Shown: piece by piece, positions 1 through 42,152 of the stretch | Position numbering within the stretch: position 1 is the stretch's first letter | How the letters are laid out: the number at the start of each line of letters is the position of its first letter | Assembly (NCBI GenBank): GCA_005772765.1 | Contig: SXIR01000172.1 | Coordinates: 1 to 42,152 of the forward strand | Reading direction: 5' to 3' | Length of the DNA stretch: 42,152 bases | Source of the DNA: Actinomycetota bacterium | GTDB lineage: Bacteria > Actinomycetota > Acidimicrobiia > IMCC26256 > PALSA-610 | The notes under the pieces: model-generated | Databases searched by the model: none | What the model was told of the DNA's origin: nothing | The model's input: only the letters and a program-made list of their open reading frames with translations | Program-made: the position numbers and the translations under genes

Positions 1-410
1 CTCATCGTGCCGGCGAGTTGCTTGCGCCGTTCACCGAGGCGCGGGAACCGTTGGTACGCGATCTCCTCGACCGCCTTCAGCTCCGTGCCGGTGTGGGTGG
101 CCATCCACAGGTTCTCGCGCACCGTGAGGTTCGGGAAGATGCCCTTGCCTTCGGGAATGAGGCACAGTCCGGCTCGCGCCAACGCGTCGGGCGTGACGCC
201 GTTGACCCGCCGCCCGGCGAGCAGGTAGTCGCCTCCGGTCGGTGTCATGAGCCCGGCACAGACCTTGAGCGTCGTGCTCTTGCCGGCGCCGGTGGGCCCG
301 AGGAGGGCCATGACCGATCCAGGCTCGACCGTGAGGTCGACACCGTGGACGACCTCGATGCGGCCATACGCGGCGCGCATGCCCCGTAGTTCGAGGATCG
401 GCTCGTTCAT
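1..410 (-). CDS. livF: LivF-type ABC transporter ATP-binding protein (partial)
   Basis: This is the second ATPase of a branched-chain amino acid/amide (HAAT) importer; it would power uptake from the cytoplasmic face. The N-terminal 136 residues are visible and the gene runs off the left edge. Walker A is GPTGAGKS at residues 38-45, and the Q-loop region (IPEGKGIFPNLTVREN) is typical of LivF. The ATG overlaps the livG stop as ATGA (410-407), so the two ATPases are translationally coupled. The family is certain. The substrate is inferred only as an amino acid, amide or small carboxylate. Confidence 0.93.
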   Translation of the reverse strand, partial: MNEPILELRGMRAAYGRIEVVHGVDLTVEPGSVMALLGPTGAGKSTTLKVCAGLMTPTGGDYLLAGRRVNGVTPDALARAGLCLIPEGKGIFPNLTVRENLWMATHTGTELKAVEEIAYQRFPRLGERRKQLAGTM

Positions 411-1144
411 GACGGTTGCTCCAGGCTCGACCCGAGGTATGCGGCGAGCACAGCCGGATCGGTGCGGATCGACGCGGGGTCGCCGTTGGCGATGACGCGT
501 CCGAAATCGAGCACGAAGATGTGGTCGCTGACGTCCATGACGAGCTGAACGTCGTGTTCGACGATGAGCACGGCCAACCCGTCGGCGGCGAGCTCGCGGA
601 GCAGATGTCCCAACCCCTCGCTCTCTTGGTCGTCGAGACCGGAGGCCGGTTCGTCGAGCAACAACAGTCGTGGTTTGGTCGCCAGCGCGCGTGCGATCTC
701 GACCAATCGGGCTTGGCCCGTGGGCAACTCGTCGACGCGGTGGTCGATCATGTCGCTCAGTCCGACGCGTTCGACGATCGACTCGATCTCCGATCGCGGG
801 TCGACGCCGTCGGACCCGAATCCGGCGCGCAGCTCGGCGGCAACCTGCACGTTCTCGCGCACGGTGAGCAGACTCCAGAGCTCGAGGCGCTGGAACGTGC
901 GGGCGAGGCCGAGACGGGCGCGCTTGTAGGGCTTGAGCTTGGTGAGCGACTTGTTGTCGAGGTAGACGTCGCCGGACGACGGGCTCAACAGCCCGCAGAT
1001 CACGTTGAACAGGGTCGTCTTTCCCGCGCCGTTGGGTCCGATCAGCGCGGTGACCAATCCGGGGTCGGCGTGCAGCGTGACGGCGTCGAGCGCGACGTGG
1101 CCACCGAATCGCATCGAGATCTTGTCGACTTCGAGCAGGCTCAC
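407..1144 (-). CDS. livG: LivG-type ABC transporter ATP-binding protein
   Basis: First ATPase of the HAAT importer, 245 residues. Walker A GPNGAGKT lies at residues 36-43, the signature loop reads LPTGQ, and Walker B is LLLLDEPASGLD. The GTG start is chosen because it overlaps the stop of the permease gene as GTGA (1144-1141) and begins directly at the conserved LLEVDKISMRFGG domain start. The frame stays open far upstream, but that extension lies antisense-free within the permease gene and is a shadow. Together with LivF it should dimerise under the fused permease. Confidence 0.95.
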   Translation of the reverse strand: MSLLEVDKISMRFGGHVALDAVTLHADPGLVTALIGPNGAGKTTLFNVICGLLSPSSGDVYLDNKSLTKLKPYKRARLGLARTFQRLELWSLLTVRENVQVAAELRAGFGSDGVDPRSEIESIVERVGLSDMIDHRVDELPTGQARLVEIARALATKPRLLLLDEPASGLDDQESEGLGHLLRELAADGLAVLIVEHDVQLVMDVSDHIFVLDFGRVIANGDPASIRTDPAVLAAYLGSSLEQPS

Positions 1145-3411
1145 GCGAGCGCCTCCCGAGTGAGCCCGAGCTTGGAGTCGAGCAGCGCGATGTCGGTGTC
1201 GGTGACCGGGCGGTCGATCCCCACCCACTCGAGATGGGTGCCGTCGAACTCTTCGATCGATGGGTCCGGGTCGGGCTCGAGCGTGCCCTTGGCGATGGCG
1301 TCGGACTTGCCGATCTGCGCGCCGACGATGAGCAGCACGACGGTGCCGAGGATGAAGATCCAACCGTTCAGCGCGTCCACGCGGAGCGTGGCGACGTACA
1401 ACCCGACGATGCCGATCGAGACGATCGCCAACGCGCGGCGCGACATCAGGATCGGCTCGAACCCGACCCGCATGTCGGACACCGCGCCGTTGGGGTTGCG
1501 GCCGAGTCCAATGCCCATGAAGCCGGGTGACGCAAAGGCGAACTTCGAGTACCAGCCTTCGGGTGCCGGGCCCATGCCGAGAAAGCGAGTGTTGAGCACC
1601 GGCCAAGCGGCCATTGTGTTCAGCACCTGGAGCGAGATCCCCGCGAAGAGGGCACCGCCGATCCGACCCATCCCGCCGACGACACCGATCATGAACACCG
1701 GGAGCCCGTTCAGGAACTGCCAATTGTCGGCGTTCGTCGATTGGTTGGCGACACCGATGAGGGCGCCGCCGAGTCCGGCGAGCGCCGCCGAGGTCGAGAA
1801 GATGGCGAGCTTGGTGCCGGTGACGTTCATGCCGACCGTCGCGCACGCCGCTTCGCTGTCTTTCATCGCGAGGAGGCGCCGCCCGAACGAACTACGCCGG
1901 ATAGCGACGACGACCATCGCGACGGCGACGAAACCCACGGCCATCACGATCAGTTGGCGGTCTTCCGGGCTGAGGTTCATCCCAAGCACCTTGCCCTTGG
2001 CGCCGGAGTCGAAGCCGAAGATCTTCAGGCGTTCGACCGACAGCGACCCAGCGGTGCCGAAGAGGTCGATCGTGACATCGGTGAACGGCAGCTTGAACGG
2101 CTTCAGCTTCCACACCCATCGATCCATGAAGACGGCGAACGCAGCCGTCGCGAGCGCGAGATAGATGCCCGACAACCGCAGCGCGGGGAGGGCGATGATC
2201 GCGCCGACGATCCCGGCGAACACCATTGCGTAGACCAAGCCGATCGGCGACCCGCCGCCGAGATGCGACATGGTGACCGCGCCGATGCCGGCGAAGCTGA
2301 ACTGACACAACGACACCTGGCCGCCGAGTCCGACAAGCGGTACGAGCGACAGCACGAGGATGCCGGTGCCGAAGAGTTTGGCGATCGTCAGGGAGTCCTT
2401 CGCTGCGACGAGCGGGATCGCCATCAACGCACCGGCCAACACGATGGCCGCGAATCGACTGGCACCAACCCACGATGGCATCGGATAGAACTCGCGCGTG
2501 CGGGTGAGGCCGTGGCCGCGCAGACGAGCAGCGGGCAGTGCGAGCAACACGATGAACAAGATCAGGATCGGGATCGCAAACACGATCGATTGTCCGAAGT
2601 ATTGCGCCCACGCGGCCTCAGACCCTTGCGGAACGTACGCACCCCAGTAGGTCTGGACGAGCGCGATGACGATGGCGCCGAGGAACGTCATCGGCAGACT
2701 GCGCAAGCGCCCGACCATGGCCGCGGCGTAGGCGTTCACGATCAACAACGAAATCGACTGCGCTTCGAGGGCGATACCGCCGACGTACAACATGCCGGCG
2801 AGCATGGCGAGGGAGCATCCGATCGCCCAGGCCAGCATCGCCGAACGATCGGGGCGTGCGCCGTTCAGCGCGGCGAGCGGACGGTCGTCGACCGATGCGC
2901 GCATCGCAATGCCGGCCCGGGTCCGGTACAGGAGCACGCGGAGTCCGATCGCGACGACGACGGCCGCGCCGACCCGGAGCAACTCTTGATAGGTGATGAT
3001 CTCGCCGATGACCTTGAAGCTGCTGCCGCCGAAGAACTTTTCGGACAAGCGGTTCTCTTGCGGGTCCCAGATCCAGTTGGCGACGCCGATCATCGCGAAC
3101 AGCAGCGACACCGTCACAACGAGGCGTACGGCCTCGCTCGTTCCTTGTAATCCTCGAAAGATCCCGCGCTCGAGCAGCACGCCCACGAGCGGCCCGAACC
3201 CGAAGAGCACGATGAGGAAGGCGAGCGGGGCCGGCAGACCCCAGTCGAACCTGAGCTGCCAATACATGAAGGCGCCGAGCATGCCGATCGCGCCGTGCGC
3301 GAAGTTGAACACGCCCGTCGTGGTGTAGGTGAGCACCAGCCCGCTCGCGCCGATCGCGTAGATCGCCGCAGTAGCGAGACCAACGATCGTGAAGCTCAAG
3401 AAGTCGGACAT
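1141..3411 (-). CDS. Fused LivH-LivM branched-chain amino acid ABC permease
   Basis: A 756-residue membrane protein joining both HAAT permease subunits in one chain. Residues 1 to about 300 are LivH-like (FNFAHGAIGMLGAF near 35-48, and RASVDDRPLAALNGA in the cytoplasmic coupling region). Residues from about 315 are LivM-like (LSLVPLVGLGGQVSLCQFSFAGIGA, and the coupling motif MKDSEAACATVGMN). The C-terminal ~60 residues form an acidic cytoplasmic tail rich in Asp and Glu. LivH and LivM are usually separate genes; the fusion fixes 1:1 stoichiometry. The gene follows the binding-protein gene after a 76-bp gap that contains a strong hairpin and overlaps livG downstream. Confidence 0.93.
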   Translation of the reverse strand: MSDFLSFTIVGLATAAIYAIGASGLVLTYTTTGVFNFAHGAIGMLGAFMYWQLRFDWGLPAPLAFLIVLFGFGPLVGVLLERGIFRGLQGTSEAVRLVVTVSLLFAMIGVANWIWDPQENRLSEKFFGGSSFKVIGEIITYQELLRVGAAVVVAIGLRVLLYRTRAGIAMRASVDDRPLAALNGARPDRSAMLAWAIGCSLAMLAGMLYVGGIALEAQSISLLIVNAYAAAMVGRLRSLPMTFLGAIVIALVQTYWGAYVPQGSEAAWAQYFGQSIVFAIPILILFIVLLALPAARLRGHGLTRTREFYPMPSWVGASRFAAIVLAGALMAIPLVAAKDSLTIAKLFGTGILVLSLVPLVGLGGQVSLCQFSFAGIGAVTMSHLGGGSPIGLVYAMVFAGIVGAIIALPALRLSGIYLALATAAFAVFMDRWVWKLKPFKLPFTDVTIDLFGTAGSLSVERLKIFGFDSGAKGKVLGMNLSPEDRQLIVMAVGFVAVAMVVVAIRRSSFGRRLLAMKDSEAACATVGMNVTGTKLAIFSTSAALAGLGGALIGVANQSTNADNWQFLNGLPVFMIGVVGGMGRIGGALFAGISLQVLNTMAAWPVLNTRFLGMGPAPEGWYSKFAFASPGFMGIGLGRNPNGAVSDMRVGFEPILMSRRALAIVSIGIVGLYVATLRVDALNGWIFILGTVVLLIVGAQIGKSDAIAKGTLEPDPDPSIEEFDGTHLEWVGIDRPVTDTDIALLDSKLGLTREALA

Positions 3412-3448
3412 GGCTCGTGGCGTCCTCGGCGGCCGGTGGGAGAACCAT

Positions 3449-3471
3449 GGGGGGCCCGCAGTGGGCCCCCC
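3449..3471 (-). terminator. Strong hairpin between binding-protein and permease genes
   Basis: A perfect 9-bp GC inverted repeat, GGGGGGCCC (3449-3457) and GGGCCCCCC (3463-3471), with a 5-nt loop, sits in the 76-bp gap between the binding-protein stop and the permease start. There is no U-run on the minus-strand 3' side. It therefore looks more like an mRNA-stabilising or partially attenuating stem than a complete terminator. Such stems commonly raise the level of binding protein relative to membrane components; that role is inferred here. Confidence 0.6.
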
Positions 3472-3487
3472 GACAGTTCGAATGACG

Positions 3488-4930
3488 TCAGACGCTGCCG
3501 CAGTTCGACGGTTTCGGGTCGTCGGCGTAGGCCGGGTTCTCGCACGTGGCGCCCTGGCCGTAGTCGCCGGTCAACTCGGTGATGTTCGCGGCGTCGCAGT
3601 TGTAGATGCCGTTGTTCGCCCCGATGTCGGCCAACGTGAACTCGCCACCTTCGACGACGTACAGGTTGTAGCAGTCGCCGCCTCGGCCGGTCGTGAGATC
3701 GATCGGGGCGTGCAATCCGCCGCCGCTCCACTCGGTGTATGCGCCGATTTTCTCGAACACGCAGTCCCGAGTGAGCTCGGCGCCGCAGTCGCGAGCTGCG
3801 GTCGCGAACAACAACCAGCCCGAGAGGCCCTGGACGCCGAGGTAGGCCTTGATGCCACCCTCGTCGTACTGGTCGATGAGGTCGATGTACTGCTGCGAGG
3901 CCGAGTCGGGCTCGACCGCGCCATCGAGGAACGGCGCGAACACGGAGCGCACGTAGACGCCGTCGGCGGCTGCGCCTGCTTCGGCGGTGAGCTTGGGGTC
4001 GTAGTGGTTCGCGTCGGTGCGGATCCAGGTGAGGTCGAACTCGAGTCCTTCGGCCTCGGCCAGCATCTTGCCGAGGTTCACGGGCTCGCCGACCCAGATG
4101 AGACCCTGGACGCCCTTGCTCTGCATCTCTTCGATGTACGGGCGCCAGTTGTCGACGCCGCCCGCCGGGTAGGTCGCGTCGTAGACGACGTCCCATCCGA
4201 GTTGCGGTTGCGCGATGCCTTCCTTGTAGCGCTCACCCACGACGACGGTGGTTGCGATGTCGCCGGTGAGCACGCCCACGTTCTTCGTGGTCTCGGGGAA
4301 TTGTTCGGCGAGGTAGGTGAGGTCGCCGACAGGGAGGAAGCCCGCGGGGTTCGGCACCGGTTGGTAGGTGAGGTCGGCCTCGGCCGCGACCGCGGTGACC
4401 ACGTAGCCCGCGACGGTGGGCAGTTCGCAGTCGAGCCGCTCGACTTGGCCGACGTCGTCGAACACGGCGCCGCCGCCGACCATCATGAAGTCGCCCTCGG
4501 AGCATGCCGCAATGACCTCACGCTGGAACTGCGTCAGTTCGGCGTCGCGTTCTTTGAGGTCGATCTGACGACCGTTGATCCCGCCCTTCTCGTTGCACCA
4601 GGCGCTGAACGCCTCGGCGGTGTCGAAGAGCTCCTGGTTGAGACCCGGACGACCGGCGAACTTCGGGTCCGAGACCGTCGAGATCTGGATGCTGTCGGCC
4701 GTCACGCCGGTGTCGGTGGCGGTCAACTCGGCGCCGTCGGCCGCGGGGCCGCACACGACACCGAGGTCACCGAACGCCCCAGCCTCGAGGCCATCGGGCG
4801 TGGTGTCGGGAGTCGACGAACCGCTTCCCCCGGTCGGATTGCTGGCGATCGGCTCTTCCTCGTCGCGGCCACAAGCGGCCACCACCAAGGTCAGCGTCAT
4901 GCCGAGCGCAAGTACGCGGCGTGCCTTCAC
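3488..4930 (-). CDS. HAAT-family extracellular substrate-binding lipoprotein (LivK-like)
   Basis: A 480-residue binding protein that would deliver ligand to the fused permease. The GTG start is supported by a GAGGGGG ribosome-binding site 6 nt upstream and by the signal peptide that follows, with lipobox V-A-A-C and lipidated Cys20. The mature protein begins with a Ser/Thr/Gly linker and then has a type I periplasmic-binding fold: SIQISTVSDPKFAGRPG near the start, ACSEGDFMMVGGG and GVLTGDIATTVVVGERY further on. An earlier in-frame start exists at 4981, but it lacks a ribosome-binding site. It is the first gene of the minus-strand transporter operon and is divergent from the amidohydrolase operon. 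Confidence 0.92.
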   Translation of the reverse strand: MKARRVLALGMTLTLVVAACGRDEEEPIASNPTGGSGSSTPDTTPDGLEAGAFGDLGVVCGPAADGAELTATDTGVTADSIQISTVSDPKFAGRPGLNQELFDTAEAFSAWCNEKGGINGRQIDLKERDAELTQFQREVIAACSEGDFMMVGGGAVFDDVGQVERLDCELPTVAGYVVTAVAAEADLTYQPVPNPAGFLPVGDLTYLAEQFPETTKNVGVLTGDIATTVVVGERYKEGIAQPQLGWDVVYDATYPAGGVDNWRPYIEEMQSKGVQGLIWVGEPVNLGKMLAEAEGLEFDLTWIRTDANHYDPKLTAEAGAAADGVYVRSVFAPFLDGAVEPDSASQQYIDLIDQYDEGGIKAYLGVQGLSGWLLFATAARDCGAELTRDCVFEKIGAYTEWSGGGLHAPIDLTTGRGGDCYNLYVVEGGEFTLADIGANNGIYNCDAANITELTGDYGQGATCENPAYADDPKPSNCGSV

Positions 4931-5088
4931 TTGAATCCCCCTCGTGTCACGACTGGTGTGTGGCGCAATGTACGCCGTCAACCTGATGCCTCGTCAGATT
5001 TCGACAGCATGGTCAACAGATGGCGCGTTGCGCAAGCCGCCCCGTAGGGTCGGAGTCCCGTACTCACGCCTTCGGAGAGGTCCCGTCC

Positions 5089-5925
5089 GTGACGACCGCG
5101 CCCGACATTGTCGACATCTGGGTGAATCTCGTGACCGCTCGATCTGCGGCCGATTTTCTCGGTGATCCGGCGAACGCGCACATTCCCCAGTACCTGGGCG
5201 GTGACGGGTCGGCCGGAGTCGGCACGCAGGCGTTGCTCGACGTGATGGACACCCACGGCGTCGCCACCGGTGTGTTGTGCCCGGGATTGGGAATGGGTGG
5301 CGGGGTCGAAGACTCGCTCGCCCTCGCAGACCAACACCCGGGACGTTTCCTCGTAGCTGCCGCGTTGGCGCGCACCGAACGTCCGACCCGAAACGCAGCG
5401 CACGTGCGCGAGTACGCAGAGCACCCGCGGTTCTCGCTGGTGCGGATCACACCGCTGGCGACGCAGGTCCCGATCAATCACGCGTTGCACTACCCGGTCT
5501 ACGCCGCGTGCGAAGAGGCCGGGATCCCCGTTGCGATCAACGTCGGCATCCCCGGCCCGCGTGTGCGATCACGCGTGCAACATCCTGAGCTCCTCGAAGA
5601 TGTGATGATCGACTTCCCCGACTTGGTGATCATTGGTGCGCACATGGGCCATCCGTACGAAGAACTGCTGATGAACTACATGCGCAAATGGCCAAACCTC
5701 TATCTCTCGTGCACTGCTTACGCTCCTCGTTACATGGATCCGAACCTCGTGACGTTCATGAACACCTCGAAGTACCGCGGTCGGGTGCTCTGGGGCAGCG
5801 ACGAGCCGTGGTTCCCGATGACGCGCTCGATCACGGAGGCTCGGGCGTTGCCGCTCGACGACGAGGCAATGGCGTTGTTCCTCGGCGGCACGGCGCGCCG
5901 GCTGCTCGATCGGACGATCCGATGA
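5089..5925 (+). CDS. Amidohydrolase family 2 (TIM-barrel) protein with altered metal motif
   Basis: A 278-residue protein of the Amidohydro_2/ACMSD-like superfamily, which hydrolyses or decarboxylates cyclic and aromatic compounds. The GTG at 5089 is preceded by GGAGAGG (5074-5080). C-terminal landmarks are present: GAHMGHPYEEL with His185, and WGSDEPW with Asp238. The N-terminal HxH expected after strand 1 reads W-V-N (residues 11-13), and the strand-5 His position in PVAINVG is Asn151. Metal binding may therefore be changed or lost. It overlaps the dioxygenase start as ATGA, so it is the first gene of a coupled operon divergent from the importer. The substrate is unknown. Confidence 0.8.
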   Translation: MTTAPDIVDIWVNLVTARSAADFLGDPANAHIPQYLGGDGSAGVGTQALLDVMDTHGVATGVLCPGLGMGGGVEDSLALADQHPGRFLVAAALARTERPTRNAAHVREYAEHPRFSLVRITPLATQVPINHALHYPVYAACEEAGIPVAINVGIPGPRVRSRVQHPELLEDVMIDFPDLVIIGAHMGHPYEELLMNYMRKWPNLYLSCTAYAPRYMDPNLVTFMNTSKYRGRVLWGSDEPWFPMTRSITEARALPLDDEAMALFLGGTARRLLDRTIR

Positions 5926-6878
5926 GTGGTCCCGAGGTCCGCGTCGCGCGTGATCCTGGAGCCGCGCTCGCCGCCCGGCGATTCGCGGTTGGCGACATCC
6001 ACATGGGACCGACGACCCACCTCGCCGACGAACGGGCTCGGCTCGCCGGGCTGCGATGGGAACATTTCGATGTTCGCCAGCTCGCCCCAACGATCGGCGC
6101 AGAGTTGCACGGCATCGACCTCACCGGCGACATCTCCGACCCCGCGATCGCTGAGATTCGCCGCGCGTTGCACGCGTTCAAGGTCATCTTCTTCCGCGAT
6201 CAGCCGTTGACCCCCACCCAACACGTTGCGTTCGCTCGCAGATTCGGCGACCTCGAGATCCATCCCTTCATTCCGCCGAATCCCGATGTCCCCGAGTTGG
6301 TGCGATTCGAAAAGACTGCGGAGGTCGCCGGGTACGAGAACGCGTGGCATCACGACGTGACCTGGCGCGAGCGTCCGTCGATGGGCGCGATCCTGCACGC
6401 CGTCACCGTGCCCGACGTCGGTGGCGACACGTTGTTTTGTGACATGTTTGCCGCGTACGACGGTCTCGACGCCGCGGTGCGCGCACGGATCGACGAACTG
6501 GATGCCATCCACGACTACGCCCGAGCGTTCGGGCGCCAGGTTCCGGCCGAACAAGTTGCCGAGATGCGCGCACGGTTCCCGCAGGTAGCGCACCCCGTCG
6601 CGCCTCGCCACGAAGTCACTGGTCGTCGTCATCTCTACGTGAATCGGGTCTTTGTCGATCACCTCGAAGTCGGCGAGGCGTCGGACGGCGCCGACCTGTT
6701 CGAACTGCTCTGTCGTCAAGCCGATTATCCCGAGTACCAATGCCGCTTTCGTTGGGAGCCGCACTCCGTGGCGTTCTGGGACAACCGCGCCGTGCAGCAC
6801 TACGCGTCGAGTGATTACTGGCCCGAGGTTCGCATCATGGAGCGGGCTTCGATCGTCGGCACCCGTCCGAGTCGCTGA
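5922..6878 (+). CDS. TauD/TfdA-family Fe(II)/2-oxoglutarate dioxygenase
   Basis: A 318-residue enzyme that would couple 2-oxoglutarate decarboxylation to hydroxylation of an unknown substrate. The iron triad is visible: His143-x-Asp145 in AWHHDVTW and His293 in WDNRAVQHYA. Arg304, eleven residues after the distal His, matches the 2-oxoglutarate-binding Arg of TauD. Arg308 matches the TauD position that contacts the sulfonate. The first ~45 residues are an extension before the usual domain start (LAPTIGAELHGIDL). The ATG overlaps the amidohydrolase stop. A start inside the upstream frame at 5688 is rejected because it would lie within that gene. Confidence 0.9.
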   Translation: MSGPEVRVARDPGAALAARRFAVGDIHMGPTTHLADERARLAGLRWEHFDVRQLAPTIGAELHGIDLTGDISDPAIAEIRRALHAFKVIFFRDQPLTPTQHVAFARRFGDLEIHPFIPPNPDVPELVRFEKTAEVAGYENAWHHDVTWRERPSMGAILHAVTVPDVGGDTLFCDMFAAYDGLDAAVRARIDELDAIHDYARAFGRQVPAEQVAEMRARFPQVAHPVAPRHEVTGRRHLYVNRVFVDHLEVGEASDGADLFELLCRQADYPEYQCRFRWEPHSVAFWDNRAVQHYASSDYWPEVRIMERASIVGTRPSR

Positions 6879-6884
6879 CGCCCG

Positions 6885-8306
6885 ATGCGGATCGTCGTTG
6901 TTGGTGGTGGTGTCGCGGGGCTGAGCACTGCACTTGCCGCAGCTCGGGCCGGTCATGTCGTGCGCGTTGTCGAACGCGATTCGACACCGATGCCTGAATC
7001 GGCCGACGCTGCGTTCGCTTGGGATCGTCGCGGCGCGCCGCAAGTGCGCCACAGCCACGCATTTCTGGCTCGTCTTCGCAACCTGTTGGTGGACCGAGCC
7101 CCCGACGTCTACGCCGCGTTGCTTGCCGCAGGTGCGACCGAGTTGCGCTTCGTCGAGACCCTGCCACCGACGCTGACCGACTTCGAACCGCGCGACGGTG
7201 ACGACCGGTTGTGTGCGATCGCGTGCCGACGCACGACGTTCGAGTGGGTGCTGCGCCGGGCAGCGCTTGCCGCGCCTGGGGTCGAGTTCATCGACGGCCT
7301 CGCCGTGGACGGACTGGTCGCCGAACGGGGTTGCGCGGAAGCGCCGCCGCGGGTGATCGGAATCCACGGCCGACGCGCCGACGGGACGGCGGTGACGATC
7401 GACGCCGACGTCGTCGTCGATGCCACGGGGCCCCGCACGGCGTCGCCGCAATGGCTCATCGATGTGGGTGCGGCCGAGCCGCCCGAGCAACTCATTCCTT
7501 CGGAGATCATCTACCTCTCGCGTTTCTACCGACTGCGCGACGGCGACGACGTGCCGGAGACCGCGGGCCCGATCGGCGGCGACCTCGGGTACGCGAAATA
7601 CGCTGTGTTCGTCGGCGACAACCGCACGTTCTCGATCACGTTTGCGCTCGACATCGACGACAAGGCGATGCGCGTGCTCACCGAGGTCGACGGGTTCGAA
7701 GCTGGAGCGGCCCAGCTCCCGGCGGCCCAGCCGTGGCTCGACGGACGATCGGAGCCGATCACCGACGTGCATCCGATGGCGGGACTGCGAAATCGCCGAC
7801 GCTTCTTCGTCGACGAATCAGGGTCACCGATCGTGCGAGGTTTCGCCGCGGTGGGCGACGCGCACGTTTGTACCAACCCGCTCTACGGCCGAGGGTGTTC
7901 GCTCGCGATGGTGCACGCGTTCGGCCTGGTTGACCTGCTCGGCGAGTCCGAATGGGAACGGGCCTTTCACGATTTCACCGAACGTGAGCTCGACCCGTGG
8001 TTTCGAGCGGCCGTGCAACAGGATCGTGACGCGAAGGCGCTCGCTGGTGGCGAACCGCTTGCCGACGACGATCCGCGGGCATTCATGCGCGAGGTATTCC
8101 GCGACGGGTTGCTCCCCGCAGTGCGGACGTCGCCCGCGGTCTATCGGGCGTTCTTGCGCTGGTTCAACCTCGAGACGACTCCCGACGCACTGATGAACGA
8201 TGCCGAGGTGCTCGCAGCTGTCATGCAGAGCTACGCCGAGCGCGACTCGCGCCCGCCCGACGCGCCCCTCGGCCCCGATCGCGCGACCTTTCTCGCCAAC
8301 CTCTGA
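6885..8306 (+). CDS. FAD-dependent monooxygenase/geranylgeranyl-reductase-like oxidoreductase
   Basis: A 473-residue flavoprotein. The N-terminal Rossmann FAD motif VVVGGGVAGLSTALAAARAG and ERD are followed by VVVDATGPRT (middle motif). The second FAD segment is GFAAVGDAHVCTNPLYGRGCSLAMVHA, with the GD motif of the p-hydroxybenzoate hydroxylase fold. The lack of a transmembrane region argues for a soluble oxidoreductase. It starts 6 nt after the dioxygenase stop and is the last gene of the amidohydrolase-dioxygenase operon. A second oxygen-dependent enzyme here suggests stepwise oxidation of one imported compound (inference). Confidence 0.85.
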   Translation: MRIVVVGGGVAGLSTALAAARAGHVVRVVERDSTPMPESADAAFAWDRRGAPQVRHSHAFLARLRNLLVDRAPDVYAALLAAGATELRFVETLPPTLTDFEPRDGDDRLCAIACRRTTFEWVLRRAALAAPGVEFIDGLAVDGLVAERGCAEAPPRVIGIHGRRADGTAVTIDADVVVDATGPRTASPQWLIDVGAAEPPEQLIPSEIIYLSRFYRLRDGDDVPETAGPIGGDLGYAKYAVFVGDNRTFSITFALDIDDKAMRVLTEVDGFEAGAAQLPAAQPWLDGRSEPITDVHPMAGLRNRRRFFVDESGSPIVRGFAAVGDAHVCTNPLYGRGCSLAMVHAFGLVDLLGESEWERAFHDFTERELDPWFRAAVQQDRDAKALAGGEPLADDDPRAFMREVFRDGLLPAVRTSPAVYRAFLRWFNLETTPDALMNDAEVLAAVMQSYAERDSRPPDAPLGPDRATFLANL

Positions 8307-8389
8307 GGCACCCACATCGCACGCGACCTCACTGGTCGGTGGGTCCGTCGGCGTCGCCGAGCGGCGTCGCGGCTGTGTCGCGAGTTGGG

Positions 8390-10489
8390 TCAGTACGCGA
8401 GCAACGCGCGGAGGTCGCGGACGATGTCGACGACCTGTGGGAGCGTGGCGTCTTCGAGCGATGGTTCGTAGCCGACGAGCGTGTCGGGTGCGCCGAGCCG
8501 CCACACCGGCGCCGCGAGGTACTCGAAGCACGCGTCCGCGGCGAAGGCCGCGATCTCGGCGCCGAATCCGCACGTGAGGGTGTCTTCGTGCACAATGAGG
8601 AGGCGGCCGGTCCGCCGGACCGAGTCCGCCACGATGTCGCGATCCCACGGCGCGATCGTGCGCAGGTCGATGATCTCGATGCCGACATCGGTCGAGGTTT
8701 CCGCAGCGAGTTCGCCTACGGCTTGCTTGCAGCGGTGCACGGTCGCGCCCCACGTCACCACCGTGGCGCGATCGCCGCGGGTGACATGGACGCCACGGCC
8801 GAACGGCAACCGCCAGTCGAGCGGAGGTATCGGGTCCCGGTTGTAGCCCTGCCGGTACAAGTGTTTGTGTTCGAGAAACAGCACCGGGTCGTTGCACGCG
8901 AACGCGGTGCGCAGCAGTCCGGCGGCATCGCGCGCTCGCGATGGAAACGCGATCAAGATGCCCGGAACGTGGGCGAAGATCGACTCGCCGCTGTGACTGT
9001 GCCAGATCGATCCGCCCGTGAGGTAGCCGCCGATCGCGACGCGCACGACCAACGGACACGTGAACGACCCATTGCTCCGCCACCGCGTCGTTGCTGCCTC
9101 TTGGGTGAGTTGCTGCATCGCCGGCCAGATGTAGTCGAAGAATTGGATCTCGGCGCACGGCTTGAGTCCGCGCAGCGCCATCCCGACGCCGCGCCCGACG
9201 ATGTTTGCTTCCGCGAGGGGTGTGTTGAAGCACCGCGCTTGGCCGAACGCCCGCTGGAGACCGAACGTGATGCCGAACACGCCTCCCTTCCCAGCCACCT
9301 CGTCGAGGACGGTGGGATCGGCGTCGGCGACATCTTCGCCGAACACGCGAATGCGCTCGTCGATCGCCATCTGTTCGTGCAGGGTTCGTCGAATCGCCTC
9401 GCCGAACGTCACGACCTCGGCATCGGGCACGACGACTGGCTCGCCCGGATCCTCGAAGTCTGGAACCGCGACGACGTGGTCGAGCACCGACCGCGGGTCG
9501 GGACGCGGCGAACCGAGTGCGACCTCGGCGGCGGCCCGAACCTCGGCGAAGGTTTCGTCGCGGATGCGGTCGACGTCGTCGCGGTGCAACGCTCCGCGCC
9601 GGATCAGCTGTCGGGCCCACAACTCGATCGGATCGTGCTGTTCCTCGTCTTCGAGTTCGTCGGCCGGGCGATACTTCTTCTGGTCGTCGCTGAGCGAGTG
9701 TGCGTACGGACGCGTCACCGTCGCGTGGAACAAGACGGGTCCGGCACCGATGCGAATATGGGCGATTGCGTCAGCGCCCTTGGCGCGCACCTTGAAGTAG
9801 TCGCGGCCGTCGACGTGCACGACCTGCAGCCCGCGAAATCCGCGGACCATTTCGTGGATCGGAGCCGGGGACTGGTCACTCGCCCGGACCGAGATTGCAT
9901 AGCCGTTGTCGGCGACCACGAACAAGACGGGTAGGTGCAGCCGCGCTGCGGTGTTCAGCGACTCCCAGAACTCGCCCTCGCTACAGGCCCCTTCGCCCAA
10001 CGAGACGTAGGTGAGTTCGTCGCCGTGCGCGTGACAGCCGTGGAGATGCGGTCGACGCGAGATGTAGTGGGATGCCTCGGCACTGCCGATGGCGGGAAGG
10101 CATTGCGAACCCGTGCAACTGGTCTGGCTGACGAGGTTGAGTTCGCGCTGACCCCAGTGACACGGCATCTGGCGGCCACCGCTCGCAGGGTCGTCGGCCG
10201 CGCCAACGGCTTGCAACAGCATCTCGGTCGGCGTCACGCCGAGCGCGAGAGCCAGCGCACGATCGCGGTAGTAGGGAAAGAACCAGTCGTAGGCCGGTCG
10301 GAGCGATCTCGCCAGGCCGAGGCCCAGCGCCTCATGGCCCGCGCCCGAGATCTGGAAGAACACTTTGCTCTGATTTCGAAGCGTGATCTCGCGATCGTCG
10401 AGGTGGCGCGAGATCAGGGCCAGGCGAAAGTCGGCGACGGCTCGCGCGAGCGGTTCGTCGATCACGGCGGGGTTGCTCTTCGCTGCCAT
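8390..10489 (-). CDS. Fused E1 alpha-beta subunit of branched-chain-type 2-oxoacid dehydrogenase
   Basis: A 699-residue ThDP enzyme for oxidative decarboxylation of 2-oxoacids. Residues 1 to about 345 are E1 alpha, with the ThDP-binding motif G165-E-G ending at N195 (VVADNGYAIS). Residues from about 355 are E1 beta (FGEDVADADPTVLDEVAGKGGVFG; RCFNTPLAEANIVGRGVGMA; FFDYIWPAMQQLTQEAA). E1 alpha and beta are normally separate genes in this family, so this is a natural fusion. The ATG at 10489 is preceded by AAGGAG at the right spacing; the in-frame ATG at 10525 is not. It is divergent from an E2-like gene, 68 bp start to start. Confidence 0.92.
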   Translation of the reverse strand: MAAKSNPAVIDEPLARAVADFRLALISRHLDDREITLRNQSKVFFQISGAGHEALGLGLARSLRPAYDWFFPYYRDRALALALGVTPTEMLLQAVGAADDPASGGRQMPCHWGQRELNLVSQTSCTGSQCLPAIGSAEASHYISRRPHLHGCHAHGDELTYVSLGEGACSEGEFWESLNTAARLHLPVLFVVADNGYAISVRASDQSPAPIHEMVRGFRGLQVVHVDGRDYFKVRAKGADAIAHIRIGAGPVLFHATVTRPYAHSLSDDQKKYRPADELEDEEQHDPIELWARQLIRRGALHRDDVDRIRDETFAEVRAAAEVALGSPRPDPRSVLDHVVAVPDFEDPGEPVVVPDAEVVTFGEAIRRTLHEQMAIDERIRVFGEDVADADPTVLDEVAGKGGVFGITFGLQRAFGQARCFNTPLAEANIVGRGVGMALRGLKPCAEIQFFDYIWPAMQQLTQEAATTRWRSNGSFTCPLVVRVAIGGYLTGGSIWHSHSGESIFAHVPGILIAFPSRARDAAGLLRTAFACNDPVLFLEHKHLYRQGYNRDPIPPLDWRLPFGRGVHVTRGDRATVVTWGATVHRCKQAVGELAAETSTDVGIEIIDLRTIAPWDRDIVADSVRRTGRLLIVHEDTLTCGFGAEIAAFAADACFEYLAAPVWRLGAPDTLVGYEPSLEDATLPQVVDIVRDLRALLAY

Positions 10490-10557
10490 GGCTCGCTCCT
10501 TCGCGTCTGCGACCCTTTGGATCACAGCCTCGGCGAGGTTCTGCCGATGCGAAGGAT

Positions 10558-11328
10558 ATGGTCGCTGGCACGAACGACGAGGTTCTTCCGTGGCGACGGC
10601 GCCCCGCGCGTGTGCGTCCCGACGGCTTCGTGACGCCGCGCGAGCGATCTGGGCACGGGGCCCGATCGATCTCGGTTCCCTTCAACCGCGTGCAGGTGCG
10701 TTCGGGTGCCGGCCTCGCCCGCGCCAAGGCAACGGCGGCTCACCAGTACACGATCGACGCGATCGATTTCGGCGCGATCGACGACGATCGGCGCCGGCGC
10801 GGGTTGCGCTACCTGCCCTATGTCGCGCGGGCGGTCACCGAGTCGTTGCGGCGGTACCCGGCGTTGAACGCGACCATCGACGACGCCGGCGTACGCCGCC
10901 ACGAGGCCGTGCACCTCGGCATCGCGGTCGATCTCGACCACCAAGGTCTGGTGGTCCCGGTGGTGCGGAACGCACACCTGCTCAACGTCGAGGGGTTGGC
11001 AAACGCCATCGCCGACGTCGCAGCCCGCGCACGTTCACGTCGCCTGACACCGTCCGATCTCGGCGGCGGCACGTTCACGATCACCAACCCCGGCGGATTC
11101 GGGACCTACTGGAGCTTCCCGATCATCAACGTGCCGCAGGTGGCGATCCTGTCGGTCGACGGAGTCGCGAAGCGCGTTGTCGCTCGCGACGATCAGATCC
11201 GGATTGGTGTGGTCGGCAACGTCGGTCTCGCGACCGACGCCCGCGCCGTAACGGCGGGCGAGGCCGTCGAGTTCTTGGCTTCGGTACGCGCCGAGCTGGC
11301 GCCTACAGGGCGAAGCAGTTGGTGGTGA
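10558..11328 (+). CDS. E2-like acyltransferase domain protein lacking catalytic His/Asp
   Basis: A 256-residue protein made almost only of the 2-oxoacid dehydrogenase acyltransferase (E2) catalytic fold: VPFNRVQVRSG near 40, VRRHEAVHLGIAVD near 112, GTFTITNPGGFGTYWSFPIINVPQVAILSVD at 171-201. There is no lipoyl domain and no peripheral-subunit-binding domain. The E2 signature DHRxxDG reads D227-A-R-A-V-T-A-G, so catalytic His becomes Ala228 and Asp becomes Thr232. It is unlikely to be a working acyltransferase; it may be a structural core or a regulator for the adjacent fused E1. The start is uncertain because GAAGGA lies only 1 nt before the ATG. Its 3' end overlaps the convergent lipase gene by 26 bp. 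Confidence 0.8.
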   Translation: MVAGTNDEVLPWRRRPARVRPDGFVTPRERSGHGARSISVPFNRVQVRSGAGLARAKATAAHQYTIDAIDFGAIDDDRRRRGLRYLPYVARAVTESLRRYPALNATIDDAGVRRHEAVHLGIAVDLDHQGLVVPVVRNAHLLNVEGLANAIADVAARARSRRLTPSDLGGGTFTITNPGGFGTYWSFPIINVPQVAILSVDGVAKRVVARDDQIRIGVVGNVGLATDARAVTAGEAVEFLASVRAELAPTGRSSWW

Positions 11329-12055
11329 TCGAACCGCCGCGCAACGACGCCTCGACCAGCCCGTATACGGCACCATCGAGGATGAGTCCGAGGTGTCCAA
11401 CGGTTCGGAGCGGACACTTGCTCTGCACCAGCACGTTGGTCGCTCCGTCGTAGATCTTGGCGTTCGTGAACGGTTGAACGAGTTCGTCGTACAGCGTGTA
11501 GATCGAGACATACCGAGCGCTGCCCGGTGTGTCGTCGCCGGCGTTGAGGTTTGCGAGGAACGACGAGCCGATTGCCATCTGCTGACACCCGGTGATGCCA
11601 AGGCAGTTCCCGAGCGCAAGGAACGCGATCAGGTTCGCGGCCGACGCGCCGTACTGCGGCGTACCGAGTGACACGTAGGTCCCCACCTTGGACGCGCCGC
11701 CGAGAAACTTCATGTAGTAGCGGTTCTCGAGCCCGCCCTGGCTGTGACCGATGAGGTCGACTTTGGCGGCACCCGTCGCGGACCGGATCTGATCGACCTT
11801 CGCGGCCACCGCTTGTGATGCCACCGCGATGTCGCCGAGACCCGCGTCGGGCAACGCCATCGTGTAGACGTTGAACCCGTCGGCTTGGAGGCGCAACTTC
11901 AGCGGATCGAGCGCGAACTCGGGAGACAGGGTCCCGGCGACGATCAGTACAGGGTTCGGGCCGGCGGCTTCGGACCGAGATGGCGTCGTCACCGAATGGG
12001 CGACGCTCGATGACAGTGCGACGAGCACAACAATGCTGGCGACCGACCGGCGCAT
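11303..12055 (-). CDS. Secreted lipase/esterase, alpha/beta hydrolase
   Basis: A 250-residue exported hydrolase. A signal peptide (residues 1 to about 31, ending near SRSEAAG) precedes the alpha/beta fold. The nucleophile elbow is GHSQG with Ser105, followed by YVSLGTPQYG. An Asp (DELVQPF) and a His (TVGHLGLILDG) in the C-terminal half could complete the triad. It matches the triacylglycerol lipase/EstA type common in actinobacteria. The start follows GGGGGAT by 6 nt. The frame continues open for another 2 kb upstream across the P450 region, but that is antisense read-through. Two Cys (CLGITGCQQ) could form a disulfide. Confidence 0.85.
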   Translation of the reverse strand: MRRSVASIVVLVALSSSVAHSVTTPSRSEAAGPNPVLIVAGTLSPEFALDPLKLRLQADGFNVYTMALPDAGLGDIAVASQAVAAKVDQIRSATGAAKVDLIGHSQGGLENRYYMKFLGGASKVGTYVSLGTPQYGASAANLIAFLALGNCLGITGCQQMAIGSSFLANLNAGDDTPGSARYVSIYTLYDELVQPFTNAKIYDGATNVLVQSKCPLRTVGHLGLILDGAVYGLVEASLRGGSITTNCFAL

Positions 12056-12199
12056 GTTTACATCCCCCGTGTGAGCTGAAAACGTGTGGTCACCGTAGTG
12101 ACGCGGTGCGGTGCGGTCAACGACCCGCGCCGCGGCCCGTCTCACGATCAAGGCGGACGCCGATAAGGTGAGGCGACCTCGACCGGGAGCCGCGGCACA

Positions 12200-13393
12200 A
12201 TGGCCGACCAAGAATCGACGAGTGTGGGGCTGAGCGCGTTCGGTGCCGATCCCGAAACGCTGCGAAACCCCCAACCCGGTTATCGCATGCTGCAAGAGGC
12301 GATGCCGGTGATGCGAGTTCCTGATGGTCCGGTGATTCTCGCCCGCCACGACGACGTCATGTTTGCGTTGAAGAATCCGCAGATCTTCAGTTCGATCAAT
12401 GCCATCGAGATCGGCAACGTTCGTCCGCTGATCCCGTTGCAGATCGATCCGCCGGATCACGTCAAATACCGGCGGCTCCTCGATCCGATCTTCGCACCGC
12501 GCGAGGTCGCCAAGCTCGAGCCCAAGGTACGCGAGCTGGTGACCGACCTCATCGATGCGTTCATCGAAGCGGGCGAGTGTGAGTTCAGCGGCGCCTTGGC
12601 CGTCCCGCTTCCGAGCAAGGTGTTTCTCGAGTTGCTCGGGCTGCCGTACGACCACCTCGACCGATTCCTCCAATGGAAAGACGACATCATCCGCCCGGCG
12701 GGCGAGTCGATGGATCAAGCCAAAGCAGTCCAGGCCCGCGCCGGGCAAGCGCTCTACGACTACTTCGCACCTGTCATTGCCGATCGCCGGGTGCACCCTC
12801 GCGACGATCTGTTGACGTTGTTCGTCGATGCCGAGATCGATGGTCACCGACTCGACGACGACGAAGTCGCCGACATCTGTTACTTGTTCTTGATCGCGGG
12901 GCTCGACACCGTGACCGCGACGCTGACCTGTTCGATCAGTTACTTGGCGCAGCACCCCGAACGCCGTGATGCGGTGGTCGCCGATCCGACGCTCGTCGCG
13001 GGTGCCGTCGAGGAGTTGCTCCGCTGGGAGTGCCCGGTGCCGGGTGTGCCTCGCCAGGCCGTGCACGACGTCGAGGTCGGCGGCGAGACGATCAAAGCCG
13101 GAGAAAACGTGATTTGCCTGCTGGGCTCGGCCAACATCGACCCCTCGGAGTTCCCCGAACCCGACGCCATCGATTTCGAACGCCAGGGCAATCGCCACCT
13201 CGGCTTCGGCGGGGGAGTGCATCGTTGCCTCGGATCCCACCTCGCGCGGCTCGAACTGCGGGTGGCGATGGAGGAGATCCATCGCCGATTCGGCGACTAT
13301 TCGATCAAGGCGGGCGAAACGCCGACGTACACCGCGGGTCTGCGGGGCGTCGACTATCTCCCGTTGGTGTTCACTCCTGGAGCGCGGACGTGA
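12200..13393 (+). CDS. Cytochrome P450
   Basis: A 397-residue soluble bacterial P450 monooxygenase. I-helix AGLDT (233-237) provides the acid-alcohol pair, ELLR (272-275) is the K-helix ExxR, and the heme loop FGGGVHRCLG (336-345) carries Cys343 as thiolate ligand. The gene starts after a GGGAG ribosome-binding site and overlaps the ferredoxin start as GTGA, which strongly suggests the ferredoxin is its electron donor. The substrate is unknown. A sterol or fatty acid is conceivable given the KstR-type site further downstream, but nothing in this sequence fixes it. Confidence 0.94.
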   Translation: MADQESTSVGLSAFGADPETLRNPQPGYRMLQEAMPVMRVPDGPVILARHDDVMFALKNPQIFSSINAIEIGNVRPLIPLQIDPPDHVKYRRLLDPIFAPREVAKLEPKVRELVTDLIDAFIEAGECEFSGALAVPLPSKVFLELLGLPYDHLDRFLQWKDDIIRPAGESMDQAKAVQARAGQALYDYFAPVIADRRVHPRDDLLTLFVDAEIDGHRLDDDEVADICYLFLIAGLDTVTATLTCSISYLAQHPERRDAVVADPTLVAGAVEELLRWECPVPGVPRQAVHDVEVGGETIKAGENVICLLGSANIDPSEFPEPDAIDFERQGNRHLGFGGGVHRCLGSHLARLELRVAMEEIHRRFGDYSIKAGETPTYTAGLRGVDYLPLVFTPGART

Positions 13394-13584
13394 AGGTGAC
13401 CTTCGATCCCGAACGTTGCACCGGCCACGGCCGGTGTTACGCACTGGCTCCCGACGTGTTCGCTCCGGACGACTTCGGCCACTGCGAGGTGGTGGTGTCC
13501 GAACCCACCGACGCAGCCCACGTCGCCCAGGCGCGATTGGGCGTCGACAACTGTCCCGAACGAGCGCTCGCGATCGACGAGTGA
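13390..13584 (+). CDS. 3Fe-4S ferredoxin, P450 redox partner
   Basis: A 64-residue ferredoxin of the actinobacterial P450-associated type. The first cluster segment CTGHGRC (Cys10, Cys16) has no central Cys, and the last ligand is in DNCPERAL, which is the pattern for a 3Fe-4S cluster. The GTG start overlaps the P450 stop, implying coupled translation and equimolar supply. No ferredoxin reductase is encoded in the window. Confidence 0.92.
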   Translation: MKVTFDPERCTGHGRCYALAPDVFAPDDFGHCEVVVSEPTDAAHVAQARLGVDNCPERALAIDE

Positions 13585-13588
13585 CGCC

Positions 13589-13906
13589 GTGACCGGTCCG
13601 TACCGTCGGGTCGTCGTGATCGGCGGTTCGCAGGTCGTCCCGTTCGTTCGCGAACTCGTCGGTGCCGGCCACGAGGTGCACTGCATCGATCGTGCCGAAG
13701 TTCCGGTCGCCTGGTTGGCGAGCCAGACCATCTGCGATGTGGACTCGGTTGAGCAACTGGTCGCGACGATCGACCGGATCGGGTCGGTCGTCCACACCTT
13801 GTACCTCGGGTGTTCGCTCCCGCCGGCGGTGACCGAAGCCGTTGTCGCCGCGGCGGAGTCGAAGTCGATCGCTGGGTCCTTCTCGGTCGTCGAGACCGAC
13901 GCCTGA
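13589..13906 (+). CDS. Short Rossmann-like protein of unknown function
   Basis: A 105-residue protein starting with GTG 4 nt after the ferredoxin stop, so probably in the P450 operon. It begins with a Rossmann-type beta-loop-helix (RRVVVIGGSQVVPFVRELVGAGHEVHCID) and has a second unit (SVEQLVATIDRIGSVVHTLYLG), but it ends where an SDR or epimerase would continue to its catalytic Tyr/Lys. It may be a trimmed SDR-like or nucleotide-sensing protein, or a remnant. I do not recognise a specific family. Codon use looks normal for the window. Confidence 0.6.
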   Translation: MTGPYRRVVVIGGSQVVPFVRELVGAGHEVHCIDRAEVPVAWLASQTICDVDSVEQLVATIDRIGSVVHTLYLGCSLPPAVTEAVVAAAESKSIAGSFSVVETDA

Positions 13907-14009
13907 CCGGATTCGCGAACGGGTCGCAGGGAACAAACCGGCTTCCGGCCAGGGATTCGGTCGTCGCCCAACTACCTTGGGAGGGTTGTTCGCCACCGAT
14001 AGGAGCCCA

Positions 14010-15071
14010 ATGACGTCGCTGCTCGCCGCCTCGAGCTCGGATTCGTCGAAGTTCGCCAACTTCGACGTCCCGTCGATCGCGTGGGTGGCGCTGCTTGGCG
14101 TGATTGCGACCTTGCTCATCGGCGATCTGTTGTTGGTGCACCGCAAGCCGCACGACATCACGATGCGCGAAGCGGCTATCGAATCCGCGATCTGGATCAG
14201 TTTCGGGCTCGCCTTCGTCGGCGTGATGTTCTGGTGGCAGGGTGGTGGCGCGGCGGGCGAGTATCTCTCGGGGTACCTGATCGAGAAGAGCCTCTCGGTC
14301 GACAACGTCTTCGTCTGGGCCGTGATCTTCTCGTACTTCGGCGTACCGAACCGGTATCAGTTCCGCGTGTTGTTCTGGGGCATCTTCGGCGCCCTCGTCC
14401 TCCGGGCGATCTTCATCTTTGCCGGCGTAGCGCTGCTCGAGGCATTCGACTGGATTCTGTACGTCTTCGGCGCGTTCTTGATCTTCACGGCGATCCGAGT
14501 CGCTCGCCATGACGAAGCCGAAGTCCACCCCGACAGCAACCCGGTCCTCAAGATCGTGCGCAAGGTCGTTCCGTCGACGAACGAGTACGACGGTCAGAAA
14601 ATGTTCACGCGCCGATCCGGTCGGATGTTGGCGACTCCGCTGTTTGCCGTGCTGGTCTTGGTCGAAACAACCGACGTCGTCTTCGCCGTCGACTCGATTC
14701 CCGCGATCCTTGCCGTGTCGCGCGAACCGTTCATCGTGTTCTCCTCGAACGCGTTCGCAATTCTGGGCCTGCGGGCGCTGTACTTCCTGCTCGCGGGGAT
14801 GGCCGGAAGATTCCGCTACCTGAACATCGGCCTCGGCGTGATCTTGGGATTCGTCGGGATGAAGATGATGGCGGTCGAGTTCGTGCACCTGCCGACCTGG
14901 CTCAGCCTCGGCGTCATCACCATCGTGCTCACCGTGACGATTTGGGCCTCGCTGCGAGCCGAGAAGCGCGACGGGCCTGCCGACCACGCCGGCGACGACG
15001 ACTCGACCGCAGCGCTCGGCGACCCGGATCTCTCGGAACCGCCCGTGAGCGAACGGCCGGGCAACGAGTGA
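14010..15071 (+). CDS. TerC/Alx-family integral membrane protein
   Basis: A 353-residue membrane protein with about eight or nine hydrophobic helices. Family motifs are LIEKSLSVDNVFVWAVIFSYFGVP, which contains the conserved acidic SVDN, and LVLVETTDVVFAVDSIPAILAVS, whose ETTD and VDSIP residues form the proposed metal path. TerC/Alx proteins are linked to Mn2+ efflux, metal loading of secreted proteins and tellurite resistance. The ATG at 14010 has AGGAG 5 nt upstream. The ~40-residue C-terminus is acidic and hydrophilic. No yybP-ykoY riboswitch was found directly upstream, unlike many homologues. Confidence 0.93.
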   Translation: MTSLLAASSSDSSKFANFDVPSIAWVALLGVIATLLIGDLLLVHRKPHDITMREAAIESAIWISFGLAFVGVMFWWQGGGAAGEYLSGYLIEKSLSVDNVFVWAVIFSYFGVPNRYQFRVLFWGIFGALVLRAIFIFAGVALLEAFDWILYVFGAFLIFTAIRVARHDEAEVHPDSNPVLKIVRKVVPSTNEYDGQKMFTRRSGRMLATPLFAVLVLVETTDVVFAVDSIPAILAVSREPFIVFSSNAFAILGLRALYFLLAGMAGRFRYLNIGLGVILGFVGMKMMAVEFVHLPTWLSLGVITIVLTVTIWASLRAEKRDGPADHAGDDDSTAALGDPDLSEPPVSERPGNE

Positions 15072-15108
15072 CCGCGTTCCTGATCGCGAACGACCAGAAG
15101 AGATGGCA

Positions 15109-15879
15109 ATGACGAACCTTCGAAACCTCGTCTTCGGTGACGACGGATCCGCCGCGGCCGACCAGGCGTTCCTGTGGATCGCCAGTCATGACTGGCCGGG
15201 TTGGAATCTCGAGATCGTCCACGCGATTGCGCCGCCGCTCGGTCCGCCGGTGCCCGCGGCTGAGGCCGAACTGCACCCGTGGTCGCCGCCCCACCCGCGA
15301 TCGATCGAGGCATCGTTCGGCCACGTCGAACATCTGACCGGGACCATCGACCCGCGTCTGGCGCTGTTGCGCCCGGCCGACCTCGTCGCCATTGGTCCGC
15401 GCGGTACCGGCCTGTTGAAGTCGTTGCACCTCGGCAGCACGGCTGAGTGGTTGCTCGCCCAACCCGCCGCCCCCATCGCCATCGTGCGTCGCCCGAGTCC
15501 GGTTCGCCGGGCGCTCATCGCCCACGACGGGTCCGACGACGCGGATGCGGTGACGCGTGCGTTGGCCGCGATGCCGTGGATTCGCGAGGTCGAGATCACC
15601 GTCGTCACCGCCTCCGACGGACGCGCCGACGCCGACGCGGCCGCCGCGCGCGCCATCGAGATCCTCGCCGCCGCCGGATCGACCCCATCGACGCTCAGCA
15701 CGAGTGGTGCTCCGACCGAGTCGCTTGTCGACGTCATCACGGCGTCCGACCCCGACCTCGTCGCGGTGGGCACGCGCGGCTTGTCTCGATGGCCGTCGCG
15801 AGGTCTTGGTTCGACGGCGAACGCGATCGTGCGTTCGTCCGAGTGCACCGTGTTGGTCGCGCGCGCCGATCAGTCGTGA
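15109..15879 (+). CDS. Tandem-domain universal stress protein (UspA family)
   Basis: A 256-residue protein with two Usp folds. Each ends in the ATP-binding G-x2-G-x(9)-G-(S/T) loop: GPRGTGLLKSLHLGST in the first domain and GTRGLSRWPSRGLGST in the second. The first domain opens with LVFGDDGS and the second with ALIAHDGSDD. The second ATG (15109) is preferred over 15103 because AGAAGAG lies 6 nt before it. It follows terC by 37 nt and overlaps the thioesterase start as GTGA. The likely role is nucleotide-dependent stress adaptation. Confidence 0.88.
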   Translation: MTNLRNLVFGDDGSAAADQAFLWIASHDWPGWNLEIVHAIAPPLGPPVPAAEAELHPWSPPHPRSIEASFGHVEHLTGTIDPRLALLRPADLVAIGPRGTGLLKSLHLGSTAEWLLAQPAAPIAIVRRPSPVRRALIAHDGSDDADAVTRALAAMPWIREVEITVVTASDGRADADAAAARAIEILAAAGSTPSTLSTSGAPTESLVDVITASDPDLVAVGTRGLSRWPSRGLGSTANAIVRSSECTVLVARADQS

Positions 15880-16727
15880 GCCAGGTCTTCTCCGAGGTTC
15901 CACCGACCGAACCTCACGTCGTTTCGCGCCTGATGTTCGAGGCCCGATCGGTCGGCGACGAACTCGACGCCGAGATCGAGGTGCGCCCCGATCTGCGTGC
16001 ACCGGCCGGGGTGCCGCTGCTCGGGCCCCTTGCCAGCTTCTGCGACACGATGGGTGGTGTCGTCGCGGCGATCTCGACGTTTCCGGTGGCTGTTGCCACC
16101 GCTGACTTGGGAATCGCCCTGGATCCAGGGGCTCGGCCCCGTGCGGTGCGAACCCGCCCCCAGGTCCTCCGTCGCGGCCGTACCAACGTCGTCACCGAGA
16201 TGGAGCTGTTCGACGTCGACACGGGTGCGCGTGTCGGATGGTCGACCATGACCTCGGCGGTGCTGTCCGCGGATCAGCCGCAGATCTACGACCCGCGCAT
16301 CGTCACCCAGATGATGCGGACCACCTACACGCCGGGCGATGACTTCTACGCCGAGCTCGGGCTCCGTCGCGGTCCCGACCTCGGGCGCGACGGCGCGGTG
16401 GGCGCGCAGTTGGTCATCGAACCCTGGCTCGGCAACTCGATGGGCATGCTGCACGGCGGTTGCACCGCGATGATCGCGGAGGCGGCCGCGCTGGCGGCCG
16501 GCGAGGTCGAGTTCGGGGCCGACGCGCCGATCGCGGTTGTCGACGCCCATGTCCGGTATCTCAACGGCGCACGGGTCGGACCGATCGTCGCGAGTGCCAC
16601 GGTGATCGGACGCGAACCCGAGGCGCTGTCGGTACGGGTGGCGCAACACGACGCGGGGCTCGACCGTCAGACGTCGCTGGCGAACGTCCGCGTGATTCGG
16701 CGCGCCGAACCGAGCGCACGCCCCTGA
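15876..16727 (+). CDS. Double-hotdog acyl-CoA thioesterase-like protein
   Basis: A 283-residue protein with two hotdog folds in tandem. The N-terminal unit contains GVPLLGPLASFCDTMGGVVA. The C-terminal unit contains NSMGMLHGGCTAMIAEAAA, the HGG motif of PaaI/4HBT-type thioesterases, followed by VVDAHVRYLNGARVGP. It probably hydrolyses an acyl-CoA in the cytoplasm. The GTG start overlaps the Usp stop (15876-15879). It lies just upstream of the acyl-CoA dehydrogenase pair but is separated from it by a 121-bp regulatory gap. Confidence 0.82.
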   Translation: MSQVFSEVPPTEPHVVSRLMFEARSVGDELDAEIEVRPDLRAPAGVPLLGPLASFCDTMGGVVAAISTFPVAVATADLGIALDPGARPRAVRTRPQVLRRGRTNVVTEMELFDVDTGARVGWSTMTSAVLSADQPQIYDPRIVTQMMRTTYTPGDDFYAELGLRRGPDLGRDGAVGAQLVIEPWLGNSMGMLHGGCTAMIAEAAALAAGEVEFGADAPIAVVDAHVRYLNGARVGPIVASATVIGREPEALSVRVAQHDAGLDRQTSLANVRVIRRAEPSARP

Positions 16728-16799
16728 GCCGCGGCTCGGCACGCGGGCTCGGTGTGCCGGCCCGGGATCGGGCGGGCTGGCGTCGCGGACCGCGGATCG

Positions 16800-16827
16800 G
16801 CAAAGATAGAACACGTTCTATCTTTGC
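16800..16827. promoter_or_regulatory. KstR-type operator palindrome
   Basis: Arms GCAAAGATAGAAC (16800-16812) and GTTCTATCTTTGC (16815-16827) form a perfect 13-bp inverted repeat around a 2-nt centre. Its core, 16807-16820, fits the TnnAACnnGTTnnA box bound by the TetR-family steroid-catabolism repressor KstR of mycobacteria and rhodococci at every fixed position. It lies 21 bp before the first acyl-CoA dehydrogenase start and probably overlaps its promoter. The regulator gene is not in this window. Confidence 0.82.
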
Positions 16828-16848
16828 AATCCCGGATCCGGAGGGAAC

Positions 16849-18027
16849 GTGTACGTCGGTTACAGCAAAGAACACGAGGCGCTGCGCGACGAACTGCGGG
16901 CCTACTACGAGAAGCTGATCACGCCCGAGGCCGAGTCCGAACTTCGCAAAGGCGAAGGGATCGACGACTACTCGAAGTCGGTGTGGAAGCAGATGGCCAG
17001 CGACGGTTGGTGCGGGCTCGGGTGGCCGACCGAGTACGGGGGGAAGAACCTCACACCGATCGAGCAGTTCGTGTTCTTCGACGAGTCGATGCGCAGTGGT
17101 GCGCCCGTGCCGATGCTCACGATCAACTCGGTCGCGCCGACGATCATGCGTTACGGATCGGAGGAACTGAAGAACGAGTTCATCCCGAAGATTCTCGCAG
17201 GCGAGATCCATTTCGCGATCGGGTACACCGAAGCGGACGCGGGAACCGACCTTGCCTCCTTGAAGACCCGGGCGGTCCGAGACGGTGACGAGTACGTGAT
17301 CAACGGCCAGAAGGTGTTCACGAGCTTGGCTCGCGGGGCGGACTATGTCTGGCTTGCCGTGCGCACGAACCCCGAAGTCAAGAAGCACAAGGGCATCTCG
17401 ATCATCATCGTTCCGACCGACACGCCCGGATTTCGTGCCGAGCCGATCAACAACTTCGCTGGCTTCAACACGAACGTCACCTACTTCGAAGACGTGCGGG
17501 TTCCGGCGAAGTACTTGGTGGGCGAGGAGAACGGCGGTTGGAGTCTCATCACCAACCAGCTCAACCACGAACGCGTGACGTTGTGTAGCTCCGGGATCAT
17601 GGAACGACACCTCGGCGATGTCACGGAGTGGGCCAAGAACACGAAGCTCGCCGACGGTCGACGCGTCATCGACCAAGAGTTCGTGCAGATCAACCTGGCG
17701 AAGGTGCACGCGAAGATGGAGTACCTCCGCCTCGCGAACTGGAAGATCGCTTGGGAAGCAACGCAAGGGATGTCGTTGCAGCCCGCCGAGTCGTCGAGCA
17801 TCAAGGTGTTCGGCACCGAGTTCTATCTCGAGGGCGCACGACTCTTGCTGGAGGTCCTCGGATCGGTTGCGGTCTTGCGACGCGATTCGCCTGGTGCCGC
17901 CGTGCGCGGCCGGGTCGAACACATGGTTCGCTCGATGCACATCCTGACGTTCGGTGGCGGCGTCAACGAGATGCAACGTGACTTGATCACGTTGTTCGGT
18001 CTCGGCATGCCGTCGATCTCTCGCTGA
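16849..18027 (+). CDS. Acyl-CoA dehydrogenase, catalytic subunit of a heteromeric pair (FadE26/28-like)
   Basis: A 392-residue FAD acyl-CoA dehydrogenase. GGAGGGAAC precedes the GTG start. FAD/substrate segments are AIGYTEADAGTDLASLKTRAV and the C-terminal TFGGGVNEMQRDLI. The MCAD-type catalytic Glu position near the C-terminus is Gly, but Glu241 in LNHERV sits where isovaleryl-CoA dehydrogenase and the mycobacterial cholesterol side-chain dehydrogenases place the base. The next gene encodes a second, different subunit 16 nt away. In actinobacterial steroid degradation such adjacent pairs form alpha2-beta2 enzymes, and the KstR-type operator upstream supports that reading. Confidence 0.9.
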   Translation: MYVGYSKEHEALRDELRAYYEKLITPEAESELRKGEGIDDYSKSVWKQMASDGWCGLGWPTEYGGKNLTPIEQFVFFDESMRSGAPVPMLTINSVAPTIMRYGSEELKNEFIPKILAGEIHFAIGYTEADAGTDLASLKTRAVRDGDEYVINGQKVFTSLARGADYVWLAVRTNPEVKKHKGISIIIVPTDTPGFRAEPINNFAGFNTNVTYFEDVRVPAKYLVGEENGGWSLITNQLNHERVTLCSSGIMERHLGDVTEWAKNTKLADGRRVIDQEFVQINLAKVHAKMEYLRLANWKIAWEATQGMSLQPAESSSIKVFGTEFYLEGARLLLEVLGSVAVLRRDSPGAAVRGRVEHMVRSMHILTFGGGVNEMQRDLITLFGLGMPSISR

Positions 18028-18043
18028 AAGGCCGCTGGCTCAC

Positions 18044-19156
18044 ATGGATTTCTCCCTCTCTGAAGCGCAAACCGATCTCGTCGGCCTTGCCGGCACGATC
18101 CTCGGTGATCGTTCCGACATCCACCTGATCAAGGAAAACGAGTTGGGCGCCGACGGTTTCGACCGTCAGTGTTGGAACGCATTCGCCGAGGCAGGACTGC
18201 TCGGGATCGCCGTACCCGAATCGCTCGGCGGTCTCGGACTCGGCTTTCTCGACCTCTGCCTGGTGTTGCGCGAGGTGGGCAAGCACGTGGTGCCGATGCC
18301 TGTCGTGCCATGTTTGGTGTCGGCGACGATGCCCTGCGTCCGGTTCGGGACCCCCGAACAACGAGAGTTCGTGCGTCCGATCCTTGCCGGCGATTTCATC
18401 GGTACCGCAGCGTTGAGCGAGTACGACTGCGAAGCGCACGATCCGCACGTGACGGCGACTCCCGCCGGCGACGGTTATCGCATCGATGGCGTGAAGACCA
18501 CCGTGCCGTTCGCCGACATCGCTTCGGGGATGCTGGTGTCCACTCGGGTCGCGGGCACCGACCAGATCGCCATGTTCTACGTCGGCACCGACGCTCCTGG
18601 CATCACGATGGAACGGCAGAGCGGCCAGAACTACGAGCACCTGTTCGAGGTGACGTTCTCGGGCGCCGAGGTTTCTTCGTTCGGCCTGCTCGGTACGCCC
18701 GAGAACGGGCGCGAAATCCTCGATTACACGCTCGCGCGCACCATGGTTGCGATGAGCGCACTGATTGGCGGCGTCTGCGACTCGGCCATGAAGCTCACGG
18801 CGCAGTACACCGTCGATCGCAAGCAGTTCGAGCGCCAGATCGGCACCTTCCAGGCCGTGTCGCAGCGCATGGCCGACGCCTACATCAACAACCAGGCGAT
18901 CGAATTGACGATGCTCCAGGCCGCGACCCACCTCGACGAAGGTCGCGAGGTGCCCGAAGAAGTCGCGACGGCGAAGTACTGGACGTGTGAAGGCGGAAAC
19001 CACATCGGACACACCGCGCTGCACATCCACGGCGGGATCTCGATCGATCTCGACTACCCGATTCACCGACACTTCCTGTGGATCAAGCAGGCCGAGTTCA
19101 CGCTCGGGTCATCGACCCCGACGCTGCGGCGACTCGGAGCGATGCTCGCGGGCTGA
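18044..19156 (+). CDS. Acyl-CoA dehydrogenase, partner subunit (FadE27/29-like)
   Basis: A 370-residue acyl-CoA dehydrogenase fold protein, ATG preceded by AAAGG. It keeps the FAD adenine-binding features DRKQFERQIGTFQAVSQRMAD and the C-terminal HIHGGISIDLDYPIHRHFLW, but has no Glu at either known catalytic position (helix G reads LARTMVAM). This is what the non-catalytic, FAD-contributing subunit of heterotetrameric ChsE-type dehydrogenases looks like. It shares the operon and operator with the preceding gene. Exact acyl chain specificity cannot be read from sequence. Confidence 0.88.
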   Translation: MDFSLSEAQTDLVGLAGTILGDRSDIHLIKENELGADGFDRQCWNAFAEAGLLGIAVPESLGGLGLGFLDLCLVLREVGKHVVPMPVVPCLVSATMPCVRFGTPEQREFVRPILAGDFIGTAALSEYDCEAHDPHVTATPAGDGYRIDGVKTTVPFADIASGMLVSTRVAGTDQIAMFYVGTDAPGITMERQSGQNYEHLFEVTFSGAEVSSFGLLGTPENGREILDYTLARTMVAMSALIGGVCDSAMKLTAQYTVDRKQFERQIGTFQAVSQRMADAYINNQAIELTMLQAATHLDEGREVPEEVATAKYWTCEGGNHIGHTALHIHGGISIDLDYPIHRHFLWIKQAEFTLGSSTPTLRRLGAMLAG

Positions 19157-19189
19157 GGATCCACCACTCGTCGACCGGCGCGACGCACA

Positions 19190-19411
19190 ATGGCATCGAT
19201 GCGTGCACGGGGCACATTCGGGGCGACCATCCACCAGCATCGGTTCGCAGTCGAGATCTGCGACGCCGAAGTCTGCGTGACCGACGTCTATTCGTTCGAA
19301 GACCTGCCCCTGCCGGTGCGCGAGCTCGTCGAGACCGAGAACCGACTCGGGGCGTTCGAGTGGCTCGGTCCCGACGGTTGCTCATGGCACGTCAAGGCTG
19401 CGTTCGTCTGA
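19190..19411 (+). CDS. Small hypothetical protein
   Basis: A 73-residue frame with strong third-position GC bias like its neighbours, so probably a real gene. It contains a hydrophilic segment HQHRFAVEICDAEVCVTDVYSFEDLPLPVRELVE and ends GPDGCSWHVKAAFV; three Cys are present. There is no signal peptide, no membrane segment and no recognised family. No ribosome-binding site is obvious. ATG 19199 is an alternative start. It is convergent with the L,D-transpeptidase gene. Confidence 0.55.
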   Translation: MASMRARGTFGATIHQHRFAVEICDAEVCVTDVYSFEDLPLPVRELVETENRLGAFEWLGPDGCSWHVKAAFV

Positions 19412-19436
19412 ACCGCCGAGCGGCGATTCCGACCGC

Positions 19437-20219
19437 TCAACGGATGGTGACCGGCGTCCCCCGCGGGATCAGTCCCGCGAGCTGGGTGATGATCTCGTTC
19501 GATACCCGCACGCAGCCGTGGCTGGCTGCGTTGCCAATCGAGCCGGGGTCGTTCGTTCCGTGGATGCCGATCTGACCATCTCCTCCGCCGAACTGGTCGA
19601 GCACGTCGCTGTGCGCTGACAGTCCGAGCGCGAACGGTCCGTAGGAACCCGCGTCGTCGGGGTTGTCGATCACGTCGGTGACGAAGTAGGAGCCGGTCGG
19701 CGTGGGCGTCTCGGGCGTGCCGATCGCCACGCTCGTGTCGACGATGGTGGCGTCGCCGTCGTGCACCACGAGCCGACGCCCCGCGAGGTCGATGTCGACC
19801 CGGAGTGACGTGCGGCCGAGCGTCACGGTGTCGGCGCGCACGAGTGCGGTGGTGCCGTTGGGGCGAACCGGAACGAGCACTTCGAGCCATTCCTTGTCCG
19901 CGTCGGCCCAACGCGTTGCCGCGAGCACCGTGGGCGATCCGAACTCGGTGGTGGCCGGCAGCGACATGGTCACCGGTCCGCCCGGAGTGGTCACCAGGTC
20001 GATGTCGCCGACGGCTCGAGCCACGAGACCGCTCGCATCGAGGGTGCCGGGGTCGTTGTCGTCCCGTTCGCCAACATCCGCCGCCGGCGTCGACGAGGTG
20101 GTCGGGTCATCGGTCGCTCGGGCCGACGGGGCGTCGGTCAGGGTCGGTCGGTCGGCGCTGCACGCGCCGAGGGTGAGCACTGCGGTCAGGGGGAGCAAGG
20201 CAAGCGTGATGCGCTGCAT
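19437..20219 (-). CDS. L,D-transpeptidase (YkuD) lipoprotein
   Basis: A 260-residue cell-wall enzyme expected to make 3-3 peptidoglycan cross-links or attach proteins. A lipoprotein signal ends at L-G-A-C with Cys20, then a Thr/Asp/Pro-rich linker, an SH3-like segment (LVTTPGGPVTMSLPATTEFG) and the C-terminal YkuD domain. Catalytic residues are visible: His220 in HGTNDP, and His234 and Cys236 in SHGCVRVSNE. The ATG at 20219 follows AAGGA by 6 nt; the longer frame to 20378 has no support. It lies next to a secreted acidic protein and a membrane-linked sigma factor. Confidence 0.93.
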   Translation of the reverse strand: MQRITLALLPLTAVLTLGACSADRPTLTDAPSARATDDPTTSSTPAADVGERDDNDPGTLDASGLVARAVGDIDLVTTPGGPVTMSLPATTEFGSPTVLAATRWADADKEWLEVLVPVRPNGTTALVRADTVTLGRTSLRVDIDLAGRRLVVHDGDATIVDTSVAIGTPETPTPTGSYFVTDVIDNPDDAGSYGPFALGLSAHSDVLDQFGGGDGQIGIHGTNDPGSIGNAASHGCVRVSNEIITQLAGLIPRGTPVTIR

Positions 20220-20330
20220 CGGAGGTCCTTCGTTCGAGGTGGCGGTTGGTCGTGCAGAGGGGCGACGGGCAAGTGGCAAGCGGACAGCAAACGATCGTGG
20301 GATCGCGAACTCGTCAGGTGCCTGCCCCGA

Positions 20331-20366
20331 GGTGCGCACCACGATGGGGGAGTCGTGGTGCGCACC
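20331..20366. terminator. Perfect 14-bp hairpin downstream of the small secreted-protein gene
   Basis: Arms GGTGCGCACCACGA (20331-20344) and TCGTGGTGCGCACC (20353-20366) are exact reverse complements with an 8-nt loop. It lies on the 3' side of the minus-strand gene ending at 20412 and upstream of the L,D-transpeptidase. No U-run follows, so it may work as a factor-assisted terminator or RNA-stabilising stem. An operator role for the transpeptidase gene is possible. Confidence 0.6.
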
Positions 20367-20384
20367 CGGGGAGCGCATGACCTT

Positions 20385-20408
20385 CGATCACCCGATCACC
20401 CGATCACC
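20385..20408. repeat. Three tandem 8-bp repeats
   Basis: CGATCACC occurs three times head to tail (20385-20392, 20393-20400, 20401-20408), followed by a degenerate fourth unit TGATCAGC that runs into the stop codon of the small secreted-protein gene. It is a short slippage-type repeat in the 3' untranslated region; no function is evident. Confidence 0.8.
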
Positions 20409-20411
20409 TGA

Positions 20412-20747
20412 TCAGCCGGTGAACGTCGGGTCAGCGGGCACCGGCGCCTCGGGAGCGAGGTCGTCGATCTCGGGTTCGTTGTCGCCGTCGTCATCGCAAC
20501 CGTGGCTGATGTGGTTGCACGGGTCGTCGGTGATGTCGCCCGGGCCGTCGAAGCCGCCGTTGGGCGTCTCGGGGTCTTCGGGTTGCGGGCCGTCATCGAC
20601 GCACTGGTCGATCAAGACACAGTCGTCGTCGCCCTCGGGGTTGGCGATGTCGAGGGCCGAGGCGCTCGTGGCGATCCCGCCGAGGACGAAGGCGGCGCCG
20701 GCGCCGATGAGGGCAAGGCGACGGGCGAAGCTGCGTTGGTTGGTCAT
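20412..20747 (-). CDS. Small secreted acidic protein with four cysteines
   Basis: A 111-residue exported protein. AGGAG precedes the ATG, and residues 1-31 form a Sec signal peptide ending in A-S-A. The mature ~80 residues are very acidic (many Asp/Glu, Pro and Gly) with four Cys at 43, 49, 77 and 84 that could form two disulfides or bind metal. No family is recognised. It is divergent from the sigma-factor fusion gene, with a 214-bp shared intergenic region that carries a 13-bp element in front of both genes. Confidence 0.75.
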   Translation of the reverse strand: MTNQRSFARRLALIGAGAAFVLGGIATSASALDIANPEGDDDCVLIDQCVDDGPQPEDPETPNGGFDGPGDITDDPCNHISHGCDDDGDNEPEIDDLAPEAPVPADPTFTG

Positions 20748-20798
20748 GATGGCTCCTGGTGGTTGTGCCGGTTCGGCGTTTCCGTCCCGGTCGAGGGG

Positions 20799-20953
20799 CC
20801 TGACGGTCGAGCCCCGATGTCGCTTACAGCCCTCTGACCAGGGGATTCACAAGAAGTTGTGCATATTGGTGGGGCCGGCGAACGGCGCGAGATGCAATGC
20901 GGCGACACGCCAGAGAAGGTGCGTGGTAAGCAACCGCCGACTCGACCGTCAGG
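20799..20953. promoter_or_regulatory. 13-bp inverted repeat bracketing a divergent promoter region
   Basis: CCTGACGGTCGAG (20799-20811) and its exact reverse complement CTCGACCGTCAGG (20941-20953) are 129 bp apart in the gap between the small secreted-protein gene and the sigma-factor gene. Read toward each gene, both show the same oriented element. The right copy also contains the likely ribosome-binding AGGA of the sigma factor. The left copy sits within a small GGGGC/GCCCC stem. It is a candidate shared operator or autoregulatory element. Confidence 0.5.
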
Positions 20954-20961
20954 ACCGGCGC

Positions 20962-22644
20962 ATGACATCCGACGACTTTCAGGACCTGACCAATGCGCCT
21001 ACCGACACGCCGCGCCGCGGTGCCGACGACGTCGATGACGTCCGCGCCGCGGTCGCGGGCGACGATCACGCCTTCGCCCGGCTGTACGACAAGTGGTTCG
21101 ATCGGGTCTACGACCTCGCATCTCGCGTGGTGCGCGATCAACAACTCGCGGCCGACGTCGCGCAGGACACCTTCCTCAGCGCCTACCGCAACCTCGCGAA
21201 CCTCACCGACCCCTACGCGTTCGGCGGTTGGCTCCTGCGGATTGCGCGCAATCGGGCCTTCGATCGATCGGAACGAGAGCGGCGCGTCAGCGCCGTCGAC
21301 GACACCCAGATGGCGATCATCGAACGCGGTGGTGGCGCGGTGACTGCGCCGCGCGGGTTCGCGGTCGAGGACCGGCTCACGCGCGCGGAGCGTCCGGAAG
21401 ACGCCGTCGAGGACGACGAAATCGTGGCACTGGTGTGGGGCGCCGCCGATGCGCTCGGCGAGCGCGATCGCGAGGTGCTCGACCTCCATCTCCGCCACGG
21501 TCTCGAGCCCGGCGAAATCGCGGAGATCATCGGTGTCAGTCGCAACGCGGCGAACCAGACGATGCATCGCGTGCGAAAGCGGTTGGCAACGGCAATCGCG
21601 GCTCGTGTGTTGTGGCGTTCCGGATCGCCGAAATGCGCTGAGCTCCGCGCCGTGCTCGCGGCCGCCGAGTTGCCGACGTTCGATGCCGAAACCGTTCGCC
21701 TGGTCGATCGCCACGCGGGCATGTGCGGGGAGTGCAGCGAACGCGCACGCCTACGACTCGAACCGGCCGCGCTGTTCTCGGCCGTTCCGATGATTTCGAT
21801 TCCTGCGCTGAAGGCGCGGGTCGCGGCGGCGCTCACGGCGCAGGGTGTTCCCGTGACACCGCACCACGTGGCCGGGTCGGAAGCTGGTTCCGTGTCCGAA
21901 TCGGCGTCCGATGTCGATGCCCCGAATCACGGTTCGGTGGGCGGGGCCGACGGCGGATCCGATCGCACCGCCCTGGGTGCACCCACAGAACTCGACGATG
22001 GCGCACTGCATGGCCCGCGCCGTCGAGCGATGGTGGTCAGCGCGTGCATCGCATTGCTCATGGTGGTGCTCGCGATCGGTTACACCGTGCTCCCCGCTTC
22101 TGACGGCGCGGTTGTGACGCAAGCACCGCCCCAAGTGACGGAGCCGAACGTGGCGCCGACGGCGGCGATGGTCACCGCGACGACCCGCGACGTCTCGGGC
22201 GCGACGTCGACCGCGCCGCGCGGTGCCACCACGACAGCGTCCCAGCCGATCGTGGCGCCGACCTCCCCACCTGCGTCGACGGGCGTACCGCTGACCCCGG
22301 CGACGACGGTGCCCGCTGCGACGACGACCGTCCCGCCGTTGAACCCGCGCGGGACGTTGCGGATCTCTCGATCGTCGGTCGCGATGCCGGGATACGCGCT
22401 GACGGACGCGACGGCGCCGCGGCTTTCGTGGAGCACGACCGACGTCGCAGCGGTGGTCGTGAGTGGTCCGAATCTCTCGGCCACCGAACTCGATGGATCG
22501 ACCGTGGTCTGCCCGGGAGTTTCGAGCGCAAGCACCTGCACGTTGACGCCCAGCCTCGGCACGGTGACCTACTCACTTTTGGGCTATGACAAATCCGGCG
22601 TACTGGTCGTGGAGCGATCGGTCACGCTCACCGTCACGCTGTAG
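20962..22644 (+). CDS. Membrane-tethered ECF sigma factor fused to zinc-finger anti-sigma-like motif and extracellular domain
   Basis: A 560-residue multidomain protein. Sigma-70 region 2 (about 37-105: FARLYDKWFDRVYDLA, DVAQDTFLSAYRNL) and region 4 (about 150-212: EREVLDLHL-like helix, GEIAEIIGVSRNAANQTMHRVRKRL) are intact. H251-x3-C255-x2-C258 then matches the zinc-binding anti-sigma (ZAS) motif. A transmembrane helix spans about 356-378, followed by a Thr/Pro/Ala-rich linker (about 380-465) and a ~95-residue beta-rich extracellular end with two Cys. This puts sensor, anti-sigma-like and sigma modules in one chain. The ATG follows AGGA by 7 nt; upstream in-frame starts lie antisense to other genes. 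Confidence 0.85.
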   Translation: MTSDDFQDLTNAPTDTPRRGADDVDDVRAAVAGDDHAFARLYDKWFDRVYDLASRVVRDQQLAADVAQDTFLSAYRNLANLTDPYAFGGWLLRIARNRAFDRSERERRVSAVDDTQMAIIERGGGAVTAPRGFAVEDRLTRAERPEDAVEDDEIVALVWGAADALGERDREVLDLHLRHGLEPGEIAEIIGVSRNAANQTMHRVRKRLATAIAARVLWRSGSPKCAELRAVLAAAELPTFDAETVRLVDRHAGMCGECSERARLRLEPAALFSAVPMISIPALKARVAAALTAQGVPVTPHHVAGSEAGSVSESASDVDAPNHGSVGGADGGSDRTALGAPTELDDGALHGPRRRAMVVSACIALLMVVLAIGYTVLPASDGAVVTQAPPQVTEPNVAPTAAMVTATTRDVSGATSTAPRGATTTASQPIVAPTSPPASTGVPLTPATTVPAATTTVPPLNPRGTLRISRSSVAMPGYALTDATAPRLSWSTTDVAAVVVSGPNLSATELDGSTVVCPGVSSASTCTLTPSLGTVTYSLLGYDKSGVLVVERSVTLTVTL

Positions 22645-22715
22645 CCGGGGTCAATCGAACGAAGTCGGTGCTGGGAAACTGACCTCTCGGTGATTCACGC
22701 CGTACAGTCACGTTC

Positions 22716-24125
22716 GTGACGGGCGGTCATGTTGGTGCTCATTCGTCGTTGCGCGACGCCGAGCCGAAAGTCTTCTGGCTCGATCGCGCCGACGCGCCCG
22801 GATCCAGCCCCGCGGTGCAGGGAACGATCGAAACCGATCTGCTGATCATCGGTGGCGGTTTCACCGGTTTGTGGGCCGCGGTGCAGGCCAAGGAACGTTC
22901 GCCTGGACGCGACGTCGTACTGGTCGAAGCCGACGCGATTGCTGCACATGCAACCGGACGCAACGGCGGTTTTGTCGACGCTTCGATCACCCACGGCTTG
23001 GCCAACGGCGTGTCGCACTTTCCGCAGGAGGTCGACCGACTCATCGAGTTCGGGAACGACAACCTGCGCGAGATCGAGGCCGCGCTCGCTCGGTACAACA
23101 TCGATGCGGACTACGAGCACGTCGGCGGGCTCGAGGTTGCGACGGCGACATGGCAGCTCGACGAGATCGAAGCGGGCGTCGAGTTGGCTGGTCGTTACGG
23201 CGAATCCGTCGCGTTGCTCGACGCGGAGGCGCTTCGTGCGCTTGTCGACTCGCCCACCTATGTCGGTGGGGCCCGCCGGGCGTCGGGCGTGGCAACCGTC
23301 GACCCCGCCAAGCTCGCCTGGGGATTGGCCGACGCCGCGGCGTCGCTCGGTGTTCGCCGCTTCGAACGCACGCCGGTCCGATCGCTCGAAGCGTTACCGA
23401 CTGCGATCGTGGCGCGGTGTCCGGCGGGAACGGTGCGGGCCCGCAAGGTCGTCCTTGCTACCAACGCGTTGTCGGCACTGGTGCCCGCGATCCGCCGTCG
23501 GGTCGTACCGGTATGGGACTACGTGTTGGTCACCGAGCCATTGAGCGATGCGCAACTCGCGTCGATCGGATGGACAGGCCGCGAAGGCATCGGCGACGCG
23601 GCGAACCAGTTCCATTACTACCGCCTCACGGCCGATCGCCGGATCTTGTGGGGCGGTTATGACGCGGTCTATTACCGCGGCGGTGACATCGCTCCGGCTC
23701 GCGCGCAACGTATCGAAACGTTCGTGACACTGGCGCAGCACTTCTTCACGACGTTTCCGCAACTCGAGGGATTGCGTTTCACCCACCGATGGGGTGGGGT
23801 CATCGATACGAGCAGTCGGTTCTGCGTCACGTTCGGTACCGCGCACGACGGGCGGGTCAGCTACGCGGTCGGCTATACCGGGTTGGGAGTGGCCGCAACG
23901 CGATTTGGTGCCCGCGTCGCGCTCGACCTGCTCGACGATCCCGCGAGCGAGCTACTTCACCTCGATTTCGTCCGCTCGAAGCCGTTCCCATTCCCGCCCG
24001 AACCGGTCCGCAACGTGGTGATCCAGCTGACCCGGCGCGCCATTGCGCGCTCCGACCGCAACGAGGGGCGTCGTGGTCCGTGGCTGCGGCTGCTCGATAC
24101 GTTGGGCGTCGGCTTCGACAGCTGA
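22716..24125 (+). CDS. DAO-family FAD-dependent oxidoreductase
   Basis: A 469-residue amine/amino-acid oxidase fold. The FAD motif DLLIIGGGFTGLWAAVQAKE and VEAD lie after a ~40-residue N-terminal extension. ATGRNGGFVDAS is the conserved flavin-contact loop, and the C-terminus has VGYTGLGVAATRFGARVALDLL. It most resembles gamma-glutamylputrescine oxidase/PuuB-like and related N-substituted amino-acid oxidases; the substrate is not determined. The gene starts with GTG and is monocistronic, convergent with the DUF3097 gene. Confidence 0.88.
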   Translation: MTGGHVGAHSSLRDAEPKVFWLDRADAPGSSPAVQGTIETDLLIIGGGFTGLWAAVQAKERSPGRDVVLVEADAIAAHATGRNGGFVDASITHGLANGVSHFPQEVDRLIEFGNDNLREIEAALARYNIDADYEHVGGLEVATATWQLDEIEAGVELAGRYGESVALLDAEALRALVDSPTYVGGARRASGVATVDPAKLAWGLADAAASLGVRRFERTPVRSLEALPTAIVARCPAGTVRARKVVLATNALSALVPAIRRRVVPVWDYVLVTEPLSDAQLASIGWTGREGIGDAANQFHYYRLTADRRILWGGYDAVYYRGGDIAPARAQRIETFVTLAQHFFTTFPQLEGLRFTHRWGGVIDTSSRFCVTFGTAHDGRVSYAVGYTGLGVAATRFGARVALDLLDDPASELLHLDFVRSKPFPFPPEPVRNVVIQLTRRAIARSDRNEGRRGPWLRLLDTLGVGFDS

Positions 24126-24138
24126 GCCAATCGGCGCG

Positions 24139-24957
24139 TTACGACCCGGAGCCCTCGGGTTGGGTGACGAAGTCGATGAGCTGTTCGACGGCGCCGACGA
24201 CTTCGATCTCGAGGTCGGCGTAGCTCGTCACCCGAGCAAGGAGATCGCGCCAGAACACGCGCGGGTCGCTGACGCCGAGCGTCGCACAGACGCCGGACTT
24301 CCAGTCCTGTCCCTTCGGAATCGTGGGCCAGGCATCGATCCCGACGACCTTCGGGCGAACGGCTGCCCAGACGTCGACATAGGGAGTGCCGGTCACGAGC
24401 ACGTGCGGGTGACGGATCGACGCGGCGATCCGCGCCTCCTTCGAGCCGCTGACGAGATGGTCGGCCAGCACACCGAGACGCCGACCCGGTCCCGGGCGAA
24501 ACGCCGCGATGTAGTCGGGGAGGTGGTCGAGTCCGTCGAGCCGTTCGACGACGACCCCTTCGATTCGGAGATCATCGCCCCAGACCCGTTCGACGAGTTC
24601 GGCGTCGTGCACACCCTCGACGACGATGCGCCCGGCGCGCGCGACGCGGGCTTTGGCGCCGGTGACCGCCCGCGACCCCGAAGCTGTCGCCGCGGGCTCG
24701 GTCGGGGCTTTGGGGGGCAGCACGAGGTTCACCGCCGTGCCATCGACCGCGAAGCCGCCGGGCGACCGCGGGAACACCCGAACGAGGCCCGTCTCACCCG
24801 ACAACTCGACCTCCTTCGAGGTGATGCGCACGAGGGTGCCCCGAAACCGAGAGCCGAGGTGGGTGACGGTCATGCCGCGCGTAGCCACGACGTCGTCGTA
24901 ACGCGCTTCGATGCGTTTGGGCCCGTCGACCGGACCACCGAGGATTCCTCGGGCCAT
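24139..24957 (-). CDS. DUF3097 family protein
   Basis: A 272-residue protein of an actinobacterial family of unknown function. The N-terminal part is a small beta-rich region (VVATRGMTVTHLGSRFRGTLVRI). The C-terminal part carries the family hallmark RIVVEGVHDAELVERVWGDDLR and GVLADHLVSGSKE, whose acidic residues after a hydrophobic strand resemble a Toprim-like metal site (inference). It ends VVGAVEQLIDFVTQP. The start is 2 nt after the stop of the LLM oxidoreductase, so the two are probably co-transcribed. Confidence 0.85.
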   Translation of the reverse strand: MARGILGGPVDGPKRIEARYDDVVATRGMTVTHLGSRFRGTLVRITSKEVELSGETGLVRVFPRSPGGFAVDGTAVNLVLPPKAPTEPAATASGSRAVTGAKARVARAGRIVVEGVHDAELVERVWGDDLRIEGVVVERLDGLDHLPDYIAAFRPGPGRRLGVLADHLVSGSKEARIAASIRHPHVLVTGTPYVDVWAAVRPKVVGIDAWPTIPKGQDWKSGVCATLGVSDPRVFWRDLLARVTSYADLEIEVVGAVEQLIDFVTQPEGSGS

Positions 24958-24959
24958 GT

Positions 24960-25712
24960 TCAGCGCAGGTCCAACAGTTGCTCGACCGGGGCGAGGTCGT
25001 ACGGCGCGCCGATCATGACGATCAGGTGTTGGGCCCCCGCCGCGACGTAGGCGTCGACATCGCCGAGTTCCTGCGGTTGAATCGCGACCGTGCGCTCGAT
25101 CTGGGCCGGGTCGCGGCCGACCTTCGCGCACCATTCGTCGAGGATCGCGTTCTTCGCCGCGAAGTTCGCAGGCGGACCGAAGGTGTTCCACGCATCGGCG
25201 TGTTCGGCGACGAGCCGAAGGGTGACCTTCTCGCCGCTACCGCCAATGAGGATCGGAATCGAGATCGGAGGCGGGTTCAAGACATCGAACCGGTGCATGA
25301 TGCGCGGCAAAGCCGATTCGAGATCGTGCAGACGCGAGGGCGCCGTCCCGAACTCGTAGCCATACTCGGTGTAGTCGCGTTCGAACCACCCAGAACCGAT
25401 TCCGAGAATGAACCGACCCTCGCCGAGATGGTCGATGGTGCGGCTCATGTCGGCGAGCAACTCGGGGTTTCGATACGAGTTACAGGTGACCAACGCGCCG
25501 AACTCCGCATGTTGGGTATCGACGGCCATCGCCGCGAGTAACGAATAGCACTCCCAGTGCGGCGCGTCTGGGTCGTCGTAGAGCGGGAAGAAGTGGTCCC
25601 ACAGCCAGATCGTGTCCACGCCCATCTCGTCGGCCGCGCGCCACGCGGCACGGAGCTGTTGCACCGAGCATTGTTGCGGGTGGAGCTGCACGCCAACTCG
25701 AAATCGAGACAT
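24960..25712 (-). CDS. LLM-class (F420-type) oxidoreductase
   Basis: A 250-residue luciferase-like TIM-barrel protein. RVGVQLHPQQCSVQQLRAAWRAADEMGVDTIWLWDHF is the typical N-terminal half. GRFILGIGSGWFERDYTEYGYEFG and IPILIGGSGEKVTLRLVAEHADAWN are family hallmarks of F420-dependent members. It is shorter than the usual ~290-330 residues. It is predicted to transfer hydride between F420H2 and an unknown substrate. It is transcribed toward DUF3097 with a 2-nt gap. Confidence 0.9.
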   Translation of the reverse strand: MSRFRVGVQLHPQQCSVQQLRAAWRAADEMGVDTIWLWDHFFPLYDDPDAPHWECYSLLAAMAVDTQHAEFGALVTCNSYRNPELLADMSRTIDHLGEGRFILGIGSGWFERDYTEYGYEFGTAPSRLHDLESALPRIMHRFDVLNPPPISIPILIGGSGEKVTLRLVAEHADAWNTFGPPANFAAKNAILDEWCAKVGRDPAQIERTVAIQPQELGDVDAYVAAGAQHLIVMIGAPYDLAPVEQLLDLR

Positions 25713-25755
25713 GGCCGGAGGCTATCGGCGCGACTCGCGACGCGAGGGTTTGACG

Positions 25756-26898
25756 TCAGTGTCCGTCGAGGACGATGCGGCGCCCGCCGTCAGCGAGGGT
25801 GATGGCGGCCCTGCCGTCCATCAACGCCCGGATCGGCGCGCCGACGAGCTCGTGACGCCAGCTCTCGGCCAACCGTCCGCCGCCGGTGTTCAACAAGTCG
25901 ACGAGGTCCGAGCGAGTTGCCAGGAGTTGTGATTCGAGTTGCAGCTCGTGCGCTCGCTGATTCAGCCAAGCCGAGATGACCGACACGGCCGGCCCGAGCG
26001 TTCGGTCGGTGTCGTCGCGGTCAGGGACCACGAGATCTTCGGGCGTGAGTGCGAGTCCGCGGCTGACCGCTTCGAGCAAGAGATCGAGGCCTGGGTTCTT
26101 CAGGTGTCGGCCGTCGATTCCGCGGATGGCGCTGAGGTCGTCACGAGTGCGCGGCGGCTTTTGGATCACGCCCATCAGCGCGAGATCGGAAAGGACGAAC
26201 CGCGGGGGGATGTCGCTGGCCTCCGCAGCGCGTTCGCGCCATGCTGCGACCTCTTGGGCAACGCCGCGAGTGTTGCCGCGGAACTGGCGGCTGCCCTTGA
26301 TCTTCCACCACGCCATGCGGGGATCGGGTTTGCCACGAGGCCGCACGCGCCGCGCTTCACACTCATCGAGCGCCCACTCGAGGCGGCCTCGCTCGGTGAG
26401 GTCGCGTTCGATCGAGTCGGTGATCGCGCCGAGGTGCTCGACATCGGATGCCGCGTACTCGCGTTGCGCCTCGCTCAACGGACGCTTGGTCCAGTCGGTG
26501 AGGCGATCGCCTTTGGCGAGCTTCACGCGCAGCAACTTCTCGCACAGTGCGGCGAGCGCTGGCGTCCCGAGCCCCATGAACCCGGCCGCGATCTGGGTGT
26601 CGAACAACCGCTCCGGCCGCGCGCCGCAGTGACGCTCCAAGATCGTGAGGTCTTGGTCGCAGGCATGCGCGATCATCATGCCCGGTCCGCGCAACACGTC
26701 CCCGAGTGGTGCTGGATCGACGGCAAGCGGGTCGATCAGCGCCACCTGGTCAGCCCACCCGATCTGGATCAACGCGAGTTGCGGGTGGTAGCTGCGTTCC
26801 CCGTGGAATTCGGTGTCGAGCGCGTAGCGAGACTGATCGGCAAGTTGCTCCACCACCCGCTGCAGGGCCGCGTCGGTGTTGATCCAGGTGTGGGGCAT
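25756..26898 (-). CDS. rnd: Ribonuclease D
   Basis: A 380-residue 3'-5' exoribonuclease that trims tRNA and other RNA 3' ends. The DEDDy sites are visible: Asp28 and Glu30 in LDTEFHGE, the Asp in HACDQDL (81-83), and Tyr148-x3-Asp152 in YAASD. The C-terminal half contains HRDC-like helices (RTRDDLSAIRGIDGRHLKNPGLDLL). Length and architecture match actinobacterial RNase D. It is transcribed downstream of ccdA after a 92-bp gap holding only GC-rich, partly self-complementary sequence. Confidence 0.93.
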   Translation of the reverse strand: MPHTWINTDAALQRVVEQLADQSRYALDTEFHGERSYHPQLALIQIGWADQVALIDPLAVDPAPLGDVLRGPGMMIAHACDQDLTILERHCGARPERLFDTQIAAGFMGLGTPALAALCEKLLRVKLAKGDRLTDWTKRPLSEAQREYAASDVEHLGAITDSIERDLTERGRLEWALDECEARRVRPRGKPDPRMAWWKIKGSRQFRGNTRGVAQEVAAWRERAAEASDIPPRFVLSDLALMGVIQKPPRTRDDLSAIRGIDGRHLKNPGLDLLLEAVSRGLALTPEDLVVPDRDDTDRTLGPAVSVISAWLNQRAHELQLESQLLATRSDLVDLLNTGGGRLAESWRHELVGAPIRALMDGRAAITLADGGRRIVLDGH

Positions 26899-26990
26899 TC
26901 GGGCAGTCTGCTACAAAACGCGCGGACGGCGCGGACCGCGCGGTTCGCGCGTGGCCGTGTGCGTCACGCAGGGCCTGATCGCCGTCGTGA

Positions 26991-27788
26991 TCACCCGAGT
27001 TCGATGAGCCACTCGAGGGGCGTGCCGTCGAGCAGACGGGTGAGGCGAGCCGACAAGGTGACGAGGTTGTTCGTCAGCAAGAGGAGTCCGAACGCGAACA
27101 TGACCGACGCCGAAACGATGACGACGCCCCGGCTGTGACGCCTCATCCACGTCACCGTGCTCGCCAGCCGACCGAACCCGAGCCCCAGCGCGAGAAACGG
27201 CACACCGAGTCCGAGGGAGTACGTCATCATCAGCGTGGCCCCGGCGAAGACCTGTCCTTGACTCGTCGCAATCCCGAGTACCGACGAGAGCGTCGGACCG
27301 ATACACGGACTCCATCCGAAACCGAATGCGGCACCCGTGACGAACGGTGCCAGCCGCCCGAGCCCACCCAAGCGCGGATGGAACCGAAGCTCGCGATACA
27401 TCCAAGGCGCGCGCAGAACGAGTGAACCGAGCATGAACAGCGCCATCGCCATCATGAACCCGCCCGACAACCGCGTCAGTCCGAGTTGATGGTCGAAGAA
27501 CAGGCGCCCGAGTGCGGATGCGGAGATGCCGAGCAACGTGAAGACCGATCCGAAGCCGGCGATGAACAGCGCGGTGGTCGCAACGATGCGTCGACGTCGG
27601 CCGCTCGCGACCTCGAGCTCGGCGAGATCGAAACCGCTCACGATCGAGACGTACCCGGGGGCAAGCGGCAGCACGCACGGCGAGAGAAACGAAATCGCGC
27701 CGCCAACGAAGGCAATGAGATACGAGGCAACCGAGACGTCGTCGAAGCCGAGGGCCGACGCCAAGGTCGAAATCGTGGCTGCGGGCAC
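26991..27788 (-). CDS. ccdA: CcdA/DsbD-type thiol-disulfide transmembrane protein
   Basis: A 265-residue, six-helix membrane protein that carries reducing equivalents from cytoplasmic thioredoxin to the outside, for cytochrome c maturation or other extracellular thiols. The redox Cys are in FLSPCVLPLAPGY and FGWSPCIGPTL, one in each half. GTG 27788 is the best start before helix 1; the open frame continuing to 28694 is antisense to a methyltransferase and rejected. No ResB/ResC or extracellular thioredoxin gene is adjacent. Confidence 0.9.
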   Translation of the reverse strand: MPAATISTLASALGFDDVSVASYLIAFVGGAISFLSPCVLPLAPGYVSIVSGFDLAELEVASGRRRRIVATTALFIAGFGSVFTLLGISASALGRLFFDHQLGLTRLSGGFMMAMALFMLGSLVLRAPWMYRELRFHPRLGGLGRLAPFVTGAAFGFGWSPCIGPTLSSVLGIATSQGQVFAGATLMMTYSLGLGVPFLALGLGFGRLASTVTWMRRHSRGVVIVSASVMFAFGLLLLTNNLVTLSARLTRLLDGTPLEWLIELG

Positions 27789-27868
27789 ACACCATTGTGT
27801 TGCACTACGAGGATCCAGCGGGTATTCGCCGCGCTGTGCAGGTGGGAATTGGCTGCTAGAACCCGGAG

Positions 27869-28471
27869 ATGCCGTCTCGCTGGGAGCACACCGAAGCACC
27901 GCGCGGCGACGAGTACGACGAACGGTGGCGGGCGTTGGCGGCGTCGGGCCAGGCGATTCACGGCGAAGCCGACCTGGTCGAGGCGCTGATCGACCAACAC
28001 GGCGCACCACGTTCGGTGCTGGACGCAGGCTGCGGCACGGGCCGAGTCGCGATCGAACTGGCAGCCCGCGGATTCGACACGGTCGGCGTCGATCTCGACC
28101 CCAGCATGCTCGACGCGGCGCAAGCGAAAGCCGCGCACCTCGAATGGCACCTTGCCGATCTGGCGGGGCTGGCGGGGCTCGATCTCTCGCGGCGGTTCGG
28201 TGCAGTGGTGTTCGCCGGCAACGTGATGATCTTCGTGACCCCCGGGTCGGAGGAAGACGTGCTGCGCGGCGCAGCGAGTCAGCTCGCAACGCGCGGCATC
28301 GTCGTCGCGGGATTCCAAGTTCGCAGCGACCGACTCCCGCTCGATCGCTACGACGCGCATGCCACAGCAAGTGGGCTGGAGCTCGTCGCGCGGTATGCGA
28401 CGTGGGACCGCGCGCCCTATCGCGGCGGTGACTATGCGGTGAGCGTCCACGCGCCATGGACCGACGTCTAA
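27869..28471 (+). CDS. Class I SAM-dependent methyltransferase
   Basis: A 200-residue Rossmann methyltransferase. Motif I is VLDAGCGTGRVAIELAARG, followed by GVDLDPSML (acidic residue that binds the ribose) and a motif IV region GAVVFAGNVMIFV. The substrate is unknown; the small size and lack of extra domains suit a small-molecule methyltransferase. It overlaps the next gene by 16 bp and is divergent from ccdA. Confidence 0.88.
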   Translation: MPSRWEHTEAPRGDEYDERWRALAASGQAIHGEADLVEALIDQHGAPRSVLDAGCGTGRVAIELAARGFDTVGVDLDPSMLDAAQAKAAHLEWHLADLAGLAGLDLSRRFGAVVFAGNVMIFVTPGSEEDVLRGAASQLATRGIVVAGFQVRSDRLPLDRYDAHATASGLELVARYATWDRAPYRGGDYAVSVHAPWTDV

Positions 28472-29640
28472 TCCGCCGCGCGCTCGTTGGCGTGTTGTCG
28501 GTCGCGACGCTTGGGTGTGGTGACGCGCGGACCGGACTCCCAGCGGCGACCACGTTCACGGTCGTGCCGAGAGTGGAGGCGACAACGATTCCGCCGCCGG
28601 CGTTGGTTCCCACGGCGACGGTGCTTCCGGGCGAGGTCCCCCCGCCACGTCTGGATCGGTTCGGATTTTCCGAGAGCTCAGCGATCTTTCGCAAGTCTCC
28701 CGACGAACTCGCCGCAGACTTCGACGCAATTGCCGCGCTCGGCGTTCGTTGGGTTCGGCTCGACCTGCAGTGGGCGTACGTCCAAGAAGCGGGCCGCGAT
28801 CAGTGGCGGTGGGATCGGCTCGACCTCGCGGTTCGGCTCGCCCGTGAGCGAGAGCTCGACGTGCTGGCGTTGCTCGCATATACGCCGGCGTGGGCGCGAC
28901 CGGCACGCACCACCGACAAACACCCGCCAACGAACCCCGACGACTTCGCGCGATACGCACGCGAAGCGGCGCGCCGATACGCCCCGCTCGGCGTCACGAC
29001 CTTCGAGATCTGGAACGAACCCAACGTCGATTCGTTCTGGCAACCGCGACCGAACCCGGAGGCGTACGCCGCGCTGCTCGCGCGCGCGACGGCTGCGATC
29101 CGGGCCGAGATCGCGACGCCGACCGTGGTGACCGGGGGTCTGGCACCCGCGCGCGATCGATCCGACGGTCGCGAGATTCGTGATCGCACATTCCTCGAAC
29201 GGGTCTACGGCGCGGGCGGGCGGGGCGCGTTCGACGCCGTCGGTCTCCATCCCTACACGTGGCCCGAGTTGCCGGGGTACGCGGCCGACTGGAACACGTT
29301 CTTGGGGGTGGAAGCGTTGTACGAGGTCATGCAACGTCACGACGACGACGGACTGCGCATTTGGGGAACGGAGTTCGGTGCTCCCACGGTGGCACGATCG
29401 CGTGGTGTCGACGACGAACGCCAAGCGCAGATCTTGTTGGATGGTTATCGACGGTGGAGCGCATACTCGTTCACTGGGCCGTTGCTGTGGTTCACCTATC
29501 GCGACGAAGGCACGAGTAACGCGTTCGACGACAACTACGGCGTTGTTCGAGGCGATCGACAACCCAAGCCGGCGGCGGCGACGTTGCAGGCGCTCATCGA
29601 TGCAGGGTTTCGCGAGCAGGATCTCGATGCGGGCGAATGA
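28456..29640 (+). CDS. Exported clan GH-A glycoside hydrolase-like protein
   Basis: A 394-residue putative secreted or lipid-anchored glycosidase. The N-terminus is a basic stretch plus hydrophobic core ending A-T-L-G-C (Cys21; an imperfect lipobox), then a Pro/Thr-rich linker to about residue 66. The TIM barrel shows FEIWNEPN with acid/base Glu188 and IWGTEFG with nucleophile Glu306 at the ends of strands 4 and 7, the clan GH-A pattern (GH5/GH39-like). The glycan target is unknown. It starts inside the methyltransferase gene, and its 3' end overlaps the convergent EEP gene by 47 bp. Confidence 0.85.
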   Translation: MDRRLIRRALVGVLSVATLGCGDARTGLPAATTFTVVPRVEATTIPPPALVPTATVLPGEVPPPRLDRFGFSESSAIFRKSPDELAADFDAIAALGVRWVRLDLQWAYVQEAGRDQWRWDRLDLAVRLARERELDVLALLAYTPAWARPARTTDKHPPTNPDDFARYAREAARRYAPLGVTTFEIWNEPNVDSFWQPRPNPEAYAALLARATAAIRAEIATPTVVTGGLAPARDRSDGREIRDRTFLERVYGAGGRGAFDAVGLHPYTWPELPGYAADWNTFLGVEALYEVMQRHDDDGLRIWGTEFGAPTVARSRGVDDERQAQILLDGYRRWSAYSFTGPLLWFTYRDEGTSNAFDDNYGVVRGDRQPKPAAATLQALIDAGFREQDLDAGE

Positions 29641-30343
29641 CGGCTCGAACGGGTCGATGATCCGATCCGACACTCGGTAGGACCGCGCCGTGCGATGCGG
29701 CGAGCGATGGCGACACCAAGATGTGGTCGATCTGGCTGTGCGGGCGGTTCGCCGGCCAGGTCCGACCGCGCACCGGCCGCGACCAACCCGCCAACGCAAG
29801 ACCGACGGGAGGTCCCCACATGTTGAAGTCACCGAGGAGCACGGTGTGGTGGTCTCGGAGTTGGCGGACCTGCCGTGCGAGCGACCGCAGATGCGATGCG
29901 CTGCCCCAGAGCCGATATGTGAGGTGCGGAGTGACCACGTGGAGGCGGTTGCCGTCGTCGAGCTCGATCGCAGCCACAAGGGCTCGTCGTTCGGCCGCGT
30001 CGAACGCGATGGGTCGAAACGCCAACTCGGAGTGGTCGACAACCGGAGTGCGCGACAACACCGCGACGCCCCACCAGGTCCCGTGCATTCCGTCGCGTGC
30101 CTGCACGAGCGGTGGCGAGGTTCGATTGTGGGCGCGCGGCAACGCGAGTTCGACGACGTGGTAGCCGAGCTGTTCGGCCGCGACCCGATGGGCGGCCGGG
30201 CCGGATTTAGGACGCCAGACCTCTTGTACGGCAACGATGTCGGCGTCGAGGCCATCGATGGCCGCAGTCACGTCGTAGGGCTGTTCGGTGGTGGGGTCGA
30301 TGCCGAAGCGCAGGTTCAACGATGCGATCGTCAGTCCGTCCAT
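29594..30343 (-). CDS. Endonuclease/exonuclease/phosphatase (EEP) family hydrolase
   Basis: A 249-residue metal-dependent phosphoesterase. Landmarks are SLNLRFG (Asn), VAVQEVW (metal-binding Glu), LLGDFNMW (Asp/Asn) and the C-terminal GSDHRPV (Asp-His). There is no signal peptide, so it is probably cytoplasmic. The substrate could be nucleic acid, a phospholipid or an inositol phosphate. It overlaps the glycoside hydrolase 3' end tail to tail and is divergent from the DEAD helicase. Confidence 0.9.
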   Translation of the reverse strand: MDGLTIASLNLRFGIDPTTEQPYDVTAAIDGLDADIVAVQEVWRPKSGPAAHRVAAEQLGYHVVELALPRAHNRTSPPLVQARDGMHGTWWGVAVLSRTPVVDHSELAFRPIAFDAAERRALVAAIELDDGNRLHVVTPHLTYRLWGSASHLRSLARQVRQLRDHHTVLLGDFNMWGPPVGLALAGWSRPVRGRTWPANRPHSQIDHILVSPSLAASHGAVLPSVGSDHRPVRAVIRPHRDPARETLHR

Positions 30344-30465
30344 GGTGGGCGCGATCCTCGCGCGCGGTGAGGCCGCGGTCGGGTACGCCCGCTCGTGGGT
30401 CGTACATCGGCGCGAAACACCCGGTAGCGTGCCGGGGAACTGAGATCACCGACGGAAAGCACCTG

Positions 30466-31623
30466 TTGAGCACCACATTCGAATCACTCGGCGTGTCCGC
30501 CGACCTCGTGGCCGCGTTGGCTGCCCGAGGCATCACCGAACCCTTCGCCATCCAAGCGTTGACCGTGCGTGACGGCCTCGCCGGACGTGACGTTCTCGGG
30601 AAGGCGAAAACCGGGTCGGGAAAGACCTTGGCGTTCGGGATTCCCATGCTGGAGCGTGCGGCTGCGGCCGAGCCCCGGCACCCGACCGGCCTCGTGCTCG
30701 TGCCAACGCGCGAGCTCGCCGTGCAGGTGGCCGAAGCGCTCGACCCGCTGAGCAAGGTGCGCAACATGGAAGTCGGCGCCGTCTACGGCGGCGCGTCGAT
30801 GAACACCCAGATCGAGATGCTCCAGCGCGGCTGCGACATCGTGATCGGCACTCCGGGTCGCCTGATCGACCTGTGTGAACGTGGGGAGTTGTTCCTCGAT
30901 TCGATTCAGGTTCTCGTGCTCGACGAAGCCGACCGCATGGCAGACATGGGCTTCTTGCCGCAGGTGCAACAGATTCTGTATCGCATTCCGACCGAGCCGC
31001 AGACGATGTTGTTCTCCGCGACGTTGGACGGCGGCGTGAACGCGATCGTGAAGCGGTACATGCACGACCCGGTGCACCATGAGGTGAACTCCGGTGAGGT
31101 CACGGTCGAACAGATGCACCATCGTTTCTTGTTGGTGCACGAGATGGATCGCGTGAAGGTTGCTGCGGCGATTGCGCACGGGCACGGACGCACCTTGTTG
31201 TTCACGCAGACCAAGCGCGCGGCGGACCAACTGGAACGTGCGATGCAACGCGAAGGTGTCAGCGTCGCCGCCATCCACGGAGACTTGCGGCAGACGGCGC
31301 GCGAAAAGGCACTGCGGGACTTCTCGACGGGAGCGATCGAAGCGCTCGTCGCAACCGATGTTGCGGCCCGCGGTCTGCACATCGATGGGGTCGACGTGGT
31401 CGTGCACTACGACCCGGCCGAGGACCACAAGAGCTACCTCCACCGCAGCGGTCGGACGGCTCGTGCCGGCGAAAGCGGTGTCGCGGTCACCTTGATGCTG
31501 TGGAATCAAGAGAACACGGTGCGTTTCTTGATGCGGCGCCTCGCCCTCGACGAGCCGATCGTGGAGGTCTTCTCGAACAACCCGGTGCTGGCCGACCTGG
31601 CGGCATGGGAACCCACCGCGTAG
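30466..31623 (+). CDS. DEAD-box RNA helicase
   Basis: A 385-residue ATP-dependent RNA helicase, shorter than many because it stops after the RecA2 domain. Motifs in order: Q-motif region FAIQALTV, AKTGSGKT (47-54), PTRELA, TPGR, DEAD, SAT, HGDLRQTAR, TDVAARGLHIDGVD, HRSGRTAR. The TTG at 30466 is chosen because homology starts there (TFESLGVSADLVAAL) and GGAAAG lies 6 nt upstream; the ATG at 30322 would lie inside the divergent EEP gene. It is likely involved in RNA remodelling or cold adaptation. Confidence 0.93.
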   Translation: MSTTFESLGVSADLVAALAARGITEPFAIQALTVRDGLAGRDVLGKAKTGSGKTLAFGIPMLERAAAAEPRHPTGLVLVPTRELAVQVAEALDPLSKVRNMEVGAVYGGASMNTQIEMLQRGCDIVIGTPGRLIDLCERGELFLDSIQVLVLDEADRMADMGFLPQVQQILYRIPTEPQTMLFSATLDGGVNAIVKRYMHDPVHHEVNSGEVTVEQMHHRFLLVHEMDRVKVAAAIAHGHGRTLLFTQTKRAADQLERAMQREGVSVAAIHGDLRQTAREKALRDFSTGAIEALVATDVAARGLHIDGVDVVVHYDPAEDHKSYLHRSGRTARAGESGVAVTLMLWNQENTVRFLMRRLALDEPIVEVFSNNPVLADLAAWEPTA

Positions 31624-31632
31624 CGAACGCGG

Positions 31633-32457
31633 TCAGCGGCCGGTGAAATCCGGCGGGCGTTGCTCGACGAAGCTGAGCATGCCCTCTTGGAAATCCTTGC
31701 TTGCCATGAGTGGTACGAGCTGCAACAGCACGTGATCGCTGTGGGCCTGGAACGTCTCGTTGAGTCCGTGGCGGAAGAGTCGTTTCATCGCTTGGATGGC
31801 GAGCGGGGCGTTCGCAGCGATCTCGTGCGCCCACTCGGTCGCGGTCGCGAGCGCGTCGTCGACCACATCATTGACGATCCCCAACTCCTTCGCACGCTCC
31901 GGGTCGAGGTCGCGTGCGAGAAAGGAGATCTCGGCGGCCCGGGCCCAGCCGACGAGACGCGGGAGATACCACGTTCCGCCGCTCTCGGGCACGATGCCGC
32001 GCTTGGCGAACCCGGGCACGATCCGCGTGTTGCGCGTCACGATCCGGATGTCGCACCCGAGTGCCAGGTCGAGGCCGTAGCCCGCCACGCCGCCGTTGAT
32101 GGCGGCGATGATCGGCTTGTCCATTTCGTGCAACACAACGGTCGGCAGGTCGCGCAGGTTCGCGTTGACGGCGCCGCCGCCCTGGCCGACGTTGCCCCCG
32201 CCGCCGATGCCCGTCCCCGCCATTGCGTCCTTGATATCGAGGCCCGCACAGAACCCGGCGCCTGCGCCGGTCAGGACCACGCAACGCACCGATCGGTCCC
32301 GTTCGGCCCGCTGGACCGCCTCGGTCAACTCCTGGAGCATGCGCACCGAGATCGCGTTGCGACGGTGCGGGCGGTTGAGGGTCAGGGTCGCGACGTGGCC
32401 CTCGACGGCGTAGAGGACCTCGGGGTCCGTCGAAGGCTGCGTTTCGCTGGGCGTCAT
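31633..32457 (-). CDS. Enoyl-CoA hydratase/isomerase family protein
   Basis: A 274-residue crotonase-fold enzyme. The oxyanion hole segments are FCAGLDIKD and INGGVAGYGLDLALGCDIRI. IVPESGGTWYLPRLVG contains the second catalytic Glu region. A Gly-rich insert (GTGIGGGGNVGQGGG) follows the first segment. It is probably in beta-oxidation or a related CoA pathway. It is convergent with the DEAD helicase (9-bp gap) and divergent from the riboswitch-controlled ATPase. Confidence 0.9.
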   Translation of the reverse strand: MTPSETQPSTDPEVLYAVEGHVATLTLNRPHRRNAISVRMLQELTEAVQRAERDRSVRCVVLTGAGAGFCAGLDIKDAMAGTGIGGGGNVGQGGGAVNANLRDLPTVVLHEMDKPIIAAINGGVAGYGLDLALGCDIRIVTRNTRIVPGFAKRGIVPESGGTWYLPRLVGWARAAEISFLARDLDPERAKELGIVNDVVDDALATATEWAHEIAANAPLAIQAMKRLFRHGLNETFQAHSDHVLLQLVPLMASKDFQEGMLSFVEQRPPDFTGR

Positions 32458-32530
32458 GGTCTGGTTCTATCCCATCGCCGTCGGGTTCCGCACGGCGAGG
32501 CCACCAGGCAGCGACGAACCGAAAGAGCGG

Positions 32531-32560
32531 CTGGCAATTCAGGAAACCATCTTCTATAGT
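32531..32560 (+). promoter_or_regulatory. Promoter of the riboswitch-P-type ATPase transcript
   Basis: A -35-like CTGGCA (32531-32536) and a good -10 TATAGT (32555-32560) are 18 bp apart. The predicted transcript start near 32567 falls immediately before the first riboswitch helix, which supports both calls. Confidence 0.6.
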
Positions 32561-32566
32561 GAGGTC

Positions 32567-32684
32567 TCCGAAGGGGAGTATCCCGCAAGGATCCGGTTCG
32601 TCAGTCCGACCCGCCAGGGTCCGGGCCGGATCGCCACGGCGATTGCGTGGTGGGGGAGACCTTCACGATCTGTGAAGGATTTCC
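32567..32684 (+). ncRNA. yybP-ykoY manganese riboswitch
   Basis: Family hallmarks are present: GAAGGGGAGTA at 32570-32580 (P1 5' strand plus the conserved GGGGAGTA), CGTCA at 32599-32603 in the loop above the ATCCGG (32591-32596)/CCGGAT (32626-32631) stem, and the 3' GGGGGAGACCTTC ending at 32664. P1 pairs GAAGG (32570-32574) with CCTTC (32660-32664). The same CCTTC lies in a competing hairpin CCTTCAC (32660-32666)/GTGAAGG (32672-32678) that hides the ribosome-binding GAAGGA 5 nt before the ATG. So ligand binding should free the ribosome-binding site. The family senses Mn2+ and often controls cation ATPases. Confidence 0.92.
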
Positions 32685-35351
32685 ATGGAATCGCCCCACG
32701 CGCACCCGATCGATCACGTCCTGCGATCGTGCGACACCTCACCCCTCGGATTGGACGCCGAGGAGTGCGCCCGACGACTCGGCCGTGACGGGCGCAACGA
32801 GCTGAGCGTGTCTGGCAGCAAGACCGCGCTCGCGACGTTCGTCGATCAGTTCCGTGCGGTGATGGTGTTGATCCTCATCGCGGCATCGGGATTGTCGTTC
32901 GCGTTGGGCAAGGTGCTCGAAGGCGGCGCGATTGTCGCCATCGTCATACTGTTTGGCGTCCTCGGATTCGTGCAGGAGTTCCGTGCCGAACGCGCGATCG
33001 CGGCGCTGCGCGACATGGCGGCGCCGGTTGTCCGAGTGACTCGAACGGGACGACTCGGCGAAGTTCCGGCGGGCGAACTCGTCGTCGGCGACATCGTGCA
33101 CGTCGAAGCCGGCAGCATCGTGCCGGCCGACTTGCGTCTGATCGAGGTCGCTGGACTCCGCGCGCAAGAGGCCGCGCTCACTGGCGAGTCCGAACCCGTC
33201 GACAAGATCGTCGATGTCGTTGACGCCGACGCGGCGCTGGGCGATCGCCGGAACCTCGCGTACACCGGAACTCAGATCACCTACGGCCGCGGAATCGGTG
33301 TCGTCGTCGCGACCGGGATGACAACAGAACTCGGCAAGATCGCTTCGCTCTTGGCCCAAGCCGCCGCCAGCTTGACCCCGCTGCAGGAGCGTCTCGATCG
33401 AGTCGGCAAGCAGTTGGCTGCTGGCGGTTTGGTCGTGGCGCTGGTCGTGATGGCGCTCGGCGCAATGGCTGGTGAGGATTTCGGCGATCTTGTGCTGACT
33501 GCGATCAGCGTTGCGGTCGCGGTGATCCCAGAGGGTCTGCCGGCCGTCGTCACGTTCACGTTGGCGATTGGCGCCCAACGCATGCTGCACCGAGAAGCGC
33601 TGATACGCAAGCTTCCAGCCGTGGAGACGCTCGGTTCGGTCACGGTGATCTGTTCCGACAAGACGGGCACGCTGACCCAGAACGTCATGACCGTGACTGC
33701 GATCGAAACGTTCTCCGGTCGTTCGACACTCGACGACGAAATGCGCATCGATCCGTCGGCAGTCGCCGTCGTGGCGGCGGGCAGTTTGTGTAACGACGCC
33801 GACCTGCAATTCGTGGACGGCGACACCGTTGCAATCGGCGATCCGACGGAGACCGCGTTCCTGGTCGCCGCGCAACGAGTCGGGATCGATGTCGCCGACC
33901 TACGAAGTCGGGTGCCGCGCTGCGCTGAGCGACCATTCGACTCGGAGCGCAAACGCATGAGCACCGCGCACCCGTCACTCGGTGCGGACGCGCCGACGGC
34001 GTTGGCCGCGTTGCCTCGTGATCGGGCGGTTGTCTTCGTGAAGGGCGCGGTCGACGGCATGCTCGCTCACGCAACCGGCGTCTGGACCGGATCGAATGTG
34101 GTGCCGCTCGACGATCCCGCGCGCTCCCGGGTTCTCGAAGCGAACGACGAGTTCGCTCGGAGCGGTCGGCGGGTGCTCGGTGTCGCGTTTCGAACGATTG
34201 GCGCGATATCCGATGACGTCGACTACGAGTCGGAATTGGTGTTGCTCGGGCTGGTCGCGATCGTGGATCCGCCGCGGCCGGAAGTGCGCGATTCGGTGGC
34301 GACGTGCATTTCGGCCGGCATTCGGACCGTGATGATTACCGGCGACCATCCAGCGACCGCACTCGCGATCGCTCGCGATCTCGGAATCGCGCGTCGAGAC
34401 CGAGTCGTGACGGGTGTGGAACTCGAAGGGCTGAACGACGGCGAGCTCAAATCGACGGTGGAGGACGTCGACGTCTTCGCCCGTGTGGCACCCGAGCACA
34501 AGCTGCGGATCGTCGAGGCGTTGCGTCGCGCGGGTCACGTCGTCGCAATGACCGGTGATGGCGTGAACGATGCCCCAGCCTTGAAGACCGCGGACATCGG
34601 CGTTGCGATGGGTATCACCGGAACTGATGTCTCGAAGGAGGCTGCCGACGTCGTGCTCCGAGACGACAACTTCGCGACCATCGTCGCAGCAGTCGAAGAG
34701 GGCCGGGTCATCTACGACAACCTTCGACGCTTCGTGCGTTTCGCCGTGGCCGGAAACATCGGCAAGATGGTGGTGATGGTCGGATGGCCGATTCCGTTTC
34801 TCGTGACCGGGGACACCGTTGACGCCGCAGTGGCGCTCCTGCCGCTGCAGTTGTTGTGGCTCAACCTGATGACCGACGGACTGCTCGGGCTTTCGATGGG
34901 CGTCGAGCCTGCCGAGCGCGGAGTCATGCGTCGGGCCCCAAATCGACCTGGTATGAGCATCTGGGCTGATGGCCTCGGCGTGCAAGCAGTGTGGTCCGGT
35001 GTGCTGATCGGGGCGATCGCGCTGGCCCTGGGGATCGGATACCACGAAGCCGATCGACCGGAGTGGCAATCGATGATCTTCATGAGCCTCGCAGTGCTGC
35101 AGATCTTCCAAGCGCTTGCGACTCGATCGAGTACTGCATCGCTCCGCCAACGCGGTTGGCGCACGAACCCCGTGATGCTCGGCATCATCGCCATTGTCGC
35201 GATCCTGCAACTGCTGGCGGTCTACTCGCCGCTGCGTGGATTCTTGGATCTCGAACCGCTGCGCGCCGTGGACCTGGCGGTTTGCGTCGCGGCGGGCGTC
35301 GGGCTGTTCGCGTTGCTCGAGATTCACAAGAGCCGATTGCGACGGCGGTAA
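32685..35351 (+). CDS. P-type cation ATPase (P2A-like), probable Mn2+ exporter
   Basis: An 888-residue ATP-driven cation pump. An N-terminal cation-ATPase segment (residues 1 to about 50) is followed by TGES (166-169, actuator), PEGLP (282-286, helix 4 ion site), [11 protein letters not shown] with phospho-acceptor Asp325, KGAVDG (nucleotide domain), [10 protein letters not shown] (hinge), and [17 protein letters not shown] in helix 6 with Asn and Asp ligands. It is of the Ca2+/Mn2+ type, and the Mn2+ riboswitch immediately upstream points to Mn2+ export when the metal is in excess, as for YoaB-type pumps. Divergent from an enoyl-CoA hydratase and convergent with the S11-like gene. Confidence 0.94.
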
Positions 35352-35370
35352 TTCGAGCCGATTCGAGCCG
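35351..35370. repeat. 10-bp tandem duplication in convergent gap
   Basis: ATTCGAGCCG occurs twice in tandem (35351-35360 and 35361-35370) just after the ATPase stop, in the 26-bp gap before the convergent S11-like gene. Likely slippage; no function is evident. Confidence 0.7.
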
Positions 35371-35377
35371 AGCGTCG

Positions 35378-36769
35378 TCAGCGCGGCGGTTCGTCGTCCC
35401 AGCCGGACCAGTCTTCCCAATCCTCTTCGGGCGGGGCGTCGATGCGTCGCAGCCGAACGTGGGCTTGCGGGGGATTCCCGGTGCGGGTTCCTGTTCGGTA
35501 GCGCCCGTCGACGACCGGCAGCGACCCGCGCCGCATGAGCGCGGCGCGTTCGCGACGCAGACGTTCGCGCGCTCGGCGTCGACGTTTGATCTGCTCGCGA
35601 CGAGCCACGATCGCCGTTACTGCAACGACCACGAACAACAGCAGCACCGTCGTGAACGAACCGCCGCCTCCGCCATCGTTGGTCTCGTCCGAAGGGTCGG
35701 CCGCGACCGGTTCGCCGTCGAGGGACTCGATCGCGGTGGGTGGCGTGATGGTGGACGCAGTCGAAAAGGGCGTTACTTCCGTGCCAGCTTCGGTGGTGGC
35801 CGTCAGCGTGCCCAATGGTTGGCCGGTGACGAGCGCGAGGAATTCGTCGCGGTCGCGTTCGCGAGTCGCGCGCACGCTCACCGCCACCGGAGGCAGTACC
35901 TCGTCGGTGCCGTCGGTGGGGTCGGTTTCGAAACCGAGTTCGAGCAGATAGCTCGCCCAGGCGTACACGTCGTCCGCGCCCAAGACAACCGCGATGATGT
36001 TGCGATTGCCGCGCGTCGCGGTCACTGCGAGTCCGCCACCGTCGAGCCCTTGTCCGGCGGTCTTGAAACCGTTGACGCCCGCGGTCTCGAGGTCGCCACC
36101 CGACAACATCTCGTTGTGATTCGCCAACTCGTAGCGCGCCGACGCTCCGTCGAACTCGTGGGTGCGGACCCCCGCCCACTTCGCGACCGGAAGCGCCCGC
36201 TGCGCGTTGCGGACCATGACGGCGACATCGAACACGCTCATGGTCGGCCCGCCGTCGAACGCGTCGTCACCCGAAAGGCCCGCCGGGTCGCCGAGGTCGG
36301 CGTCGGTCATGCCGTAGCGATCGGCGGTGGCGTCGAGCAGTTCGTCGAACCCGGCGAGGTCACCACCGACCGTTTCGGCCAATGCGTACGACATGTCGTT
36401 GGCCGAGTCCAACATGAGCGCGGCGATGGTGTCGTCGAGACCGAACTCCTCACCGGGGGTGACGCCGAGTTTGGATGCCGGTTGGGAGGCCGCAAGGTCG
36501 CTCACGCGGACCTCGGCATCCTCTGGGAGTCGTTCGACGGCAACGAGCGCGGTCATGACCTTGGCCAGGCCCGCGGGTTCGAGGGCTTCGTGGGCGTTCT
36601 CGGCTGCGAGCACACGCCCGGACCCGGCATCGACGACGATCCAGGCTCGGGGTGCTTCGCTGTCTTGGGGTGGGTCCGCCGCGGTCGCGGGCGTCGTTGC
36701 GCCGATCATGGTGGCGGCGACGACGGCGGCCGATGCAAGGGCGCGTCGAATCTGGCAAGCCGCGATCAT
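35378..36769 (-). CDS. S11 (D-alanyl-D-alanine carboxypeptidase-like) membrane protein without catalytic Ser
   Basis: A 463-residue envelope protein. A signal peptide (1 to about 31, ending ATAADPP) precedes an S11 penicillin-binding fold, which is followed by a Ser/Thr/Gly linker, a C-terminal transmembrane helix (about 371-389) and a very basic cytoplasmic tail (KRRRRARERLRRER) that turns acidic (EEDWEDWSGWDDE). The SxxK motif reads G67-L-A-K70 where the family has S-T-T-K; SxN is kept (S122-A-N124); KTG reads K236-T-A. It therefore probably lacks carboxypeptidase activity and may bind peptidoglycan or act as a scaffold. The start codon is chosen by the signal peptide. Confidence 0.85.
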   Translation of the reverse strand: MIAACQIRRALASAAVVAATMIGATTPATAADPPQDSEAPRAWIVVDAGSGRVLAAENAHEALEPAGLAKVMTALVAVERLPEDAEVRVSDLAASQPASKLGVTPGEEFGLDDTIAALMLDSANDMSYALAETVGGDLAGFDELLDATADRYGMTDADLGDPAGLSGDDAFDGGPTMSVFDVAVMVRNAQRALPVAKWAGVRTHEFDGASARYELANHNEMLSGGDLETAGVNGFKTAGQGLDGGGLAVTATRGNRNIIAVVLGADDVYAWASYLLELGFETDPTDGTDEVLPPVAVSVRATRERDRDEFLALVTGQPLGTLTATTEAGTEVTPFSTASTITPPTAIESLDGEPVAADPSDETNDGGGGGSFTTVLLLFVVVAVTAIVARREQIKRRRRARERLRRERAALMRRGSLPVVDGRYRTGTRTGNPPQAHVRLRRIDAPPEEDWEDWSGWDDEPPR

Positions 36770-36952
36770 GACGGGTTCAGGGTAGGGGATCGCCCACCTC
36801 CGGATCGGCTGGCGGCCGAGGCCCCGGGATCTGCGGTCCGGTGACGAGCGACTTTCGACGAGGGCGAACCTGGGGGAAACGGTGCGGGGTCCCGACCGTT
36901 CGCGTGCGAACATTGTCGGGTCGGATCGCCCCGGCCAGAAGGAGCCCCAGCC

Positions 36953-38152
36953 GTGTCACGGATTTCCGCGCGCATCGCCGCGATCAACGAGTCGGCGACG
37001 CTCGCCGTCGATGCCAAGGCGAAAGCGCTCAAGGCGGCCGGCGAACCGGTGATCGGCTTCGGCGCCGGCGAACCCGACTTCCCGACGCCCGCGCACATCG
37101 TCGAGGCCGCAGCCGCGGCCTGTCGCGAACCGAGGTTCCATCGGTACTCGCCGACCCCCGGGCTTCCCGAGCTGCGCGACGCGATCGCGGTCAAGACCAA
37201 ACGCGACAGTGGCTTCTCGGTGTCCGCGAGTCACGTGCTCGTCACCAACGGCGGCAAGCATGCCGTCTACAACGCGTTCCAGGTCCTGTGCGACCCCGGT
37301 GACGAAGTCATCTGTCCGGCACCGTATTGGACCACCTACCCCGAAGCCATTGCCCTCGCGGGCGGCGTCGCCGTCGTCATCGCGACGGACGAAACCTCGG
37401 GATTTCGAGTCACGGTCGACCAGCTCGAAGCAGCACGAACCGATCGCACCAAGGTGTTGCTCTTCGTCTCGCCGTCGAACCCGACGGGCGCCGTCTACCC
37501 ACCGGATGAGATCGAGGCAATCGGTCGTTGGGCGGTCGAGCACGGTATTTGGGTGATCACCGACGAGATCTACGAACACCTGACCTTCGGTGGCCACACC
37601 CATGTGTCGATGCCGACGGTCGTTCCCGAACTTGCCGAAACGTGCATCGTGCTCAACGGCGTCGCCAAGACGTACGCAATGACCGGATGGCGCGTCGGTT
37701 GGATGATCGGGCCCGACGACGTCATCAAGGCCGCCAACAACTTGCAGTCCCACTCGACCTCCAACGTCGCAAATGTTGCCCAGGCCGCCGCGCTTGCCGC
37801 AGTCGCCGGCGATCTCTCCGCAGTGGCAACGATGCGTGAGGCCTTCGACCGACGCGGGCGCCTGATGCACCGACTGCTCGCCGAGATACCCGGGGTGACC
37901 TGCCTCGAGCCGCAAGGCGCGTTTTACTGCTTTCCGAGTTTCGACGGCATCCTCGGCAAGACGGTCGGTGGTCGCCCGGTCGCCACGACCCTCGACCTTT
38001 GCGAAGTGCTCCTCGACGTGGCCAAGGTCGCAATCGTTCCTGGCGAAGCGTTTGGTGCTCCGGGATACGCCCGATTGTCGTTCGCCCTCGGCGACGACGA
38101 TCTGGGTGAAGGTGTCGGCCGAATCGCCGAGATCCTCGGGGGCGCGCGATGA
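36953..38152 (+). CDS. Class I PLP aminotransferase (aspartate aminotransferase-like)
   Basis: A 399-residue PLP enzyme. The N-terminal [16 protein letters not shown] motif, [18 protein letters not shown] and the PLP-lysine segment [15 protein letters not shown] place it in the aspartate/prephenate aminotransferase (Ib) group. GTG start with AAGGAG upstream. Its stop overlaps the serA start as ATGA, suggesting coupling with serine synthesis, perhaps as the phosphoserine or aspartate aminotransferase (inference; SerC is a different PLP family). Confidence 0.93.
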
Positions 38153-39732
38153 CGCGTGTTCTCGTGACCGAGCAACTCGCCGCGAGCGGTATCGACCTGT
38201 TGACGAATGCCGGATTCGACGTCGACGAACAGCTCGGCCTGAGCGCTGACGAACTGCTGACCGCGGTGAAGGGCGCGCACGCTCTTGTGATCCGCTCTGC
38301 AACCCAAGTGACTGCCGACGTCCTCGCGGCCGGACGCGACTTGATCGTGGTGGGCCGAGCCGGCATTGGACTCGACAATGTCGATGTCGAGGAGGCAACG
38401 CGCCGCGGCGTGATGGTTGTGAACGCGCCGCAGTCGAATGTGCTGTCGGCGGCCGAGCACACGATGGCGATGTTGTTGGCGCAGGCCAGAAACGTGCCGC
38501 AGGCCCACGCCGCGCTGGTCGCGGGCAAGTGGGAACGCAGCAAGTGGGAAGGCGTCGAGCTGTATGGCAAGACCATCGGCATCATCGGCCTCGGACGCAT
38601 CGGCGTGCTCGTCGCACAACGATGCCTCGCGTTCGGCATGACGCTCATTGCATTCGATCCCTACGTCTCGGCCGATCGGGCGCGCCAAATCGGCGTGCGG
38701 CTCGTGCCCGACCTCGCGTCGCTCGTCGCCGAAAGCGACTTTCTCACGGTGCACGCGGTCAAGACCCCCGAGACCGTCGGCATGCTCAATGCCGAGGTCT
38801 TTGCGCAGGCGAAGCCGGGTTTGCGCATTGTCAACGTAGGCCGGGGTGGCATCATCGACGAGGCAGGTCTCGCCGCGGCGGTGCAGGCCGGTCAGGTCGC
38901 GGGAGCGGCGCTCGATGTCTTCGCGACCGAACCGACGACCGAGTCGCCGCTGTTCGGACTGCCGTCGGTCGTGGTGACGCCGCACCTCGGTGCGTCGACG
39001 GCCGAGGCCCAGGACAAGGCGGGTGTGACGATCGCCGAACAAGTCCAGCTTGCGCTGAACGGCGACTTCGTGCCCTTCGCCGTCAACGTGGCGGCATCCG
39101 AAGCGAGCAACACGGTGCGACCGTTCCTCGCCCTGGCGGAGCGGCTCGGCCGCCTGTTCGCCGGATTGGCCGGCGGTGTCGTTGCCACGATCGACATCGA
39201 ATACGAGGGAGCCATTGCCGACTACGACTGTCGGGTCCTGACCTTGTCGGTGCTGCGCGGTGTTCTCGGTCCCGTGGTCGAAGAACCGGTGACCTTCGTC
39301 AACGCGCCCCAACTTGCGCAGGCGCGGGGTATCAGCGTGCGTGAGACCAAGACCTCGACCGCACGGGACTATGTGAACCTCATCTCGGTACGCGGCGTCG
39401 CCGGCGATCGTCCCGTCCATGTCGCAGGCACGCTGTACGGCAAGAACGACGCCTCCCGAATCGTCGGGATCGACGAACACATCGTCGACCTCCCGCCGTC
39501 GTCGCACATGCTGGTCGTGCGCAACTCCGACGTCCCCGGGATCATCGGAATGGTCGGCACCGTCCTCGGCGATGCCGGGGTGAACATCGACGACATGGAT
39601 GTCGGTCGCTCCCCGAGTGGCGAGGCCGCGATGATGGCGATCTCCACCGGTCGCGAAGTTCCCGGCGCCGTGGTGGCCGCGTTGCGCGATCGGCCCGGCA
39701 TTCTCGACGCCCGGGCGATCTCGCTCGGCTGA
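38149..39732 (+). CDS. serA: D-3-phosphoglycerate dehydrogenase
   Basis: A 527-residue type 1 PGDH, first enzyme of serine synthesis. The NAD site is [17 protein letters not shown]. Catalytic Arg is near [13 protein letters not shown], and the His is in [15 protein letters not shown]. After the catalytic domains come the ~120-residue allosteric substrate-binding domain and a C-terminal ACT domain ([30 protein letters not shown]), so serine feedback is expected. It overlaps the aminotransferase by 4 bp; the AAA ATPase follows after 19 bp. Confidence 0.96.
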
Positions 39733-39751
39733 TCTACGGCAGACTGCACCG

Positions 39752-40792
39752 GTGGAGTCGGGGGCTGTGCTCATCGCGTTGATCGTGATCATGCTGCTCG
39801 TGCTGCTGACCGCGTTCGCGCTGTGGCGAGTCGTCGTGACCCAACATGCGGTCGAGACCGAGGTGGTCGCCGGGAACGCAGCGGCGGTCGGCGCATCGGC
39901 AGGGTCGAGCTCCGCTCGTGCCGCGTCCAAGCGGTCGACCGCATCCACCAAGTCGGATGTGACCAAGTCGGATGTGACCAAGTCGGAGGTGTCCAAATCC
40001 GGGGTGACCACATCCGAGGTGACTGGACTCGAGGTGGCGAGGTCGGAGACGCTGCCGACGTTCGCTGACGTCGGTGGCATGGAGTCCGTCAAGGAACAAC
40101 TGCGAACTGCGTTGCTTCTGCTCCTCGACTCGTCGGGTCTTGCGGCCCAGTACGAGATCGACTGGAACGGAGTGTTGTTGCACGGTGCGCCTGGCGTGGG
40201 GAAGACGTTGCTCGCACGAGCGTGTGCCGGCGAGATGAAGATCAACTTCGTCTATGTGAGTACGGCCGATGTCGTGTCCAAGTGGATCGGCGCCGGACCC
40301 GGCAAGGTCGACGGTGCGTTCGCTTTCGCGCGCAAGCACACGCCCTGCATCCTGTTCTTCGACGAGTTCGACTCGATCGCGGCGAACCGTGGTGACGAGC
40401 ACCACGTCGAGTATCGCCGCGTGACCAACCAACTGTTGGCCTCGCTCGAGGAGTACCGCGACGAGCGTGGACTCGTCGTGATGGCCGCGACGAATGCGTA
40501 CGGCGAGCTCGATCCCGCGGTGATCCGGCCCGGGCGGTTCGATCGACACATCGAAATCACCCTGCCCGATCTCGAGGCGCGCCGGGCGATCTTCGCCGTT
40601 CACCTTGGGAGTCGGCCCCTGGCCGACGATGTGGACCTCGACGAACTCGCCCTTCGCACCGAGGGCTGGAGCGGTGCCCGGATCGAGACGGCGTGCGACG
40701 ACGTTGCGATCACCTGCGCGGCCGAGGCCACCCGGATCTCCCGCCTCGTCCCGATTGCGCAGGCCCGTCTCATCGCTGCGATCGAGGCCTAG
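39752..40792 (+). CDS. Membrane-anchored AAA+ ATPase with pentapeptide linker repeats
   Basis: A 346-residue protein starting at GTG. An N-terminal transmembrane helix (about 5-28) is followed by an Ala/Ser linker, six degenerate pentapeptides of the T/S-K-S-D/E-V type (residues 66-95), and one Cdc48/FtsH-like AAA domain. Walker A is GAPGVGKT (145-152), Walker B is ILFFDEFD, the pore-loop-like segment is SKWIGAG, sensor 1 is MAATN, and the second region of homology is AVIRPGRFDRHIEI. No protease domain follows, so it is not FtsH. It is probably a membrane remodeller or unfoldase with an unknown partner. It is positioned downstream of serA but of unrelated function. Confidence 0.85.
   Translation: MESGAVLIALIVIMLLVLLTAFALWRVVVTQHAVETEVVAGNAAAVGASAGSSSARAASKRSTASTKSDVTKSDVTKSEVSKSGVTTSEVTGLEVARSETLPTFADVGGMESVKEQLRTALLLLLDSSGLAAQYEIDWNGVLLHGAPGVGKTLLARACAGEMKINFVYVSTADVVSKWIGAGPGKVDGAFAFARKHTPCILFFDEFDSIAANRGDEHHVEYRRVTNQLLASLEEYRDERGLVVMAATNAYGELDPAVIRPGRFDRHIEITLPDLEARRAIFAVHLGSRPLADDVDLDELALRTEGWSGARIETACDDVAITCAAEATRISRLVPIAQARLIAAIEA
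39947..40036 (+). repeat. Six 15-bp in-frame tandem repeats
   Basis: Units start at 39947, 39962, 39977, 39992, 40007 and 40022. The first two (ACCAAGTCGGATGTG) are identical, the third differs at one base, and later ones drift. They encode the pentapeptide linker of the AAA protein. The gradient of identity suggests recent 5' expansion. Confidence 0.9.
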
Positions 40793-40824
40793 CGTCGGGA
40801 CCGAAGGCCTTCCGGGCCGAAAAG

Positions 40825-40853
40825 TTGGTCGGAGCGACGAAAATGCCGATACA
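40825..40853 (+). promoter_or_regulatory. Putative leuA leader promoter
   Basis: TTGGTC (40825-40830) and GATACA (40848-40853) are 17 bp apart. Both are weak matches to the consensus, but the placement would start transcription about 5 nt before the leader peptide ATG. Confidence 0.4.
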
Positions 40854-40864
40854 GTGAGAGCGCT

Positions 40865-40915
40865 ATGAACATGGAGATTGCCGCCACCCGCTGCTCGAGC
40901 CTCCTCCTTATGTAG
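40865..40915 (+). CDS. Leucine-rich leader peptide of leuA
   Basis: A 16-codon frame reading [16 protein letters not shown], too short for standard gene calling. Three consecutive Leu codons (CTC CTC CTT, 40901-40909) lie just before the stop and are followed directly by two RNA stems and a U-run. Ribosome stalling at these codons when leucyl-tRNA is scarce would report leucine supply, the classic attenuation logic. Confidence 0.82.
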
Positions 40916-40975
40916 CCGCGAGTGCCGTCAGGTGCTCGCGGGACACGCCCCGGCCGTATGGCCCGGGCGTTTTTT
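40916..40975 (+). terminator. leuA transcription attenuator
   Basis: The first stem CCGCGAG (40916-40922)/CTCGCGG (40935-40941) starts right after the leader stop. The terminator stem CGCCCCGGCC (40946-40955)/GGCCCGGGCG (40960-40969), with a 4-nt loop and one internal C-C mismatch, is followed by six T (40970-40975), an intrinsic terminator. The distance to the leuA start is about 73 nt. Exactly how the leader alternates pairing is not fully resolved from sequence alone. Confidence 0.85.
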
Positions 40976-41048
40976 GTTGCCCGAAATCGGCGCAACCGCC
41001 TACCCGCCAACCTTCCCGATCGACGACCCGATCACAATGGAGCCCACG

Positions 41049-41480
41049 ATGGACCAGGTCCGAATCTTCGACACGACGTTGCGAGACGGTGAACAGAGCC
41101 CGGGCATCAGTCTCGATGTCACCGAGAAGCTCGAGATCGCCGAACAACTCGCCCGGCTCGGCGTCGACATCATTGAGGCCGGGTTTCCGATCGCGTCCGA
41201 TGGTGACTTCGAATCGGTCGAGGCGATTGCCCGCGCCGTGCGCGGTCCGGTGATCTGCGGTCTGTCGCGCACCGGCTTCAAGGACATCGACCGCGCCTGG
41301 GAAGCGATCCGACACGCGGACCGCAGCCGAATCCACGTCTTCATCGCAACCTCCAAGATTCATATGGAGAAGAAGCTGAAGATGACCGAAGACCAGGTGA
41401 AGGCCGAGGCGGCAGCCGGCGTGGCTCGGGCGCGCAGCTACACCGCCGACGTCGAGTTCTCGCCCGAAGACGGGTACCGG
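41049..41480 (+). CDS. leuA: 2-isopropylmalate synthase, 5' part only
   Basis: The first 144 residues of LeuA, which condenses acetyl-CoA with 2-oxoisovalerate in leucine synthesis. [15 protein letters not shown] is the metal/substrate motif, followed by [38 protein letters not shown] and [13 protein letters not shown] 41049 is preferred because GGAG lies 6 nt before it; ATG 41037 is in frame. Homology stops abruptly after Arg144, where the sequence switches to an unrelated protein, so the remaining ~370 residues, including the regulatory domain, are missing. Upstream attenuator and leader fit the gene. Confidence 0.93.
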
Positions 41481-41834
41481 TTGCATGCCAGCCAGGGCGA
41501 TACGGAGTTTACGGGCACGGCGGCGGAAACGTGCGCCACTGTCCGGTTGCGCTTTGAGCTGCTAAAAAAATCTCAAGTACCGTGGATGCGCATTGAAAAG
41601 CCGGAAGCTCTGATCGCGGTCCATGCCGCGAAGCCGCTTGAGGTTGCCGTGCAGACGGCAACACTTCATTTGATGGACTGGCTCATCCGTGACTATGGCT
41701 TCACGGCAACCGATGCCTACCTGCTTGTGAGCACCTGCCCTGATTTCCGCATCAACGTTTACCAGATGTGCAATCTGGCCAAACTTAACTATGTGGCAGG
41801 AGCGGAAATTCCGAAGAAGTATTTGCAGGGTTGA
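41481..41834 (+). pseudogene. Acetamidase/formamidase C-terminal fragment (foreign segment)
   Basis: A 117-residue C-terminus of the FmdA/AmdA family, in frame with leuA only by chance of the join. [17 protein letters not shown] is the family's internal metal-site motif, and the end reads [36 protein letters not shown]. Sampled lines have about 47-53% GC versus about 72% in leuA, with an AAAAAAA run. It most likely comes from another genome via a chimeric assembly join, not a true fusion gene. Confidence 0.85.
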
Positions 41835-41877
41835 GATCTCCGGTATCGCCCGCCCGCAACTTCATTTGTCACCGCTG

Positions 41878-42096
41878 TTACGCGTGAATGTAACCGCCAG
41901 CGAGGCCGTGAGCTGCTTCCATCACCACCTCTGAGAGCGACGGATGCGCGTGCACGTTGCGCGCAATTTCTTCGATAGTGAGCTCTGCGTTAGCCGCGAG
42001 GGTCAACTCCGGCAGCAGCTCAGTAACCTGCGGGCCAATCAGGTGCGCGCCAAGAATCTCGCCGGTGCCCGCGGAGGTAATGAGCTTGGCCCAGCC
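41878..42096 (-). pseudogene. Dihydrolipoyl dehydrogenase C-terminal fragment (foreign segment)
   Basis: On the minus strand, [23 protein letters not shown] and the C-terminal [22 protein letters not shown] are the dimerisation-domain end of E3, including the His-x-His-Pro active-site motif. The stop is at 41878-41880. Upstream (toward the right edge) the family pattern fades near 42100 and an in-frame stop occurs at 42136-42138, so the fragment is broken there. Composition matches the acetamidase segment, not the rest of the window. Confidence 0.85.
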
Positions 42097-42152
42097 ACTG
42101 CCAGAATATAGGCTAGCTTGGCTAAAACACCAAGATTAAGCGACGAACCCAC

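Follow-up and report, generated by a model that had tools for sequence, protein, structure and literature searches.

The window, the whole 42,152-nucleotide stretch of DNA that was analyzed (contig SXIR01000172.1 of an Actinomycetota bacterium), carries a gene for a type IIA P-type ATPase preceded by a structured leader. Within this leader lie a promoter-like site, a predicted aptamer and a hairpin that would hide the ribosome-binding site (RBS), followed by a Shine-Dalgarno (SD) sequence (Table 1).

Table 1. Coordinates of the ATPase gene and of the elements of its leader in the window.
Feature	Position	Strand	Basis or remark
Sigma-70-like promoter, CTGGCA-18-TATAGT	32531..32560	+	Consensus match only
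Aptamer domain, yybP-ykoY (Mn2+) type	32570..32664	+	Model R2, 59.3 bits, E 7e-13; model R1, 65.1 bits
P1, 5' strand GAAGG	32570..32574	+	Pairing kept in 40/40 sequences, double changes at the first pair
L1, GGAGTA	32575-32580	+	Directly after the P1 5' strand
P1.1, 5' strand TCCC	32581..32584	+	Partner ~32652-32655; fold and compensatory changes in 4/4 pairs
P3	32590..32632	+	Window fold; covariation at P3a and P3b
P3a	32590-32600/32622-32632	+	Fold and covariation
L3 bulge, 7 nt, TCAGTCC	32601-32607	+	Reads CGTCA together with CG of P3a
P3b	32608-32612/32617-32621	+	Fold and covariation
P4 hairpin, GCCACG/CGTGGT	32633..32651	+	Window fold
OFF-state hairpin, CCTTCAC(gatct)GTGAAGG, hides RBS	32660..32678	+	Pairing probability 0.69 per pair, full leader
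Shine-Dalgarno, GAAGGA	32674..32679	+	5 nt 5' of ATG 32685
Type IIA P-type ATPase, PMR1/LMCA1-like, 888 aa	32685..35351	+	Domains, TIGR01522, LMCA1 homology, motifs

The promoter-like site is the sole one in 281 bases (0.1 expected in shuffled sequences), and it contains the TATAGT that the sequence-only reading had placed as a -10 element ahead of the aptamer. Transcription is predicted to start at ~32566-32568. The order of elements in the aptamer is P1 (GAAGG/CCTTC), GGGGAGTA and the CGTCA loop. The 3' strand of P1, CCTTC at 32660-32664, is also the beginning of CCTTCAC (32660-32666), which pairs with GTGAAGG (32672-32678) in a 7-bp hairpin whose second strand includes the core of the SD. 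Since both helices use CCTTC they are mutually exclusive, and the letters and coordinates are as previously described. The leader fold was more stable than those of shuffled sequences (z = -3.1), and the pattern AAGGGGAGTA...CGTCA...GACCTT occurred once in the 3.6 Mb genome (0 occurrences of the reversed pattern). An upstream pairing of GAGGUCUCC (~32561-32569) with GGAGACC (~32655-32661) was considered and rejected, as the predicted transcript start removes most of it.

An alignment of 40 sequences (A3) folded to P1, P1.1, P3a and P3b, with compensatory (double) changes in 13 of the 20 consensus pairs, and by this comparison the aptamer architecture is established. A shifted register of P1.1, with 32654-32657 as partner, is also possible. 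The P4 hairpin kept its position across relatives while varying in sequence. P2, which with a four-way junction belongs to the family architecture and is present in some relatives such as L046, L087 and L097, was not visible in the window. GGGGAGTA was invariant in 40/40 sequences, though the search pattern itself accounts for part of this. The same holds for the metal-site sequences of L1 (GGGGAGUA) and L3 (CGUCA), found in the window and in 40/40 sequences, whose letters were also in the pattern so that their invariance is partly selection; the flanking helices were free of the pattern, and the Escherichia coli alx leader carries both L1 and L3 independently of it. We take L1 and the CGTCA loop to be the Mn2+ site of the yybP-ykoY family, as in the L. 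lactis structure.

The public Rfam model of this family, RF00080, gave no match in the window at the gathering score, none within 32400-32800 at E<=5 and, genome-wide, none at E<=10. The sequence-only reading had named a score below the family threshold as a ground for refutation. The element indeed does not reach the membership cut-off of 45 bits, which is the detection threshold of one model rather than a biological property, but the refuting force of this result did not hold, because the model fails on the proven E. coli members: mntP scored 41.6 bits and alx was not matched. It also missed 19 of 20 actinobacterial relatives, the single match scoring 23.6 bits. As RF00080 is this insensitive to alx and mntP, a low Rfam score cannot refute family membership. 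In the Rfam 15 RF00080 control on these two leaders (alx, mntP; L034:227-349, L035:1462-1558) the consensus structure was displayed without P1.

Purpose-built covariance models behaved differently. R2, constructed from 24 TerC-linked actinobacterial elements, excluding the window and any ATPase-linked element, matched the window (Table 1), a second copy in the window's genome (48.6 bits) and, at 41.7 bits (E 2e-8), the leader of alx. A further model, R1, likewise matched the window, alx (42.4 bits) and mntP (18 bits, E 0.004). The matches of both models to alx, and of R1 also to mntP, tie the actinobacterial class to elements for which a response to Mn2+ has been shown (PMC9603457 and works cited there). 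A covariance model shared with proven members thus upholds the assignment of this leader to the yybP-ykoY family, which is established by comparison.

Relatives of the element were found via DNA, pattern and model searches; a search for related loci using the ATPase alone returned none. Near-full-length homologues with 70-75% identity were identified by DNA search of 61 related genomes in G028, G038 and G046, each preceding a homologous type IIA P-type ATPase, together with a match of 70% identity located before a TerC gene in G050. Within the order, pattern search recovered the element in 10 of 58 genomes, and across the phylum in 28 of 396 (reversed pattern, 0); R1 found elements in 29 of 61 genomes (the window's and its relatives'). 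With a stricter pattern, 84,980 species genomes yielded 96 stretches, and almost every title named Actinomycetota; the few others included an Alcanivorax MAG and an Acidobacteria MAG. In total, more than 100 relatives were found, nearly all from Actinomycetota and mostly 5' of genes for PMR1-like ATPases and TerC. Among 97 non-redundant elements, 38 were ATPase-linked and 31 TerC-linked, so that 69 of the 97 loci have a target from a Mn-export or Mn-related family. On sequence grounds, given the single pattern occurrence in the genome and the homologous RNAs before homologous genes, the element stands far above chance expectation.

Judged by comparison, the relatives keep P1 and the RBS hairpin mutually exclusive. 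In most loci the P1 3' strand can pair with the SD, as in CCTTCGG/CCGAAGG, CCTTCAACTG/CAGTTGAAGG and CCTTCGATC/GATCGAAGG, with CCTTCAC/GTGAAGG in the window. The mean OFF-helix score over the 97 non-redundant loci was 18.33, compared with 14.90 +/- 0.20 for chimeras (the strand of one element joined to the leader of another) and 9.59 for shuffled leaders. At 68 of 79 loci the two extension pairs matched, whereas shuffling the partners gave 44.0 +/- 2.2 (maximum 52 among 5000); loci were thinned for these shuffle tests, yet some relatedness remains among them. A coincidental overlap, with SDs naturally resembling the complement of CCTTC, would account for a GAAGG core that is SD and complement at once and for the excess of chimeras over shuffled leaders. 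It is extremely unlikely, as the extension outside the SD core covaries and the window itself has AC/GU instead of the common GG/CC. Helix scores, covarying extension pairs and aptamer covariation together favor the translational ON logic that had been read from the sequence, and riboswitch action via RBS access has been described in reviews (PMC9331361, PMC9334652).

A readout by transcription termination within the same RNA family appears very unlikely for the window. Three relatives (L053, L054 and L070) have GACCTTT...AAAGGTC followed by T-runs, and judging from these terminator-like sequences the phylum has both translation and termination readouts. No terminator-like site was found in the window leader, however, and the hairpin ends in the SD, shortly 5' of the ATG, without a T-run. 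The full leader was predicted to fold into the OFF state (-65.0 kcal/mol, versus -53.3 kcal/mol with P1 forced), and a leader cut before the SD, just after P1, folded to the aptamer with P1 (-48.8 kcal/mol). A predicted OFF state 11.7 kcal/mol below the forced ON state would require action during transcription or a large ligand effect; we infer from these modeled energies that the switch may be set while the RNA is made.

The protein encoded downstream matches E1-E2 ATPase and cation ATPase domains. It carries DKTGT at 325, PEGLP (M4) at 282 and NLMTDG (M6) at 727, and its E1-E2 domains with DKTGT, PEGLP and NxxxD in M6 identify it as a type IIA pump. The best solved structure was that of Listeria LMCA1 (lmo0841; E 7e-163), and homology to the PMR1/SPCA and LMCA1 Ca2+/Mn2+ ATPases extends over the whole length, although the best model, TIGR01522 (PMR1), scored 638 bits and thus below its cut-off of 798 bits. 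The M5 position that we take to be equivalent to Glu771 of SERCA is apparently Lys (GNIGK), which points to a single ion site like that of PMR1. PMR1/LMCA1-like pumps transport Ca2+ and/or Mn2+. By analogy the ATPase is likely a Mn2+ (or Ca2+/Mn2+) efflux pump; Ca2+, Mn2+ or both as the pumped ion are indistinguishable by sequence, and it could be a Ca2+ pump. Reviews include P-type ATPases among Mn exporters, for example MgtA of S. pneumoniae (PMC9331361, PMC9334652).

Taken together, the ATPase leader is very probably a yybP-ykoY-type Mn2+ riboswitch that turns translation on upstream of a likely Mn2+ exporter, with the binding of Mn2+, the ON direction and the pumped ion all inferred from proven members. 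At low Mn2+, the P1 3' strand (CCUUC plus AC) would pair with GUGAAGG, leaving the SD hidden and expression OFF. At high Mn2+, the ion would bind between L1 and the L3 loop, and the bound aptamer would hold P1 closed, freeing the RBS (ON). The PMR1-like pump would then be made and would most likely export Mn2+, perhaps Ca2+ too. Besides Mn2+, alkaline pH also elicits a response from the alx and mntP elements (PMC9603457), so a family relative that senses pH or another divalent ion has to be weighed; we consider this very unlikely, as L1 and the CGTCA loop are kept and the targets belong to Mn-exporter families.

The proposed Mn2+ switch resembles several known systems. With the E. coli alx and mntP leaders (RF00080) it shares the aptamer core (GGGGAGUA, CGUCA, GAGACC), the translational ON logic and, through its relatives, a TerC-type target (alx); it differs from them in its 4-bp UCCC P1.1, the apparent lack of P2 and its being unrecognized by RF00080. 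The mgtA and yoaB switches of Streptococcus and Lactococcus act by transcription termination, whereas the window element hides the RBS instead. Martin 2019, as cited in PMC9334652, describes Mn2+ riboswitches before type II P-type ATPase genes, and the window presents the same riboswitch family 5' of the same type of gene. A yybP-ykoY leader before terC (cg2157) of C. glutamicum, the transcript of which was detected by RNA-seq (PMC3890552), is likewise actinobacterial with a TerC target. It scored 49 bits and was detected by the then-current Rfam model, in contrast to the class in the window.

Elements also preceded genes for M48 (HtpX-like) peptidases at seven loci (L070, L108, L109, L121, L144, L149 and L162), where a P-type ATPase sometimes comes next, and genes for zinc-ribbon TFIIB proteins at L040, L094, L098 and L144. 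HtpX, an M48 peptidase, is reported to have co-purified with the B. subtilis TerC protein MeeF (PMC10550928), the only report found in a literature search joining yybP-ykoY and HtpX.

The yybP-ykoY family is already known, and the window adds a new member to it. For the little-studied Actinomycetota the locus provides a candidate Mn2+ pump and a Mn2+ switch with good support, but the actinobacterial branch, which is under-detected, is with its additional targets more interesting than the switch itself. Rfam's model passes over a branch that is common within a major riboswitch family, which leaves Mn regulons of the phylum under-annotated. We tentatively propose that this large branch of Mn2+ riboswitches, hardly visible to Rfam, may also turn on M48 (HtpX-like) membrane peptidases and small TFIIB-type zinc-ribbon proteins, which would link Mn excess with membrane-protein quality control.

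The second copy in the window's genome (L195:2722-3084, - strand, contig C226) lies before a Zn_ribbon_TFIIB gene (82 aa); with GACCAAC as the 3' strand, P1 looks weakened in this copy. Other genes found 3' of elements encode PGPGW proteins, Na/Ca exchangers, M50-CBS and baeRF family 3 proteins and a KUP K+ transporter, the last four kinds at loci L079, L105, L165, L083, L058, L057 and L067.
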